Below are positions 1-64,000 of a stretch of DNA of 64,000 nucleotides, one piece after another. Within the stretch, counting starts at the first letter, position 1. The number at the start of each line of letters is the position of its first letter. Below the pieces are notes generated by a model, which worked only from the letters and a program-made list of their open reading frames with translations, had not been told where the DNA came from and ran no database searches. The stretch is from Brevibacterium spongiae (lineage in GTDB: Bacteria; Actinomycetota; Actinomycetes; Actinomycetales; Brevibacteriaceae): positions 4,092,001-4,156,000 of the forward strand of contig NZ_CP093443.1 in the NCBI RefSeq assembly GCF_026168515.1, written 5' to 3'. A program made the position numbers and the translations under genes.

Positions 1-1334
1 GCAGCGATGATGCGCAGCTGAATATGCTCGAAGACGCCCTCGACGAGGTGGCCGAGAGTGATGAGCTCACCGGCATCACAGTGTTCTTCCACCATCCGCC
101 GCAGGATCCGCTGCCGTCGAAGACGAGCCAGCTCGCGGACCGGCGGGAGGCCGAGGAGTTGGAGAAGAAGCTCGGCGAGTTCCGCAAGGACAGCGGCAAG
201 TCCGCGGCCGTGATCAACGGGCATGTGGGTGCGTTCCACGGCTCCGCGGTCGAAGGCGTGAGCTACCTGATCAACGGCAACTCCGGGAAGGATCCGGCCG
301 GAACCCCGGCGACCGGCGGATTCACCGGGTGGACGATGCTCGGAATCGATCCCGGAGTCGGTGATGTCGGGGATAATCCGACCACGGCCGATCGGGTCGG
401 CTGGTTGGCTGCGGAGACGAAGCCGCGGGTGGATTCGATCTCGCTTGAGGCCCCCGGTTCGCTGGCCCCGGGCCAGTCCGCGGAGGTTGCTGCATCATTC
501 AAACAGGGTGAGCGCACCGTGCCCGTCGGTTGGCCGGCCACCGCTCAGTGGGGCGGTGAGGGTGTCGTCGTCGATTCCGGCGCCGAGGCGGCCATGCAGA
601 AGGCGATGGGCGCGAAGGTCAGTGCCCAGGCGGCCGAATCCAGTGCCCCCGAGGCGGCCTCCGACGTCGTGCGCGTCAACCCGGCGACGGGGCAGATCAC
701 TGCCGAGAATCCCGGTACGGCGACCGTCGAGGTCACTGTTAACGGCAAGACTGCGAAGGCCACCGTCGAAGTGGCCGGGGAGGAGCCGCCTCCGGGCCCC
801 GGTGATGACGACGGGTCCGAGGACAGCAGCGGATCGTCCGAGGGCTCGGACGACAACACCGGTGATGAGGACGGCGGATCTGACGGTGCTTCCTCGGCGG
901 GCGGCGATGCGGCTTCCTCGGACGGACCCAACGATGACGAAGCGAAAGACGGCGGAGCGAACGACGGCGGATCGTCGGAAGGATCGGACGACGGAGCGTC
1001 GTCCGAGTCTTCGGCCGCTGCCGATCGGGGTTCCTCGTCCGACGGTGCCGCGGACGGGACCGACGGCGATTCCGACCGATCCGGGTCCGGGTCCGGCGGC
1101 GATTCCGACGGAGCCGGGTCCGGCACCGGAGCGTCGAGCGAAGGCTCGTCGACCGCCTCGGCGGGGAGCGGTGCGAACGCGGATTCGTCGGGCAGCGGAT
1201 CGTCCGACGGCGATCTGCCACGCACCGGCGGGCCGGTCCTGCTCATCGCACTGCTCGGCGCACTCCTCGTCATCGGCGGAATCATCGCCGTCCACGCGGC
1301 ACGGGCACGGGTGGACGCCCGTCGACCCTCTTGA
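1..1334 (+). CDS. LPxTG-anchored calcineurin-like metallophosphoesterase (5' truncated by window edge)
   Basis: The reading frame is open to base 1, so the true start lies outside. The visible part begins inside a phosphoesterase domain: an FFHHPP segment and a GHVGAFH segment resemble the late histidine-containing metal motifs of calcineurin-like phosphoesterases. A bacterial Ig-like (Big) segment follows (roughly residues 135-250 of the visible part), then about 140 residues rich in Ser, Asp and Gly, then LPRTGG, a hydrophobic helix and an Arg-rich tail. That ending is a sortase signal, so the protein should be exported and wall-linked, with the Ser/Asp-rich segment as a wall-spanning stalk. 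Substrate unknown. The sortase call is firm; the enzyme class rests on partial sequence. Confidence 0.8.
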   Translation, partial: SDDAQLNMLEDALDEVAESDELTGITVFFHHPPQDPLPSKTSQLADRREAEELEKKLGEFRKDSGKSAAVINGHVGAFHGSAVEGVSYLINGNSGKDPAGTPATGGFTGWTMLGIDPGVGDVGDNPTTADRVGWLAAETKPRVDSISLEAPGSLAPGQSAEVAASFKQGERTVPVGWPATAQWGGEGVVVDSGAEAAMQKAMGAKVSAQAAESSAPEAASDVVRVNPATGQITAENPGTATVEVTVNGKTAKATVEVAGEEPPPGPGDDDGSEDSSGSSEGSDDNTGDEDGGSDGASSAGGDAASSDGPNDDEAKDGGANDGGSSEGSDDGASSESSAAADRGSSSDGAADGTDGDSDRSGSGSGGDSDGAGSGTGASSEGSSTASAGSGANADSSGSGSSDGDLPRTGGPVLLIALLGALLVIGGIIAVHAARARVDARRPS

Positions 1335-1344
1335 CCGCCGGTGT

Positions 1345-1350
1345 TAGCCT
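1345..1350 (+). promoter_or_regulatory. -10 element of selD (leaderless type)
   Basis: TAGCCT lies six bases before the ATG of selD, placing the transcription start at or next to the A of ATG. The same spacing recurs before at least eight other genes here. No -35 was assigned. Confidence 0.5.
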
Positions 1351-1356
1351 CGCATT

Positions 1357-2343
1357 ATGACTGAGATGCAGGACCGTCTGACCTCGTTCGCCCACGGTGG
1401 AGGATGTGCGTGCAAGATCCCGCCGGGTGAGCTCGAGGACGCAGTGCGCGGTCTCGTCGGTCAGTCCGGTCCCGACGTCCTCGTCGGCCTCGATGACGGT
1501 GATGACGCCTCGGCGGTGCGGGTCCGTGATGACCTCGCGGTGCTCTCGACCGCGGACTTCTTCACCCCTGTCGTCGACGATGCCTATGACTGGGGACGGA
1601 TCGCGGCGGCCAATGCGCTCTCCGACATCTACGCGATGGGCGGGACTCCGGTCACGGCGATCAACCTCGTCGGGTGGCCGCGGGAGAAGCTGCCGATGGA
1701 GTTGCTCACCGAGGTGCTGCGCGGCGGTCTCGATGTCGCGGCGCAAGCGAACTGCCCCGTCGCCGGTGGGCATTCGATCGACGATCCCGAACCGAAGTAC
1801 GGCATGGCCGTGACCGGTGTGGCCCACCCGGGTAAGCTCATGCGCAATGATGCCGCCGAGGCGGGTCTTCCCCTGACATTGACCAAGCCGATCGGCGTGG
1901 GCATCCTCAACAACCGGCACAAAGCCACCGGCGACAGCATCGATGAGGCAGTGGCCACGATGACCACGCTCAACGACGAGGCCTCGCGGGCGGCACTGGC
2001 AGCCGGAGTGAAGGCCGCCACCGACGTCACCGGTTTCGGGCTGCTCGGCCACCTGTTCAAGATGGCTCGCGCCTCCGGGGTCGGAGCAGTCATCGACGCA
2101 TCCGCGGTGCCGCGCCTCGGCGGTGTCGACGAAGCGGTTGCCGCCGGTTATGTCTCCGGCGGGACCCGACGGAATCTCGACTGGGTGCGCCCGCACCTCA
2201 CCGCCGATGATTCGGTGACCGAGGACGATCTGCTGCTTCTGGCCGATGCACAGACTTCGGGTGGACTGCTCGTCGTCGGTGAACTGCCCGGCCATCCTGT
2301 CATCGGTGAGATCGTCGTGGGTTCGGGCGTGCACGTGCGGTGA
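1357..2343 (+). CDS. selD: Selenide, water dikinase (selenophosphate synthetase)
   Basis: SelD uses ATP and selenide to make selenophosphate, the selenium donor for Sec-tRNA synthesis. The N-terminus has HGGGCACK with Cys17 and Lys20, the same positions as the catalytic Cys and Lys of the E. coli enzyme. Later segments DDA, DFFTPVVDD, YAMGG, GHSIDD and DVTGFGLLGHL are those of the PurM/AIR-synthase-like fold. Length 328 residues is normal. It uses Cys rather than Sec at position 17. The ATG is supported by the leaderless -10 six bases upstream. Its presence about 3 kb from a selenocysteine formate dehydrogenase makes functional sense; selA, selB and the Sec tRNA are not in the window. Confidence 0.95.
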   Translation: MTEMQDRLTSFAHGGGCACKIPPGELEDAVRGLVGQSGPDVLVGLDDGDDASAVRVRDDLAVLSTADFFTPVVDDAYDWGRIAAANALSDIYAMGGTPVTAINLVGWPREKLPMELLTEVLRGGLDVAAQANCPVAGGHSIDDPEPKYGMAVTGVAHPGKLMRNDAAEAGLPLTLTKPIGVGILNNRHKATGDSIDEAVATMTTLNDEASRAALAAGVKAATDVTGFGLLGHLFKMARASGVGAVIDASAVPRLGGVDEAVAAGYVSGGTRRNLDWVRPHLTADDSVTEDDLLLLADAQTSGGLLVVGELPGHPVIGEIVVGSGVHVR

Positions 2344-2420
2344 TTCCGCCGGCCGGTGGGTGTCTCACACGCAGTGGTGGTCTCACATGTGCGGCGAAGG
2401 CTGCACGCGTTCTGCTGCGG

Positions 2421-2651
2421 CTATTTTCCGTTACTGCGCGGAGTGACGTCCTCGTCGCGGAACTGGCGGAAGCTGGACGTGAAGAACCAGAAGAAGACTC
2501 CGGTGAAGAGACCGACCAGCAGAGTCTGCCACCAGTTGAATGAATCGCTGCCCCAGCCGAGCAGATGCATGGCGAAGTAGACCAGTGGGAACATCAGGGC
2601 CACAAGCACACCGGCTCTGATGGACTGACGATCCTGGAGCAGCTTCTTCAT
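2421..2651 (-). CDS. Small two-helix membrane protein, unknown function
   Basis: 76 residues with two clear hydrophobic helices (about 12-33 and 41-60), a basic N-terminus and a polar C-terminal tail. GAGAG lies a few bases upstream of the ATG. It stands alone, convergent with selD, and ends in TAG, a rare stop in this window. No family was recognised. Confidence 0.6.
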   Translation of the reverse strand: MKKLLQDRQSIRAGVLVALMFPLVYFAMHLLGWGSDSFNWWQTLLVGLFTGVFFWFFTSSFRQFRDEDVTPRSNGK

Positions 2652-2769
2652 AGGTCTCTCACGCTACCCGAAACACTGTGATTCGCAAGGTTCATTGCCT
2701 AGTAGGTGGCAGGCATGCGAGGGTCTGCGTCGATTCGTCGCCCGAATCATGGCCCGGCCGGCCAGAGTG

Positions 2770-2852
2770 TGCCGCACCCCTCACCGTTAGCGGCAAAACA
2801 CCCCGTTGCACCGGGGTGATATCGAGCCAACGGTGTGGGGTGCCGAGCGGAC
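2770..2852 (-). terminator. Nested inverted repeats behind the fdh operon
   Basis: An inner hairpin CACCCCG-6 nt-CGGGGTG (2799-2818) sits inside a longer imperfect inverted repeat (arms about 2770-2795 and 2828-2852). It lies about 130 bases past the fdhC stop and is the best candidate terminator for the operon. There is no U-tract. Confidence 0.45.
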
Positions 2853-2854
2853 TG

Positions 2855-2978
2855 TAGGCGCTGGGGCCAGCTGTAGGCAGTGGCGCCGGCGGTGAGGGAT
2901 GCTCGCGGAACACCAGTCGGAGCCCCGACAGTGAGGGATGCTTGCGAGGCACCGACCGGAACGTTACCGACCAGAACG
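2855..2978. repeat. Cluster of paired degenerate repeats in the intergenic region
   Basis: The stretch between the small membrane gene and fdhC (2652-2978) has no convincing gene. Several units occur twice with small changes: CTGTAGGC at two places near 2855-2880, GTGAGGGATGCTCGC and GTGAGGGATGCTTGC (2892-2906 and 2931-2945), and GACCGGAACGTTA / GACCAGAACGTTA (about 2959-2981). The second unit is, in reverse complement, close to the GAGCATCCGTCACCGTT repeats at 31265 and 32255. Confidence 0.45.
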
Positions 2979-4250
2979 TTAGCGGCCGGTCGTGATCGAA
3001 TCGTCGGTGATGCCGCGGGCACGGCGTTCCTCGAGGCGAGCGCGCTGCGGTTCGACCACGTGACGCGGGTCCTTCACCGATTCGATGCCGGCCTCAAGCA
3101 TGCCGAAGCGGGTGTACGCAGATGCAGCTGCCAGTGCCGCACCGGAGACCACGGACAGTCCCCGCAGGACGGCGCGAGTCTTCCAACTCCGCTTGCCGAC
3201 ACCAGTTGAACCACCGAGGCTGCTGACAGCGTCTGCAATCGCACCTGCAGAACCACCCGAACCACCAGAATCACGACCCAGCTTCTTCGCGAACACCCGC
3301 GCCCCCACCTCGACGGCGGCGGCACCGACAGCTCCGGCGATGAGCAGCTTCTCAGCTCGGTGAAGTTTGCGGCCGGGTTCGCCGTCCTCCATCGGGTCCA
3401 CCTCGGCCGGATGCATGCGCTGCTTCATCGCTGGCATCGAAAGGACCTCACCGGCGGTGCCAGCGAGCGCGAGCAGTCGCGCCGGTCCGGTCTCTGCCAC
3501 CGGAGCCAATGCCATCACGGCACCACCCGCGGCCATCGAAGCCGAGGACACGAACACGTACGGCAGACCATTGCGACCCGCAGCATTCCACGTGGGAACG
3601 GCCGTCGCGCCCAAAAGCACGGCCGTATATGCGGCCAGTGGGGTCGCGAAGAACGCAGATTCGATTGCCGCCGGCGTCTCCATCGCGTGGAGGACCTTGC
3701 GAAGAGGACCCAGAGGCAGAAGACGCTCGCCCGTGACCCGGTCGAGTTCGATCGCGAAGGTCACGCCCGATCCGACGCCGAAGCCGGAAAGGATCCACGT
3801 GCCCAGACTCATCGGCGACGACACCTTGACCACGCGCATCATATTGAGGAACCGCTCCGGCCGCCCGAGGTCCGCCACCAACGCGGCCCCACCGATGCCG
3901 GTCGCCGCGATCGCAGTCATCCGCGAGGCGATGCGCAGCCCGGGCCGATCGGTCAGCTGCGCACCGAAGCCCAGCAGAGACGAACCGCCGGCGAGCCCGC
4001 CGAGAAAGAGGTACGTTCCGATCTCATCGCCCCAGGGCGGAGCCTTGACGATCGACCGCCCGTAATACGAGCTGAACTCGACGTCTTCGACCATCGGCAT
4101 CTCACGGTTGCCATCGGCACCGCGGTTCTTCCATCCGCCACCACGGCCACCGCCACGGCCGCCCGGTCCGCCGCGACCACCTCGGCGACGTTTCCGACGT
4201 CCGCCTTCGGGCTCGGGTGGGCGGTAGGAATCATATTCGGATGTGCTCAA
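2979..4250 (-). CDS. fdhC: NrfD-family membrane subunit of formate dehydrogenase
   Basis: Polytopic membrane protein of the NrfD/PsrC family, likely anchoring the dehydrogenase and passing electrons to quinone; unlike E. coli FdnI it is not of the cytochrome b type. The start is TTG at 4250, overlapping the fdhB stop as TTGA, with GGGAG six bases upstream; this gives 423 residues. Residues about 15-45 are extraordinarily rich in Arg and Gly (RGG-like), followed by a segment ending in WGDEIGTYLFLGGLAGGSSLLGFGAQ, typical of the first helix of the family, then several more hydrophobic helices. The last ~100 residues are soluble and Gly/Ala-rich. A longer open frame reaching upstream is only the antisense frame of fdhB and is not coding. 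Confidence 0.85.
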   Translation of the reverse strand: MSTSEYDSYRPPEPEGGRRKRRRGGRGGPGGRGGGRGGGWKNRGADGNREMPMVEDVEFSSYYGRSIVKAPPWGDEIGTYLFLGGLAGGSSLLGFGAQLTDRPGLRIASRMTAIAATGIGGAALVADLGRPERFLNMMRVVKVSSPMSLGTWILSGFGVGSGVTFAIELDRVTGERLLPLGPLRKVLHAMETPAAIESAFFATPLAAYTAVLLGATAVPTWNAAGRNGLPYVFVSSASMAAGGAVMALAPVAETGPARLLALAGTAGEVLSMPAMKQRMHPAEVDPMEDGEPGRKLHRAEKLLIAGAVGAAAVEVGARVFAKKLGRDSGGSGGSAGAIADAVSSLGGSTGVGKRSWKTRAVLRGLSVVSGAALAAASAYTRFGMLEAGIESVKDPRHVVEPQRARLEERRARGITDDSITTGR

Positions 4251-5371
4251 CGCTTGCTCCCGAGGAACGCGAGTCCGGCTGCGGCCACCATGCCCAGCGC
4301 CGCGATCCCGGCGTTGGCGTACATCTTCGGCAGGTCCTTCGTCGCCACCCGCGGGTCCGGCGGCAGACCATAGACCTCGGGTTCGTCGAGGAGGAGGAAC
4401 ACGGACCCGGTTCCGCCGACCCCGTCGTTCGGGTTCGCCCCGTACAGGCGCGCTTCGGTCAGTCCCTTCGCATGGAGTTCGGCCACACGCTCGTGTGCCT
4501 GGCTGACCATGTCCTCGCGGTCGCCGAATTTGATCGACTGAGTCGGGCAGGTCTGCGCGCAGGCCGGTTCCTGCCCCTCGACGAGGCGGTCGTAGCAGAG
4601 CGTGCACTTGTTCGCGGTGCCCTTGTCCGGCACGTCCATGTCCGCGGCTTTGCGGTCGTCCCGGTCGGTGGGCGTGTTGATCGTGCCGTCGTCGCGGCGT
4701 TCGATGACGCCGAAGGGGCACCCGGCCACGCAGGTGCCGCAGCCGTTGCACACGTCGTTCTGAACGACGACGGTATCGAATTCGGTGCGGAAGAGCGCAC
4801 CGGTCGGGCACACGTCGAGGCACCCGGCGTGGGTGCAGTGCTTGCACACGTCCGAGGACATCAGCCACCGGAAATCGTCGGTGTCCGGCGGTGTCGTGTC
4901 GACTCCGGTCAGGTCGGTCGGCTCGAGCGCGCCGGGTGCCAGCAGATCGACGCCCAGTTCGGGGGTCGTCGGCAGACCGGCACTCGTGCGACCCTCCGCT
5001 GCCGCGCCGAGGGCACCGTCGAGGGGCTGCGCTCCGGCAGATTCGTCGGTGCGCGGGCGGATCGTCGGCATCCCGAGGTTGACGAGCTTGCGCCCGGATT
5101 CGCGTGCCTTCTCGATCCTGTCGGAGTCCTGTTCGATGAACGCGACGTGCCGCCATGTGTTCGCCCCGAGGCTGCCCGTGTTGTCGTACGAGGATCCCAG
5201 CAGTTCGAAGGTTCCGTCCTGCGGGTTGTTGTTCCACTCTTTGCACGCGACTTCGCAGGCTTTGCAGCCGATGCAGATCGAGGTGTCGGTGAAGAATCCT
5301 TTGCGGCTGTGCGGAGAATCGTGCCAATGCCCGTCCGCGAGCGCGCCCTCATCGATCGTCGGTGTCGACAT
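4247..5371 (-). CDS. fdhB: Formate dehydrogenase iron-sulfur subunit
   Basis: Electron-transfer subunit linking the molybdopterin subunit to the membrane. Four Cys groups are visible: C33/36/39/43, C176/179/184/188, C208/211/214/218 and C256/259/271/275, the pattern of four [4Fe-4S] clusters in FdnH/FdoH-type subunits. An insertion of about 80 residues separates group one from group two, explaining the 374-residue length against about 294 for E. coli FdnH. A single hydrophobic helix ends the protein, as in FdnH. ATG overlaps the fdhA stop (TGATG) and the stop overlaps the fdhC start, so the three genes are translationally coupled. Confidence 0.93.
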   Translation of the reverse strand: MSTPTIDEGALADGHWHDSPHSRKGFFTDTSICIGCKACEVACKEWNNNPQDGTFELLGSSYDNTGSLGANTWRHVAFIEQDSDRIEKARESGRKLVNLGMPTIRPRTDESAGAQPLDGALGAAAEGRTSAGLPTTPELGVDLLAPGALEPTDLTGVDTTPPDTDDFRWLMSSDVCKHCTHAGCLDVCPTGALFRTEFDTVVVQNDVCNGCGTCVAGCPFGVIERRDDGTINTPTDRDDRKAADMDVPDKGTANKCTLCYDRLVEGQEPACAQTCPTQSIKFGDREDMVSQAHERVAELHAKGLTEARLYGANPNDGVGGTGSVFLLLDEPEVYGLPPDPRVATKDLPKMYANAGIAALGMVAAAGLAFLGSKR

Positions 5372-8300
5372 CAGTCGTCCTCCTCCTCGTTCTCCTGCCG
5401 TTCCCGCGCCTTCATCGCACGGTCCTCGGCCGCTTCCGCCTCGATGTCGGTGATCGCCGTGCCGTCGCCGTGCCGGCCCCGGTCGGGGTCGCCGTCGCTC
5501 GGGTCGCCGTCGTCGGCACGGTTGGCCACCGCCGTTTCGACGGGTTCGAGGCCGATCCGACCGGTCCGGTCATCGGCACTGTCGACCGCCCCCGAGGTGG
5601 TCGTACCGTGATCAGATCCCCTCGCCGAGGCGCTCGGGCCGTCCCCGTCGGACGAACCTTCCGGTCCCCCGCCCAAGGTCTTGCCCGGGCTGACGCCGAC
5701 GGCCGAATCGCCGCCGCGGTGGGCGTGCCCACCGGCGCTGACGCCGTGACCGGCGCCGTGGGAGGCCTCGACATCCTCGGCGGGCACTGTGACCTGCTGG
5801 TTGCCGGATTCGGGACTCAGCCCTGCCTCTCGCTGGTACTTCTCGACGAAGTCGACGAGTTCGGGGCCGCGCGGACGCCTGCCGGGAATGATCGTTCCCG
5901 CGACGTACTTGCTGTTCTGGATGTAGACGTTGGGGTCCATCGTCACGCCGAGCAGGTCGTTGGCGGAATCGCCCTCGACCACGGCTCCGGTTCCGCCGAC
6001 GCCCCAGTGGTAGGGCAGTCCGATCTGGTGGACGGTCTTCCCGCCGATCGTCAGCGGAGTCATCCGCCTGGTCACGAGTACGCGTGCCTCGATGGCCGAA
6101 CGCGGGGAGACCAGGGTCGCCCACCCGTAGGGTTCGAGCCCCACTTCGGCAGCGAGTTCCGGAGAGATCTCGCAGAACATCTCCGGCTGCAGCTCGGACA
6201 GGTACGGCAGCCAACGGGACATGCCGCCGGCGGTGTGGTGCTCGGTGAGCCGATAGGTCGTGAACACGTACGGGAACACTTCGGAACCGGGCACTCCGGC
6301 ACCCGGAGCCGACAGGTTGTCCTCGCGGCGCATGACCATTCGGGTCGGACTGTTCTGCTGCGGGTACAACGGGTTCGTCACCGCAGATTCCTGCGGTTCG
6401 TAGTGCGTGGGCAAGGGACCATCGACCATGCCGCTGGGGGCGAACAGCCAGCCCTTGCCGTCGGCCTGCATGATGAAGGGATCATCGCCGTCGAGGTGGC
6501 TGGGCCCGCCGTACGCCTGATCCGACCGGGCGGCCGGTGCACGATCGATCGGGAAGTCGGGCACATCCTTGCCCGTCCACTTCCCGGCTTCCTCGTCCCA
6601 CCACACGAACTTCTTCCGCTCCGACCAGGGAGTTCCGTCCGGTGCGGCCGATGCTCGGTTGTAGAGGATGCGACGGTTCGCCGGCCACGCCCACGCCCAT
6701 TCGGCTGCGGTTTCGTCCTGCTCGGCCCGCGGTTTGCGTCGCGCGGCCATGTTCACGCCGCCGGCGTAGATGCCCGCGTAGATCCAGCAGCCGCCGGCGG
6801 TGGTGCCGTCGTCGGTCATCTGGTTGAAGTTCTCCAGCGGCTCACCGTCGCGTTCGCCGCCGATGAAGTAGCCGTTGATCTCCTTCACGACCGCCTCGGC
6901 GTCGACCTCGCCCTCGTCATCGACCGGGTAGTCCCAGGTCATGTCGAGCAGCGGTCGGTCCCGTGGGTCGTCGGAGTCCTTGAGCTTCTCTCGCACGGCG
7001 TTGCCGAGCTCGTAGAAGAAGTCGAGCTCGCTCTGCGCGTCCCCGGGCGGGTTGACTGCCTTGTTGCGCCATTGCACGAGACGCTGAGTCTGCGTGAAGG
7101 TGCCGGCCTTCTCCGTGTGGTTGGCTGCGGGCAGGAAGAACATCTCGGTGTCGATGTCCTCGGTCTTCAGCTCCCCGGTCTCGATCTCCGGGCCGTCCTT
7201 CCACCAGGTGGCGGATTCGATGAGGCTGAAGTCGCGGACGACCATCCACTTCAGATGGCTCATCGCCATCCGCTGCATCCGGCCGTTCGCCGAACCGACT
7301 GCCGGGTTCTGGCCGAGCAGGAAGTATCCGTCGACGCCGTCGGCGAGCATGCGCACCTGCGTCTGATAGGTGCCGTGCGCCCCGTTGATCCGCGGCAGGT
7401 AGTCAAAGGCGAAGTCGTTCTCCGGCGTCGCCGCATCGCCCCACCACGCCTTGAGCAGGTTCGTCGCGTACGCACGCCCGTTGGCCCAATAGCCTTTGTG
7501 CGTCTCGGGGGTGCCGACGGCCGCGACGTAGTCGTCGAAGGTGTCGTGGATTCCGGCGTTAGGCATCGGCAGGTAGCCCGGCAGCAGGTTGAACAGCGTC
7601 GGAATGTCCGTCGAGCCCTGGATCGTGGCGTGACCGCGCAGCGCCATGATGCCGCCGCCCGGACGACCCATATTGCCCAGCAGGAGCTGGAGGATCGAGG
7701 CGGTGCGGATGAATTGCGCGCCGAGGCTGTGCTGCGTCCACCCGACCGCGTAGGCGAAGCACGTGGTCCGGTCGCGACCCGAGTTCTGCGTCACGGACTC
7801 GTAGAGGTACTCGAAGTCCGCCGGTTTGATGCCGCAGTTCTCGGCCACCATCTCCGGGGTGTAGCGGGAGTAGTGGTGCTTGAGGATCTGCAGCACCGAC
7901 CGCGGGTCGCTCATCGTCTCGTCGCGGACCGGTGCCCCAGCGTCGTCGGTCTGGTACGACCACGACGAGTTGTCATAGGAGTGCGTGTCCGGGTCGAACC
8001 CGGAGAACAGCCCATCGAGGTCCTCGGCGCCGATGAAGTCGTCGCTGATGAGGTTCGTCGCGTTCGTATACGCCCGCACGTACTCCTCGAAGTAGCTGCC
8101 TTCCGAGAGCACTCGGTTGATGAGCGCGCCCAGCAGCACGATGTCGGAGCCCGCCCTGATGGGAACGTGCTTATCGGCGATCGCGGTGGTGCGCGTGAAA
8201 CGAGGATCGACGTGGATGACGCGGGCACCTCGGGCCTTGGCCTCTGTCACCCATTGGAAGCCCACTGGGTGGCACTCGGCCATATTGGATCCCTGGATGA

Positions 8301-8958
8301 TGATGCAGTCCGCATTCGCCATATCCTGGACGGGTTGTGTGGCGCCGCCTCGCCCGAACGAGGTTCCCAGACTGGGAACCGTGGCGGAGTGTCAAATACG
8401 CGCCTGGTTCTCGATCTGTATCGCCCCGGCCGCGGTGTAGAGCTTCTTCGCGAGGTAGTTCTCCTCGTTGTCGATGGTCGCTCCGCCGAGGCTGGCGATG
8501 CCCATCGTCCGCCGCAGCGGATGGCCCTTGTCGTCGAAGTCCTCCCAATGATTGCGGCGGGCTTCGATGAAGCGGTCGGCGATCATGTCGATTGCGGTCG
8601 ACAGTTCGATCTTCGTCCAGTCCTTGGCCTTCGGGGCACGGTAGAGGACATCGGTGACGCGACCGGGGTTGTTGACGAGCTGTTCGCTGGCTGCGCCCTT
8701 CGGGCACAGACGCCCGCGGGAGATCGGTGAATCCGGGTCGCCTTCGATCTGCACGACCTTGTCGTCCTTGACGAAGATCTTCTGTCCGCAGCCGACGGCG
8801 CAGTACGGGCACACGGACTGGACGACCTTGTCGGCCGTCGTTGTGCGTGGGGTGGTGTCTCGGGTCTTCTGGGACACGACTGATTCTCCGCGTCCCGTCT
8901 TATCCGACGTGCGGAACTGCCGGAGTACCGGCCACTCGAGGAAGCTGAACCGAGCCAT
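5371..8958 (-). CDS. fdhA: Selenocysteine-containing formate dehydrogenase, molybdopterin subunit
   Basis: Oxidises formate to CO2 at a Mo/W-bis-MGD centre. The frame is interrupted once, by TGA at 8392-8394 (codon 189); reading on in the same frame gives QARI-Sec-HSATVPSLGTSFGRGG, matching the family's Sec-active-site context, so TGA is taken as Sec. Upstream, C50/C53/C57 and C84 bind the [4Fe-4S] cluster. Total 1195 residues, longer than the about 1015 of E. coli FdnG: the last ~120 residues are a disordered Gly/Asp/His-containing, acidic extension. No twin-arginine signal is present, so the catalytic subunit is probably cytoplasmic. Start ATG 8958 has the leaderless -10 TATGGT six bases upstream. 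A conventional gene caller would split or truncate it at 8392. Confidence 0.92.
8362..8394 (-). promoter_or_regulatory. Sec codon (UGA) and SECIS-like hairpin in fdhA
   Basis: Behind UGA (8394-8392), 11 bases lead into a perfect 7-bp stem GGUUCCC / GGGAACC closed by the loop AGUCU (8380-8362). The loop begins 18 bases after UGA and contains GU, as in the SelB-binding apical loop of the E. coli fdhF element. Distance and shape fit the bacterial SECIS model. The RNA is inside the coding region, as bacterial SECIS elements are. Confidence 0.85.
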
Positions 8959-8964
8959 GGCTCA

Positions 8965-8970
8965 ACCATA
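8965..8970 (-). promoter_or_regulatory. -10 element of the fdhABC operon (leaderless type)
   Basis: TATGGT ends six bases before the ATG of fdhA, the same geometry as before selD. Confidence 0.5.
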
Positions 8971-9042
8971 GCCCTTCGGGCGGGGAAAAGGCACTAGGCC
9001 CGGCGGGTGATTTCACCGCGTCCTGCAAGGTGAGACGGCCAG

Positions 9043-9072
9043 GGCCGAGCGGTCATTGGTGACCGCTCGGCC
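9043..9072 (-). terminator. Terminator behind the methyltransferase gene
   Basis: Perfect 13-bp inverted repeat GGCCGAGCGGTCA / TGACCGCTCGGCC with a 4-base loop, 19 bases past the methyltransferase stop. No U-tract on the minus strand. Confidence 0.7.
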
Positions 9073-9090
9073 TTTCCGGTGGTGCCTGAC

Positions 9091-9828
9091 TCAGACGCGT
9101 CGGGCCAGGAGAATGGCGTCCTCGAGTTCTGCGGGTTCACCGCTGGGAGAGGTCACCTGCCGGGTGCGGATCTCGGCGAGTTCGATCTCCCACCGGTCAG
9201 GGCTGGCACCGATGAGCAGAGCGAAGTCTCCGTTCGGGCTCACCGGTTCGTGGTGGTGATCCATCCCGTGGTCGAACTTCTCGTCGTGCTCGGCCGCCCA
9301 CGGCGGCATCGTGGCGTGGGAGACGAGGAGCAGGGCTCCGCCCGGTGCCACGTGCTCAGCGACCCGGGCGAGCAGCTCTTCCCGGGTGTCGGGCAGGCGG
9401 GTGTGGAGGAAGAATCCGGTGACGAGGTCGAAGCCGCCTCGGCGATCTTCGTCGTCGGAGGACGCGATGCCCGGTGTCCATGTGGAGATGTCGGCGACGG
9501 CGAACTCGGCCTGGACGCCACGGTCTTCGGCGGCCCGGCGGGCACGGTCGATGGCCGTGGTCGAGAGGTCGATGCCGGTGGCGTCCCAGCCGTTCTCGGC
9601 CAGCCAGAGGACGTCGGCGCCTTCGCCGCAGCCGACGTCGAGGACACGGCCCGGAGTCTTGTCACCGACGATGTCGATCAGGGCCGCGTTCGGGTTGCCC
9701 GACCAGATGGCGTCGGGCTTCTCCGCATAGCGCTCTTCCCAAGCGGCCACGGAACCGGGCACTCCGGCGTCGTCCGCCGTGGAGTGCTCGGCTCCGGTGT
9801 GGTCGTGGTGGCTGCCGGCCTCGGTCAC
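9091..9828 (-). CDS. Class I SAM-dependent methyltransferase
   Basis: 245 residues. Motif I VLDVGCGEGADVLWLA and the following GIDLS are the SAM-binding signature of the Rossmann-like class I fold; the WEERYAEKPDAIWSG entry sequence is common in thiopurine/tellurite-type small-molecule methyltransferases. The N-terminus is His-rich. Start is GTG, overlapping the upstream thioredoxin stop (GTGA), so the two are coupled, hinting at a redox- or thiol-related substrate (inference). Confidence 0.85.
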   Translation of the reverse strand: MTEAGSHHDHTGAEHSTADDAGVPGSVAAWEERYAEKPDAIWSGNPNAALIDIVGDKTPGRVLDVGCGEGADVLWLAENGWDATGIDLSTTAIDRARRAAEDRGVQAEFAVADISTWTPGIASSDDEDRRGGFDLVTGFFLHTRLPDTREELLARVAEHVAPGGALLLVSHATMPPWAAEHDEKFDHGMDHHHEPVSPNGDFALLIGASPDRWEIELAEIRTRQVTSPSGEPAELEDAILLARRV

Positions 9829-10256
9829 TGCTCGACGCCCGGGTCTGCCGGGATCGAATCGGGACCGGCACCGTCCGCGCCGTCAGTCTCTGCGGCAGCA
9901 TCCTGTTTGGCCAGTTCGGCACGGACTTCGTCCATGTCGAGGCCCTTGACGGCGGTGATGACCTGTTCGAGCTGCGGGGCGGCGAGCGCACCCGGCTGGG
10001 CGAAGACGACGATGCCCTGACGGAAGGCGACGAGTGTCGGGATCGAGGAGATCGCGAAGAGTCCGGCCAGCTGCTGCTGGGCTTCGGTGTCGATCTTGCC
10101 GAAGACGATGTCGGGGTTGGCCTCGGCGGCCTGTTCGAAGACGGGGGCGAACTGCTTGCAGGGGCCGCACCAATCGGCCCAGAAGTCGAGGAGGATGATT
10201 TCGTTGTCGTTGATGGTCGACTCGAAGTTGTCTTGCGTGATTTCGATCGTAGACAT
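9825..10256 (-). CDS. Thioredoxin-like protein with C-terminal extension
   Basis: Thioredoxin fold with the active site WADWCGPCK and the cis-Pro segment SSIPT. At 143 residues it is about 35 longer than a plain thioredoxin; the additional C-terminal tail is rich in Ala, Asp and Gly. The start ATG at 10256 gives the conserved MSTIEITQDNFESTI beginning and has TAGACT seven bases upstream; a longer open frame to 10316 is not supported. Translationally coupled to the downstream methyltransferase. Distinct from the trxA at 56.6 kb. Confidence 0.9.
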   Translation of the reverse strand: MSTIEITQDNFESTINDNEIILLDFWADWCGPCKQFAPVFEQAAEANPDIVFGKIDTEAQQQLAGLFAISSIPTLVAFRQGIVVFAQPGALAAPQLEQVITAVKGLDMDEVRAELAKQDAAAETDGADGAGPDSIPADPGVEQ

Positions 10257-10312
10257 GCCGCCCAGTCTAGGAGCCGAGGTTGAATAACGCATGGACGGGT
10301 TGGGCGGGCGCC

Positions 10313-11395
10313 TCACCCGACGAGGTCAGTGATCGGTGCGTCGTCGTTGATGGCGGTGAACACGGCGTCGGCTTCGGCGGACTTGACCACGCGGTTGGGG
10401 TTCTCCGGTGCCGCGGTCCACGGCATGATCTCGAAGGTGATGTCATCCTTCGGCACTGAGGCGACCGTCGTCGCCAGAGAGGCGAGCGCCCGCATCGAAT
10501 CGAGCTCCTCGTCGACCCCGATGGTCGAGGTCACGGCGTCGAGGAATCCGTAGAGGCGGTCCGGTCGGGTGAGGACCTGGCCGCTCTTGGCACGGTCGAT
10601 GATGGCTTCCATGACCATCTGTTGGTTGCCCATCCGGGAGATGTCGCTGCCGTCGCCGACGGCGTGCCGGGTGCGAGCCAGCGCAAGCGCGTCGTCACCG
10701 CCGATGGTCTGCTCGCCCGCAGGCAGGTCGAGGTTCGCCTTCGGATCGTTCAACGGTTCGTCGAGATCGACGGTGATGCCGTCGAGCGCATCGACGATCG
10801 CTGCGAACCCGTCGAAATCGACATTGATGAAGTGATCGACGCGGACCCCGGTGAGCACCTCTGCGGCAGAGACCGAACAGGCGGGTCCTGCGTTGAGGGC
10901 GGAGTTGATCATCCCATGCACGGCTGGCGATGCCCCGCTTCCGGTGTCGTCGCAGGCCGGGATGTCCATGATCGTGTCGCGTGGAATCTGCACGGCGTCG
11001 ATGCGGTCGGCATCGGCTGAGACGTGGGCGAGGATCATCGCATCGCTGCGGGCGCCCTCGGCGGTGCCGAATCCCTGCCCCGAGGCGGCCTCGGAGTTCC
11101 CGTCGGCGTTCGGATCGGAATCTGAGCCCGCCTCATCCGAGTCATCCTTCGTCGAGTCGAGGTCTCGGGTGTCGGATCCGAGGATGAGGATATTCGTTTC
11201 GTCGGTGAGCTTCTCGGGAACATCACCGTCGTGGGCACGCAGCGGAGACGACGAGATGTTCGCGCCGAGGTTGTGCACCGCCACCGCGATCGTCACCGGG
11301 GCCGCGATGATGAGGACCGCGGCCGCTGCGACGAAGGTGCGACGGCGACGGTATTTCGCGGCGAGGCGACGCTGTCTGCGGGGGCCTGGCGGCAT
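10313..11395 (-). CDS. LytR-CpsA-Psr (LCP) family cell-wall ligase
   Basis: LCP enzymes attach wall glycopolymers from lipid carriers to peptidoglycan outside the membrane. Seen here: a very basic N-terminus, one transmembrane helix (about 21-43), then the LCP domain with ILGSDTR, ARSDAMILAHV, DAVQIPRDT, INSALNAG, VDHFINVDFDGFAAIVDALDGI and ALALARTRHAVGDGSDISR, including the conserved Arg/Asp residues. A Ser/Asp-rich insertion follows the first motif. ATG 11395 is chosen, with GAGAG upstream; a TTG at 11416 would add seven residues. A direct-repeat operator candidate lies upstream. Confidence 0.9.
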   Translation of the reverse strand: MPPGPRRQRRLAAKYRRRRTFVAAAAVLIIAAPVTIAVAVHNLGANISSSPLRAHDGDVPEKLTDETNILILGSDTRDLDSTKDDSDEAGSDSDPNADGNSEAASGQGFGTAEGARSDAMILAHVSADADRIDAVQIPRDTIMDIPACDDTGSGASPAVHGMINSALNAGPACSVSAAEVLTGVRVDHFINVDFDGFAAIVDALDGITVDLDEPLNDPKANLDLPAGEQTIGGDDALALARTRHAVGDGSDISRMGNQQMVMEAIIDRAKSGQVLTRPDRLYGFLDAVTSTIGVDEELDSMRALASLATTVASVPKDDITFEIMPWTAAPENPNRVVKSAEADAVFTAINDDAPITDLVG

Positions 11396-11450
11396 TGGTG
11401 TCTCTCGGTTGTCCAAGGCTCGGTGCTCCTGCGTCCGGGGTCACGGCGGA

Positions 11451-11476
11451 TTGCATACAAAACGTTTTGCATACAA
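11451..11476. promoter_or_regulatory. Paired TTGCATACAA sites upstream of the LCP gene
   Basis: TTGCATACAA occurs at 11451-11460 and again at 11467-11476, with AAAACGTTTT between; each copy is a near-palindrome of the TTGTATACAA type. Two sites 16 bp apart about 55 bases upstream of the LCP start look like an operator for a dimeric repressor. The regulator is not identified. Confidence 0.45.
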
Positions 11477-11479
11477 TCC

Positions 11480-12041
11480 TAAACACCAGGATCGGCGAGT
11501 GCACATCACTGTGCGCCATCTCTCGGTTTGCGATCTCGCGCGGTCTGCTCCGGCGTGCAGACTGCCCGTCGAGTTGGCATCGGACCTGCTCAGGGCGCCT
11601 GATTTCGGTGATGATCTCGATCGATGTCGCCACTGGGACGATCTCTCTGTTAAGCTTGAACTGTTCTCGCACAGAAATGTGCGGAGCAGATGGTGTCTTT
11701 AGTGTAGGTAGATTCGTTCGACACCATGTGTTTGCCCGTCGGCGCGTGTCTGCCTTCCGCGCCCCTCATGATTTTCCACGTCGTTCATCTGACGACTTCC
11801 GTCCAGCACTTTCAAGTGCATGATCGAAACCGAGACTCCCCACGATTTCGTCTGAGACAGAGACCTCTCACCAGAGTCCTCACCCTCACCATGAATTCCG
11901 AGCTCTCGGTTCGCCCACAGTTTTTCGTTGGACCTGTGTCCAAGATTCAGTTCATCCAGCGGGAAAGCCGGGCCCAGAAATGGGTTCGACCATCACGATC
12001 GCATCAGCGGTCATCAGTTTAAAAATAAGGATACAAAGATT
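11480..12041 (+). promoter_or_regulatory. Upstream region and probable long 5' leader of the cold-shock gene
   Basis: About 560 bases without a supportable gene between the divergent LCP and cold-shock genes. The right part is less GC-rich and ends in a run of A and T just before AAGG and the ATG. Cold-shock genes often carry long, structured, temperature-responsive leaders, which is the likely use of this DNA; transcription start not determined. Confidence 0.4.
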
Positions 12042-12245
12042 ATGGCAACAGGTACCGTGAAATGGTTCAACGCGGAAAAGGGTTTCGGATTCATCCAGCC
12101 TGACGACGGTTCGGCTGACGTGTTCACCCACTTCTCCGCGATCGAAGCCTCCGGCTACCGCGAGCTCACCGAGGGTCAGAACGTCGAGTTCGACTCTGAG
12201 ATGGGCTCCAAGGGCCTGCAGGCGACTCGCGTCCGCGGCCTCTGA
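12042..12245 (+). CDS. cspA: Cold-shock protein (CspA family)
   Basis: 67-residue single cold-shock domain that binds single-stranded RNA/DNA. It begins [21 protein letters not shown]1 (KGFGFI) and RNP2 (VFTHF) are intact and the length is standard. ATG 12042 is preceded by AAGG at a short distance; a frame extending upstream to 11928 lacks family sequence. Confidence 0.97.
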
Positions 12246-12277
12246 GACTCTTAGAGGGTCTCTCCTAGAGACTTTGT

Positions 12278-12296
12278 CGGTCTCCCCGCGAGACCG
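12278..12296 (+). terminator. First hairpin behind cspA
   Basis: CGGTCTC-CCCGC-GAGACCG, 33 bases after the stop codon; no U-tract. First of three successive hairpins. Confidence 0.45.
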
Positions 12297-12307
12297 CTGA
12301 GACACAC

Positions 12308-12367
12308 CGGCGACCTTTCGCCCTCGCAATCGACCACGCGTCGGATGCGAGGGACGAAGGGTCGCCG
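12308..12367. terminator. Second, long hairpin behind cspA
   Basis: Arms CGGCGACC...CCCTCGCA (from 12308) and TGCGAGGG...GGTCGCCG (to 12367) pair with one small internal loop, making a 60-base stem-loop. Confidence 0.45.
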
Positions 12368-12390
12368 TTCTCATCCCCTCATTACTACCT

Positions 12391-12434
12391 GACGGCGCCC
12401 CAGCAACTCGGCGCCAGGTTGCTGGGGCGCCGTC
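12391..12434. repeat. Third hairpin: perfect 17-bp inverted repeat
   Basis: Arms 12391-12407 and 12418-12434 are perfectly complementary with a 10-base loop, very GC-rich. Placed between cspA and the next gene on the same strand; could be a terminator or an exported/processed RNA structure. Confidence 0.5.
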
Positions 12435-12508
12435 ACCGACGTTGACAGGCGCCTTGGCTCTCCTTAGTGTCGATGCCAACGACCGTGAACCGCGACGCTG
12501 GAGGAGCG

Positions 12509-12697
12509 ATGACGCACTCGAGACTCACTCGTTGGATCGTCGCACTCACGCTGCTCGCGGCCACCTGCGTTCTGCTTCCCCAGATGCCTCAGCTCCATGA
12601 CTTCGCCGCGCTGCTGTGGTTCTCCGCCCTCCTGCTGCTGATCATCGCGCTGGTGCTGGCCGTCGTCCGAGACCGCCGACAGCGTCGTCCACGCTGA
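12509..12697 (+). CDS. Small two-helix membrane protein, unknown function
   Basis: 62 residues with two hydrophobic helices (about 8-24 and 30-50) and a basic RDRRQRRPR end. ATG 12509 follows GGAGG closely and is preferred to the ATG at 12467. No family recognised. Confidence 0.6.
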   Translation: MTHSRLTRWIVALTLLAATCVLLPQMPQLHDFAALLWFSALLLLIIALVLAVVRDRRQRRPR

Positions 12698-12791
12698 TCG
12701 GCTCGAGCTCGGTTTCAAACACTTTCCGCTGATCCGCCGAATCACCGCGCAACCCGACGACGGTTCCCACCCTCCCGGCTACCCTGAACCC

Positions 12792-13097
12792 ATGACGCCT
12801 CTCGAAACGCCCCGCTTGCGTCTGCGAGAGATGCGGTCGAACGACCTCGATGAAATGGCGGCCCTCCTCGACGATGAGCAGGATATGGCCTACTACCCAC
12901 ACACCAAAGACCGCACCGAGGCGGCTCTGACCTGCCGTGATCTCGCCAGTGATCTCGGCGTGACTCCACTCCTCATCGCCATCATCCACCATGAGAACCG
13001 GCCGTCGCAGCGCGTTGCCGAGAAGCTGGGCATGCACCGCGACCCCGACCTCAGACACCAATCCCCGCTCCACGAGGTGTTCTCGATGGAGTTGTGA
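12792..13097 (+). pseudogene. GNAT acetyltransferase remnant with internal deletion
   Basis: The first ~45 residues (LETPRLRLREM...) are the start of a RimJ-type GNAT; the rest (from about EAALTCRDLA... to RVAEKLGMHRDPDL) is the end of the same family. The middle, about 70 residues including the acetyl-CoA-binding Q/RxxGxG/A loop, is missing, so at 101 residues it should be inactive. The frame is intact, so the loss was a clean in-frame deletion. TACCCT lies six bases upstream of ATG, so it may still be transcribed. Confidence 0.7.
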
Positions 13098-13127
13098 ACG
13101 GATACCGCTATCGACGGAACATCCGCA

Positions 13128-13610
13128 TCACATCATTCCGACAGCGACCACCAACAGGACTGTGCTCGCGGCGGCGGTGACCACGCGCCAATGGTTGAGC
13201 ATGGTCCACCGGTCCTCGAAGTCCGTGCGCAATCCGTGCCATCCATTGTCCGCGGTGGGTTCGCCGCCGTTGATGATGGCTTTGTTCAAGGGCAGGTTCC
13301 CGGCGAAGGTGATCAACTGGGTGGCTGCATAGAGGACCAGTGCGGCGATGCCGACCCAGGCGGACAGCAGGTTCGCCACGAAGGCCAGGACCACGAACGC
13401 GATCTGGGCAACCAGTGCCAGGTTCGAGATGATCAGGAACACCGGATTGGCGACCGACGAAGTCAGGAGTCGGATCGCCGTGACCATCGTCCGGTCATCG
13501 GCCTTGCGCAGACCGGGCATGACCGAGTTCGAGTATGCGAACACCGTTCCGGCCACCAGCCCCGTTGCAACGATGCCCACCGATGCCGCCACGAGGGCCC
13601 AAATTTCCAT
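13128..13610 (-). CDS. DUF1772 family membrane protein
   Basis: About 160 residues with four hydrophobic helices. The N-terminal helix with AGTVFAYSNSVMPGL, a GNLPLNKAI segment in the second half and a W-rich end are typical of DUF1772 (anthrone-oxygenase-like) membrane proteins. ATG 13610 is taken; GTG 13625 would add five residues. Function unknown. Confidence 0.8.
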   Translation of the reverse strand: MEIWALVAASVGIVATGLVAGTVFAYSNSVMPGLRKADDRTMVTAIRLLTSSVANPVFLIISNLALVAQIAFVVLAFVANLLSAWVGIAALVLYAATQLITFAGNLPLNKAIINGGEPTADNGWHGLRTDFEDRWTMLNHWRVVTAAASTVLLVVAVGMM

Positions 13611-13710
13611 ACCCGATTCTCTCACGGACGTCAGGTTCGAAGTGAGTGCGCAGAAGACCCTCCGTCCAACGCGGGGATCGACACCCTGACCTCACGGCAG
13701 TGCGTTGAAC

Positions 13711-14355
13711 TCAGTCCTGATCGAGCAGCTCGAGGAACTCCGGAACGCCTCCGAGTTCGATGTCCTCGCGCCGATTCGCCTCCCACGCCTCGCGAGTCAG
13801 CCGCCAGCGTTGGATCAGCCCCGGTTCGCCGCGGCGGATGTCCCAATCGACGCCGTTGTGCTCGTAGCCGAGCGCCTCGGACACCCGGTTCGATCCGATG
13901 TTGTCGACGAAGGCATCGGAGCTGGCTTCCCGGGCACCGAGTCCGGCGAAGGCCAAGTGAAGCATGGCGCTGCGTGCCTCGGTGCCCAGCCCCCGTCCGC
14001 GCACATCCGTCGACAGCCACGAGAACGAGAGGACAGTGCCGCAGGTGTCGAACTTCTCCGCGATGAGGTCCTGCATCCCCACGGCCTCACCGTCGACGAG
14101 GACCGCGAAGGCCAAACGAAACTCCGATGGAGTGAACCGTCCCCGTCCGCGCCACACGCTCTGCAGCCATTTGCTCACGCGCACGTCCGGATCGGATTCG
14201 TAGAAGGACATCGGATCGTCGTACGGAGCGGGTTCGGCGAAGACCTTGCCCTCATGTACGAGCGGGGCGAGCGCGGCGAGCATCTCGTCGTCGGCACCGA
14301 CGAGTTCGAGTCGGGGCGTCTTCACCCGGATCTGCAGTGGCGGGTAGCCGATCAT
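13711..14355 (-). CDS. GNAT family N-acetyltransferase
   Basis: 214 residues. Motif A is seen in STDVRGRGLGTEARSAMLHLAF (acetyl-CoA pyrophosphate binding), followed by a VSEALGYEHNG motif-B segment. Acceptor unknown; similarity in layout is to RimJ/RimL-type enzymes. The leaderless -10 TAGGTT (14367-14362) ends six bases before the ATG, supporting the start. Confidence 0.85.
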   Translation of the reverse strand: MIGYPPLQIRVKTPRLELVGADDEMLAALAPLVHEGKVFAEPAPYDDPMSFYESDPDVRVSKWLQSVWRGRGRFTPSEFRLAFAVLVDGEAVGMQDLIAEKFDTCGTVLSFSWLSTDVRGRGLGTEARSAMLHLAFAGLGAREASSDAFVDNIGSNRVSEALGYEHNGVDWDIRRGEPGLIQRWRLTREAWEANRREDIELGGVPEFLELLDQD

Positions 14356-14361
14356 GTGTCC

Positions 14362-14367
14362 AACCTA
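14362..14367 (-). promoter_or_regulatory. -10 element of the GNAT gene (leaderless type)
   Basis: TAGGTT, six bases before the ATG at 14355. Confidence 0.45.
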
Positions 14368-14453
14368 GGTCAGCGGGGACGAATCCACAATGGCCCGCCG
14401 AGTCCGGGTAGCGTGGGAGTCGACTCCAGAATGCCGATGACAGGTGGTGGCCA

Positions 14454-15116
14454 ATGACCGAATCCGATCGCCCGACTCCGACGACCGTCGTCTTCGACCT
14501 CGGCAATGTGCTCATCGGCTGGGATCAGACAGGCCCTCTGTCCGATCGGATGAGTGCCGAGGAATGGCATGCCTTCGCCGAGGCGGCCGACTTCCCCACG
14601 CTCAACACCGCAGCTGATTCCGGGGTTCCGATCACCGAGCTCATCGCCCGAGCGAGCGAGTCAGATCCCCGTCATGGTGAGATCATCGCCGGCTACTACG
14701 AGAACTTCGAGAAGTCACTGACCGGCCCCATCGATGGCATGGCCGAGGTCGTCAACGAACTGCGCGACTCCGGCGTCCGCCTGCTCGGGCTCTCGAACTG
14801 GTCGGCTGAGACCATCCATCACGCGCCCGTCGTGGCCCCGGCGATCAATGAGCTCGAGGACATCGTCGTCTCGGGCCGAGTCGGCATGGTCAAACCCGAT
14901 CCGGCGATCTTCGAGCTCCTCCTCACCCGGTTCGATCTCGACCCCGGCAGGACCGTGTTCGTCGACGATCTGCCGACGAATACCGAGGCCGCTGAACGCC
15001 TCGGGATCCTCGGGCACGTGTTCACCGATGCCGCCTCCCTGCGGAAGGACCTGTCCGCTCTCGGGCTGCTCGAAGCGCAGGAAGCACCCACCCCCGGATC
15101 ACAGGAGACACGATGA
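14454..15116 (+). CDS. HAD-superfamily hydrolase (subfamily IA)
   Basis: Phosphatase-like protein of 220 residues. Motif I VVFDLGNVL (nucleophile Asp15), motif II GLSNWS, motif III Lys in GMVKPD and motif IV VFVDDLPTN are all present; the second Asp of motif I is replaced by Gly/Asn as in YihX-like members. Substrate unknown. Its stop overlaps the next ATG (ATGA), so it is coupled to the M20 hydrolase. Confidence 0.9.
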   Translation: MTESDRPTPTTVVFDLGNVLIGWDQTGPLSDRMSAEEWHAFAEAADFPTLNTAADSGVPITELIARASESDPRHGEIIAGYYENFEKSLTGPIDGMAEVVNELRDSGVRLLGLSNWSAETIHHAPVVAPAINELEDIVVSGRVGMVKPDPAIFELLLTRFDLDPGRTVFVDDLPTNTEAAERLGILGHVFTDAASLRKDLSALGLLEAQEAPTPGSQETR

Positions 15117-16336
15117 CGAAACCCGCATTCCTTGACTCCCTCGATGCTCAGCTCGACTGGCAGCGCGAGTTCTATAAGGACCTCCACCGCAACCCGGAAC
15201 TCAGCCTCGAAGAGCACCGGACGAAAGAACGCATCACCGCGGAGCTCACCGATCTCGGACTCGAGCCCCAGGGCATCTCGGACACCGGTCTGGTCGCGGT
15301 GATCGAGAACGGACATGGCCCCACGGTCCTCGCTCGCGCCGATATCGATGCGCTGCCCGTCACCGAGGACACGGGACTCGACTACGCCTCCGAGGTCGAC
15401 GGTGTCATGCACGCCTGTGGGCACGATATGCACGCGGCTGCCCTCCTCGGCGCGGTACGGCTGCTCAATGAGAACCGCGATGCCTGGTCAGGGACCTATA
15501 TCGCCCTGTTCCAACCGGCAGAGGAGAACGCAGCCGGGGCGAAGGCGATGATCGATGACGGGCTGACGTCGAAGATCCCGACACCGGATGTCGCCCTGGC
15601 CCAGCACGTCATGCCGATGCCCGTGGGAAAGATCTTCACTGCCGCGGGCCCGGTCATGTCGGCCGGCGATTCGGTGAAGATCACGGTCTTCGGACGTGGT
15701 GCCCACGGGTCGATGCCGCATCTTTCCGTCGATCCCGTGGTGATCGCCGCCTCGATCGTCCTGCGCCTGCAGACGATCGTGTCGCGGGAGACGGACCCCG
15801 GCGAGTTCGCCGTCGTCACAGTCGGGGCCTCGAATGCGGGATCGAAGTCGAACATCATCCCCGACCGGGCCGAGCTGCTGCTCAACGTCCGCACGTATGA
15901 CACCGCGGTGCGTGAGCGGGTGATCGCCTCGATCGAGCGCATCGTCCGCGGCGAATGTGAGTCCGCCGGCGCACCGAAGGAACCGACCTTCGAATACTTC
16001 GACCAGTTCCCGCTGACCGACAACAGTGAGGCCGTCAATGACACCGTCACCGAGGCGCTCACCGAGTTCTTCGGGACAGAAACGGTGCAGGAGGCGACCC
16101 CGGCGACCGCCTCGGAGGACTTCAGCGAACTGCCGAGTGCCTTCGGCATCCCGTACTCCTACTGGTTCGTCGGGTCCTTCGATGCCGAAAAGTACCAGGC
16201 CGCCGAGGAGGCCGGCACCGTGCTCACCGACGTTCCGGCCAATCACTCGCCGTTCTTCGCACCCGAGCTCGATCCGACACTTGAGATCGCGACGAAGGCG
16301 CAGGTCATCGGTGCTTTCGCCTACCTCGGCGGCTGA
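15113..16336 (+). CDS. M20 family amidohydrolase (hippurate/IAA-amino-acid hydrolase type)
   Basis: Zinc-dependent hydrolase releasing amino acids from N-acyl or related amides. Seen: RRNPEL-like entry, ADIDALPV, HACGHDMHAA (metal ligands), QPAEE, AQHVMPMPVG and a dimerisation domain, in the order of the M20D family. Length 407 is standard. Overlaps the HAD gene by four bases, forming a two-gene operon ending in the hairpin at 16353. Confidence 0.93.
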   Translation: MTKPAFLDSLDAQLDWQREFYKDLHRNPELSLEEHRTKERITAELTDLGLEPQGISDTGLVAVIENGHGPTVLARADIDALPVTEDTGLDYASEVDGVMHACGHDMHAAALLGAVRLLNENRDAWSGTYIALFQPAEENAAGAKAMIDDGLTSKIPTPDVALAQHVMPMPVGKIFTAAGPVMSAGDSVKITVFGRGAHGSMPHLSVDPVVIAASIVLRLQTIVSRETDPGEFAVVTVGASNAGSKSNIIPDRAELLLNVRTYDTAVRERVIASIERIVRGECESAGAPKEPTFEYFDQFPLTDNSEAVNDTVTEALTEFFGTETVQEATPATASEDFSELPSAFGIPYSYWFVGSFDAEKYQAAEEAGTVLTDVPANHSPFFAPELDPTLEIATKAQVIGAFAYLGG

Positions 16337-16352
16337 TCACGAGTGATCGTCG

Positions 16353-16373
16353 CGCGGCCGGTGACCGGCCGCG
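16353..16373. terminator. Bidirectional terminator between convergent genes
   Basis: CGCGGCCGG-TGA-CCGGCCGCG, 9-bp perfect stem between the M20 and acetyltransferase stops. Confidence 0.65.
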
Positions 16374-16387
16374 GGAAGACAGGCAGT

Positions 16388-16957
16388 TCACTCATCGACC
16401 GTGCGCACGACGTGCGCCGGTGATCCGACGACGACGGCGCGGTCGGGGACGTCTCGGGTGACGACGGAGGCCGCGGCGACGACAGCGTCATCACCGATGG
16501 TGATGCCCGGGAGGACCGTCACGTTCGACCCGATCCACACATTGCGTCCGATGGTGATCGGGGCCGGATGCATATCGGCACGTCGGTCCGGCTCCATCCC
16601 GTGGTTGAGGGTGGCGAGGACGGTGTTGTGCCCGATGAGGGTGTCATCGCCGATCGTGATGCCGCCCTGATCCTGGAAGCTGCACCCGGAGTTGATGAAG
16701 ATCCGCTGCCCTAAGGTGATGTTCTGACCGAAATCGGTGTGAAACGGCGGGAACAGCATCACGGACGCGTCGATCGGGCGGTCGGTCAGCTCCGCCAACA
16801 GGGCTCGCAGCTCATCGGGTTCGTGATAGCTGCCGTTGATCTGGGCGGTGATGCGCAGAGCTCTCTGGCTGGTCCGGTGCATCACCTCGTGTAGGGGCGA
16901 TCCGCCGGTGATCGTCTCTCCGGCATTGAGCGCTTTCAGCAGATCTGCTGTTTCCAT
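16388..16957 (-). CDS. Sugar O-acetyltransferase (maltose acetyltransferase/NodL type)
   Basis: 189-residue left-handed beta-helix protein. The N-terminal Mac-like segment is followed by hexapeptide repeats (IFINSGCSFQDQ, ITIGDDTLIG, VWIGSNVTVLPGITIGDDAVVAAASVVTRDVP) and the catalytic-His context LNHGM. Transfers acetyl from acetyl-CoA to a sugar or similar acceptor. GAGGAAAGG lies upstream of the ATG. Confidence 0.92.
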   Translation of the reverse strand: METADLLKALNAGETITGGSPLHEVMHRTSQRALRITAQINGSYHEPDELRALLAELTDRPIDASVMLFPPFHTDFGQNITLGQRIFINSGCSFQDQGGITIGDDTLIGHNTVLATLNHGMEPDRRADMHPAPITIGRNVWIGSNVTVLPGITIGDDAVVAAASVVTRDVPDRAVVVGSPAHVVRTVDE

Positions 16958-17063
16958 GTGGTGTCACCTTTCCTCAGTGCGCGGATGACGCCGCTGCTTG
17001 CCCATATCCACCAGGCTAGACGCGTTCACTCCGCCAAGCGACACCCTGTCAGGGAACCTCTGC

Positions 17064-17540
17064 TCATACCTTCCCCGCCTGCGACAGGGGCTCCGCCTGA
17101 GGGTGAGCCATCCGATCACGGTCGTAGGTGATCGTCGAATACCCGTGGGGAATCGGGGTGCCGTCCTCGCCGACGCCGACGAATACGATCTTCTCGATGC
17201 TGAGAATGGACTTCCGGGTGATCATATTGCGCACCCTCGCTTTCATCGTCAGCGAGGTCCGCCCGAAATGAGTGGCGATGAGCCCCATCTCGATGAGGTC
17301 GCCTTCACGCGCCGAAGCCTGAAAGTCGATCTCCGAGATCAGCTTCGTCACGACACGGTGGTTGCCGAGCTGGATGATCGCGTAGATCGCGGCCTCCTCG
17401 TCGATCCACCGCAGCAGGCTGCCGCCGAAGAGGGAGCCGTTGGCGTTGAGGTCTTCGGGCCGGACCCATTTGCGGGTATAGAAGTTCATGCCCTCCACAT
17501 GGTGGGCGGGGCTCTGTGCAGGATGCGCCGTCTCTGTCAT
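17064..17540 (-). CDS. Acyl-CoA thioesterase (hotdog fold, YciA type)
   Basis: 158 residues with the hotdog signature LNANGSLFGGSLLRWIDEEAA. Such enzymes hydrolyse acyl-CoA to free acid and CoA. TACGCT (17552-17547) ends six bases before the ATG, giving a leaderless start. Confidence 0.9.
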   Translation of the reverse strand: MTETAHPAQSPAHHVEGMNFYTRKWVRPEDLNANGSLFGGSLLRWIDEEAAIYAIIQLGNHRVVTKLISEIDFQASAREGDLIEMGLIATHFGRTSLTMKARVRNMITRKSILSIEKIVFVGVGEDGTPIPHGYSTITYDRDRMAHPQAEPLSQAGKV

Positions 17541-17546
17541 GCGGTC

Positions 17547-17552
17547 AGCGTA
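17547..17552 (-). promoter_or_regulatory. -10 element of the thioesterase gene (leaderless type)
   Basis: TACGCT six bases before the ATG at 17540. Confidence 0.4.
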
Positions 17553-17704
17553 GCGAGGAGATGTTTCGCTCGCGTTTCGCTTGGATCACCGCCTTTCGAC
17601 GACGTCGCCTACGAGCCGGGAACCGGGGACTGAGCGTGTGCTCGCTCCGATGATCTCCGGACTCCACCGGGTCAGGTGTCCCCTGTGGATTCTGGTCGCT
17701 GAGT

Positions 17705-17710
17705 TAGCCT
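17705..17710 (+). promoter_or_regulatory. -10 element of the winged-helix gene (leaderless type)
   Basis: TAGCCT, same hexamer as before selD, six bases before ATG 17717. Confidence 0.45.
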
Positions 17711-17716
17711 GTGCAC

Positions 17717-18928
17717 ATGGCCGACTCCGCGACGAACGACGAGATCATCGCCTTCCGTCTCAGTGCTCACCACCTCGATGAGCGACTCGATCACAATAGG
17801 CTGGGTGAAGCCGCGGGAGCCTGCGGAATCCAGAACAGTCCTCCCGGTTCCGCACTCACCGCTTTGCACGCACGCGTTGAGAATATGTCCGAGGCAGGTT
17901 TCGCCTCCGCGATCGCCGAGGACAAGTCCCTTGTGCAGACCTGGTGCATGCGCGGCGCGCCGTTCGTCGTCCCGACCTCCGATCTCGCGGTGTTCACCAC
18001 CGGGGTGCTGCCGCAGACAGAGAGAGCTCTGCGACATTTCGTCCTCGGCGTCGAGAAGTCGGTGGACGATCTCGGCCTGGAACTGAGCGATCTCGTCGAT
18101 CGGTCCGAATCCGAGGTGCGCGAGGTTCTGCCGGGGCGGCGGCTGACGATCACGGAACTCGGCGCCGAGGTGGCCGACCGACTCGGCCCCTCCCTGACCA
18201 CCCCACAGCGGAAGGTATGGGAATCCGACGGTCCGTACGCGAAGGGGCAGAGCCTCGGCGCGGGTGTGGTCCATTTCTGCATTCGCCTGCTCACTCTGCG
18301 GCAGGTCCTCTGCTTCGCCCCGCGCGAAGGCAACACGGCACCATTCGTTCTGCTCGACGAGTGGATCGACGAACCCTCGATCACCTCCTCGCAGGCGCCC
18401 GACGGGAACGAGCGGGACCGGGCCAGGGCCGAACTCCTGCGTCGCTACCTGCACTGCTATGGGCCGTCGACGCGTGCCGACTTCGCCGCATGGCTCGGAA
18501 TCCGATCCACTGAGGCGCAACCGTGGTGGGATCTCCTCGACGGGCAGATCACCGAAATCGACTGCGGCCGAAGGGCCTGGATGCTCGCCGAGGATGTCGA
18601 TCGGCTGCACCGGGCCGAACTTCCCCGCGGCGTCCGTCTTCTCCCACCGCACGATCCCTACACTCAGATGCGCGATCGGGAGACGATTGTGCCCAAGGAA
18701 CACCACCGCGAGGTCTGGAAGACCGTCGGCGATCCCGGGACGCTCCTCGTCGACGGCAGAATCGTCGGCACCTGGAGGGTGCGGAAGCAGAATCGACGAC
18801 TGAACATCAGGTTTGCTCCGTTCGGCACAGTCTCGACGACTTTGAAGAGAGCGCTGAGGTCGGAAGCGGAGGCGATCGCCGCGCTGCGTGAAGCGAGTGG
18901 CGCCGAGATCGAGTTCTGCTCGGACTGA
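17717..18928 (+). CDS. Winged-helix DNA-binding protein (AlkZ/YcaQ-like)
   Basis: About 403 residues, with the layout of the HTH_42/AlkZ family: helical N-terminal part, LHARVENMSEAGFASAI, a central winged-helix region, and a C-terminal beta-rich part with LLPPHDPYTQMRDR and a DGRIVGTWR segment. E. coli AlkZ unhooks DNA interstrand cross-links, but many relatives are uncharacterised, and the catalytic residues could not be assigned here. ATG 17717 is preferred to GTG 17711 because of the -10 spacing. Confidence 0.8.
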   Translation: MADSATNDEIIAFRLSAHHLDERLDHNRLGEAAGACGIQNSPPGSALTALHARVENMSEAGFASAIAEDKSLVQTWCMRGAPFVVPTSDLAVFTTGVLPQTERALRHFVLGVEKSVDDLGLELSDLVDRSESEVREVLPGRRLTITELGAEVADRLGPSLTTPQRKVWESDGPYAKGQSLGAGVVHFCIRLLTLRQVLCFAPREGNTAPFVLLDEWIDEPSITSSQAPDGNERDRARAELLRRYLHCYGPSTRADFAAWLGIRSTEAQPWWDLLDGQITEIDCGRRAWMLAEDVDRLHRAELPRGVRLLPPHDPYTQMRDRETIVPKEHHREVWKTVGDPGTLLVDGRIVGTWRVRKQNRRLNIRFAPFGTVSTTLKRALRSEAEAIAALREASGAEIEFCSD

Positions 18929-18929
18929 A

Positions 18930-19766
18930 TCAGCCGGTGAGCTCACTGACCAGGGTGCGGGCCAGAGCTCCGAGACGAAACCGCTCGGGGATCACGGTTC
19001 TGATCCCCTGTGCATGCAGCGGAGCCGCGGTGACGGTGCCGACCGCAGCCGCCACCACACCGTCGTTGAACGCCTCGATCACTGCGGGCAGCAGGCCCTG
19101 TTCCTCGGCCGCGGTGAGGAATGCCGCGGCACCAGGGGCCGAGGTGAAGGCGACGGCATCACACTGGCGCTGCGCAACAAGACGGACCGCGTCGACCACA
19201 GCCTTCGGGTCGGGTGCCGGACCCCAGCGGTAGATGACGAGTGAGCGGACGTCGGCGCCTGCCGCGGCGAAGGCCTCATCGAGTCCGTCGGCTCCGGCAC
19301 CGTGATGCTGCACCGCGACCCGCATGCCGTCGACGCCATCGGCGAGGAGGGTCTCCTCGATCTCGGCGCTCGTCTCGGATTCGGCGACCCAGGCGGCGGT
19401 GAGTCCGGCGGCTTGGATCGCTCCTCGTGCCTTGGGGCCGCGGGCGACGATCCGTGCTGCTGAAAGCATCGCGTGCCACTCTTCGCGCAGTCCCGCAGCT
19501 TCGGCCACTTCGCCCCAGCCGGTGAATCCGATGCCGGTCGTGACCACGACGAGGTCGGGTCGGTGGTCGATGAGTTCGCGGGTGCGCGCAACAAGTTCGG
19601 GATCGTCGCTGTGCGGAATGACGGACAGGGTCGGCGCGTGCACGATCTGCGCACCGTGCCTCTCCAGAGCGGAGGCGAGCTGCTCGGCTCGCCGCTGTGC
19701 GGTGAGCACGATACGGCGTCCCGACAGTTCGTCACCGACAGCGGTACGGGGCTGGTTCATGCTCAT
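18930..19766 (-). CDS. hemD: Uroporphyrinogen-III synthase family protein
   Basis: 278 residues with the two alternating HemD halves: GRRIVLTAQRRAEQLASALERHGA at the start, VVTTGIGFTGW, later VRSLVIYRW and a conserved AFTSAPGAAAFLTAA segment. HemD closes hydroxymethylbilane into uroporphyrinogen III. No other heme genes are nearby. Its ATG overlaps the stop of the LysR regulator (ATGA). It might be the pathway enzyme or a HemD-like paralogue; the gene symbol follows the family. Confidence 0.8.
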   Translation of the reverse strand: MSMNQPRTAVGDELSGRRIVLTAQRRAEQLASALERHGAQIVHAPTLSVIPHSDDPELVARTRELIDHRPDLVVVTTGIGFTGWGEVAEAAGLREEWHAMLSAARIVARGPKARGAIQAAGLTAAWVAESETSAEIEETLLADGVDGMRVAVQHHGAGADGLDEAFAAAGADVRSLVIYRWGPAPDPKAVVDAVRLVAQRQCDAVAFTSAPGAAAFLTAAEEQGLLPAVIEAFNDGVVAAAVGTVTAAPLHAQGIRTVIPERFRLGALARTLVSELTG

Positions 19767-20671
19767 ATCCTGGTCCCGGCGCGGCCCTCGAGGGCATTCT
19801 GAAAGGCGAGCATCTGGTCTTTGAGCGCCTGCACGAGAGCCGCGATGGCGGGACGGCGCATCGAGTCGGGGCGCAGAACCATCCAGTAGGGCAGGCGTTC
19901 GGCCACAGTGTCGGGGAAGAGCCGCACGAGATCCGGGTGGAGGTCGGCCATGAAGCAGGGCAGGAACCCGATGCCGGCGCCGGCCCGGGTGGCTTCGACG
20001 TGGACGAAGACGTTGGTCGAGGTCAGCGCGTCCTTCATCTCGGGGAAGAGCCGCCTCGGTGCGTCGAGGTCGTCGACTTGGAGCATGGAATCGACGAAGT
20101 ACACGAGGCGGTGATCGCTCAGTTCCTCCACCGAAGCGGGAGTGCCCTGGGTGTCCAGGTATTCACGCGAGGCGTAGAGTCCGAGTTCGTAGTCGCCGAG
20201 TTCGATCGCCTCCGCCCGGTGCACGCGCGGTTCGCCGACGACGACCTCGATGTCGAGCCCCGATCGCTGTTGCAGTGCCTGCCGGGTGACTGTCACGATC
20301 TCCACGCTCAGTCCGGGGTGCCGGCGCCGCAGCTTCGCCGCCGCCGGGGAGGCGATATAGGCGCTGAACCCATCGGTGGCCGTCATGCGCACGACTCCGG
20401 TGACCGCGTCCGGTCCCTGCCCTGTGTTGCCGAGCTCAGCGACTGCGGTCTCCATCTGCTCGGCCACGGTGACGGCTTTCTGTCCGAGTTCGGTCAGCTC
20501 CCAGCCGTCCTCGGATCGGGCCAGGACCCGCCCGCCGAGTGACTTCTCCAAGGCGGCGATGCGTCGTGAGACCGTCGAGTGGGTCAGTCCCAGGTTGTGG
20601 GCGGCCGTCGTGAACTTGGAGGCGCGGGAAACGGCGAGCAGGACGAGCAGGTCATTGGGAGTGGTGTCCAT
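19763..20671 (-). CDS. LysR-family transcriptional regulator
   Basis: N-terminal winged helix (DLLVLLAVSRASKFTTAAHNLGLTHSTVSRRIAALEKSLGGRVL) and a C-terminal type 2 periplasmic-binding-like effector domain. Together about 303 residues. Translated with hemD through a 4-base overlap, unusual for LysR proteins, which are normally divergent from their target. TACTAT lies seven bases before ATG 20671; ATG 20680 or GTG 20689 are alternatives. Confidence 0.9.
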   Translation of the reverse strand: MDTTPNDLLVLLAVSRASKFTTAAHNLGLTHSTVSRRIAALEKSLGGRVLARSEDGWELTELGQKAVTVAEQMETAVAELGNTGQGPDAVTGVVRMTATDGFSAYIASPAAAKLRRRHPGLSVEIVTVTRQALQQRSGLDIEVVVGEPRVHRAEAIELGDYELGLYASREYLDTQGTPASVEELSDHRLVYFVDSMLQVDDLDAPRRLFPEMKDALTSTNVFVHVEATRAGAGIGFLPCFMADLHPDLVRLFPDTVAERLPYWMVLRPDSMRRPAIAALVQALKDQMLAFQNALEGRAGTRI

Positions 20672-20713
20672 GCCTGCCATAGTAGGCACATCCGATCACA
20701 TCGCCGTGATTCC

Positions 20714-21415
20714 TCAGCGCACGTTCTGCGATGAGGGCGAGCGCGTCCATCGCAGCAGCACGACGATGAAGCAGATGAGGAACACGATCCCCGAGGTGAC
20801 CAGGCCGGTGGCGAGGATGCCGATGTCGGCGGCGAAGTCGACGTCATCGACCGGTTTGGTCGGTGCCTTCCCTTCCGGATCGATGAGGACGGAGACCACA
20901 TCCCCTTCGTCGAAGTCATCGAAGCCGTCCTTGCCGCGGTAGATCATCGGTTCGGCGACCGGAGTGCCGTCGGTGCGTTCGAGCGTGTAGGTGTGTGTGA
21001 AGACCTTCCGTGGGTGTCTGCCGTTCGAGTCACGCGCGACCTTCACGTCGACCTCGTGATCGACGACGACCACCTCGGCGACTTCACCCGCCTGGGACAG
21101 TGCCACATCCTCGGCGAGCATGACCGTGCCGATGAGGGCGATCGCGACGACGGGCCCCGTGTACCAGTACGCCCCGGTGTGTCCCATGATTCCTCGCATC
21201 GCCAAGGTGACGCCGACGAAGACAAGGCAGCCGAGGATGATGGTGACCAGCAGCACGGAGGGGAACAGATACCCGATCGCGAAGACCAGACCGATGCCGA
21301 CGACGAAGACGGCACCGGTGACAACGATGCTCAGCGGGTTCCTGCTGCCCCGGTTCCAGCGGCGATCGGCCCTGTTGCCGTACGCCGCGGCGCTGCGCAT
21401 CCGACCACTGTCCAT
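20714..21415 (-). CDS. DUF3592-like membrane protein
   Basis: About 233 residues. Basic N-terminus, three hydrophobic helices (about 28-48, 52-70, 84-102), a soluble beta-rich segment with EVDVKVARDSNGRHPRKVFTHTYTLE and GDVVSVLIDPEGKAP, then a last helix. This matches the DUF3592 layout. The start overlaps the dnaB stop (TGATG), so it is in one transcript with dnaB. Function unknown. Confidence 0.7.
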   Translation of the reverse strand: MDSGRMRSAAAYGNRADRRWNRGSRNPLSIVVTGAVFVVGIGLVFAIGYLFPSVLLVTIILGCLVFVGVTLAMRGIMGHTGAYWYTGPVVAIALIGTVMLAEDVALSQAGEVAEVVVVDHEVDVKVARDSNGRHPRKVFTHTYTLERTDGTPVAEPMIYRGKDGFDDFDEGDVVSVLIDPEGKAPTKPVDDVDFAADIGILATGLVTSGIVFLICFIVVLLRWTRSPSSQNVR

Positions 21416-22752
21416 CACTGCGGCATGTTGACGAACCGGGACTTCGCGCCCTGGAACGCCACGGGGATGTCCATCGTCGGACCGGCACGGTGCTTGGCGA
21501 CGATGATGTCGGCCTCGCCGGCACGTTCGTGTTCCTTGTCGTACATGTCCTCACGGTGGATGAGGAGGACCATATCCGCGTCCTGCTCGATCGAACCGGA
21601 TTCACGCAGATCGGAGATCATCGGCCGTTTGTCGGTGCGCTGCTCGCTGCCGCGGTTGAGCTGGGAAAGAGCGATGACCGGGACTTCGAGTTCCTTGGCC
21701 AGCAGTTTGAGCGAACGCGAGAACTCCGAGACCTCCTGCTGGCGGGATTCGACGCGTTTGCCCGAGGACATCAGCTGCAGGTAGTCCACGCAGACCATCT
21801 GCAGATTGTGCTGCTGTTTGAGGCGTCGGCATTTCGCACGGATCTCGGTCAGGGCCATGTTCGGCGAATCGTCGACGAACAGGGGCGCATTGTTGATGCG
21901 GGCCTCGGTCGCGGCCAGGGTCGTCCAGTCGTGCGGGCTGAGTTCGCCGCGGCGCAGGTTCTGCAGCGGGATCTCCGATTCGGCCGAGAGCAGACGCATG
22001 ACGAGCTCGTTCTTGCCCATCTCGAGGGAGAAGAACACAGCGGCAGCATCGTTGTGGATCGCCGCCGAACGGATGAAGTCGAGCGCCAGCGTCGACTTGC
22101 CGACGCCGGGGCGGGCGGCGATGACGATCATCGTGCCAGGGTGCAGACCGTTGGTGAGGTTGTCGAACTCGGTGAAGCCGGTGGGCACACCCGCGGTCTG
22201 GCCATCGGTGTTGCCGTTGCGTTCGATCTCCTGGGCCACCTCGCCGAGGATGTCGGAGAGGATGACGTAATCCTCGGTGGTGTGGCGTTCGGTGACCTTG
22301 TAGATCTCCGCCTGCGCTGAGTTCACGACGTCATCGGTGTCGCCTTCGGCGTCGTAGCCCATCTGCACGATCCGGGTGCCGGCCTCGACGAGGCGGCGCA
22401 GCACGGCCTGTTCGCTGACGATCGCGGCATAGTAGCCGGCGTTGGCAGCGGTCGGGACGGAGGAGATGAGGGTGTGCAGGTAAGCGGCACCGCCGACGCG
22501 GGCGAGGTCGCCGGTCTTCGTCAGGTAGTTCGCCACGGTCACCGAGTCCGCGGGCTCACCGCGGGAGTAGAGGTCGAGGACCGCCTCGTAGATGGTTTCG
22601 TGAGCGGGCTTGTAGAAGTCATCGCCCTTCATCGTCTCGACGCAGTCGGCGATGGCGTCCTTCGACAGAAGCATCGCTCCGAGCACGCTCTGCTCGGCTT
22701 CGACGTCCTGCGGCGGGGTTCTCAGACCGTCATAGCCCTGGTCGTTGCTCAC
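21415..22752 (-). CDS. dnaB: Replicative DNA helicase
   Basis: Hexameric helicase that unwinds DNA ahead of the replisome. N-terminal primase-interacting domain (TPPQDVEAEQSVLGAMLLS) and RecA-like C-terminal domain with Walker A ARPGVGKS (Lys219), LEMGKNELVMRLLSAE, a Walker B-like MVCVDYLQLM and the SQLNRGSE ... MISDLRESGSIEQDAD segment. 445 residues, no intein. In many bacteria it directly follows rplI; here rplI is about 16 kb away. Confidence 0.97.
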   Translation of the reverse strand: MSNDQGYDGLRTPPQDVEAEQSVLGAMLLSKDAIADCVETMKGDDFYKPAHETIYEAVLDLYSRGEPADSVTVANYLTKTGDLARVGGAAYLHTLISSVPTAANAGYYAAIVSEQAVLRRLVEAGTRIVQMGYDAEGDTDDVVNSAQAEIYKVTERHTTEDYVILSDILGEVAQEIERNGNTDGQTAGVPTGFTEFDNLTNGLHPGTMIVIAARPGVGKSTLALDFIRSAAIHNDAAAVFFSLEMGKNELVMRLLSAESEIPLQNLRRGELSPHDWTTLAATEARINNAPLFVDDSPNMALTEIRAKCRRLKQQHNLQMVCVDYLQLMSSGKRVESRQQEVSEFSRSLKLLAKELEVPVIALSQLNRGSEQRTDKRPMISDLRESGSIEQDADMVLLIHREDMYDKEHERAGEADIIVAKHRAGPTMDIPVAFQGAKSRFVNMPQ

Positions 22753-22905
22753 TTGATTTCCTCTTCCTCACAGGCTGATCGGCACCCACCCTCATGTGGT
22801 GCGCTCCAACTGTACCCGGAGACCCGTGGAGGGTCCCACCGACGTGATGCCGACCATCCTAGGGCGCGGTACTGACGCAGACTTCGCCGTCCGAATCGGA
22901 CACCG

Positions 22906-22948
22906 TCACCGAGGCGGCTCCCCCCGATCGGGTGAGCCGCCTCGGTGA
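22906..22948 (-). terminator. Terminator behind the FtsX-like gene
   Basis: Perfect 15-bp inverted repeat TCACCGAGGCGGCTC / GAGCCGCCTCGGTGA with a 13-base loop, 14 bases past the stop of the FtsX-like gene. Confidence 0.65.
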
Positions 22949-22961
22949 TGGTGGGGCTTCG

Positions 22962-24344
22962 TCAGTCCCGTGCCCGCCCGGCCGTGGCTACGGAGTGCAG
23001 GATCGGCTTCGTCAGCTGCAGTCCGCCGCGGATGATCCCGATGCCCACGACCACGGTGAGGAGGATCGTGAGGAACGTGACCGGTTTGAGGACGAGCGCG
23101 GCTCCTGCCAGGGGGAGCACGAGCAGCAGTCCGAGGCCTCCCGCCAGTAGCGACACCCAGATCGCCGGGGCCATGACGGCCCGCACCAGCGCCCGATGCA
23201 AGAGCTCGGGATCGGCGCCGGCGGCGTGGAGGTCGGCGAAGGTGTCCGCGCGGTCGTAGATGTCGGCGACCTGGTTGATCACCGCTGAGACCGCGATGAG
23301 CACGATCGCGATGCCCATGACGAGCAGCACCCCGGTGAACATGTCGTGGAAGAGATGGGTCTCGGCCTCACTCACTCCAGCCTGGGAATCCTCGGCAGCG
23401 TCGATGCCCAGCTGCGACAGGGCGACACCGGATCCGCACACGGCGGCGGTGAAGGCCGCCATCGCAAGACCGGAGACCCGCCGCCAGAATCGCTTCGGCT
23501 CATCGGAGACCAGACGGGCGGCGATGAGGCGCTCGGGCGTGGCCGCTCGGTTGCCGCTGAGATGGGCGAACCAGCGGATGAGGAGCCCGCCGAGAAGATC
23601 GACGACGATGAGTCCGAGGGCGAAGAAGCCGATGACCGCGCCGAGGACGATGCCGACGCCGAGGCCCCCGGCCTGGGTGAGTGTGTACACGATCGGCAGG
23701 AGGATGACGGCGGCGACTGCGACGATGACGCGGCCCAGCGGGAACTTCCGCTCCAGGCTCTTCGTCCGCACTCCCAGCGGGGAGACGGCGACCTTCCGCA
23801 GGCCGATGAGCGCCGAACCGGCACACACTGCGACGAGGAAGGCGACCACAACGAGGATGAGCCAGGCGGGCATGAGCATGTTGCCGTATCCGATGGGCCG
23901 GCCCATGAAGTGGATGAAGCTGACCGGCAGAGCCAGTCCCAGATAGCCGATGACACCGAGGATGATCCCGACCAGTGCCGGCATGAGCGGTTCGGCCACG
24001 GCCAGCGCCGTGATCTGGGAGCGTCGAGCTCCGAGCAGCGACATCGTCGAGAGTCGTTCGTCCTGTCGGCGGGCCGACAGCGTCGCCGAGGCCGAGGCCA
24101 AGGTGGCCGCGGGGATGACGAGGAGGGCCGTGGCCAATGCGGCCAGGGTCTTGTACATGATGTCCATGCCCTCCGCCGCGGGGTCAGGATCCGGTGGGAT
24201 CTGGAAGAACATCCACGTGCCTGCCGCGACAGTGAGGAACAGTGTGGCGCAGGCGAAGAACGCGGCGGCCACGAGCATGGAGCTCGCCGAAGTCAGAGAT
24301 CTGCGTCCGAGAACGAGGGGAACGGTGCGAAACGTGGTGGACAT
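22962..24344 (-). CDS. FtsX-like permease, second of a tandem pair
   Basis: 460 residues, with about ten hydrophobic helices, the MacB/FtsX type of permease. It shares stretches with the neighbouring permease (LSARRQDERLSTMSLLGA, VSPLGVRTKSLERKFPLGRV, INQVADIYDRADTFADLHAAGADP), so the two are diverged duplicates. AAGGAG precedes ATG 24344; the upstream open frame to 24416 overlaps the previous gene and is discounted. With the permease and ATPase upstream it forms an ABC exporter or signalling-type transporter. Substrate unknown. Confidence 0.87.
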   Translation of the reverse strand: MSTTFRTVPLVLGRRSLTSASSMLVAAAFFACATLFLTVAAGTWMFFQIPPDPDPAAEGMDIMYKTLAALATALLVIPAATLASASATLSARRQDERLSTMSLLGARRSQITALAVAEPLMPALVGIILGVIGYLGLALPVSFIHFMGRPIGYGNMLMPAWLILVVVAFLVAVCAGSALIGLRKVAVSPLGVRTKSLERKFPLGRVIVAVAAVILLPIVYTLTQAGGLGVGIVLGAVIGFFALGLIVVDLLGGLLIRWFAHLSGNRAATPERLIAARLVSDEPKRFWRRVSGLAMAAFTAAVCGSGVALSQLGIDAAEDSQAGVSEAETHLFHDMFTGVLLVMGIAIVLIAVSAVINQVADIYDRADTFADLHAAGADPELLHRALVRAVMAPAIWVSLLAGGLGLLLVLPLAGAALVLKPVTFLTILLTVVVGIGIIRGGLQLTKPILHSVATAGRARD

Positions 24345-24355
24345 GAGTGCTCCTT

Positions 24356-25711
24356 TCAGGCCGACGCCGCGGTGACTCGGCGGACGAGGGGCCGTGTGAA
24401 CTGCAGACCCAGCCACACCATCGCGACTCCGGCGACGAGGACGATGGCGACGGTGCCGATGGTGAGCGGATCACCGAGGTCGCCGGCAGAAGCCATGAGG
24501 ACGGCAAGTCCTCCGCCGAGCAGCAGCGAGACGACGGTGACGAGGAGGATCGGCGACATCACGGCCTTCACGGTGACCCGGTGCATCATGGTCTGCGGCA
24601 TTCCGGCGGCGTGGAGTTCACGGTAGGTGTCGGCCCGGTCGAGGATGTCTGCGGCCTGATTGATGGTGGCGGAGACGATGACGAGGATGAAGGCGATGGC
24701 CAGGGTGAGGATGAGTCCGGTGAAGATGTCGTCGCCGAGGTACTGGTACGGGCCGAGGACGGCTCGGTCTTCGGCGGAGAAGTCCTCCTGACCGCTGCGC
24801 ATCATCGCCGTGCCCGTCCCGCCGACGACGGCGATGAAGGTGATCATCGCCAGCCCCGCGACCCGACGCCAGTATTGGCCGGGTGCGTCGGCGACCATTC
24901 CCGCAGCGATCACCGAGGCGGGTCCGCGTGCGGTCTTCCCCGCGATCCCTGCGTGGATGCGGATGCACAGCACCCCGACGACGCTGATGAGCAGGAGGGC
25001 AAGCCCGATGGTGGCGATGCTGTAGAGGATTGTGGCCGTTGTCGACAGCTGCATCTGAGTGGAGATGAAGGTGGCGATGGCGACGACGAGGACGAGCAGG
25101 ATCGCTGTGATCACCCGGGCCAAGGGGAACTTCCGTGCCAGGGATCGGGTGCGCACGCCCAGTGGGGAGACGGTGATCTTGCGCAGGCCCAGCAGAGAGG
25201 CGAGCAGGCAGATGAGGACGAGGCCCGCCACGACGGCTGCGAGCAGCCAAGCGGGCATGAGCAGCGACCGGTAGCCCAGCGGCGCTCCGGTGAAGCTGAT
25301 GAAGCTCAGCGGCCAGGCGGCCAGCAGGTAGCCGCCGATGCCGAGCACGATCCCGAATGCGGCGGGAATGACGGGCTCGGCGACGGCGATGAGCCGGATC
25401 GTGCCGCGGCCGGCGCCGAGGAGGGAGAGGGTGGAGAGGCGTTCGTCCTGCCGGCGGGCGCTCAATTTCGCCGAGGCGACTCCGAGGCTGACGGCGGGAA
25501 CGATGAGGAAGACGGTGGCGAAGATCGCGAGGAGTTGGTAGAGGTCGGCGATCTCGGAGTATCCGGCGACATCGGGGCGGTCGGTGAAGGCCCAGGCACC
25601 GCCGGCGACGGTGAGGAAGATCGTCGAGCAGGCGAAGAAGGCGATGCCCACGAGCTTCGCGGTCGTCGAGGTCAGGGACTGGCGGGACAGGAGGATGGGA
25701 AGGACGTTCAT
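24356..25711 (-). CDS. FtsX-like permease, first of a tandem pair
   Basis: 451 residues, polytopic, with the FtsX domain in two halves (LSARRQDERLSTLSLLGAG and INQAADILDRADTYRELHAAGMP), paralogous to its neighbour. Its ATG overlaps the ATPase stop at 25711 and its stop is 11 bases before the next start. Likely heterodimer partner of the second permease. The BceAB-like arrangement often handles peptide antibiotics, but nothing here proves that. Confidence 0.87.
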   Translation of the reverse strand: MNVLPILLSRQSLTSTTAKLVGIAFFACSTIFLTVAGGAWAFTDRPDVAGYSEIADLYQLLAIFATVFLIVPAVSLGVASAKLSARRQDERLSTLSLLGAGRGTIRLIAVAEPVIPAAFGIVLGIGGYLLAAWPLSFISFTGAPLGYRSLLMPAWLLAAVVAGLVLICLLASLLGLRKITVSPLGVRTRSLARKFPLARVITAILLVLVVAIATFISTQMQLSTTATILYSIATIGLALLLISVVGVLCIRIHAGIAGKTARGPASVIAAGMVADAPGQYWRRVAGLAMITFIAVVGGTGTAMMRSGQEDFSAEDRAVLGPYQYLGDDIFTGLILTLAIAFILVIVSATINQAADILDRADTYRELHAAGMPQTMMHRVTVKAVMSPILLVTVVSLLLGGGLAVLMASAGDLGDPLTIGTVAIVLVAGVAMVWLGLQFTRPLVRRVTAASA

Positions 25712-26448
25712 CAGTGCGCGACATCCTGCATGGCCGAGTCGGCGACGATGCGACCGTCGGCGAGTCGGACGACTCGGGAGCAGCGGGCGGCGACGTTCTC
25801 ATCATGAGTGACGACGACGAGAGTGGATCCGCGGCCGGTCGTGGAGCTCAGCAGCTCGGTGAGCACTTCGGAGGAGGTGCGTGAGTCGAGGGCTCCGGTC
25901 GGTTCGTCGGCGAAGGTGACGACGGGCTGGGTGACCTGGGCGCGGGCGATCGCGACTCTTTGGGCCTGACCTCCGGAGAGCTGACCGATCCGCTTGTTCA
26001 GATGCTCGGTCAATCCGAGGCGGTCGAGCCAGGCTCGAGCATGCGCGGTGGCATCGGCCCGGTTCATGCCTGCGAGCATGGCGGCGAGCGCGACATTGTC
26101 GACGGCGGTGAGTTCGGGCAGGAGCAGTCCCTGCTGGAAGACGAAGCCGAATACTTCGCGGCGCAGGGCGGTACGGCCGGATTCTTTGAGTGAAGTGATA
26201 TCGGCGGCTGCGCTGCGGTCGGTCGGGGCGAGACGGATGCGGCCGTCGTCGGGACTGATGATGCCGGCCAGGCAGTGCAGGAGGGTGGTCTTGCCCGAAC
26301 CGGAGGGTCCCATGATCGCCAGTGATTCGCCGAGGCCGATCGTGAGGTCGACTCCGGCGAGAGCGTAGGTCTGATTGAAGTGTTTGGTGACGTTTCCGGC
26401 GGTGATGATGGTGGGAAGCTGCTGTGCAGGATGCTGTGAAGAAGTCAT
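25711..26448 (-). CDS. ABC transporter ATP-binding protein (MacB/LolD type)
   Basis: 245 residues. Walker A GPSGSGKT, Q-loop FGFVFQQGLLLPELTAVDN, signature LSGGQAQRVAIARA, Walker B VTFADEPTGALD and H-loop VVTHD. This drives the two FtsX-like permeases behind it. ATG 26448 is chosen; a longer frame to 26652 carries no domain and runs into the leader of the VOC gene. The H-box sequence and the tight coupling (overlap of one base with the permease start) are typical. Confidence 0.93.
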   Translation of the reverse strand: MTSSQHPAQQLPTIITAGNVTKHFNQTYALAGVDLTIGLGESLAIMGPSGSGKTTLLHCLAGIISPDDGRIRLAPTDRSAAADITSLKESGRTALRREVFGFVFQQGLLLPELTAVDNVALAAMLAGMNRADATAHARAWLDRLGLTEHLNKRIGQLSGGQAQRVAIARAQVTQPVVTFADEPTGALDSRTSSEVLTELLSSTTGRGSTLVVVTHDENVAARCSRVVRLADGRIVADSAMQDVAH

Positions 26449-26620
26449 GTCTCCATGCTTCCTCTCGGCCGCCGAGCCGGCCATGAAGTCAGCCAAAAGG
26501 TGCGGAGGGGAAAACCCAACATCTCTTGGCGGAAAGCCGAATTCGGGCACCGGGCTTGATAGTCTCCAGACACCACGACATCGACCGCGCCGACACACGA
26601 CCGGAACCCGAGGAGTCATC

Positions 26621-27010
26621 ATGAAGATCAACTGGACGTCCATCTTCGTCACCGACCAGCAGAAGGCCCTGGACTTCTACACGGGCACCCTCGGCTTCGT
26701 GCTCAAGCACGATATCGACATGGGCGGTCCGCGGTGGCTGACCGTCGTCTCACCCGAGGACCCGGACGGTGTCGAGATCGTCCTCGAACCCAACTCGCAT
26801 CCTGCGGTGGTGCCGTTCACCGAGGCGCTCGTGGCCGATGGGATCCCGATGAATCAGTTCGCCGTCGACGACGTCCAAGCCGAATACGAACGGCTGCAGA
26901 GCCTCGGGGTCACCTTCACTCAGGAGCCCACGACGATGGGTCCGATCACCACGGCCGTCCTCGACGACACGGTCGGCAACCTCATTCAGCTCGTCCACCA
27001 GGCCGAGTGA
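26621..27010 (+). CDS. VOC (glyoxalase/bleomycin-resistance) family protein
   Basis: 129 residues, one pair of beta-alpha-beta-beta-beta modules: MKINWTSIFVTDQQKALDFYTGTLGF at the start and MGPITTAVLDDTVGNLIQLV at the end. Such proteins bind metals or small hydrophobic ligands; specific reaction unknown. GAGGAG lies five bases upstream of ATG 26621. Confidence 0.88.
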   Translation: MKINWTSIFVTDQQKALDFYTGTLGFVLKHDIDMGGPRWLTVVSPEDPDGVEIVLEPNSHPAVVPFTEALVADGIPMNQFAVDDVQAEYERLQSLGVTFTQEPTTMGPITTAVLDDTVGNLIQLVHQAE

Positions 27011-27017
27011 CCGTGCG

Positions 27018-27377
27018 TTAGTGTGCCCGTCCGAGTTCTTCGGCCGCCCGACGCAATCGTTTGTCACGCGTCCACAAGAGTGCACCTTCGATGAGCATCA
27101 CCGAGCCCAAGAGGTGTGTATCTGCAACGCTCAGGCCCCGTCCCCACAACGAATGTGACGAGATCAGGAACATGAGCTCTTCGTGAGTGAGAGTGGGGAA
27201 GCGGAACAAGTCCTCGAGGCTGCTGAGGACCTCTTCACGCGAGCGGATCGAACCGAGAGCGAGTTCCTCGATCACTGCAGAATGGCTGCCGACCGCTCCG
27301 TCTTCCAATCGGCGAACTAGCTCTTCATCCCGCTGATGCAGGTGGTCGATCCACACCGAAGTATCGACGAGGATCAT
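27018..27377 (-). CDS. vapC: VapC-family PIN-domain toxin
   Basis: 119-residue PIN ribonuclease. Acidic residues D5, E38, D86 and D105 form the expected Mg2+-binding set (VDTSVWIDHL, IEELALG, LSVADTHLL, WTRDKRL). Cleaves RNA, often tRNA or rRNA, when not held by its antitoxin. Start overlaps the vapB stop by four bases. Confidence 0.92.
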   Translation of the reverse strand: MILVDTSVWIDHLHQRDEELVRRLEDGAVGSHSAVIEELALGSIRSREEVLSSLEDLFRFPTLTHEELMFLISSHSLWGRGLSVADTHLLGSVMLIEGALLWTRDKRLRRAAEELGRAH

Positions 27378-27571
27378 GCCACGTCGTCACGACGGCGAGG
27401 CGGAGCCGAACTGTCAGGATCGGTACCGCCGAGGGCCGCAAGCCGACGAGAGCTCTCGACTCTGACCAGTGTCTTCAGAGCTTCACGGATCAATGCCGAA
27501 CGCTCGGTGATTCCACTCAGCTCGGTCGCCTTGGCAATGAGTTCGTCATCGACCGTCACTGTCGTCCTCAT
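27374..27571 (-). CDS. vapB: VapB-family antitoxin (ribbon-helix-helix)
   Basis: 65 residues: N-terminal RHH (MRTTVTVDDELIAKATELSGITERSALIREALKTLV) that binds DNA and a C-terminal tail likely wrapping the toxin. Coupled to vapC. Strong AAAAGGAGG just before the ATG. Confidence 0.92.
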   Translation of the reverse strand: MRTTVTVDDELIAKATELSGITERSALIREALKTLVRVESSRRLAALGGTDPDSSAPPRRRDDVA

Positions 27572-27581
27572 CCTGACCTCC

Positions 27582-27601
27582 TTTTAGCATCAATTTTAGC
27601 A
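27582..27601 (-). promoter_or_regulatory. Probable vapBC operator/promoter
   Basis: On the coding strand TGCTAAAA occurs twice (27601-27594 and 27589-27582), 12 bp apart, the second copy running into the ribosome-binding site. The spacing fits two RHH dimers, so VapB may block both promoter and translation start. TAAAAT in the first copy could be the -10. Confidence 0.55.
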
Positions 27602-27816
27602 CTAAACGATGAACATTTTGATGATTATTGTTCGGCTGTGGACACCGGGGAACGGATGGAAATACCGAGGAGGCGGGCCGGTTTCAGAAGCACTTGTGCT
27701 CCGACACCCCTGCAGATCATTTCCATTGGATGGAAGCATTTCATGGCGTTTCAGACGCCTCCCGCACAGGATGACAACGGCACCAGGTGTGTCTCAGATC
27801 ACTGTGAATGAGGAGA

Positions 27817-27872
27817 GCGGGATCAGCTTGCGAGAAGAAGTCATGTTCTGACTATCGCAAGTCCGATCCCGC
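27817..27872 (+). promoter_or_regulatory. Stem-loop in the leader of the flavin monooxygenase gene
   Basis: Outer arms GCGGGATC / GATCCCGC and inner arms CTTGCGA / TCGCAAG pair around a 21-base loop, 36 bases before the ATG. The remaining intergenic DNA (27602-27816) shows no gene. It may be an attenuator, a terminator or a double-site operator. Confidence 0.5.
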
Positions 27873-27908
27873 CTGAGAAACGACTCACTTAGCGAAGGAG
27901 CTAATTGA

Positions 27909-29792
27909 ATGCAGTATCACCACAACGGATACGTCGCCCATGACCCTCGAATCAGAGATGCGGAAGGGACAGGAGCTGATCGTGTCGAGGAGCTCCCCGA
28001 CACGATGGACGTGCTCATCGTCGGCGCGGGCCCCGCGGGCATAGTTCAAGCCGCGCAGCTCACCGAGTATCCCGACGTGCACACACGAATCATCGAACGG
28101 CGCCCAGGTCGCCTTGCAGCAGGTCGAGCAGACGGACTCTTCCCGCGCAGCTGTGAGACCTTTCAGGCGTTCGAGTTCTATGACGCGATCGCTCAAGAGG
28201 CCAGCCATATGAGGGAGATGAGCTTTTGGGGGCCACACCCCGAACGCCCTGCCGAAATAGCCCGCGGAGCGCGTGCCGCCGATCCTCCGTCGTATGTGAG
28301 CGAGTTTCCCATCTTGACAGTGAATCAGGCCCGCGTCATCGACTACTTCGCCGAACGTGCGGCCAATGGTCCCGCCAAGATCAACGTCAACTACGGGTAT
28401 GAATTCCTCGACCTCACCGTCCATGACGACGGCGAGTACCCGGTGGAGGTCCACCTGGTGGATGAACACGGTGCTCAGCGGACCGTGTGGACGAAGTATG
28501 TGACCGGTTGCGATGGTGCGCGCAGCAAGGTCCGCGACTGCATCGATGTCAGGCTCACCTCCGACTCGACGACTCAGGCGTGGGCCGTCATCGACATCCT
28601 CGCCAATACGGACTTCCCGGATTTTCGCACGAGAAGCGGCATCCAATCGGACAAGGACGGGTCGATTCTGCTCATTCCGCGCGAAGGCGGGTTCCTCACC
28701 CGGTTCAATGTGTCTCTCGAAGATCCGACGCCGAGTACGCGCGACCGGATCCTTGCGACTACGGCAGATGAGGCGATCGAACGCGCCAACCGCATCCTCA
28801 ATCCCTACTCGGTCGATGTCCGCGAAGTCACCTGGTTCAGCATCTACGAGGTCCGCCACACCGTCGCACAGAGTTTCGATGACGTTGCCGCCAAGAATGA
28901 TCCCGATCTGAATCCGCGGGTCTTCATCGCCGGCGATGCGTGCCACACTCACAGCGCCAAGGCAGGTCAGGGGATGAACGTCTCCATTCAGGACGGCTGG
29001 AACCTGGCGTGGAAGCTCGGCCAGGTGCTCGAAGGTCGCAGCGACGAGTCGCTCCTCCGGACGTATAACGACGAGCGTCAGGACGTGGCTCAGAAACTCA
29101 TCGACTACGACAAGGAGTGGTCGTCGATGATGTCGAGACGTCCCGAAGAGATGGAGAGCCCCCAGGAGATCGTCGACTTCTTCACCGACACTGCGAACTT
29201 CCCCGGCGGTTTCGATACGAAGTATACGGCGTCACCGATCATCGGAACCGGTGCACGACAGGAACTGGCACAGGGGTTCCCGGTGGGCATGCGCTTCAAA
29301 TCCGCTCCCGTGTCCAGGGTCGCGGACACGACCACAGTCCAGGTCGGTCATCACTTCCGAGCTGATGGCCGCTGGCGCCTCTACGCGTTCGCCGACGCCG
29401 ATGGTTCCGCAGCGGCCGAGCTCGCTTCTTGGTTGGAGGAATCGGACGAGTCCCCGGTCGGACTCTTCACCCCCGAGAACTCGGATATCGACAACGTCTT
29501 CGATGCCAAGGTCATCTATCAGCAGAGTTATCAGGATGTCGACCTGCCGCACGCTCCCAGTCTCTTCCTGCCGAAGGTCGGTCGCTTGCAGGTGATGGAT
29601 TGGGAGAAGGTCTATGCGGCGATCCCGGACGATGACATCTTCGAGGCCCGCGGCATCGACCGTTCCGGGGCCCTCGTCATCGTCCGTCCGGACATGTATG
29701 TGGCTCACGTTCTGCCATTGAGTGCTCGGGACAAGATCACCGAGTTCTTTGCTCAGTCCATGGTGCGGGAGAAGGTTCTCACCGCAGTCTGA
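27909..29792 (+). CDS. FAD-dependent aromatic monooxygenase (phenol 2-/3-hydroxybenzoate 4-monooxygenase type)
   Basis: 627-residue group A flavoprotein hydroxylase that adds one oxygen to an aromatic ring using NAD(P)H and O2. FAD-binding GAGPAG at 39-44, the DG motif in TGCDGARSKVR and the second FAD motif in RVFIAGDACHTHSAKAGQGMN are intact; the last ~180 residues are the thioredoxin-like C-terminal domain of phenol hydroxylases. Size and layout favour phenol or 3-hydroxybenzoate as substrate, not proven. No ring-cleavage genes are adjacent. Confidence 0.9.
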   Translation: MQYHHNGYVAHDPRIRDAEGTGADRVEELPDTMDVLIVGAGPAGIVQAAQLTEYPDVHTRIIERRPGRLAAGRADGLFPRSCETFQAFEFYDAIAQEASHMREMSFWGPHPERPAEIARGARAADPPSYVSEFPILTVNQARVIDYFAERAANGPAKINVNYGYEFLDLTVHDDGEYPVEVHLVDEHGAQRTVWTKYVTGCDGARSKVRDCIDVRLTSDSTTQAWAVIDILANTDFPDFRTRSGIQSDKDGSILLIPREGGFLTRFNVSLEDPTPSTRDRILATTADEAIERANRILNPYSVDVREVTWFSIYEVRHTVAQSFDDVAAKNDPDLNPRVFIAGDACHTHSAKAGQGMNVSIQDGWNLAWKLGQVLEGRSDESLLRTYNDERQDVAQKLIDYDKEWSSMMSRRPEEMESPQEIVDFFTDTANFPGGFDTKYTASPIIGTGARQELAQGFPVGMRFKSAPVSRVADTTTVQVGHHFRADGRWRLYAFADADGSAAAELASWLEESDESPVGLFTPENSDIDNVFDAKVIYQQSYQDVDLPHAPSLFLPKVGRLQVMDWEKVYAAIPDDDIFEARGIDRSGALVIVRPDMYVAHVLPLSARDKITEFFAQSMVREKVLTAV

Positions 29793-29827
29793 TCACCGTC
29801 GCCGACAAGCTGCGGACGGGGTTCTGT

Positions 29828-29861
29828 CGGGGTGAAGGGCAGCAGTCCGCCCTTCACCCCG
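29828..29861. terminator. Bidirectional terminator overlapping the DUF445 stop
   Basis: 13-bp perfect stem (29828-29840 with 29849-29861) and 8-base loop between convergent genes; it includes the last codons of the DUF445 gene. Confidence 0.65.
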
Positions 29862-31170
29862 GCAGGAGCACGATGATGGTGTGGATCACGAGGCCCACGA
29901 GCGCACCGATGACGGTGCCGTTGATGCGGATGTACTGGAGGTCACGGCCGACGTAGAGTTCGATGCGCTCGGCGGCTTCCTTCGCATCCCACCGTTCGAT
30001 CGTGTCGGAGATGACGCTGGCGATCTCCGGTCCGAAGCTTTCGGCCAGATCGCCGGCGGTCGTGGCGATCCGGTCGTCGATGCGCCGGGAGAATTCCGAG
30101 TCCGCCTGCAGCCGTTCGGCGAATTCGCCGATGAGCTGCCAGATGCGGGCGCGGACCTCACCATCGCTGTCGATGATCGCCTCGCGCAGCAGCTGCTTGA
30201 GCGAAGCCCAGATCTCGAGCACGGAATCGACGACACCATCCTGGCTGAGCAGGTCGTTGATGATGGCCTCGGCCCGCTGGGACAGTGATGAGTCGGATTC
30301 GAGGTCGTCGGAGAGGTCGACCAACCAAGCATCGAGTGCCTGACGAGCCTTGTGGTATTCGTTGTCGCGGACATCGGAGACCCAGCCCAGCACCTCGCGC
30401 TGCAGCCGGTTCGCCAGCTGTTCATTGACGAAATCAGGCACCCAGGACGGTGCCCGGTTGTGGACGATCTCGTCGATGACCTGCGGGTTGTCGCGCAGCC
30501 AGGTGTATGCCTCGGCGATGATGAGGTCGACGAGCTTGTGGTGGGCGCCGTCTTGCACGATCTGGCGCAGCAGCTGTGCCAGAACCGGGGTCTTCCTCGT
30601 GGCCACGAGCCGAGGGATGATGACGTTCCTGGTCAGGGCCTTGATCGAATCGTCGTCGATGCGCGCGAGCACATATTCGAGTCCACCTGCGGCACGGTCG
30701 ACGACGATGTCGCGGTTGCCGGGCTTGGCCAGCCACCGGCCGGCGCGGTGGGAAACCTCGGCGGACCGGATCTTCGTCGACACCGCCTCGGCGTGAAGGA
30801 AGTTCGCGGCGACGAACGCCGACAGGCTCGCGCCCAGGGTGTCCTTCTTGCGCGGAATGATCGCGGTGTGCGGGATCGGAAGTCCGAGCGGGTGGCGGAA
30901 GAGCGCTGTGACGGCGAACCAGTCGGCGATCGCTCCGATCATCGCGGCTTCCGAGGCACGGGAGACGAACCCCCACACTCCCGTGTTGTCGGTGAAGAGG
31001 TGGGTGGAGAGGAAGATGAGTGTGGCGAGGATGAGCAGCGAGAGCGCGAGCGTGCGCATCTTCTTCAGCCCGCGAGCGCGCTCCTGGTCCTCCGGCGTGA
31101 GCTCTGACGGCCCGCCGGTTCCGCCTCCGGCGCCGAAGCGCGGCACGGATGGTGACTTCTCGATCGACAT
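29854..31170 (-). CDS. DUF445 family membrane protein
   Basis: About 438 residues. An N-terminal hydrophobic helix (LALSLLILATLIFL), then the family signature EAAMIGAIADWFAVTALFRHPLGLPIPHTAIIPRKKD, a long helical, charged middle and a C-terminal helix. Member of DUF445; role unknown, with the long helical part probably extending from the membrane. ATG 31170 has a purine-rich ribosome-binding site; the frame to 31221 is longer but less likely. Confidence 0.88.
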   Translation of the reverse strand: MSIEKSPSVPRFGAGGGTGGPSELTPEDQERARGLKKMRTLALSLLILATLIFLSTHLFTDNTGVWGFVSRASEAAMIGAIADWFAVTALFRHPLGLPIPHTAIIPRKKDTLGASLSAFVAANFLHAEAVSTKIRSAEVSHRAGRWLAKPGNRDIVVDRAAGGLEYVLARIDDDSIKALTRNVIIPRLVATRKTPVLAQLLRQIVQDGAHHKLVDLIIAEAYTWLRDNPQVIDEIVHNRAPSWVPDFVNEQLANRLQREVLGWVSDVRDNEYHKARQALDAWLVDLSDDLESDSSLSQRAEAIINDLLSQDGVVDSVLEIWASLKQLLREAIIDSDGEVRARIWQLIGEFAERLQADSEFSRRIDDRIATTAGDLAESFGPEIASVISDTIERWDAKEAAERIELYVGRDLQYIRINGTVIGALVGLVIHTIIVLLPG

Positions 31171-31264
31171 CGTTACCCCCTGCTCCACGACTTTAGCGAA
31201 ATCAGAGGCTTCGACCCGCATCCGCGTGCGGGTTCACCGCTGAGAATTCGTCGTGGAGCCCGCT

Positions 31265-31281
31265 GAGCATCCGTCACCGTT
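31265..31281 (+). repeat. Intergenic repeat, left copy
   Basis: GAGCATCCGTCACCGTT, identical to 32255-32271, so the methyltransferase gene is flanked by this 17-mer in direct orientation. Related units in reverse complement lie near 2892 and 2931. Confidence 0.5.
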
Positions 31282-31398
31282 GCTCCCATACCGACCCTTT
31301 GACCGCACCACCTCCCGTAACCCGCTCAACGTCCTAGTCCACCAGGTGGGTGTGCGGCTGCCTGTAGGAGAAGACCGACTCGACCCGGTGATGAACGT

Positions 31399-31404
31399 TA
31401 GGCT
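31399..31404 (+). promoter_or_regulatory. -10 element of the methyltransferase gene (leaderless type)
   Basis: TAGGCT six bases before ATG 31411. Confidence 0.45.
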
Positions 31405-31410
31405 CGGTGG

Positions 31411-32235
31411 ATGGAGTACTTCGGGAATCGTGAACGTGCGGAATCCTTCGGCGAAGCGGCCCAGGACTATGACGCCTATCGACCGAAGTATCCTGCCGCA
31501 CTCATCACCGCCATCATGGAAGCGGCCGCGCAGGGGGCAGGCTCCCGGACTGATGGCTCACCGACTCCCTCGGATCATCCCAGGTCAGGCACGCCGCGCA
31601 TCCTCGACGTCGGCTCCGGGACCGGCATCCTCGCCGCCCAGCTCCGGGCCGCGGGGGCCGAAATACTCGCGGTCGAACCGGATCCCGAGATGGCCGCCGT
31701 CGCACGGGCCAAAGGTCTTGATGTGGAGGTCTCCGGCTTCGAGGAATGGACGTCCCACAGTCGCACCTTCGACCTCATCAGCTTCGGTCAGTCGTTCCAC
31801 TGGGTCGATCCGATGACTGCTCTGCCCCGCATCCGCGCACTGCTGAAACCTGGTGGAAGATTGGCTCTGGCCTGGAACGACATCGAACCCAAAGGCGAGC
31901 TGCGAACACGACTCGATGCGATCGCGGCACGCTTTCATGCGGAAGGCACCTCGACGAGTCTGGGCACAGCTGGGGGCGATGACAACTTCGAGCCTGTCGA
32001 ACACCCTGCTCTCCAGCAGCTGCGGACCTGCGGATTCACTGCTGACGAGACCACCTTCGCCGAAGACCTTCACTATTCGAAACACGATTGGCTGTCGATG
32101 GTCTTCACCTACTCGGCTCAGCTGACGATGGATCCGGTGAAGAGAGCGGTCATGCGCGAAGAGGTGTCGGCTGAGATCCCCGATGACGGCCTCGAGGCGC
32201 GAAATGAGGCGCTGCTCATCCTCACACGAGGCTGA
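31411..32235 (+). CDS. Class I SAM-dependent methyltransferase
   Basis: 274 residues. Starts with FGNRERAESFGEAAQDYDAYRPKYP, then motif I ILDVGSGTGILAAQL and AVEPDPEM, and FGQSFHWVDP, the pattern of the UbiE/Methyltransf_11 group of small-molecule enzymes. Substrate unknown. Monocistronic; the start is backed by the -10 six bases upstream. Flanked on both sides by the same 17-bp repeat. Confidence 0.88.
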   Translation: MEYFGNRERAESFGEAAQDYDAYRPKYPAALITAIMEAAAQGAGSRTDGSPTPSDHPRSGTPRILDVGSGTGILAAQLRAAGAEILAVEPDPEMAAVARAKGLDVEVSGFEEWTSHSRTFDLISFGQSFHWVDPMTALPRIRALLKPGGRLALAWNDIEPKGELRTRLDAIAARFHAEGTSTSLGTAGGDDNFEPVEHPALQQLRTCGFTADETTFAEDLHYSKHDWLSMVFTYSAQLTMDPVKRAVMREEVSAEIPDDGLEARNEALLILTRG

Positions 32236-32254
32236 TAACCCGTTGCCCACACGC

Positions 32255-32271
32255 GAGCATCCGTCACCGTT
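32255..32271 (+). repeat. Intergenic repeat, right copy
   Basis: Identical 17-mer to 31265-31281. The rest of the gap up to 32604 holds short GC-rich palindromes such as GCACCGGTGC but no gene that I can support. Confidence 0.5.
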
Positions 32272-32604
32272 CCCATCGCTTCGCACCCGCAGCGGCATTG
32301 CGCACCGGTGCAACTGGAGGATTTGCGGCGACCGGTGCGTTGTGCGGCTAGCGAGAGGAGGTGGCGCTGACCAGGCGGGGTGCTGCACACACCGCCGCCG
32401 CTCCTCGACGGACCACCTCGGCGAGCACTCACCGGACCACCTGCGCCCACCCACCGGGCCGGTGCCCCGTGGCCGATGCCCGACACGTAGAGTGAGAGTG
32501 TCTGGTCACCGCTGTCCTGCACGGGGGCCACCACGGCCCCTCCGCGACAGACTCAGCGAGACGACCGGATCGACGTCATCCGCATCCGACAGTCAGGAGC
32601 AGTC

Positions 32605-33780
32605 GTGCCAGCACAGCCAGCCGAGGCCACCATCTCCGAGATCACCGATCTCATCACCTTCGACACGACGAGTCGGGACTCGAACCTCCCGCTCATCGAG
32701 CATGTCGAAGCCCGCCTCGAAGCCGCAGGCATCTCCTTCCAGCGGATCCCGAACCCCGAAGGCACGAAGGCGAACCTGCTCGCCACCATCCCCGCCGCCG
32801 ACGGCACGACGACCGGCGGCATCGTCCTCTCCGGTCACACCGACGTCGTTCCCGTCGACGGCCAGGACTGGTCGTCGGACCCTTTCACTCCTGAGGTCCG
32901 CGACGAAAAGTACTTCGCCCGCGGCAGCGCGGACATGAAGTCCTTCGTCGGGGTCATCCTCTCCCGCCTCGAAGCACTCAAGTCCGCGAAGCTGCGTGAA
33001 CCCATCCACCTCGCGTTCTCCTATGACGAGGAGATCGGATGCGTCGGCGCGATCTCGCTCGTCGAAGCCATCACCGAGGCGGAACTGGCGCCCCGCGGCT
33101 GCGTCGTCGGCGAGCCCTCGAGCATGCGCGTCATCCGCGGACACAAGTCGATGAACGTCTTCCGCGTCGACTTCCACGGCGTCGCCGCCCACTCCTCGCT
33201 CACTCCCGAAGGTGTCAACGCCATTGCCTACGCCTCCGAATTCGTTGCCTTCGTCCATGCGGTCGCCGCCGAGTTCCGCACCGAAGGTCCTTTCGACGAG
33301 GCGTATGTCGTGCCGTTCACCTCGGTCACGGCGAACACATTCAACGGCGGCATCGCCGTCAATACGATCCCCGCCGAAGCGACCGTACAGTTCGAGTTCC
33401 GTTCCCTCGGCTCCGTCGACCGTGAAGCACTCATCGACCGCTTCCGCGCCGAGGCCGATCGACTCGGCCGCGCCATGGCTGCGGAGAACGAGTCCGCCGG
33501 AGTCGATTTCACGATCGAAGCCGCAGCGCCGGGCTGCGAGACTCCTGCCGATGCGGACATCGTCTCGTTGGCCGCGAACTGGGGCGGCCTCGCCACCGAT
33601 GACAAGGTCACCTACGGCACCGAGGCGGGACTGTTCTCCGAAGCAGGCATCCCGACCGTCGTCTGCGGACCCGGAGACATCGCGCAGGCCCACGCCCCCG
33701 ACGAGTTCATCGAGCTCGAACAGATCGCTGCCTGCGAGTCCTTCATCGACTCCCTCATCACCGACCTCTCCGAGAGCTGA
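32605..33780 (+). CDS. argE: M20 metallopeptidase, acetylornithine deacetylase type
   Basis: 391 residues. SGHTDVVPVDGQDWSSDPF and GRGSADMKSF-like GSADMKSFVG, FSYDEEIGCVGA and VGEPSS are the metal-binding and catalytic segments of the ArgE/DapE group; the M20 dimerisation domain follows. Best match is ArgE, releasing acetate from N-acetylornithine, but no arginine genes are near and DapE-like or other deacylase roles remain possible. Start is GTG. Confidence 0.83.
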   Translation: MPAQPAEATISEITDLITFDTTSRDSNLPLIEHVEARLEAAGISFQRIPNPEGTKANLLATIPAADGTTTGGIVLSGHTDVVPVDGQDWSSDPFTPEVRDEKYFARGSADMKSFVGVILSRLEALKSAKLREPIHLAFSYDEEIGCVGAISLVEAITEAELAPRGCVVGEPSSMRVIRGHKSMNVFRVDFHGVAAHSSLTPEGVNAIAYASEFVAFVHAVAAEFRTEGPFDEAYVVPFTSVTANTFNGGIAVNTIPAEATVQFEFRSLGSVDREALIDRFRAEADRLGRAMAAENESAGVDFTIEAAAPGCETPADADIVSLAANWGGLATDDKVTYGTEAGLFSEAGIPTVVCGPGDIAQAHAPDEFIELEQIAACESFIDSLITDLSES

Positions 33781-33841
33781 GAACCGACCGGCACAGCCGT
33801 ACACTGCAGAGAGGATCACCCGCTCTAGTCAAGGAGGGAGC

Positions 33842-34060
33842 ATGGCAACCGAATTCTCGGTCGGCGACCACGTGGGCTGGAACTCCGAGGCCGGGCAGGT
33901 CTCCGGCCGCATCACAAAAGTCCACACCGCCGACTTCGACTACAAGGGCCACCGTCGCCGCGCCTCGGCGGAGGAGCCCCAATATGAGATCAAGAGCGAC
34001 AAAACCGATCACATCGCCGCTCACAAAGGCAGCGCTCTGCGCCGCATCGACAACGAATGA
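33842..34060 (+). CDS. DUF2945 (hypervirulence-associated TUDOR-like) protein
   Basis: 72 residues: FSVGDHVGWNSEAGQVSGRITKVHTADFDYKGHRRRASAEEPQYEIKSD is the typical sequence of the small beta-barrel DUF2945 family. AAGGAGGGAG precedes the ATG. Stop overlaps the DUF488 start (ATGA). Function unknown. Confidence 0.9.
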   Translation: MATEFSVGDHVGWNSEAGQVSGRITKVHTADFDYKGHRRRASAEEPQYEIKSDKTDHIAAHKGSALRRIDNE

Positions 34061-34665
34061 CGGCACGAACCACCACGTCGACGCGGAACTCCGACGCCGC
34101 AGCAGAGTCCGCAGCGGAGTCCGCTGAGGACCTGCCGCGGCTGCTCACCGTCGGGCACTCGAATCGTTCACTGAACGAGTTCATCGAACTGCTCACCAGC
34201 ACCGGCACCGAGGTGGTCGTCGACGTCCGCAAGCTGCCCGGTTCGACGAAGAACCCCTGGTTCAACGCCGATACCCTTGAGGGCGACCTCGCCGAGGCGG
34301 GCATCGAGCTGCGTCGTCTCGAGGGGCTGACCGGGCGGCGGCGTGTCAGCCGCACGGTGCCCTTCGAGGTCAACGCCTGGTGGCAGAACCGCAGCTTCCA
34401 CAACTATGCCGACCACTGCCTCTCCGAGGAATTCCGCACCGACCTTGGCACCCTCATCTCCTGGAGCGCGGAGGCGCGCTGCGCGATCATGTGCTCGGAA
34501 GCCGTGTGGTGGCGGTGCCACCGCAGGCTCATCGCCGATCAGCTGCTCGCCCGGGATCTTCCCGTCTCCCACATCCTCGGCGAAGGCCACATCGATGCGG
34601 CGAAGCTGAGCGAGGGCGCCCGGATCGACGACGACGGGACGCTGACCTACCCCACCGACAACTGA
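34057..34665 (+). CDS. DUF488 family protein
   Basis: 202 residues. LLTVGHSNRSLNEFIELL, VVVDVRKLPGS, the CAIMCSEAVWWRCHRRLIAD segment with conserved Cys and Arg, and a final SHILGEG make this a clear DUF488 protein. The family is often found beside repair or nucleic-acid genes, but its reaction is unknown. Coupled to the DUF2945 gene by a 4-base overlap. Confidence 0.9.
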   Translation: MTARTTTSTRNSDAAAESAAESAEDLPRLLTVGHSNRSLNEFIELLTSTGTEVVVDVRKLPGSTKNPWFNADTLEGDLAEAGIELRRLEGLTGRRRVSRTVPFEVNAWWQNRSFHNYADHCLSEEFRTDLGTLISWSAEARCAIMCSEAVWWRCHRRLIADQLLARDLPVSHILGEGHIDAAKLSEGARIDDDGTLTYPTDN

Positions 34666-34742
34666 CCCTGCCGTCCCGCGAATTCATCGCTTTTCACCGT
34701 CAGATGATGCCCGAAAGTGGATGTACACTGAATCCGCCGACC

Positions 34743-34761
34743 TTAGGTTAGGCTAAATTCG
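34743..34761 (+). promoter_or_regulatory. DtxR-type iron box upstream of efeUOB
   Basis: TTAGGTTAGGCTAAATTCG agrees with the first 14 bases of the DtxR/IdeR consensus palindrome TTAGGTTAGSCTAACCTAA and is weaker at the end. It lies about 60-80 bases before efeU, so the operon should be repressed by iron-loaded DtxR. Confidence 0.75.
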
Positions 34762-34821
34762 TTCATCCACTTTCGAGACGGCCCGAACACCCGCCTCGAC
34801 GAACTGACGAGAGTGAGTCAG

Positions 34822-35793
34822 ATGTTCGTCGCGAATCTCCTCATCGCCCTGCGCGAAGGACTCGAAGCCACCTTGGTCATCGGCATCCTCGTGGGCTACC
34901 TGGTCAAGACCGATCGCCGGGACGTGCTGCCCAAACTCTGGCTGGGAGTCGGCCTGGCCGCCCTCATCCCCTTCGGGATCGGAGCCCTGCTGACCTGGGG
35001 ACCGAAGACCCTGACCTACCAGGCGTAGGAGATCATCGGCGGCGTCCTCTCGATCATCACCGTCGCCCTGGTGACCGGGATGATCTTCTGGATGGGCAAG
35101 CACTCCCGGGCGATGAAGGGCGAACTCGAATCCTCGATGGCCGCCTCCTTGGACAAACGCTCATCGGGGTGGGGCATCGTCGGCCTGGCAGTGCTCGCCG
35201 TCGGTCGCGAAGGAGCCGAATCCGCCCTGTTCATCTGGGCCACCGTGCGCTCCTCGGTAGAGAACAACGTCGTCGCCACCACCGCCGGAGTCATCACCGG
35301 CCTGCTGCTCTCGCTCGTCCTCGGCTGGCTCATCTACCGGGGATCGCGGAAGATCAACATGAAGGCCTTCTTCTCCGTCACCGGATACTTCCTCATCCTC
35401 GTCGCCGCCGGAATCTTCTCCTACGGCATCAGCGACCTGCAGGAGGCCGGAGTCCTGCCCGGCATCATGAATCACGCGTGGGACCTCAGCCACCTGCTGC
35501 CCGATCCCGCCTCCCCGATCTACTGGCTCTACGTGCTCGGACAGGCGATCTTCCAGGTCAACGTCCAACCCACGGTGCTTCAGACCATCGGCTGGATCGT
35601 CTACATCGTGCCGGTCGCCATCATCTTCGCCCGCCAGATCCACGGGAAGAAGCCCGTCGCGAGGAACCGGACACAGCCCACCGCAACGGGTCGAACAGAC
35701 CCGGCCACAAGCAAAGGAACGGAGCTCGCCGAGGCGGCTCCCACCTCGGCGCCGGCCGCAGAGTCATCGTCGGCCTCCACGCTCCACCCCTGA
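34822..35793 (+). pseudogene. efeU: Iron permease EfeU interrupted by an in-frame amber codon
   Basis: EfeU is an oxidase-dependent-type iron permease. Both REXXE iron-binding motifs (REGLE near residue 10, REGAE further on) and all membrane helices are present, but codon 69 is TAG (35026-35028). The frame resumes unaltered at EIIGGVLSIITVALVTGM; the position suits Gln, so CAG to TAG is the simplest change. Unless UAG is read through, only the first 68 residues are made. ATG 34822 gives the family start [13 protein letters not shown]. Confidence 0.85.
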
Positions 35794-35859
35794 AACGCGG
35801 CCCAGCCGCACCGACCGCACCACCGTCACCCTCTCTCGACTCATCCTGCAAGGACAACC

Positions 35860-37173
35860 ATGAAACGCCATTCCGCTCTCATCGCTCTGCCCACTGCCGC
35901 GCTTCTCGCCCTGTCCCTGTCCGCCTGCACCGACAATCCGTAGAACAAGAAGGACGATGCGGCCGCGGCCGGGGACTCGGTCACAGTCACGATCACCGAT
36001 GACAGCTGCGAGGTCAGCCCCGCGACTCAACCGTCGGGGAAGGTGAGCTTCTCGGTGACGAATACGGGCACGAAGCCGAACGAGTTCGAGATCCTGGCAG
36101 AGAACAAGCTGCAGATCGAGTCGGAGAAGGAGAACATCGGACCCGGCACGACGACCACGGTGACCACCGCCCTCGACGAAGGCACGTACTACACGGCGTG
36201 CAAGCCGAACATGGTCGGCGACTTCGTCGGGCTGGCGAAGTTCGCGGTGACGAAGGGCGAAGAGGTCGCCGTGGACAGCGACACCCAGGCCGCCGAGGAC
36301 AAGGCGATCACGAACTACACCGGCTACGTCAAGGACCAGGTCGGTCAGCTCGTCGACGCGACGAAGGACTTCACCGACGCCTACACCGCAGGCGACACTG
36401 AGAAGGCGAAGGCCCTCTACCCGTTGGCCCGTCAGCACTACGAGCGCATCGAGCCGACCGCGGAATCGTTCGGCATCAAGGAAGCCGGTGATCTGGACTC
36501 CTCGCTCGACGCTCGCGTCCAGGATCTCTCGACCGATGCCGGGAAGAAGCCGAACGATCCCGAGGTGCTCGCGGAGTGGACCGGTTGGCACCGGATCGAA
36601 GCCGACCTCTTCGCTGATGAGTCAGAAGGCTATGCTTTCACGTCCGACGCTGACCGGAAGAAGGTCGCCGACAAGCTCAACGAGGACACGCAGACCCTCT
36701 ACGACCTCGTCTACGGCAAGGTCGAGGGGGCCAGCGGAAAGTTCGAGCTGAACCTCTCCGATGTCGCCACGGGCGCCTCGGCGCTGCTCGAAGAGGTCGC
36801 ACTGTCGAAGATCGGCGGGGAGGAGGAGACCTTCTCACACACCGACCTCTTTGACTTCCATGCCAACGTCGAGGGCGCAGAAGTCGCCTACGGCAACGTC
36901 GAGAAGCTCGTCGAAGCCCAGGACCCCGAACTCGCGAAGAAGATCACGACGAACCTCGGCGCGGTCAAGCAGGTGCTCAAGACCTACCAGGACGGCAAGG
37001 ACGACGAGGGCAACATCCTCTACCAGGACTACTCGAAGGTCGCCGCCGTGCAGAAGGATGCCGGTGAGGCGCCGAAGGACTCTGACTACACCCAGGCACA
37101 GCAGGAGCTCTCCGACGCAGTGAATGCGCTGAGCGAACCCCTGTCGCAGGTCAGCGGCACAATCCTGCGCTGA
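35860..37173 (+). pseudogene. efeO: Iron-uptake lipoprotein EfeO interrupted by an in-frame amber codon
   Basis: EfeO binds iron outside the membrane and hands it to EfeU. ATG 35860 starts a signal peptide with lipobox LSAC, after which codon 28 is TAG (35941-35943). The rest, 410 residues in the same frame, is fully intact: cupredoxin-like part with VSFSVTNTG and CKPNM, then the M75 domain with GWHRIEADLF (HXXE). Only the signal peptide would be made if UAG stops. A conventional gene call would begin at the internal ATG 36043, losing export. Confidence 0.85.
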
Positions 37174-37189
37174 GCACCACCGGAGCACG

Positions 37190-38527
37190 ATGATGAGCAC
37201 TGACGACAACACCGCAACCGCCGAAGGCACCGTCCGCGGCATTCCCCGCAGAAAGCTCTTCGCCCTCGGCGGTGCCGCCGGTGCGCTGGGAATCGCCGGA
37301 GTCGGCGGTGGGGCGATCGGCTACGGGGTGCGCGGGGCGCAGGAGAAGAAGCAGTCCGCTGTCCATCTCAGCTACCCGTTCCGGGCCGAGAAGCAGCAGG
37401 GCATCCTCACACCGGCGCAGGACAACATGTACACCGCGGCCTTCGATGTCACGTCCGCCGATCGGCAGATGCTCATCAGCCTCCTCGAGGACTGGACCGT
37501 CGCGGCCGAACAGATGAGCGCCGGCGACCTCGTCGGCGGTGCTCCGGATGCCAATGTGCAGCTGCCGCCGAAGGATTCCGGGGAGGTCTGGGGCTACCCG
37601 GCCAGCGGTCTGACCATCACCTTCGGGTTCGGTGCCACTCTGTTCGTCGACGCGAACGGCAAGGATCGCTTCGGCTTGGGCGACAAGATGCCCGCAGTCC
37701 TCAAGGAGGGCGTCCCGAAGTTCGCGAACGAGGCGCTGCACGCCGATGTAAGCGACGGGGATCTGCTCGTCCAAGCCTGCGCGAACGACCCGCAGGTTGC
37801 GGTGCATGCTATCCGCAACCTCACCCGCATCGCCTTCGGAACCGCGAAGCTGCGATGGGGTCAGATCGGCTACGGCCGGACCTCGTCGACATCGACGGAG
37901 CAGGAGACCCCACGCAACCTTTTCGGGTTCAAGGACGGAACGAACAACATCAAGTCCGAGGATCCGCAGAAGGAACTTGCCGAGCACCTCTGGGTCCAGT
38001 CGGGTGATGACCCGGCCTCCGACGGTTGGCTGGCGGGTGGAACCTATTTCATCGCCCGCAAGATCCACATGTACTTGGAGATCTGGGATCGGGTGTCCCT
38101 GGCCGAGCAGGAGGACATCATCGGCCGGGACAAGCGCTTCGGCGCTCCACAGTCCGTGTCCGAACCCAGCACCGACGAAGAGTTCACGCCGCTGGACTTC
38201 TCGGCGAAGAACGCCGAGGGCGCGGCGGCCATCAACGCCCGCTCGCATGTCTCCATCGTCGCTCCCGAACACAACAAGGGCGCGAAGATGCTGCGCCGCG
38301 GGTACAACTACACCGACGGCAACGATTCGCTCGGCCGCCTCGACGCGGGACTGTTCTTCATCGCCTACGTCCGGGATCCGCGGACGAACTTCTACCCGAT
38401 CCTGCGGACCATGGCGACGAAGGATCTGCTCACCGAATACCTGCAGCATCAGGCCTCGGCGCTGTTCGCGATTCCGCCCGGCGTGGGCACCGGTGACACG
38501 ATGATCGGCCAGAAGCTCTTCAGCTGA
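37190..38527 (+). CDS. efeB: Deferrochelatase/DyP-type peroxidase EfeB
   Basis: 445 residues. Twin-arginine signal: RR at 20-21 followed by KLFALGG and a Gly/Ala-rich hydrophobic stretch, so it is exported folded with heme. The DyP signature GFKDGTNN and a conserved ...ARSH... heme-ligand region are present. Together with EfeU and EfeO it serves ferrous-iron uptake or heme-iron release. Unlike its two neighbours it has no internal stop. GGAGC is a short distance upstream. Confidence 0.93.
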   Translation: MMSTDDNTATAEGTVRGIPRRKLFALGGAAGALGIAGVGGGAIGYGVRGAQEKKQSAVHLSYPFRAEKQQGILTPAQDNMYTAAFDVTSADRQMLISLLEDWTVAAEQMSAGDLVGGAPDANVQLPPKDSGEVWGYPASGLTITFGFGATLFVDANGKDRFGLGDKMPAVLKEGVPKFANEALHADVSDGDLLVQACANDPQVAVHAIRNLTRIAFGTAKLRWGQIGYGRTSSTSTEQETPRNLFGFKDGTNNIKSEDPQKELAEHLWVQSGDDPASDGWLAGGTYFIARKIHMYLEIWDRVSLAEQEDIIGRDKRFGAPQSVSEPSTDEEFTPLDFSAKNAEGAAAINARSHVSIVAPEHNKGAKMLRRGYNYTDGNDSLGRLDAGLFFIAYVRDPRTNFYPILRTMATKDLLTEYLQHQASALFAIPPGVGTGDTMIGQKLFS

Positions 38528-38562
38528 GCCCGACCCCACGAGAAGCGCAACCCCACGAAAAG

Positions 38563-38600
38563 CGCCGAGGCGGCACCTGAACTCAGGTGCCGCCTCGGCG
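38563..38600. terminator. Bidirectional terminator between efeB and rplI
   Basis: 18-bp perfect stem (arms 38563-38580 and 38583-38600), 2-base loop, between two convergent genes; it contains CCGAGGCGG and its complement. Confidence 0.75.
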
Positions 38601-38692
38601 GTGGTGTGGTGGTGACGATCAGCGATCCCGTGGGATCGCGGCCGAAGCCACGACCGACTCACCACGTCCGGGTCTCCGGACAGAGCCTGGAA

Positions 38693-39151
38693 TCAGGCCT
38701 TGCCGATGACCTCGAACTTGATCTTCGCGGTGATCTCGTCGTTGACGCGCACGACGGCGTTGTAGCTGCCGGGGGTCTTGACGTGACCGGTCAGGGCGAC
38801 CTGACGGCGATCGAAGTCGCGTCCGGTCGCGGTCTGCAGGGCCTCGGCCACGAGGGCAGGGGTGACGGCGCCGAAGAGGCGACCGTTCTTGCCGGCCTTC
38901 ATGTCGATGCGAGCCGTGGTCGACTCGAGTTCGCCCTTGACCTTCACGGCCTCATCGTGGTCGGCGACCTGCTTGGCCTGGCGGGCCTTGCGGACGGACT
39001 CGATGTGCTTCTCAGCGCCTGCGGTCCAGGCCGAAGCCCAGCCACGCGGCAGCAGCAGGTTGCGTGCGTATCCGGCACGAACCTCGACGACGTCGCCGGC
39101 GGCACCGAGGCCGTCGACTTCCTGGTTCAGAATCACTTTGCGGTTAGGCAT
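38693..39151 (-). CDS. rplI: 50S ribosomal protein L9
   Basis: 152 residues with the N-terminal rRNA-binding signature (GDVVEVRAGYARNLLLPRGWA), a long central helix and the C-terminal domain. Last gene of the rpsF-ssb-rpsR-rplI operon; normal length. Confidence 0.98.
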   Translation of the reverse strand: MPNRKVILNQEVDGLGAAGDVVEVRAGYARNLLLPRGWASAWTAGAEKHIESVRKARQAKQVADHDEAVKVKGELESTTARIDMKAGKNGRLFGAVTPALVAEALQTATGRDFDRRQVALTGHVKTPGSYNAVVRVNDEITAKIKFEVIGKA

Positions 39152-39166
39152 GTTCTTTCCCTCCGA

Positions 39167-39406
39167 TCAGCGAGCAGTGCTCGAGTAGGGCAGAAGTGCC
39201 ATCTCGCGGGCGTTCTTGACGGCCTTCGCGATGACGCGCTGTTCCTGCACGGTCACGCCGGTGACGCGACGTGCACGGATCTTGCCGCGGTCGGAAATGA
39301 ACTTACGGAGCGTAGCGGTGTCCTTGTAGTGGATGTTCGCCGCTTCGCCCTTCTTGAGCGGATTAGCCTTCTTCTTGATAGGCTTCCGGATCTCTGGCTT
39401 TGCCAT
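39167..39406 (-). CDS. rpsR: 30S ribosomal protein S18
   Basis: 79 residues; [33 protein letters not shown] is the S18 core. No zinc-ligand Cys residues, i.e. the C-minus form. Confidence 0.98.
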
Positions 39407-39452
39407 GAGTATCTCCTGTTAACGAATGTCTCGAAATGTCTTCAGACGTGGA

Positions 39453-40085
39453 TCAGAACGGGGGTTCGTCGGCACCCGGGTTGCCCCAGCCGCCGTTGCC
39501 GCTCTGCGGGTTCGATGATGCCCACGGATCGTTCGCCGGTGCGTTGTTGCCGCCCTGGCCGCCCTGGCCGTAGCCGCCCTGACGCTGGCCGCCCTGAGGA
39601 CCGCCCTGCTGGGGGTTGTTGCCCCATCCCGACGACTGCTGGTTGCCGAAGCCGCCTTGCTGGCCGCCTCCGCCCTGGCCTCCGCCGAAGTTGCCGCCGC
39701 CGGAGAATCCTCCGCCGCCGGGGGTGTTCTTCGTCACCTGGGCGGTGGCGCGTCGCAGGCTGGGGCCGACTTCGTCGACATCCAGCTCCATGACGGTGCG
39801 CTTCTCGCCTTCCTTGGTTTCGAAGGACCGGGACTTCAGACGGCCCTGAACGATGACCCGTGTACCGCGCTGCAGGGATTCGGCGACGTTCTCTCCCATT
39901 TCACGCCATACCGAGCAGCGCAGGAACAGGGTTTCCCCGTCCTTGAACTCGTTGGCCTGACGGTCGAAGATACGCGGCGTCGAGGCCACGGTGAAGTTTG
40001 CGACTGCCGCACCGTTAGGTGTGAAGCGCAGTTCGGGATCGCTGGTGAGGTTCCCGACGACCGTGATGACTGTTTCGCCTGCCAT
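39453..40085 (-). CDS. ssb: Single-stranded DNA-binding protein
   Basis: 210 residues: OB fold starting [21 protein letters not shown], then a long Gly/Gln-rich linker, ending in the acidic tip DEPPF which recruits partner proteins. ATG 40085 is clear; the longer open frame to 40325 lies in antisense to rpsF. In the rpsF operon. Confidence 0.97.
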
Positions 40086-40119
40086 TGAATGCTCCTTGAA
40101 GCGAGGTAGCTTAGATGCC

Positions 40120-40410
40120 TTACTTGGCGTCCGGGCGGAGGATCTTCGTGCGCAGAACGGACTCGTTGAGTCCGAGCTGACGATCGAGTTCCTTGGTCGT
40201 TGCGGGCTCGGCGTGGAAATCAACCACGACGTAGTAGCCTTCAGACTTCTTCTGGATCTCGTACGCGAAGCGACGACGTCCCCAGATGTCCACGTTGTCG
40301 ACGGTGCCGTTCTCAGCCGGGACAACCTTGATCAGGTTGTTCACGGTGTCAGCCAGCGTCCGCTCTTCGAGGTCGTTGTCAAGAATGAGCATGAGCTCGT
40401 ACTTACGCAT
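40120..40410 (-). CDS. rpsF: 30S ribosomal protein S6
   Basis: 96 residues, [18 protein letters not shown] start and standard length. First gene of the rpsF-ssb-rpsR-rplI operon, with GGAGGTGGGTG before the ATG. Confidence 0.98.
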
Positions 40411-40518
40411 ATGTCACCCACCTCCTCTGGTCTTTGCGGCCATGGTCGGTCCATGGCAGGAGGGTATATGCATGTCCGTCCCGCTTCCATGCTGGTCACG
40501 AAATGGGAACAGACCTCA

Positions 40519-41961
40519 CTAGTCTAGTCGACCGGTCGGCGCGCTGTCATGTTCGTCAGCGTGGGCTTCCTTACCCGCAGATGCGGAGTCCGGATCATCG
40601 CGCGGTGCGGAGTCCTCCGCAGGGTGATCGGACCATTCGTCCTCTCGCCGAGGTGGGGCGTCCCCGTCCGGCGACGGTCCATCCCCGTCCCCTCGCCGAG
40701 GCGGCTCTGCGGTGACCATGACACCGCGGATCCGTCGCCGGTAGAGGTTCTCCCCGGCCATGATCACGACGAGCACGAGGGCCAGCAGACGCAGCAGGGT
40801 GAAGAGGGCGACGAAGGTGGGGTCGAGTCCCTTGTCTGCTTCGAAGCCGGAGACATCTCCGAGTTGGATGCTGATCGCGAAGACCGCCTCGGCGAGCGTC
40901 CAGATGATGAGCACCCACCAGCGGCGGATGGACAGGGCCACGAAGGGCAGCAGCCACAGGCTGTCCCAGGGCATGAGGCCCGGTGCCAGCAGCAGGCAGC
41001 CGCCGATGAGCAGGCACGCGGAGACTGCCGGGTCGAGGCCGGTTCGGCGGACCATGTGAAGGGAGACGGCGACGGCGAGGATCACTCCGGCGCTGGCGAT
41101 GATCCACAGCGGCGCCCAGACGGAGACATCACCGAGTTCGGCCATGAGCAGGATCGAGGCGAAGGAGCCGCCGTCGACGGCGTCGGAGTACCAGTGGACG
41201 ATCCGGTCGATGGCTGTGAGGTCGATGACGAGCAGCAGCGCCGAGGTGATGGTGGCCGCGGCGAGCATCATCCGCGGATTCCGAGGTCTGAGTCCACGGG
41301 CCGGGTGCGGTCCGGCCAGGGTCAGTGCCAGGAGGACGAGCAGGGCGAGAGGGTTGATGAACGTCGCGACGCCGAGGAGGACGCCGGCCAACCACCCGCG
41401 CGGAGGCACCGGCGGTGAGCCTGCGAAGAGGACCATCGCCCAGACGCTCAGGGCCAGGGCGAGAGGATCGAGCGTGGAGCCGAGGGTGAAGAGGATGAGC
41501 GGGGAGGCGAAGGCCGCGATCAGCCAGGCGCGTTCGCGGGCGAGGACGAGCAGTCCCGCACCGAGGGCGGCGATCCCCGCAGTGTTGAGCAGGAGCACGA
41601 CGACCATGAACAGTGACACGTCGTCCGTGACCAGGTGGAGCAGGTCGACCAGCCGTCCCTCGAGCGGGGCCAGCGCGGCCGCACCCCCGTGCGCCCGCCC
41701 GAGGACGTCGGGATTGACATCACCGGCGAAGGCCGTGGAGAGCGGGCCGGAGCACATCCTCGCCGAGGCGGACGGCTGTTCGTAGCCCGAGTTCAGGCAC
41801 GGACCCTGCAGAGCCAGGGCGAGGAAGGTGGTGACGCCGAGGACCGCAGCGAGGACGTACGCCTGTGCGCTCCGGAATCGGCGTCCGGCGACACCGAGGT
41901 GAATGCCGACCGGACCGCCGAGCAGAGGCTCGGCGATCCGGGTGCTTGGCTTGGAGGGCAT
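40519..41961 (-). CDS. Polytopic membrane protein, GT87/mannosyltransferase-like
   Basis: 480 residues with roughly ten hydrophobic helices and a ~75-residue Asp/Arg/Pro-rich cytoplasmic tail. The position between a class A PBP and rpsF, the large loop after the first helix and the multi-helix layout suit the polyprenyl-phosphate-dependent GT-C/GT87 glycosyltransferases often seen here in actinobacteria, but no catalytic motif was pinned. Ends TAG TGA. TAACCT lies six bases before the ATG. Confidence 0.7.
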   Translation of the reverse strand: MPSKPSTRIAEPLLGGPVGIHLGVAGRRFRSAQAYVLAAVLGVTTFLALALQGPCLNSGYEQPSASARMCSGPLSTAFAGDVNPDVLGRAHGGAAALAPLEGRLVDLLHLVTDDVSLFMVVVLLLNTAGIAALGAGLLVLARERAWLIAAFASPLILFTLGSTLDPLALALSVWAMVLFAGSPPVPPRGWLAGVLLGVATFINPLALLVLLALTLAGPHPARGLRPRNPRMMLAAATITSALLLVIDLTAIDRIVHWYSDAVDGGSFASILLMAELGDVSVWAPLWIIASAGVILAVAVSLHMVRRTGLDPAVSACLLIGGCLLLAPGLMPWDSLWLLPFVALSIRRWWVLIIWTLAEAVFAISIQLGDVSGFEADKGLDPTFVALFTLLRLLALVLVVIMAGENLYRRRIRGVMVTAEPPRRGDGDGPSPDGDAPPRREDEWSDHPAEDSAPRDDPDSASAGKEAHADEHDSAPTGRLD

Positions 41962-41967
41962 GACTCG

Positions 41968-41973
41968 AGGTTA
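41968..41973 (-). promoter_or_regulatory. -10 element of the GT87-like gene (leaderless type)
   Basis: TAACCT six bases before ATG 41961. Confidence 0.4.
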
Positions 41974-42005
41974 CCGGTCAGCCGCCGCAGAGAATGCCAC
42001 GACGT

Positions 42006-44438
42006 CTATCCTCCTGGTTTGAAACCGTCGGTATCTCCGCCGAGGCCGCCAAGACCACTGTCGCTGCTGCCTTCGCCGCCGGTGTCGCCACCGCCTCCAG
42101 TACCGTTTCCGTCTTCGTTCCCGCCTTCGTTGCCGCCGCCAGAGCCCTTGTCACCCTCTCCGCCGTTGCCGTTATCACTGTTGCCGTTCTCGGAGCCACC
42201 GGTGTCACCGGAATCGCCGTTGTCGCCTTCGTCGGATCCGTCCTTGCCGTCGGAGTCCTTGGAGCCTTCTTCCTTGCCCTTCTCGTCGCCGTCGGAGTCC
42301 TTGTCCTTCTCGTCCTTCGGCGTCTCGATCGGAGCCTTGGTCTCCTTGTCCTTGCCTCCGTCGCTGTTGTCAGCGGGAGCCTTGGGCTCGGGTTCTTCCT
42401 TCGGCTCGGGCTTCGGAGCCGGGGCCGGGTTCGTGTTCTTCGGCTTGGGCTTGTCCGGCAGTTCGCCGCGGGCCGGGAACTGTTCGACCTTCTCACCCTG
42501 CAGAGCATTCTTCATATAGTCGGTCCACACCTGCACGGGGAAGGATCCACCGGTGACCTCACCGCGACCGCCGAAGGAGCCGATCGACACGGACTTCCCG
42601 TCGACTTCACGGTAGAGCACGACCGAGGTCGCGAGGTTCGGGGTGTAGCCGGAGAACCAGGCAGCCTTGTTCTCGTTCGTCGTACCGGTCTTGCCGGCGG
42701 CGGGACGGCCGAGGTTCTGTGCGTATCCGCCCGAACCGCCCTTGACGACCTGCTGCAGAGCGTAGGAGGTCTCAGCGGCAACTGCCTTGTCGAAGACGCG
42801 CTTGCCCTTGGTCTCGGCCTTGTACACTTCCTCGTCTTCGGCGCCCTTCGTGACCTTCTTGATCGAGTGGGTCTCGTGGTGGACGCCGTTGGATGCGAAG
42901 GTCGCGTACGCCGAAGCCATGTCGATGGGCTTGACGCTGGCCGTACCCAGCACGTTCGAGGGGTTCGGGGTCAGGCCGATCGAGCAGCCGCCCGTATCTC
43001 CGGACTTCATCTCCTTATCGGTGCAGTTCGGGCTCAGTCCCGCACGTTCTGCGACGTCGACGGTCTTGTCGGGCCCGACCTGCACGTTGAGTGCGGCGTA
43101 GGCGGTGTTGATCGAGGACTGGGTCGCCTTGAGCAGGCTGACGGGTCCGTAGCTCGTGCTGGCGAAGTTATTCACCGTCCACGGAGTGCCGTCGTTATTC
43201 AAGGTCGTCGGGCTGGCGCCTGGATAGGAGTCGGTCAGCCGTACGCCGTTCTCCAGACCTGCGACGAGCGCGAAGGGCTTGAACGTCGAACCCGACTGCA
43301 CGTGGCTCTGCGTCGAGGCGTTGAAGGCCTGGTCCAGATAGTTTTTGCCGCCGTAGAAGGCTTCGATTCCGCCATCGTCGGGATCGATCGAGACGAGTCC
43401 CGCCTGCATGCCTTCAGGCTGTTCCTGCGGGAGAGTCTTGATGGCCTGCTCAGCCGCCTTCATCCGATCCTTGTCGAAGGTGGTGACGATGTTGTAGCCG
43501 CCGCGGTCGAGCTGCGCCTCATCGATGTCGAGCTTGCGCAGCGCCTCACGGCGAACGAAGTCCCACATGTAGCCCTTCTGGCCCGACAGTGAGGACTCCT
43601 TGTTCTGCTTCTTCACCTCGGGCATCTCGACCTTCGCCGCCTGCTCTTCGGTGATGAAGCCTTCGTCGACCATCGACTTCACGACGTAGTCGAAGCGATC
43701 CTGGTAGGCCTCGGGGTTGTCCGAGGGATCAGCAGCACCAGGGCGCTGGATCATCGCGGCCAGCAGTGCGGACTCGCTGACGTTGAGCTCCGAGGCCGGC
43801 TTGTCGAAGTAGTTCTGGCTGGCGACCTCGATGCCGTAGGAGCGGCGTCCGAGGTAGATGGTGTTGAGGTAGTTCGCGAGGATCTCGTCCTTCGACTGCT
43901 GCTGGTCGATCTTGAGCGAGATGAACATCTCCTTGATCTTGCGGTCGAAGGAGTGCTCGTTCGTGAGGTAGAAGTTCTTCACGTACTGCTGGGTGATGGT
44001 CGAACCACCGCCCGCATACTTGTTCGTGGCCACGCCGACGACGGCGCGGGAGAGACCCTTGATCGAGATTCCGCGGTTCTCGTAGAACGAGGTGTCCTCG
44101 GCGGCGATCGCGGCCTTCTGCATCGGCTCGGAGATCTCATCGATCTCCACCGACTTGCGGTCCTCGACCTTGTACTGCCCGATGGGCGTCTTGCCGTCGC
44201 TGTAGTAGATCGTCGACGTCTGACCGGTCGCCTCGAGGTTCGGCTCGGGGATGTCGGTGGCGGCATACCCGATGGCGAAGAGCACGCACAGGGCGATGAC
44301 GAGGCTGAGCCCGCCGACGACGAGTACGCGGATGCTCGGCAGATAACGAGTCCATCCGCTCACACCCGCTCGCGGGTAATTGAGCAGGTTCTTCGTATTC
44401 CTGCCGATATTCTTGGCTGTGTGTTGTCCCTTAGCCAC
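42006..44438 (-). CDS. Class A penicillin-binding protein (bifunctional transglycosylase-transpeptidase)
   Basis: 810 residues. Cytoplasmic N-terminus, one helix (about 34-60), GT51 domain with the catalytic Glu114 in EDTSFYENRG and GGGSTITQQ, then the transpeptidase with SxxK (Ser384, STFK), SxN (Ser442-Ile-Asn) and KTG (Lys583). The last ~145 residues are a low-complexity Lys/Pro then Ser/Gly/Asp/Asn tail with no enzyme part. It polymerises and cross-links peptidoglycan. Start GTG behind GGAGG. Ends in TAG. Confidence 0.96.
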   Translation of the reverse strand: MAKGQHTAKNIGRNTKNLLNYPRAGVSGWTRYLPSIRVLVVGGLSLVIALCVLFAIGYAATDIPEPNLEATGQTSTIYYSDGKTPIGQYKVEDRKSVEIDEISEPMQKAAIAAEDTSFYENRGISIKGLSRAVVGVATNKYAGGGSTITQQYVKNFYLTNEHSFDRKIKEMFISLKIDQQQSKDEILANYLNTIYLGRRSYGIEVASQNYFDKPASELNVSESALLAAMIQRPGAADPSDNPEAYQDRFDYVVKSMVDEGFITEEQAAKVEMPEVKKQNKESSLSGQKGYMWDFVRREALRKLDIDEAQLDRGGYNIVTTFDKDRMKAAEQAIKTLPQEQPEGMQAGLVSIDPDDGGIEAFYGGKNYLDQAFNASTQSHVQSGSTFKPFALVAGLENGVRLTDSYPGASPTTLNNDGTPWTVNNFASTSYGPVSLLKATQSSINTAYAALNVQVGPDKTVDVAERAGLSPNCTDKEMKSGDTGGCSIGLTPNPSNVLGTASVKPIDMASAYATFASNGVHHETHSIKKVTKGAEDEEVYKAETKGKRVFDKAVAAETSYALQQVVKGGSGGYAQNLGRPAAGKTGTTNENKAAWFSGYTPNLATSVVLYREVDGKSVSIGSFGGRGEVTGGSFPVQVWTDYMKNALQGEKVEQFPARGELPDKPKPKNTNPAPAPKPEPKEEPEPKAPADNSDGGKDKETKAPIETPKDEKDKDSDGDEKGKEEGSKDSDGKDGSDEGDNGDSGDTGGSENGNSDNGNGGEGDKGSGGGNEGGNEDGNGTGGGGDTGGEGSSDSGLGGLGGDTDGFKPGG

Positions 44439-44683
44439 CCAAGGTCCTCCAGGTCAGTCAGCCTGCCGCAAAGCGTGGCGACGAGGTCCGAAAAAAGGTC
44501 AAAGACGCAAAACAGTGTCGCACGCCTTCTTTAGTAGAGGGTGAAAAAGTGCTGATCCTAGCACCCTGCGAACACACCAGGTTACCGTATACTCCACTGA
44601 GTAACCCGGTATTCGATGTCTCACCAGGCATTTTACTTCACGGGCCGATATTCAACCATGACATGTGCGTGTTTGCTCACATT

Positions 44684-44739
44684 CAACGGGAAGTCGGGAT
44701 TTCGGTGCGGAGCACCAGAGAAATCCCGACTTCCCGTTG
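44684..44739. terminator. Long perfect inverted repeat downstream of the acyl-CoA synthetase
   Basis: Arms of 20 bp (44684-44703 and 44720-44739) are perfectly complementary; the loop between them holds a further small hairpin GGTGC-GGA-GCACC. It is far larger than a usual terminator. The intergenic stretch 44439-44847 holds, besides this and the direct repeats, only the PBP promoter region (around 44440-44600, AT-rich, no confident -10). Confidence 0.6.
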
Positions 44740-44754
44740 AGCGACGGTTCACCT

Positions 44755-44844
44755 TCACCGAGGCGGTTCCGTCCGAGGAGCGCGACCGGAGGAAGTCCCA
44801 CCTTCGGGAGTCACCGAGGCGGTTCCGTCCGAGGAGCGCGACCG
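44755..44844. repeat. Two identical 34-bp direct repeats
   Basis: The 34 bases at 44755-44788 recur exactly at 44811-44844, 22 bases apart. The unit begins TCACCGAGGCGGTTCC and continues GTCCGAGGAGCG. The second copy ends just before the acyl-CoA synthetase stop. Confidence 0.75.
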
Positions 44845-44847
44845 ACC

Positions 44848-46554
44848 TCAGCTTTTGAGGTCGAAGTCCGTGTCCGCGTACTCATTGCCCTCAACCACGG
44901 GTTCACCACTGAACGGGTGGAGCTGACCCTCCCGGGCCCGCAGCTCAACACGACGGATCTTGCCCGAGATCGTCTTCGGCAGCTCCGCGAACTCCAAACG
45001 ACGAATCCGCTTATACGGGGCCAAATGCTCCCGGCAGTAGGCGAGGATCGACCGGGCGGTGTCCGCGTTGGCCTCGAACTTCTCCGACACCACGACATAC
45101 GCCTTCGGCACCGCCAACCGCACCGGATCCGGTGACGGCACCACAGCCGCCTCGGCCACAGCCTCATGCTCGATGAGCACACTCTCCAACTCGAACGGGG
45201 ACAGGCGGTAGTCACTGGCCTTGAACACATCATCGGCACGACCGACATACGTGATGTACCCATCCTCATCCCGGGCGGCCACATCACCGGTGTGATAGAC
45301 ACCGCCTTCGAACGCCTCAGCCGTCTTCTCCTCGTTCGACCAATACCCGGCCGTCAGGCCGATGGGGCGCGGGTCCAGGCGCAGGCAGATCTCACCCTCA
45401 TCACCCTCCTCACCCGTGGCGGGGTCGATGAGAACGACATCGAAACCGGGCAGGGCCTTGCCCATCGACCCGTACTTGAGTTCCTGGTCCGGGGAGTTCC
45501 CGATCTGCAGAGTCGACTCCGTCTGCCCGAACCCATCACGGATGAGCACACCCCACTCATGATGGACCCGATCAATGATCTCCGGATTCAACGGCTCACC
45601 CGCACCCAAAGCCTTCGTCGGCGGCGTCTTCAAATGCCCCAGATCGGCCTGGATGAGCATGCGCCACACCGTCGGCGGGGCACAGAAACTCGTCACACCC
45701 ACCCGGTCCATCGTCTCCATGAGGGCGTTGGCATCGAACCGGGAATAGTTGTAGAGGAACACGCAGGCCTCGGCGATCCACGGGGTGAAGATATTCGACC
45801 ACGCATGCTTCGCCCACCCCGGTGAGGCGACGTTGAGGTGCACATCACCCGGGGTCAACCCCATCCAGTACATCGTCGACAGATGCCCGACGGGGTAGGA
45901 CACATGGGTGTGGGCGACCATCTTCGCCTTCGACGTCGTCCCCGAGGTGAAGTACAGCAGCAGCAGGTCATCGGCCCTCGACTGGCCCTGCGGGTCGAAA
46001 ACGGTGCTTTCGTCATCGGCATCGGAATACGCGTAGTCCTGCTGCCGGGTGGGTTGACCGCCGACGATGATGCGCACGACCTCGACATCAACGTCATCGA
46101 ACTTCGCGGCATCGTCGACTCCGGCGACGACGAAGTCGGCCTGACCGCGTTCGGCACGATCAGTCAGGTCGATGGGACCCAGTTGGGTGGTGGCGGGCAT
46201 GAGCACGGCACCGAGTTTGATGCCGGCGAGCATCGTCTCCCACAGCTCGACCTGGTTGTTGAGCATGACCATGACATGGTCACCGCGTTTGATCCCGGCA
46301 CGGCGGAAGTGGTTGGCGACCTGGTTCGACCGGGCCGACAGCTCCGCAAAGCTCCACTTGCCCTCCGTGCCGTCCTGTTCGACGATCCACAATGCGGGGT
46401 TGTCATTGTTGACAGCGATTTTGTCGAACCAGTCCAGGGCGAAGTTGAAGTGCGTGAACCGCGGCCACTCGAACGCCTCACGCGCTGCGTCGTAGTCGCT
46501 GCGGAGCTCGATCAGCTGATCCCGAGCTGCTCTGAAATCATCGGTCACCGTCAT
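44848..46554 (-). CDS. AMP-dependent acyl-CoA synthetase
   Basis: 568 residues of the ANL family: activates a carboxylic acid with ATP and joins it to CoA. Present: the P-loop LYFTSGTTSKAKMVAHTH (an SKAK variant of the usual GxPK), DGFGQTES, YHTGDVAARDEDGYITYVGRADDVFK and the catalytic Lys region PKTISGKIRR. This arrangement resembles medium-chain/aryl acyl-CoA synthetases of the benzoate-CoA ligase group. Substrate undetermined. GGAGAG precedes the ATG. Confidence 0.92.
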   Translation of the reverse strand: MTVTDDFRAARDQLIELRSDYDAAREAFEWPRFTHFNFALDWFDKIAVNNDNPALWIVEQDGTEGKWSFAELSARSNQVANHFRRAGIKRGDHVMVMLNNQVELWETMLAGIKLGAVLMPATTQLGPIDLTDRAERGQADFVVAGVDDAAKFDDVDVEVVRIIVGGQPTRQQDYAYSDADDESTVFDPQGQSRADDLLLLYFTSGTTSKAKMVAHTHVSYPVGHLSTMYWMGLTPGDVHLNVASPGWAKHAWSNIFTPWIAEACVFLYNYSRFDANALMETMDRVGVTSFCAPPTVWRMLIQADLGHLKTPPTKALGAGEPLNPEIIDRVHHEWGVLIRDGFGQTESTLQIGNSPDQELKYGSMGKALPGFDVVLIDPATGEEGDEGEICLRLDPRPIGLTAGYWSNEEKTAEAFEGGVYHTGDVAARDEDGYITYVGRADDVFKASDYRLSPFELESVLIEHEAVAEAAVVPSPDPVRLAVPKAYVVVSEKFEANADTARSILAYCREHLAPYKRIRRLEFAELPKTISGKIRRVELRAREGQLHPFSGEPVVEGNEYADTDFDLKS

Positions 46555-46579
46555 GACTCTCTCCTCACATCGTCGCCCA

Positions 46580-46596
46580 CGTCACTATGTGTGACG
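46580..46596. promoter_or_regulatory. Palindromic operator candidate before the acyl-CoA synthetase gene
   Basis: CGTCACTATGTGTGACG: 6-bp arms CGTCAC / GTGACG around 5 bases, 26 bases upstream of the ATG. A site for a TetR- or FadR-type regulator would fit; no regulator gene adjoins. Confidence 0.4.
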
Positions 46597-46663
46597 CCAA
46601 GCACAAATCTAGACGATTCAGAAGCTATCAGCACCGATGAGTCGATGAATCAGCGGGGGTCGG

Positions 46664-48139
46664 TCACCGGTCGTGCTGGTGCCACCACGTCCGCAGCTCA
46701 GCCTCCGCGCGCTCGGGTCCGAGCGGTCCGTGCTCCATCCGCAGTTCAAGCAGATGTTTGTACGCCTTGCCCACCAGGGGTGATGGTTCGATGTCGAGGA
46801 TCTCCATGATCTGCTTCCCGTCGAGGTCGGGGCGGATCGAATCGAGCTCCTCCTGTTTGGCCAGGGCCTCGATCCGCTGCTCGAGATCGTCGTAGGCGAA
46901 TGCCAGACGGTCAGCCTTGCGCTTGTTGCGGGTGGTGACATCGGCGCGGGTGAGGATGTGCAGCCGCGACAGCAGCGGACCGGCGTCGGTGACATACCGG
47001 CGCACCGCCGAATCTGTCCATCCGGCATCGCCGTAGCCGTAGAACCGCAGGTGGAGCTCGACGAGGCGGCCGACCGCCTTCGTCGTGTCCTTGTCGAAGC
47101 GCAGCGCCTTCATCCGCTTGGCCGTGAGCTTCGCTCCCACCGCATCGTGGTGGTAGAAGGTCACAGCACCTCCGGGCTGGAAGCGGCGGGTGGCGGGTTT
47201 GCCGACGTCGTGCATGAGCGCGGCGAAGCGGACGACGAAGTCGGGTACTCGCAAGCGCTGCGGATCATCATCGGCCATTCCGGCTTCTTCTTGAGCCGCC
47301 GCATACTTGCTCTCGAGTTCGACGGCCTGACGCAGCACGGTCAGCGAATGCTGGTAGACGTCCTTGTGCCGGTGGTGTTCGTCGGTCTCCAGCTGCAGTC
47401 CGGCCACCTCGGGCACAACATGGTCGGCGAGGCCGGTGCGCACGAGCAGATCGATGCCCGCGGCCGGATCGATGCCGGTCATGAGTTTGACGAGTTCGAC
47501 CTGGACACGTTCGGCGGAGATGATGTCGATGCGATCAGCCATCTCGGTCATCGCCTGTTCCACCTCGGAGGCGGGGTCGAGCCCGAGCTGAGAGGTGAAT
47601 CGCGCCGCGCGCATCATCCGCAGCGGATCGTCGGAGAAGGAGTCCGCGGCCGCACCCGGGGTGCGGATGCGCCCGGCGATGAGGTCGTCGAAGCCCTGAT
47701 GCGGGTCGACGAAGGTCTTCGACGGCAGACGGATCGCCATCGCCCCGATGGTGAAGTCGCGGCGGACGAGATCGGCATCGAGGTCCGTGCCGAAGCGCAC
47801 TGTGGGCTTACGCGAATCGGACTCGTAGGCCTCGGCGCGATAGGTCGTGATCTCGATCTGGACGCCGGACTTCACGGCTCCGATGGTGCCGAACTCCCGC
47901 CCGATGTCCCAGTGCGTGTCGACCCAGCCTGAGATGAGGTCCAGAATGTCGTCGGGATGCGCATCGGTCGTGAAATCGAGGTCGGGCATCGGTCGGCCGA
48001 GCAGGGCGTCACGGACGGACCCGCCGACGAGGGCGAGTTCGAAGCCGGCCGCGGAGAACCTCTTACCCAGCGGGCCGAGGATGTGCTCGAGATCGTCGAG
48101 CTTGTCGTGCAGTCGGGCGTGCGCGGTCTGCGGATCCAC
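46664..48139 (-). CDS. cca: CCA tRNA nucleotidyltransferase
   Basis: Adds or repairs the 3' CCA end of tRNA. Class II features: GGSVRDALLGRPMPDLDFTTDA with the catalytic DxD, RRDFTIGAMA, DDPLRMMRAARF, and a C-terminal HD domain (LMHDVGKPATR). Start chosen as GTG 48139 because AAGGAG lies five bases upstream; earlier ATG-less frame to 48244 lacks family sequence. About 491 residues. Neighbour order (divergent NUDIX, DUF6049, murJ) is the conserved actinobacterial one. Confidence 0.94.
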   Translation of the reverse strand: MDPQTAHARLHDKLDDLEHILGPLGKRFSAAGFELALVGGSVRDALLGRPMPDLDFTTDAHPDDILDLISGWVDTHWDIGREFGTIGAVKSGVQIEITTYRAEAYESDSRKPTVRFGTDLDADLVRRDFTIGAMAIRLPSKTFVDPHQGFDDLIAGRIRTPGAAADSFSDDPLRMMRAARFTSQLGLDPASEVEQAMTEMADRIDIISAERVQVELVKLMTGIDPAAGIDLLVRTGLADHVVPEVAGLQLETDEHHRHKDVYQHSLTVLRQAVELESKYAAAQEEAGMADDDPQRLRVPDFVVRFAALMHDVGKPATRRFQPGGAVTFYHHDAVGAKLTAKRMKALRFDKDTTKAVGRLVELHLRFYGYGDAGWTDSAVRRYVTDAGPLLSRLHILTRADVTTRNKRKADRLAFAYDDLEQRIEALAKQEELDSIRPDLDGKQIMEILDIEPSPLVGKAYKHLLELRMEHGPLGPERAEAELRTWWHQHDR

Positions 48140-48266
48140 CGAGCTCCTTCTGTCGTGAGATTTCTGCTCTTGCCGGCTCAGTCGTGCCGCCCGGCCACAG
48201 GCGGAAGTTCCGATTCCCTTTAGCCTACCGGGAGCAGATGACACGGAACTTCCAAGATTCGCCTAC

Positions 48267-48272
48267 TAAGGT
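48267..48272 (+). promoter_or_regulatory. -10 element of the NUDIX operon (leaderless type)
   Basis: TAAGGT six bases before ATG 48279. Confidence 0.4.
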
Positions 48273-48278
48273 AGGAGA

Positions 48279-48767
48279 ATGACCACACCGATGCCCAAGC
48301 CGGGACCCAGGGCGTCCCGCCGCACCACGGTGGAGGAGATCTCCGCCGGTGGCATCGTCGTCGACTTCTCTCATCCGCTGCTGGTCGTCGCGGTCATCGC
48401 GCGCATCAATCGGGCCGGCCGGATCGAATGGTGCCTGCCCAAAGGTCATCTCGAAGGAACGGAGACCCCCGCCGAGGCGGCCCGCCGTGAGGTGGAGGAG
48501 GAGACCGGGATCGCCGGGCAGATCATCTGCCCCCTGGGCACCGTCGACTACTGGTTCACGGTGACCGGGATCCGGATCCACAAACTCGTCCACCATTTCC
48601 TGCTGCGTGCACAGTCGGGGACCCTGACCGTGGATAATGATCCTGACCAAGAAGCGATCGATGCGGCGTGGGTGCCCTTCAACGACCTGCGTTCGCGACT
48701 GTCGTTCGCCAATGAGCGCCGAATCGTCGCCGCCGCCCGACCGATGGTGTCCCGACTGGAGCAGTGA
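48279..48767 (+). CDS. NUDIX hydrolase
   Basis: 162 residues with the Nudix box GHLEGTETPAEAARREVEEETGI, which binds Mg2+ and a nucleoside-diphosphate-linked substrate. Orthologous position to the MutT4-like gene beside murJ in mycobacteria. Stop overlaps the next start (GTGA). Confidence 0.93.
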   Translation: MTTPMPKPGPRASRRTTVEEISAGGIVVDFSHPLLVVAVIARINRAGRIEWCLPKGHLEGTETPAEAARREVEEETGIAGQIICPLGTVDYWFTVTGIRIHKLVHHFLLRAQSGTLTVDNDPDQEAIDAAWVPFNDLRSRLSFANERRIVAAARPMVSRLEQ

Positions 48768-51049
48768 AACCCATTCCCGACCACCGCCTGCGATTCCTCG
48801 CCGCCCTGCTGAGCACGCTTCTGCTGCTCGCAGGGCCGGTTTTCGCATTTCCGCTTCTGTCCGCGAGCCCGGCGGCAGCCGACACTCAAGCGGCCAAAGC
48901 CTCGATCACCCTCGATGAGGTCACGCCCTGGGTCGACGAAGAGGGAACGCTGACGGTGCGTGGAACCGTCACGAACCCGACCGACAAGGCGATCGAGAAG
49001 CCGTCGCTGAGTCTGCAGATGTCGTCACGCAAACTCAATTCGGAGGCCCGGCTGAGTGACTGGAAACAAGGACAGTCTCAGCACCGCACCGTCGCCGATC
49101 TCGAACACGACGGACCGAAGGCCCGGGAAAAGGCGAAGAAGGACAAAGACACCGAGGCGGACGACGATGCGGGCACCGTCCTCGACACGCCGATCGAGGA
49201 CACCATCGATCCCGGCACCTCAGCCGAGTTCACCTTCACCGTGCCGGCCGACGATCTGGAGCTGAGCAAGTCCTCACCCGTGAGCTCCTGGGGCCCGCGG
49301 GGACTGGCCGTACAGCTCGGCGACGACACCGGCCTCCGTGCGTCTGCGGTCGGCTTCACCACGTGGTACCCATCACCGGAGTTCGATCAGACGAAGGTCA
49401 GTGTGCTCGCCCCGGTCACGCTGCCCGGTCATTCCGAGGGCGGCATCATCGCCCCCGAACAGCTCGACAAGGCCATCGCGGACGGCGGTTCGCTCTCAAC
49501 GATCATGAAGCTGCTCGACCACAGGGAACTCGCCCTGGCCATCGACCCGAGGGTCATCACCTCCTTCGAGGCCGCGATCGCCGAACCCCCTCCCGCCGAC
49601 GGTGAAGACCCGCCGCAGAGCGACGAGCCCAGCGGCGAGGCCGGGCAGTCCCAGACCCCACCGGTCGGAGTCGCCGAGGACGACGACACCGGAGCCAGCG
49701 ATGCCGAGCTCGAGGCAGAAGAGGAACGCCGTGATCGCCTCAACACCTGGTACGAGGACTTCGTCTCTGCGGCCCAGAAGCACACTGTCGTCGCGCTGCC
49801 CTTCGGCGATCCGGATCTCCACGCACTGCACGGCAGCAAGATCGAACGCCTCGGTTCGTTCGCCCAGAAGCAGCGCAAGGTCGTCGAGGACGTCTTCCCC
49901 GATGCCCGCACCGACATCGCCTGGCCGGTGGCAGGCAGCGCGACGAAGGCCGGACTGCGGGCGCTGAAGAAGTCGGGCAATTCCACGGCGATCCTCACCG
50001 ATGAGCAGCAGCCGTCGATCACCGGCATCCACGATGATTCGCATTCTCAGACGACGATCTCCGACGATGGGGAATCGTCGATCGATACGCTCATTACGGA
50101 CTCGAAGCTGACGGACATGAGTGCCGCCGCGATCAATTCCGATCATCGCGCCTCGGCGCTGTCCGAGCTCGTCGCAGAAGCGGCGGCCATCCAGTCCGAA
50201 GCCCCCTATCGCACACGCAGCCTGATGGTGCCCCTGCCGCGCACGGCCGCCTCGGCGGGGTGGGAGGACACGGTCGAGACGCTCACTTCGTCGCCGTGGA
50301 TCGACCCGACCGGGGTCGATGAGCTCCTCGACTCACCGTCCGAGGCCCGCGGACTGCTCCGCTCGGATTCCGATGCCCCGCACATCCGCAAGGCCGCGGT
50401 GGCCTCGCTGGCCGAGACCCGATCGGACCAGGAAGGATTCAACCACGTCTTCAGCGACCCCAAGGGCGCCGACATCCGGTTGGATCGGGAGCTGCTCAGC
50501 TGCACCTCGGCGGCGTGGACGTTGGATCCGAAGCCGAACGACTGCGCGGATCGGGCCCGGGAGCAGAGTCGAACGCTCATGGACAGTCTGCACCTGCGCA
50601 AAGGGTCGTCCGTCCTCCTCGTCACCGGGGTGAAGACGACGATTCCCGTCACGATCGTCAATGATTCCCCCGCCGAGGCGACTCTGCGGATTCGGATGAC
50701 GTCCTCCACCCCGCAGCTGCGGACCCAGGAGACGGAGACCGTGAAGGTCCCGGCCGCAGAGACGATGCGCGTCGACGTTCCCGTCGAGGGCCTGGCCAAT
50801 GCCGATGTGCCGACGACCATCGAAATGGTCACTGCTGATGGGGACGCCCTGCCCAGGGAGGAATCGCTGCTGGTGCGGGTCCGTGCCGATTGGGAGAACA
50901 TCGGTACGGCCGTCGTCGGATTGGCACTGGCCGCGGTGTTCGTGATCGGCTTGATCAAGACGATTTCGCGCGGGCGCCCGAAGATCCCCGAGCAGCAGCT
51001 GGCCGATGCGATGGCCCGCGCCCAGACCGACGACCCCGAAAAGAGGTAG
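48764..51049 (+). CDS. DUF6049 family exported protein of the murJ cluster
   Basis: 761 residues. Signal peptide (hydrophobic 10-32), large beta-rich extracellular domain, C-terminal transmembrane helix (VVGLALAAVFVIGLIK) and short cytoplasmic tail. The conserved place between NUDIX and murJ in actinobacteria implies a role in envelope assembly; function unknown. GTG start. Ends TAG at 51047-51049, in the same frame as and four bases before the murJ start. Confidence 0.85.
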   Translation: MKPIPDHRLRFLAALLSTLLLLAGPVFAFPLLSASPAAADTQAAKASITLDEVTPWVDEEGTLTVRGTVTNPTDKAIEKPSLSLQMSSRKLNSEARLSDWKQGQSQHRTVADLEHDGPKAREKAKKDKDTEADDDAGTVLDTPIEDTIDPGTSAEFTFTVPADDLELSKSSPVSSWGPRGLAVQLGDDTGLRASAVGFTTWYPSPEFDQTKVSVLAPVTLPGHSEGGIIAPEQLDKAIADGGSLSTIMKLLDHRELALAIDPRVITSFEAAIAEPPPADGEDPPQSDEPSGEAGQSQTPPVGVAEDDDTGASDAELEAEEERRDRLNTWYEDFVSAAQKHTVVALPFGDPDLHALHGSKIERLGSFAQKQRKVVEDVFPDARTDIAWPVAGSATKAGLRALKKSGNSTAILTDEQQPSITGIHDDSHSQTTISDDGESSIDTLITDSKLTDMSAAAINSDHRASALSELVAEAAAIQSEAPYRTRSLMVPLPRTAASAGWEDTVETLTSSPWIDPTGVDELLDSPSEARGLLRSDSDAPHIRKAAVASLAETRSDQEGFNHVFSDPKGADIRLDRELLSCTSAAWTLDPKPNDCADRAREQSRTLMDSLHLRKGSSVLLVTGVKTTIPVTIVNDSPAEATLRIRMTSSTPQLRTQETETVKVPAAETMRVDVPVEGLANADVPTTIEMVTADGDALPREESLLVRVRADWENIGTAVVGLALAAVFVIGLIKTISRGRPKIPEQQLADAMARAQTDDPEKR

Positions 51050-51052
51050 CGC

Positions 51053-52672
51053 TTGTCCAGCTTCTCATCCCTGGCCCGGTCCTCGGCGATCATGACCGCC
51101 GGCACCATGACCTCGCGTGTGCTCGGCTTCGTCAAAGCCTCGATGCTGGCCACCGCAATCGGTGTCACCGCAGTCCAGGCCGACGCCTTCGATATCGCGA
51201 ACAAGGTTCCCAACACCCTCTACATGCTGCTGGCCGGCGGTGTGGTCAACGCCGTGCTCGTCCCGCAGATCGTGCGGGCGTCGAAGCGAGAAGACGGAGG
51301 CCAGGACTTCACGAACCGGCTGCTCACGCTGTCCTTCCTCATCCTCGGTGCGGTGACCATCGTGGCGACCGTGGCAGCACCGCTGCTCGTCTGGCTCTAC
51401 TCCTCCGGATGGAGCCACGAACAGCTGGCCCTGGCCACCGCCTTCGCCTATTGGTGCCTGCCGCAGCTGTTCTTCTACGGGCTCTACACTCTGCTGGGCC
51501 AAGTGCTCAATGCGAAGTCCTCCTTCGGCCCCTACATGTGGGCCCCCGTAGTCAACAACATCGTCGCGATCGCCGGTCTCGCCGTCTTCATCGTCGTCTT
51601 CGGATCGAACAATGCGTCTCCCCATCACCTTGACACGTGGACCCCGGAGAAGATCACCCTCATCGCGGGAACAGCCACCCTGGGTGTCGCGGCACAGGCG
51701 CTCATCCTCATCTGGCCGCTGAAGCGGATCGGCTTCAAGTACAAGCCGACCTTCGGGTTCCGGGGGGTCGGACTCGGATCCGCCGGCAAGGTCGCGTTCT
51801 GGACGTTCGCGGCGATGCTCGTCGGCCAGATCGGCTTCCTCATCATCTCCCGTGTCGCCTCGGGTGCGTCGATCCCCGGCGACGGGAATGCCGCGAACAC
51901 GGCCTACACGAACGCCTACCTCGTGTTCATGCTCCCGCATTCACTCATCGCGGTCTCGCTGGCCACCGCTCTGTTCACCTCCCTGGCCAAGAACGCGGCC
52001 GATGAGGACACCGAGGCGGTCGTCGGCGACTTCTCCATGGGCGTGCGAATGGTCGGCATGGTCAACACCTTCGCCCTCGCCGCCCTCGTCGTCCTCGCCT
52101 CGCCGGTGGCGATGATCATCGCCGGTCCGGGTCGGGAGCAGGCCATGGCGATCGGGTTGGTCATCATCACCATGATCTTCGGGCTCGTGCCTTTCAGCGC
52201 GAACTACTTGGCACAGCGGGTGTTCTACGCCTACGGAGATGCGAAGACGCCTTTCTTCATCCAGCTGCCGCAGATCGTCTTCCAATCCCTGGCCGTGCTC
52301 TCGGCGACGATCTTCCCGAAGTCGGTGACGGTGGCGATCATCGGACTCGTCATGAGCCTGGGGTACCTGTTCGCGATGATCCTGTCGTTCGCCATCCTCA
52401 AGAAGCGCCTCGGCGAAATCGATCTGCGCGAGATCCTCACCTCTCATCTGAAGTTCCTGCTGGCTGCGATCGTCGCCGGCGGTGCCGGTTACGGTCTGCT
52501 CTACTTCTTCCCGGACTTCGCCCTGTCCGGTCGTCTGCAGGCGATCGCCACAACGGCCCTCGTCGGTACCGTGATGCTCCTTTTCTTCATCGGAGCTTGC
52601 TATTTGCTCAGAGTCAGAGAGTTGCATTCGATTATTGACGTGGTTGCTGGAAAACTAAGAAAAGCAGCCTGA
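51053..52672 (+). CDS. murJ: Lipid II flippase MurJ
   Basis: 539 residues with 14 predicted helices; starts with SRVLGFVKASMLATAIG ... DAFDIANKVPNTLYMLLAGGVVNAVLVPQIVRA, the MviN/MurJ signature. Exports lipid II for wall synthesis. TTG start with AAGAGG upstream. In mycobacteria MurJ is one polypeptide with a kinase-like and a discoidin-like domain; here those are a separate, following gene. Confidence 0.96.
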   Translation: MSSFSSLARSSAIMTAGTMTSRVLGFVKASMLATAIGVTAVQADAFDIANKVPNTLYMLLAGGVVNAVLVPQIVRASKREDGGQDFTNRLLTLSFLILGAVTIVATVAAPLLVWLYSSGWSHEQLALATAFAYWCLPQLFFYGLYTLLGQVLNAKSSFGPYMWAPVVNNIVAIAGLAVFIVVFGSNNASPHHLDTWTPEKITLIAGTATLGVAAQALILIWPLKRIGFKYKPTFGFRGVGLGSAGKVAFWTFAAMLVGQIGFLIISRVASGASIPGDGNAANTAYTNAYLVFMLPHSLIAVSLATALFTSLAKNAADEDTEAVVGDFSMGVRMVGMVNTFALAALVVLASPVAMIIAGPGREQAMAIGLVIITMIFGLVPFSANYLAQRVFYAYGDAKTPFFIQLPQIVFQSLAVLSATIFPKSVTVAIIGLVMSLGYLFAMILSFAILKKRLGEIDLREILTSHLKFLLAAIVAGGAGYGLLYFFPDFALSGRLQAIATTALVGTVMLLFFIGACYLLRVRELHSIIDVVAGKLRKAA

Positions 52673-52693
52673 GCCCTTGAATCCCCACCGGAG

Positions 52694-55366
52694 GTGGTCG
52701 CCCTGATCGATATCGAACCCGGCATGGTGGTGGCCGGCCGTTACGTCGTATCGACTGTCGACCGCCGATGGCTGCCAGAGAAGCCCGAGATCGGTGCCGT
52801 CTGCACGGGACTCGATGCCATCCTCGATGAGCCCGTGCTCATCCTCGTCGCCGATGCGGGCGGAGCCAGCGATGTCGTCGAAGCTGCCCGCCGCGTGTCG
52901 ATCCTCGATGATCCGCGCATCGCGCCGACGCTTGATGTCGGCCATTCGAACGGCCTCGACTACATCGTCATCAAACGCATTGCGGTGACGCCGTTCAGTC
53001 AGATCCTGCCGCGTTCGCCGCTGCCCGTCGACGCCGCATGCGCGCTCATCGGCGAGGTCGGCACCGCCCTGGTGACCTCGGCGAGGCGGGGACTGTTCCA
53101 CATGTTCCTGCGCCCGAGCCTCGTGGGACTGACCTCGAAGGGCGCAGTGGTCATCGCCGGCATCGGCATCGATGCGGCCTTGGCGCTGGACACCGGGGTC
53201 ATCGACCCGAAGGACTATACGCCCACGAAGGCCTCGCGCCGGGACGCGTTGTCTCTCGTCCGGCTCTTCTATGCGGCCCTGACCGGCTATTGGCCCGGCG
53301 ACGAAGCCTATGACGGCCTGCCTCCCGCGGAGAAGGAGAACGCGCGCATCGCGCGGGTCAAGGCGCTCAACCCGGATGTTCCGGACAAGCTCGACGATTT
53401 CGTCAGCGGAATCATCACGGGAACCGATCCCGGCCCTGGTTCGGTCGCCGAGGTCCTCGGCTACATCGACACTTGGGATCCCGAGCTGCTGCGCTACGTC
53501 AGCCGTGCGCCCGTAGCCGAGAACGAGTCTCTGTTCGACAGCTCGCCCCGCAGCTTCGACGAGGCCACGAGCCTGCCTGCACCCCGTGCGAAGACCATCG
53601 GCCCTGGCCCTGGCGCCGCGGACGGCGCCAGTCAGGATCAGGTGCAGGCCGCCCTCGTGCGCATCGGCATCACCCGTCCGGGCACCCGGGGCCTGGCCGC
53701 AGGCGTCGTCGGGCACACCACAGGACGCTACGCGGATCGGATGCAGATGAGAGAGGCCTCGAGCTTCCCCATCGCCAAGGAGGAGCTCGATCACGCCGCC
53801 CAGGAATGGGAAGAGTGGGAGCCGGAGCAGACCTATTCCGAGTATTCGGAGTACGCCGCACACGAATACGACGAGAATCTCACGACTCCGATCATGAACC
53901 GCGAGGACGATTCCGACCCGGATACTCAGGCGCTCGAGATCGTTGCCGAAGACGACAGCGACGAGAACGACACTCGCGTGATCATGGACAACGACGAGGA
54001 CGAGGACGACGGGTCCTGGTTCCTCGGCGGGATGTTCGAGACAAATGAACAGCAGCGCGAGCACCAGCGCCGCGAGTATGAGCGTGAGCGTCGCATCGCG
54101 CAGGCGAAGGAGGACGAGGCACGCAGACGTCTCGCTGCCTTCGAAGCGAGCTCGACCGCGCGCCAGCAGGAGGCCAACGCCGCGGCGCCGCCGAAGGAGA
54201 TGCGCCGGCTGTCCCCGGATTCCGTCGACGACCCCAGCACCGAGGCGGCCCCACCGACCGCTGCTGCGTCAACTGGTGATTCGTCGGCCGGGGGTTCGTC
54301 GGCCAGTGGTTCGGGGGCCAGTGGTTCGGGGGCCGAGAAATCGTCAAACCCTGCCGCTGTCTCGTCGGCCGAGAGTTCGTCGTCCGACAATTCGTCGTCT
54401 GCGGCTGCTTCGACCGTTCGACCGTCCGAACGCAAAGCAGCAGGACGGCCTCGTCGTCAGCACAGCGATTCGACCGCCGCCGCAGCAGCGACGTCAGCGA
54501 AGACTGCGTCGATGAACCAGGCATCCTCGTCCGGGTCGCCTTCGGGTTCCGGGCCGGCGTCAGCCGATTCCGCGTCGTCGAAGCCGTCCTCGTCCAAGCG
54601 GACCGCAACCGGAGCCGCTGCTGCGGGAACAGGGGCGGCTGGTGCAGGTGCAGCTGGGGTTGGCAGTGCGGCCGGTGCAGGTGGAGCTGGAACCGGGGCG
54701 TCCGGAGGCGGGGCAGGGGCGTCCGGAGGCAGTCGTGGCTCCGAACCGGAAGATCGCGATCTCGCCGCCACCCGGAAGCCCTTCCTGTGGTTGGTGCTCG
54801 GACTCGCCGTGGTCGCAGCCATCATCATCGGAATCGTCGTCGTCAACTTCAATTCCGGCAATGACGAATCGGCGCCGGTCGCTGAGACCTCGGCGCCGAG
54901 CGACGATTCGACGAAGAAGGAAGAAAAGGAGACCCCCAAGGCTGATCCTCCGAAGATCGAGACTGTCGAATCGCTCGACCCCGAAGGCGACGGGTCGGAA
55001 CACGACAGCGAGACCGAGAACGTGATCCCGAAAACCGAGGGCTCGTGGAACACCGACCGCTACAACTCGGCGAGCTTCGGCAACCTCAAATCAGGAGTCG
55101 GCCTGCTCATCGAGTTCGAGGACGAATCGACGGTCAGTCAGGTCAAGGTCAAGTCGGGCAATTCCGGAGGTAAGTTCGAGATCCGCGATGGAGACGATCC
55201 GGAGGACGCGAAGGTCATCGGTGAAGGTGTCTTCGATGCCGACGAAGGAGTGACCGTGAAGTTCGATGAGGAGGTCACGACCGACAAGCTGATTCTCTGG
55301 GTCACAGAACTGCCGCAGACAGACGGCGGTTTCAAGGCCACAATCAGCTCCGTTCAGTTCTCCTGA
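52694..55366 (+). CDS. MurJ-associated pseudokinase with transmembrane and C-terminal discoidin-like domain
   Basis: 890 residues. N-terminal ~280 residues are kinase-like (RYVVSTVDRRW, DEPVLILVAD..., a C-lobe with DALSLVRLFYAALTGYWPG) but lack the catalytic HRD and DFG, so a pseudokinase. Next an acidic, coiled-coil-like stretch, a long Ser/Ala/Gly-rich linker, one helix (PFLWLVLGLAVVAAIIIGIVV) and an extracellular F5/8-type beta domain. This is the C-terminal half of mycobacterial MviN as a separate gene; it probably regulates MurJ through FHA partners. GGAGG overlaps the GTG, so the exact start is uncertain. Confidence 0.8.
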   Translation: MVALIDIEPGMVVAGRYVVSTVDRRWLPEKPEIGAVCTGLDAILDEPVLILVADAGGASDVVEAARRVSILDDPRIAPTLDVGHSNGLDYIVIKRIAVTPFSQILPRSPLPVDAACALIGEVGTALVTSARRGLFHMFLRPSLVGLTSKGAVVIAGIGIDAALALDTGVIDPKDYTPTKASRRDALSLVRLFYAALTGYWPGDEAYDGLPPAEKENARIARVKALNPDVPDKLDDFVSGIITGTDPGPGSVAEVLGYIDTWDPELLRYVSRAPVAENESLFDSSPRSFDEATSLPAPRAKTIGPGPGAADGASQDQVQAALVRIGITRPGTRGLAAGVVGHTTGRYADRMQMREASSFPIAKEELDHAAQEWEEWEPEQTYSEYSEYAAHEYDENLTTPIMNREDDSDPDTQALEIVAEDDSDENDTRVIMDNDEDEDDGSWFLGGMFETNEQQREHQRREYERERRIAQAKEDEARRRLAAFEASSTARQQEANAAAPPKEMRRLSPDSVDDPSTEAAPPTAAASTGDSSAGGSSASGSGASGSGAEKSSNPAAVSSAESSSSDNSSSAAASTVRPSERKAAGRPRRQHSDSTAAAAATSAKTASMNQASSSGSPSGSGPASADSASSKPSSSKRTATGAAAAGTGAAGAGAAGVGSAAGAGGAGTGASGGGAGASGGSRGSEPEDRDLAATRKPFLWLVLGLAVVAAIIIGIVVVNFNSGNDESAPVAETSAPSDDSTKKEEKETPKADPPKIETVESLDPEGDGSEHDSETENVIPKTEGSWNTDRYNSASFGNLKSGVGLLIEFEDESTVSQVKVKSGNSGGKFEIRDGDDPEDAKVIGEGVFDADEGVTVKFDEEVTTDKLILWVTELPQTDGGFKATISSVQFS

Positions 55367-55429
55367 AAGACGAGGCTCTTTTCCACTCCTGCCGTTCTAT
55401 GCAGTCAGGCTGCTGGGGGAAGCGGGTGC

Positions 55430-55455
55430 GGAATAGACCTCGGCATCGTACCGTT
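55430..55455 (+). promoter_or_regulatory. SigR/SigH-type (thiol-stress) promoter of trxBA
   Basis: GGAAT (55430-55434), 18 bases, then GTT (55453-55455) match the consensus of SigR (Streptomyces) and SigH (mycobacteria) exactly; those sigma factors control thioredoxin genes in both groups. About 76 bases before the trxB ATG. Confidence 0.75.
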
Positions 55456-55530
55456 ATAGGAACCAGAGTCATTCCGCGCGGCACCCCGTGACGCGTCGGG
55501 CACAGCAAACAGAAGCAGGGATCTTTTCAC

Positions 55531-56505
55531 ATGACTGATACTCAACTCGTGATCATCGGGTCGGGCCCGGCCGGCTACACCGCCGCCGTCTATGCGGCGC
55601 GGGCCAACCTCTCACCGGTCGTCATCGCCGGTTCGGTGACGGCTGGCGGCGAGCTCATGAACACCACCGATGTGGAGAACTTCCCTGGTTTCCCCGCCGG
55701 TGTACAGGGACCCGAGCTCATGGAGAGCATGCGCGAGCAGGCCGAGAAGTTCGGCGCCGAGGTCATCTACGACGATGTCGAGACTCTCAAGCTCAACCCG
55801 GGGGCTCACGAGATCGAGACCGCTCTGGGTGCTCGATACACAGCGAAGGCAGTGATCCTGGCGACCGGCTCGGCCTACCGCGAACTCGGCCTGCCCAATG
55901 AGAAGCAGCTGTCGGGACACGGTGTCAGCTGGTGTGCCACCTGCGACGGGTTCTTCTTCCGCGATCAGCACATCGCCGTCATCGGCGGTGGCGACTCCGC
56001 TCTGGAGGAGGCGACGTTCCTCACTCGCTTCGCGTCGAAGGTCACTCTGGTCCACCGTCGTCAGGAGCTGCGTGCTTCTCAGGCCATGCAGGATCGCGCA
56101 CAGGCAGACGAAAAGCTCGAGTTCCTCTTCGACAGTGAAGTGGCAGAGGTCCATGGCGAAGATTCGCTCACAGGGCTGACGATCCGCAACACAGTCACAG
56201 GGGAGACTTCGGAGCTGCCGGTCACCGGCATGTTCGTGGCAATCGGCTCCGACCCGCGGACCAGCCTGTTCTCCGACCAGCTCGAGATGCGTCCCGATGG
56301 ATACCTCAAGGTGGAAGGCCGTGCATCGAAGACGTCGGTCGAAGGTGTCTTCGCTGCAGGCGATGTCATCGACTCCGTCTATCGTCAGGCCATCACCGCC
56401 GCCGGCTCAGGGTGTGCGGCAGCACTCGATGCAGAACACTACCTCGCTGATATCGAGGCCGCCGAAAAGCCGGTCGCTGTTGAAGCTGCCGTCGCTGCTT
56501 CCTGA
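55531..56505 (+). CDS. trxB: Thioredoxin reductase
   Basis: 324 residues: FAD motif GSGPAG, active disulfide WCATCDG, NADPH motif GGGDSALEEA and the final FAD-binding GVFAAGDV. Reduces thioredoxin with NADPH. Co-transcribed with trxA. Confidence 0.98.
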   Translation: MTDTQLVIIGSGPAGYTAAVYAARANLSPVVIAGSVTAGGELMNTTDVENFPGFPAGVQGPELMESMREQAEKFGAEVIYDDVETLKLNPGAHEIETALGARYTAKAVILATGSAYRELGLPNEKQLSGHGVSWCATCDGFFFRDQHIAVIGGGDSALEEATFLTRFASKVTLVHRRQELRASQAMQDRAQADEKLEFLFDSEVAEVHGEDSLTGLTIRNTVTGETSELPVTGMFVAIGSDPRTSLFSDQLEMRPDGYLKVEGRASKTSVEGVFAAGDVIDSVYRQAITAAGSGCAAALDAEHYLADIEAAEKPVAVEAAVAAS

Positions 56506-56612
56506 TCAGCCCTGCCCCAGGCGCAGTACGACACCGCGCCCACCCTGGCGGGAATGAAACCGCACGCACCACTGTTCTTGATTAGTGAAACCCGCAGCGA
56601 AGGAAGGTCACC

Positions 56613-56930
56613 ATGGCGACAGAAGTCACTGATGCAACATTCGAAGAGACCGTACTGAAGTCCGACAAGCCCGTGCTCGTCGACTTCTGGGCACCGTGGT
56701 GCGGACCCTGCCGCATGGTCAGCCCCATCGTCGATCAGATCGCCGAAGAGAACGCTGAGAAGCTCAACGTGGTCAAGGTCAACACCGACGAGAACCTCGA
56801 GACTGCGAGCACCTATGGGATCACCTCGATCCCAGCGCTCTATGTCTTCAAGGACGGCGAGGTCGCCAAGACGATCATCGGCGCTCGTCCGAAGCCTGCT
56901 CTCGAGGATGAGCTCTCCGAGTTCATCTGA
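56613..56930 (+). CDS. trxA: Thioredoxin
   Basis: 105 residues, active site WAPWCGPCR, cis-Pro segment TSIPAL. GAAGGAAGG precedes the ATG. Ends the trxBA transcript. Confidence 0.98.
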   Translation: MATEVTDATFEETVLKSDKPVLVDFWAPWCGPCRMVSPIVDQIAEENAEKLNVVKVNTDENLETASTYGITSIPALYVFKDGEVAKTIIGARPKPALEDELSEFI

Positions 56931-56940
56931 TCGAGTTCTG

Positions 56941-56970
56941 AGGCGCCTGTTGTACTATCAACAGGCGCCT
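56941..56970 (+). terminator. Terminator of trxBA
   Basis: AGGCGCCTGTTG-TACTAT-CAACAGGCGCCT, perfect 12-bp stem 11 bases past the trxA stop, then TTA. Confidence 0.8.
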
Positions 56971-57050
56971 TAGACGTATCTGCGCACTGAAACTGTCCAA
57001 CCGACAAATCTGATCGACCGACCGCTACACCGAAGATTGGCCACGCATTG

Positions 57051-58184
57051 ATGAACACTGACCAACCGCGCTACGAGCGTGGCGATATTTCTGAGATGCT
57101 GCCGAATATCAAGGCTCAGATGGCGCGATTGGGGCTCGACATCGGCGATTCCGAATCCGCCGACTTCGATCGTCCCTTCGAACTGGCAGTGCGTCAGTTC
57201 CAACAGGACCGCGGAATCCTCTGCGACGGTGTGCTCGGCCCTGAGACGTTTTCAGAGCTCGAGCACGCGAGATATCAGCTGGGCGACCGTGTGCTCCGTT
57301 TTGACCCCGTCAGGGTCCTCACAGGTGACGATGTATTGGTCTTGCAGACACGCCTCGCCGGCCTGGGGTTCTATCCGGGCAGAGTAGACGCCGAATATGC
57401 CGCACGCACCGAGGCAGCAGTGAAGGAGCTGCAGATGAGCCTCGGAACCAAAGTAGACGGCGTGACGGGACCACAGACTCTGCGCGGACTCAACGCGATC
57501 AACCGCAATCAGGACACGGGAAACCTCTTCGCTCTTCAGGAACGCGCACGGGTCGCGGCATCAGGCACATCCCTCGTCGGACGCACATTCGTCATCGAAG
57601 CAGCAACTACAGTTGTAGATTTTCAGACACTGCCCATGACCGAAGAGCAGACAGCCCTCGAGCGCCAGATCACCTATGATATCGCAAGCCGCCTTGTCGG
57701 GAGGCTAGAGGCCATCGGTGCCGGAGCGATTCTGCTCGAAGGTGACGCAGTGGAGATCAACCGCGCTGACTCGCTCGGAGCGTCTGCCGTCATCACAGTC
57801 ACCGCAGACGTGAGCAAATCCAAAGAAGCGAAAGGCATTGCCAGCTTCTACTTCGGTCATGAAAGACAGAACGACCTCAATTCGCCGACCGGACAGAAGC
57901 TCGCCGAGCTCATTCAAGGCGAGGTCATCGCTCGCACCGGCATGCTTGACTGCCGCACTCATGCAAGGACGTGGGCGTCGCTCAAACGACTGCGCACTCC
58001 TAAGGTGCATGTCGTCACCGGCTATCTCACAAATGACGAGGATCTCCAGAATCTGCAGGATCCATATGTACGAGACGCGATCGCAGATGGCGTTGCGGCT
58101 GGCCTGCAGCGCTTGTACATACGGGAGGACAACGATCCTCAGACCGGCACACTCAGTCTCGAAGCGATCAAAGCACTCAGCTGA
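57051..58184 (+). CDS. cwlM: CwlM-like protein: peptidoglycan-binding domains and degenerate amidase domain
   Basis: 377 residues. Two PG_binding_1 domains (about 1-150; repeated VRQFQQDRGILCDGVLGPETF and KELQMSLGTKVDGVTGPQTL) followed by an Amidase_3-like domain (ASRLVGRLEAIGAGAILLEG, GIASFYFGHE, GEVIARTGMLDCRTH, VHVVTGYLTN). In the active-site strand where catalytic relatives have DPGHGG this protein has IEAATT, so zinc binding is lost: like mycobacterial CwlM it is probably a regulator of peptidoglycan precursor synthesis. ATG 57051 is likely; TTG 57048 is possible. Confidence 0.88.
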   Translation: MNTDQPRYERGDISEMLPNIKAQMARLGLDIGDSESADFDRPFELAVRQFQQDRGILCDGVLGPETFSELEHARYQLGDRVLRFDPVRVLTGDDVLVLQTRLAGLGFYPGRVDAEYAARTEAAVKELQMSLGTKVDGVTGPQTLRGLNAINRNQDTGNLFALQERARVAASGTSLVGRTFVIEAATTVVDFQTLPMTEEQTALERQITYDIASRLVGRLEAIGAGAILLEGDAVEINRADSLGASAVITVTADVSKSKEAKGIASFYFGHERQNDLNSPTGQKLAELIQGEVIARTGMLDCRTHARTWASLKRLRTPKVHVVTGYLTNDEDLQNLQDPYVRDAIADGVAAGLQRLYIREDNDPQTGTLSLEAIKALS

Positions 58185-58456
58185 CCTGCCTCAGAGGTCA
58201 CGGGGACTCGGACGCCCTCTCCTTCAAACATCTTCTCGATAGCAGCTGCGCAGCCCAAGGCGCATAGTGCCATAGTGCATCACCAAGCGACCTTGGGACC
58301 TGTCGTGCGGATAAGCCTACTGGCGGAATGCGGCTCCAAGACACCAATTCTCTCAACAAGAATCCGCAGTGATCGCAAAGCAACACTAAGATACCGTCGG
58401 CAAGATCGTGGCTTCCGCGAAGTAGCATCATCTAACAGCCGTTCGATGGGACTAGA

Positions 58457-58472
58457 TGTTTCACGTGAAACC
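58457..58472. other. parS site 1 (ParB binding)
   Basis: TGTTTCACGTGAAACC; one mismatch at the last base. Confidence 0.9.
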
Positions 58473-58507
58473 TACCCAAGCCCGAACACGCCTTACGTGA
58501 ACTGCGC

Positions 58508-58523
58508 TGTTTCACGTGAAACA
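58508..58523. other. parS site 2
   Basis: TGTTTCACGTGAAACA; perfect consensus. Confidence 0.95.
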
Positions 58524-58886
58524 AGATTCCAGCAATATCTACTGTAGACAGCTCTATTCATCTGTTAGCCACCGAAGCTCCCATAAGGGCAGACGTGGCT
58601 GTGACCATCAAGAACCGACAATCTCTCGTCGAAGTATCAATGCTGCCGCAGACCCGATCCGTCGGCTCGCAGATCGCGCAACGCCGCGCCCAAGACGCAA
58701 TTTCCATCGGCCCGCGGCAGGTGAAAGGCTCAATGCACGGCACGGAAATGGTCACTGATGTTGTCACTAGGTTGATAACACTTCACCTGAAGCCCAGGCC
58801 CGATCGTCCGAGTAGTATCCACCAGGTCAATCGATCACTACGGGCCCGGGCCATCTGCCGTAAGAATGGGAAAGATACAGAGCCTG

Positions 58887-58902
58887 TGTTTCACGTGAAA
58901 CA
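58887..58902. other. parS site 3
   Basis: TGTTTCACGTGAAACA; perfect consensus. Confidence 0.95.
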
Positions 58903-59268
58903 CGGTACCTCCGAGGAGGATCACCAGGCGCGATGGAATCGTCGGCGACCCTGTAGCTGCGGTCTCGGGAATCTGATAACTGATAGTTGGGCAGGTCGAC
59001 TCAAGATCTGACTACAAACGGCCAACTATGTCGACTGAGTCACTGGCGTCCAAGCCTCAATGCGTACGAGCAAGAAGGACGCCTATTATGTCTACTACCC
59101 AAAGTTCAGGCGTCAGCCCCAAACCAACGGTGCGCAAAGACCGTGACTATAAGGGCAATTCAGGATTTCACACGACGGGGTAGGGGTAATGGGAACAGGC
59201 TCACTCCGAGCATTCCTCACCCTCGCACCAAATACAGGCAGGCGAACTCTTGAGGCAATACGACCCCA

Positions 59269-59284
59269 CGTTTCTCGTGAAACA
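59269..59284. other. parS-like site 4 (degenerate)
   Basis: CGTTTCTCGTGAAACA; two mismatches, one in the core. Confidence 0.6.
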
Positions 59285-59600
59285 TGGCGGTGAAACACCA
59301 CCCCCCTGATTGGAATAGTGGCGAACCCAATCCGATGAAAGAGGGACACCGCGCAGAGCAGGAACCAACGGAAACCAAGTATGCTGCATACAGAACCACT
59401 ACCCATCACAACAGATCCCCGACACACGCACCCGTCCTATGCGAATTCCGCGCCCGGTCAGCCTTCATAAATGCATCATCAACTGATGAGGCAGCAGCAG
59501 TCACCTTCGGATACTCGTCAGGGGTAACGGGGCGGAACAGGGGCTGGCGAGGAGCCGGGACAACAACCGCCACCGAGTCGACGACCAGGATTCAATTCCT

Positions 59601-59616
59601 CGTTTCACGTGAAACA
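59601..59616. other. parS site 5
   Basis: CGTTTCACGTGAAACA; full 14-base core. Confidence 0.93.
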
Positions 59617-59782
59617 AGCATGAAACCGACTGCCGGGTGCGCCGACTATGACTTATACATCCCTGCCTCAGCGTGACGCTGCCTTCTCTATTGCTATCGT
59701 CAACGGGAGAGTCATCTGACCAGACCGCAGATGGACCTTGGCGATGGGAGGCAGGGATCAAGGGAATCTGCGGATCGCGACC

Positions 59783-59798
59783 CGTTTCACGTGAAACA
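59783..59798. other. parS site 6
   Basis: CGTTTCACGTGAAACA; full 14-base core. Confidence 0.93.
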
Positions 59799-59987
59799 CG
59801 CTCCCGACTTAGTAATAATGGCAGTCCTAGGTACAGGTTCCTTAGGGAGAAGAAAAACTTACGCAGTACATATTCTTACTCAGGATCGATCTCGCAGTGC
59901 TATGAAGGGTTCGTGATGGTCTTGGCACTACCCATTCCCTGCTTGATAAGCCCGGGAACCTACGAAAGAGTCCGCGCGAAGCGACCC

Positions 59988-60003
59988 CGTTTCACGTGAA
60001 ACA
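59988..60003. other. parS site 7
   Basis: CGTTTCACGTGAAACA; full 14-base core. Confidence 0.93.
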
Positions 60004-60391
60004 GAGATTTGCTAGAGTAAAAGCCTTCACAAACACCCCGCCGTGGACGACGAAGCACGACGCTATTCGACCGCTCTTACACGTTGGTTCTTACAAGTTG
60101 ATAGCTCGACATCAACCTGAGGCCCCGCGAGTACTGTCTACCGATCCGACGATTCGCGTCTCAACGCGCAGGCGTTCACCCTGGCCACAGACTAGCTCTC
60201 AGTAAACCATGCCCGTAACGTCGGACAGAATGCCACGATTCCCTCGGCTCTTAGTCACGGTTGGAGCCAGCTTGAAGTGGTGCCATGTGAATTTGGTGTC
60301 CCACGACGAAGAGTCCCAATGACCGAGAACAAGCTCCTTAATCATCTACCTATAACAACACGTTAGGCATTCGACTACGTCATAGAAGTGA

Positions 60392-60407
60392 TGTTTCATG
60401 TGAAACC
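60392..60407. other. parS-like site 8 (degenerate)
   Basis: TGTTTCATGTGAAACC; core C to T change. Confidence 0.65.
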
Positions 60408-60631
60408 GCACAGCCGTCTAGGCGAGTGCAGCGGTACGAGAATCGGACTGACCTACCTATTACGATCTCGCTCAGCTAACCGAAGACTTCCACGGCTTAA
60501 CGCGACGCTTACAATTGGCACCGGTTAGACTAGCTCAGCAGGTGACAGGACAACATTGCATTGAGCACTCCTTAGTGTCATCGACCTTGCGGCAGCGCAG
60601 CAAGGTCGCAATAGCGAACTCACAACTTCAT

Positions 60632-60647
60632 CGTTTCACGTGAAACA
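60632..60647. other. parS site 9
   Basis: CGTTTCACGTGAAACA; full 14-base core. Confidence 0.93.
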
Positions 60648-60651
60648 CTGT

Positions 60652-60948
60652 TTAATGGTGCGGTGCCAACCCCGCAGCCTCATTTCGGTCGGCTTCCGGC
60701 AAAGTTGGATGACGCCACAGATCGGTTGCCAAGACATACCCAATAGGCAAGGTTTCCCACTCGTCTTCCATCCACATCCGAAAGATGGGCCACGTTGACG
60801 ACGATGCTGAAAGGCCGTCTTCGCCATACGGGGAGAAGGAGAATCCACAGATAGTGGCGTATACAGCGCATTCCACAGATTCAGCCAGTTTATGCACGGA
60901 TGCAATCCGGAACTGCTTCGACTCGAGGCTGATAGTACCCAGGTGCAT
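60652..60948 (-). CDS. Possible small protein, unknown
   Basis: 98 residues, the only frame in the parS region that reads like a protein (mixed composition, several Trp and aromatic residues, no low complexity). AAGGG touches the ATG, too close for a normal ribosome-binding site. No family seen. It may be a relic or chance. Confidence 0.25.
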   Translation of the reverse strand: MHLGTISLESKQFRIASVHKLAESVECAVYATICGFSFSPYGEDGLSASSSTWPIFRMWMEDEWETLPIGYVLATDLWRHPTLPEADRNEAAGLAPHH

Positions 60949-61075
60949 CCCTTACCGGATAGTCCTCAGCACATAGCAAGTCCTGAAAGCATGCCCTGAC
61001 AACACGGACCACTTGTCCTAGTACTAGTAGGAGGTCCATTTTCGTCGAAAGTACGGAGTACCGCGGTGAAAGAGA

Positions 61076-61106
61076 AGGACCCGACGGGATATTTCCGTCG
61101 GGTCCT
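61076..61106 (-). terminator. Terminator of parAB
   Basis: AGGACCCGACGG / CCGTCGGGTCCT, 12-bp perfect stem with 7-base loop, 23 bases past the parB stop, followed by TCTCTTTC. Confidence 0.8.
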
Positions 61107-61128
61107 CTGCTGCCGGTGCAGCGTATAG

Positions 61129-63147
61129 TCAGCCTGCATCCTCCTGGGAGATGCCGAGGAGGCCCAGAATCCGATCCAGATCTTCCTGGTTAGCGAACTC
61201 TACGCTGAGTTTGCCCTTTCGCTTTCCAACCGAGATGTTGACCTTCGTGTCCAATCGATCGCCCAATCGTTCAGCGACAGCCAGGAATTCAGGTGCAACC
61301 TTTGTCGTTGCACGTGAAACATTGATCGAATCTCCGCGATTCAGCAACACGACGGCCTCCTCCGAGGCACGTACCGAGAGACCCTCCGCGACGATACGCT
61401 GCGCCAGAACTTCCATATGTTCAGGATCCCGCAGACCCAGAATCGCACGAGCATGGCCGGCCGAGATCACGCCGGCGGCGACCCGACGCTGCACGAGGGG
61501 CGGAAGGCGAAGCAGCCGAAGAGTGTTCGAAATCTGCGGCCGCGAACGCCCGATCCGCTCGGAAAGCTCCTCCTGTGTGCATCCGAAGTCTTCGAGCAGC
61601 TGACCGTAGGCAGCCGCCTCTTCGAGCGGATTCAGCTCAGCGCGGTGGAGATTCTCAAGGAGGGCATCGCGCAGCAGGTCGGTATCTTCGACATACCTGA
61701 TAATGGCAGGAATCGTCGAGAGTCCCGCGTCCTTCGTCGCGCGAAGACGGCGCTCACCCATGATCAGTTCAAAGCGAGACCGATCGCTGGGCTTCTGGCG
61801 GACGACTACCGGCTGGAGGACACCGATCTCGCGAATGCTGTGGACAAGCTCTGCCAGAAGATCTTCATCGAAGACCGTACGCGGCTGCCGTGGGTTCGCA
61901 TCGATGAGGTCGACATCGATCTCCCCGAACTCTGTATCCGGAATCGACTCGACACCGTCATACGATCCCTCGTCTTCGTCTGCTTCGGAGGTGTCCTCTT
62001 CCGAAGGAGCCGAGTCCTCTCCAGAGGTTGCGGAGTCCGAGTCCACCGATCCTCGGTCGGCGTTCTGACTCCCATCGCCAGAGTTAACTATGTCTGTAGT
62101 TTCAGTCGAGGGGACATCGGTGACGACGGACCCTGTCTCGGTCGCCTCAACATCTTCGTCATCACCACTGTCATACCCTGATGACGTGTAGACACCGGGA
62201 TGGGTTTCACGCACGTCTGAGTGGCTGTCTGAGCCAGTGGCAGTCGACTCAACGGCCTCGGCCACGTTCGTGTCCGATATCCGGGCCTGGACGGGCGATT
62301 CACCGTTTTCCACCGCATTGCCGGTATCAGCGGAAGATGCCGCGCTCTTCGTCGACGGCGCATCTGACTCGTGCACGGTTGCCGCAGACGTCGTCTTTGG
62401 TGCAGGTACAGTCGCCTCAGACGTCTCGGTCGTTTTCGACGCATTGCTGGACTCAGCGGTACCGGCTTTCGCAGTACTGGCCTTGGCGGTAGTGGATTTC
62501 ACGGTACCGGGCTTGGCCGGCGTCGACTTCGCGTTGCTCTTCGATTCTGTACCGGTGGTCTTCGCAGAGGAAGCCGATTTTGCCGCGGTCGACTTTGCAG
62601 GGGTCGACTTTGCAGAGGATGCCTCAGAGGAAGAAGCGGATGCCGATTTGCTCGAGCCCGTTGTGGTCCCAGCAGACCGGGTGCCGCCGGATGATTTCGA
62701 AGTCCTGCTTGAGGTCACCGTCTTTCCGGCAGCTGTCTTCCCTGTTCCCTGCTTCGACGCCGCAGATGCCGTTCCAGTGGTCTTCTTGGCTGTACTCCGA
62801 GAAGTCGACGACTTCGCTGTCGATGTCTTCGCGGAGCCTGCACTCGTCGACTTCGTCGAACCTTCGGACTTTAACGTTGTGCCGCTCTTCGTCCCGGTCT
62901 CGGCCTTCGTCGAGCCTCCGGCCTTCGTCGCTGTCGCTGCCTTCGGCTTGCGACGTCGTGAGGACTGCATGGAAGCGGCCGGGTCGGTACGGGCTGTGCG
63001 CGAGGTCTTTGCTTCGCCCTCCCGCGCTGCTTCCTCGGCGTTTCCGCCCGAGAAGAAGACGTCAACGGGGCGGTCGCTGGAGTTCGCGTCGGGGATCAGT
63101 GCACCAAGCCCGCGTCCCAGGCCCCTCTTCTTGCGTTCAGCCACCAC
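61129..63147 (-). CDS. parB: Chromosome-partitioning protein ParB with a ~380-residue disordered linker
   Basis: 672 residues against a usual 320-380. Order: ParA-stimulating N-terminus [14 protein letters not shown] (6-19), a low-complexity linker (about 20-400), then the CTP-binding domain (GERRLRA at 464-470, [14 protein letters not shown]), the parS-binding helix-turn-helix ([21 protein letters not shown]) and the C-terminal dimer domain. The linker is bipolar: roughly 60-260 is Lys/Ser/Thr/Ala-rich and basic, about 260-400 is Asp/Glu/Ser-rich and acidic. ParB loads at parS and slides as a CTP-driven clamp. GTG start (63147 or 63144); it overlaps parA by 11 bases. Confidence 0.95.
61306..61321. 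other. parS-like site 10 inside parB
   Basis: CGTTGCACGTGAAACA; one core mismatch, in the coding region of parB. Confidence 0.55.
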
Positions 63148-64000
63148 TTACTCCTCGATTCGCGATTTCTTCAGCGGCTTCTCTGTACGAGAGTGCACCG
63201 CTCGAATGTGGGTCATATGAGATCACGGTCTGTCCGTAGCTCGGAGCCTCCGAGATCCGCACTGAACGCGGGATGGCCGTGCCGAGGACCTGTTCCGGGA
63301 AGTGGGTGCGCACGTCGTCGGCGACCTGTGCACTGAGGTTCGTCCGTCCGTCATACATCGTCAGCAGAATCGTTGAAATCGACAGCTCAGGGTTCAGGTG
63401 CTTCTGGATGAGCTGGATATTCTTCAGCAATTGGCTCAATCCCTCGAGTGCGTAGTACTCGCACTGAATCGGAATGAGGACCTCGCGCGCGGCGACAAAG
63501 GCATTGACAGTGAGCAGTCCGAGGCTCGGCGGGCAGTCGATGATGACGTAGTCGACGCGTTCGCCTGAGGCTTCCTCTTCCTTCAGGTAGATGCCGAGGG
63601 CTCGCTGCAGCCGCTGTTCGCGAGCGACGAGAGACACCAGCTCGATCTCGGCACCCGCCAGATCGATAGTGGCGGGAACGCACTTGAGCGTGTCGAAGTC
63701 CGGACACTGAGCCACGGCTTCACGCATCGACACGTCATCGATGAGCACGTCATAGATGCTGGTGACCTCGGAATAGTGGTCGATGCCCAGAGCCGTGCTC
63801 GCATTGCCCTGCGGATCGATGTCGATGAGCAGCACGTTGAGACCCTGGTTGGCCAGGGCCGCAGCGATGTTCACCGCCGTCGTGGTCTTTCCGACGCCAC
63901 CCTTCTGGTTCGCGATTGTGAAGACGCGGGTATCGTCCGGTCGTGGAAAGGTTGTCTGCGACAGTCGATCCGCACGACGGTTGTCCCGTGCAATCGCGGC
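63137..64000 (-). CDS. parA: Chromosome-partitioning ATPase ParA (5' end outside the window)
   Basis: The frame is open to base 64000; 287 residues are visible. The deviant Walker [19 protein letters not shown] lies at the start of the conserved part, with [10 protein letters not shown] and the [13 protein letters not shown] Walker B-like segment following. ParA forms the gradient that moves ParB-parS complexes apart. A gene call starting at 63874 would begin inside the P-loop and is wrong. Overlaps parB by 11 bases. Confidence 0.96.

Follow-up and report, generated by a model that had tools for sequence, protein, structure and literature searches.

A UGA codon very probably read as selenocysteine in a formate dehydrogenase gene of Brevibacterium spongiae

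The UGA codon at 8392–8394 (minus strand) of the Brevibacterium spongiae window is almost certainly a genuine selenocysteine codon, as judged by comparing sequences, and it lies within fdhA, which encodes the catalytic subunit of a formate dehydrogenase bound to the membrane. (The window is the whole stretch of DNA that we analyzed, 64,000 nucleotides at positions 4,092,001–4,156,000 of a 4.16-Mb contig; coordinates below are those of the window.) With the same high confidence, we propose that fdhA, together with genes for FdhB and an NrfD-type FdhC, encodes a membrane-bound, selenium-dependent formate dehydrogenase whose UGA is decoded as selenocysteine by way of SelB and a hairpin in the mRNA.

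The reading frame of fdhA and its neighbors

An open reading frame on the minus strand begins with the ATG at 8958 and reaches the TGA at 8394–8392; the same frame is then open until the stop codon at 5373–5371. Apart from that single TGA, the frame of fdhA (5371..8958) is unbroken, and translating the TGA as selenocysteine (U) gives a protein of 1195 residues with selenocysteine at position 189. The earlier note had claimed that the two flanking frames join into a selenocysteine-containing formate dehydrogenase, and this holds up: the frames are in the same phase, and the joined protein is a full-length match to the NCBIfam model formate_DH_Act (NF041513; 1835 bits, cut-off 1400). It also exceeds the cut-off for TIGR01553 (937.5 bits versus 814) and contains the Pfam domains Molybdop_Fe4S4, Molybdopterin, and Molydop_binding. 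Because NCBIfam already holds this full-length model, the note's expectation that a routine annotation would yield two truncated genes holds only in part.

The best match to FdhA in the PDB is formate dehydrogenase N (FDH-N) from Escherichia coli (1kqf; E = 2.5e-208). Residue 189 lies in the context QARI-U-HSATV (in a longer reading, NQARI-U-HSATVPSLGTSFGRGG), which aligns to NQARV-X-HGPTV of 1kqf. The residue encoded by the UGA falls on the X, which is the selenocysteine of FdnG; we confirmed that codon 196 of E. coli fdnG is UGA. FdhA extends beyond the family model solely by a C-terminal tail of about 150 residues that is rich in Gly, Asp, Ser, and His (5371–5830), and its matches from outside Brevibacterium end near residue 1060.

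Two more genes follow on the same strand, each with its start overlapping the stop of the gene before it. fdhB (4247..5371) encodes the iron-sulfur subunit (beta, ferredoxin-type), which has a hydrophobic stretch at its C-terminus; it has Fer4 domains (Pfam) and matches the FDH-beta model TIGR01582 with 174 bits, which is below the cut-off. fdhC (2979..4250) encodes a membrane subunit of the NrfD/PsrC type (Pfam NrfD, E = 1.5e-17). We found no twin-arginine motif at the N-terminus of FdhA or of the relatives that we read. The NrfD-type membrane subunit and the absence of this motif from FdhA suggest that the active site faces the cytoplasm.

A hairpin downstream of the UGA

Within the coding sequence of fdhA, at 8362..8380 on the minus strand, is a candidate bacterial SECIS element: GGUUCCC (8380–8374), the loop AGUCU, and GGGAACC (8368–8362). 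When folded, it forms a perfect 7-bp stem with an energy of −11.6 kcal/mol. The earlier note had described such a 7-bp hairpin with GU in its loop, which is correct, and had placed its start 18 bases after the UGA, which is not: the stem begins after 11 nt, and 18 nt is the distance to the apical loop.

The earlier note had called the hairpin an ideal SECIS, and it does satisfy the published constraints on bacterial SECIS elements. In the bSECIS model, the loop has 3–9 nt, the upper stem has 4–16 bp, the minimum free energy is −7.5 kcal/mol or lower, the first two positions of the loop include a G that is usually followed by G or U, and the apical loop is 16–37 nt from the UGA (PMC13188914). 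The fdhA hairpin, with 5 nt in its loop, 7 bp in its stem, −11.6 kcal/mol, the G and U of AGUCU, and a distance of 18 nt, fits within all of these limits, and its stem is kept by compensatory changes (see below). At gathering scores, Rfam has no match anywhere in the window, but there is a sub-threshold match to SECIS_3 at 8339–8397 (E = 0.0002, with 27 bits against a gathering score of 63).

A hairpin in one sequence proves little: of the window's 1966 TGAs, counting both strands, 19 (about 1%) have a similar stem and a GU-containing loop. Also, the fold of a 61-nt stretch from this single sequence was not significant when compared to dinucleotide shuffles (z = −1.35). We therefore relied on comparative evidence.

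Across 73 distinct hairpin sequences from fdhA and its relatives, the third bases of codons Val+5 and Gly+9 are UA in 40, CG in 25, GC in 5, and UG in 3; not one sequence has them unpaired. For Pro+6 and Leu+8, the third bases are CG in 68 and GC in 5. All of these changes are synonymous. Third positions from codon −20 to codon +39, which all share one phylogeny, make 1770 pairs; of these, Val+5/Gly+9 ranks first both by mutual information and by excess of Watson-Crick pairs. Over the pairs of the structure, 96.2% of cells are paired versus 86.4% in shuffles, and 29 cells have changes on both sides versus 6 in shuffles (0 of 500 for either count); furthermore, pairing drops sharply when the partner column is shifted by one. 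In the loop, G20, U21, and U23 are the same in all 73 sequences, although these genes are GC-rich, and codon +7 always ends in T, against the genes' preference for G or C. The outermost pair (Thr+4 with codon +10, again at their third bases) forms in only 74% of the distinct sequences, so the well-supported core has six pairs. This pattern indicates selection on the hairpin at the RNA level.

We also considered that a near-cognate tRNA, such as those for Trp or Cys, might read the UGA, with the hairpin serving as a stimulator of read-through or being a by-product of a conserved peptide. The hairpin does overlap the conserved peptide VPSLGT, so its conservation is partly due to the protein sequence. 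However, the covariation at third positions exceeds what the protein constrains, the UGA is at the position of the catalytic selenocysteine of homologs with solved structures, and the presence of selB and tRNA-Sec tracks UGA-containing formate dehydrogenases exactly across 20 genomes (described below). We consider near-cognate read-through to be very improbable.

We built a covariance model from the fdhA SECIS and searched the whole genome. The fdhA site was the sole convincing match (62.9 bits), and we found no second selenoprotein with a SECIS of this type; SECIS elements of differing types could escape this search. We attribute the next match (19.2 bits, E = 0.22) to chance, because its TGA is out of frame inside an unrelated ORF of 428 residues.

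Conservation of the UGA and of the selenocysteine genes

Selenocysteine rather than read-through is also the reading favored by gene content. The earlier note proposed searching for selA, selB, and a selenocysteine tRNA, and all three are present in the genome. The tRNA-Sec has the anticodon UCA (TCA in the DNA) and scores 76.9 bits. Both selA (405 bits) and selB (263 bits) exceed their cut-offs, and SelB has the SelB-specific winged-helix and barrel domains. The three are grouped in a single minus-strand block some 3 kb ahead of the window. The note had also placed selD, for selenophosphate synthetase, near fdhA, and we located it at 1357..2343 on the plus strand (TIGR00476, 387.6 bits, over the cut-off); its active site has Cys, not selenocysteine (GGGCACKIPP). 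Thus, the set of genes for decoding selenocysteine (selA, selB, selC, and selD) is complete in this genome. Between selC and selD is an ORF of 1360 residues whose 3′ end lies at 24–1334 in the window. By eye, its product looks like a metallophosphoesterase; it terminates in a sortase-like LPRTG motif with a membrane anchor.

Relatives of fdhA are found in Brevibacterium (at up to 91% identity), Kocuria, Arthrobacter, Mycobacterium, Sinomonas, Nesterenkonia, and other genera. Within the same family, 53 of 60 genomes have fdhA above the model's cut-off; of 396 genomes spread across the phylum, 78 have a match. Among the 82 matches listed from the phylum, 80 have an internal TGA and two have no stop. 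We fetched 80 homologous loci from genomes with named records. At the position of codon 189 in the 156 homologous loci that we read, 154 have TGA and two have TGC (Cys). (The 154 UGA loci comprise 141 distinct contexts, and some may be one species counted from two collections.) The listed formate dehydrogenase genes of Brevibacterium carry the same UGA.

We also noted two other sequences. One locus (L174, G087:C523) encodes a second selenocysteine-containing formate dehydrogenase that is more similar to FdnG (48% identity over the query stretch), with the motif HGPTV; by eye, it has the loop AGUUU at the same place and a mismatch in the stem. That genome also has the actinobacterial type of formate dehydrogenase. 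The other (G199:C16:17050-17538, within L166) is a formate dehydrogenase stretch with a TAG besides the TGA for selenocysteine.

The two Cys homologs (L161 from genome G097 and L162 from G420) are both from one genus of the same class. At the site of the hairpin they have GTTGTCGGGCTGGGCAGT and GTGGTCGGGCTGGGAAGT, so both the stem and the GU of the loop are lost. Neither of these genomes contains selB or tRNA-Sec. The earlier note had regarded Cys homologs with a real frame break as the pattern that would count against selenocysteine; the homologs show otherwise, with UGA in 154 of 156 loci and with selB, selC, and the hairpin all missing where Cys is encoded.

We picked 20 genomes to span those with a UGA-containing formate dehydrogenase (seven), with a Cys-containing one (two), or with none (eleven). 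tRNA-Sec and a true selB were present in exactly the seven UGA genomes (0/2 with Cys and 0/11 without the enzyme). The tRNA-Sec scores were 72–82 bits in the UGA genomes versus 50 bits or less elsewhere. In two of the seven, selB (235.1 and 231.9 bits) narrowly missed the curated cut-off of 242.25 bits, so we called selB by its score along with its position near tRNA-Sec. fdhA, selB, and tRNA-Sec are close neighbors in all seven of these genomes, no more than about 16 kb apart.

Formally, the window has two ORFs with a stop between them, as expected if a nonsense mutation at UGA 8392 had made fdhA a truncated pseudogene, or if there were a sequencing error. But the same UGA is found in 154/156 homologous loci from many genera and in the listed Brevibacterium genes, and the downstream frame is strongly conserved. 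The conservation of the UGA and the covarying hairpin together refute this explanation, and we give it even less credence than read-through. Reassignment of UGA across the whole genome, for which we found no support, has a negligible probability: TGA terminates 39 of the 43 coding-like ORFs in the window (by a crude filter), which also agrees with the earlier note's remark that UGA is the window's commonest stop codon.

Proposed decoding and comparison with known systems

Given that the UGA most likely encodes selenocysteine, we propose by homology that SelA and SelD make selenocysteine on tRNA-Sec. SelB carrying Sec-tRNA-Sec(UCA) would bind the hairpin that begins 11 nt past the UGA, and selenocysteine would be delivered to the ribosome at the UGA, where release factor 2 would otherwise terminate translation. 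Once incorporated, Sec189 would serve as a ligand of the metal (molybdenum or tungsten) in the bis-MGD cofactor and take part in the oxidation of formate to CO2. The electrons would probably flow to the iron-sulfur subunit FdhB and then to the NrfD-type membrane subunit FdhC.

The only unusual point is the lack of a bulged U, and our main conclusion is unaffected by it. In the folded hairpins of E. coli fdhF and fdnG, a single U bulges from the 5′ arm, while the actinobacterial stem has no bulge and that of the fdhA hairpin is fully paired. E. coli SelB contacts the bulged U of its formate dehydrogenase hairpins. So, the contact of SelB with the bulge-free stem may differ in detail. A bulged U is not among the general constraints of the bSECIS model (PMC13188914). 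More tentatively, it is possible, if rather doubtful, that the SelB proteins of actinobacteria, whose fdhA SECIS stems are fully paired in this way, recognize the G-U of the loop and the stem alone. If so, this SelB and its hairpin would be a candidate orthogonal system for inserting selenocysteine.

The bulge-free stem is thus a small lead on the specificity of SelB. Otherwise, fdhA is a clean and well-supported instance of a recognized exception to the genetic code. It should also make a good benchmark, with its covariation set and two natural Cys variants that lack the hairpin, selB, and tRNA-Sec.

FdhA belongs to a known family and is unremarkable within it. Among bacterial selenoproteins, FdhA with selenocysteine is the most widespread, and it is often encoded beside selABC (PMC1794560, PMC5029168). 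In the titles and abstracts of the literature on Brevibacterium and selenocysteine, we found nothing on this enzyme. Compared to FDH-N of E. coli (FdnGHI, 1kqf), the Brevibacterium enzyme has an alpha subunit of the same family, a selenocysteine that aligns, and an iron-sulfur beta subunit, and the fdnG hairpin has the same loop (AGUCU) at an equal distance from the UGA. In contrast to FdnGHI, the Brevibacterium FdhA has no twin-arginine motif and the membrane subunit is of the NrfD type instead of the FdnI type. E. coli FdhF has selenocysteine in an equivalent context (ARV-U-HGP), and its hairpin has the same 11-nt spacer between UGA and stem and the same position of GU in the loop. However, FdhF is much shorter and is soluble, and the stem of its hairpin has a bulged U.

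The closest described system is from another actinobacterium, Actinomycetospora chiangmaiensis, for which three selenocysteine-containing formate dehydrogenases have been described (PMC7176365). Its removal of formate requires added selenite, and SelA, SelB, SelD, and formate dehydrogenase subunits were detected in its proteome (PMC7176365). The SECIS of its FDH1 was located with bSECISearch (PMC7176365). Like the Brevibacterium system, FDH1 comprises an FdhA (about 1080 amino acids) with selenocysteine at the metal ligand position, an FdhB, and an FdhC, and selA and selB are listed in its cluster (PMC7176365). The Brevibacterium FdhA differs in having a longer C-terminal tail (1195 residues in all), and selD is close to the Brevibacterium cluster. 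Because both selenocysteine-containing formate dehydrogenases and selenium-dependent removal of formate have been published for A. chiangmaiensis (PMC7176365), systems of this type, the way they work, and their occurrence in actinobacteria are already known.
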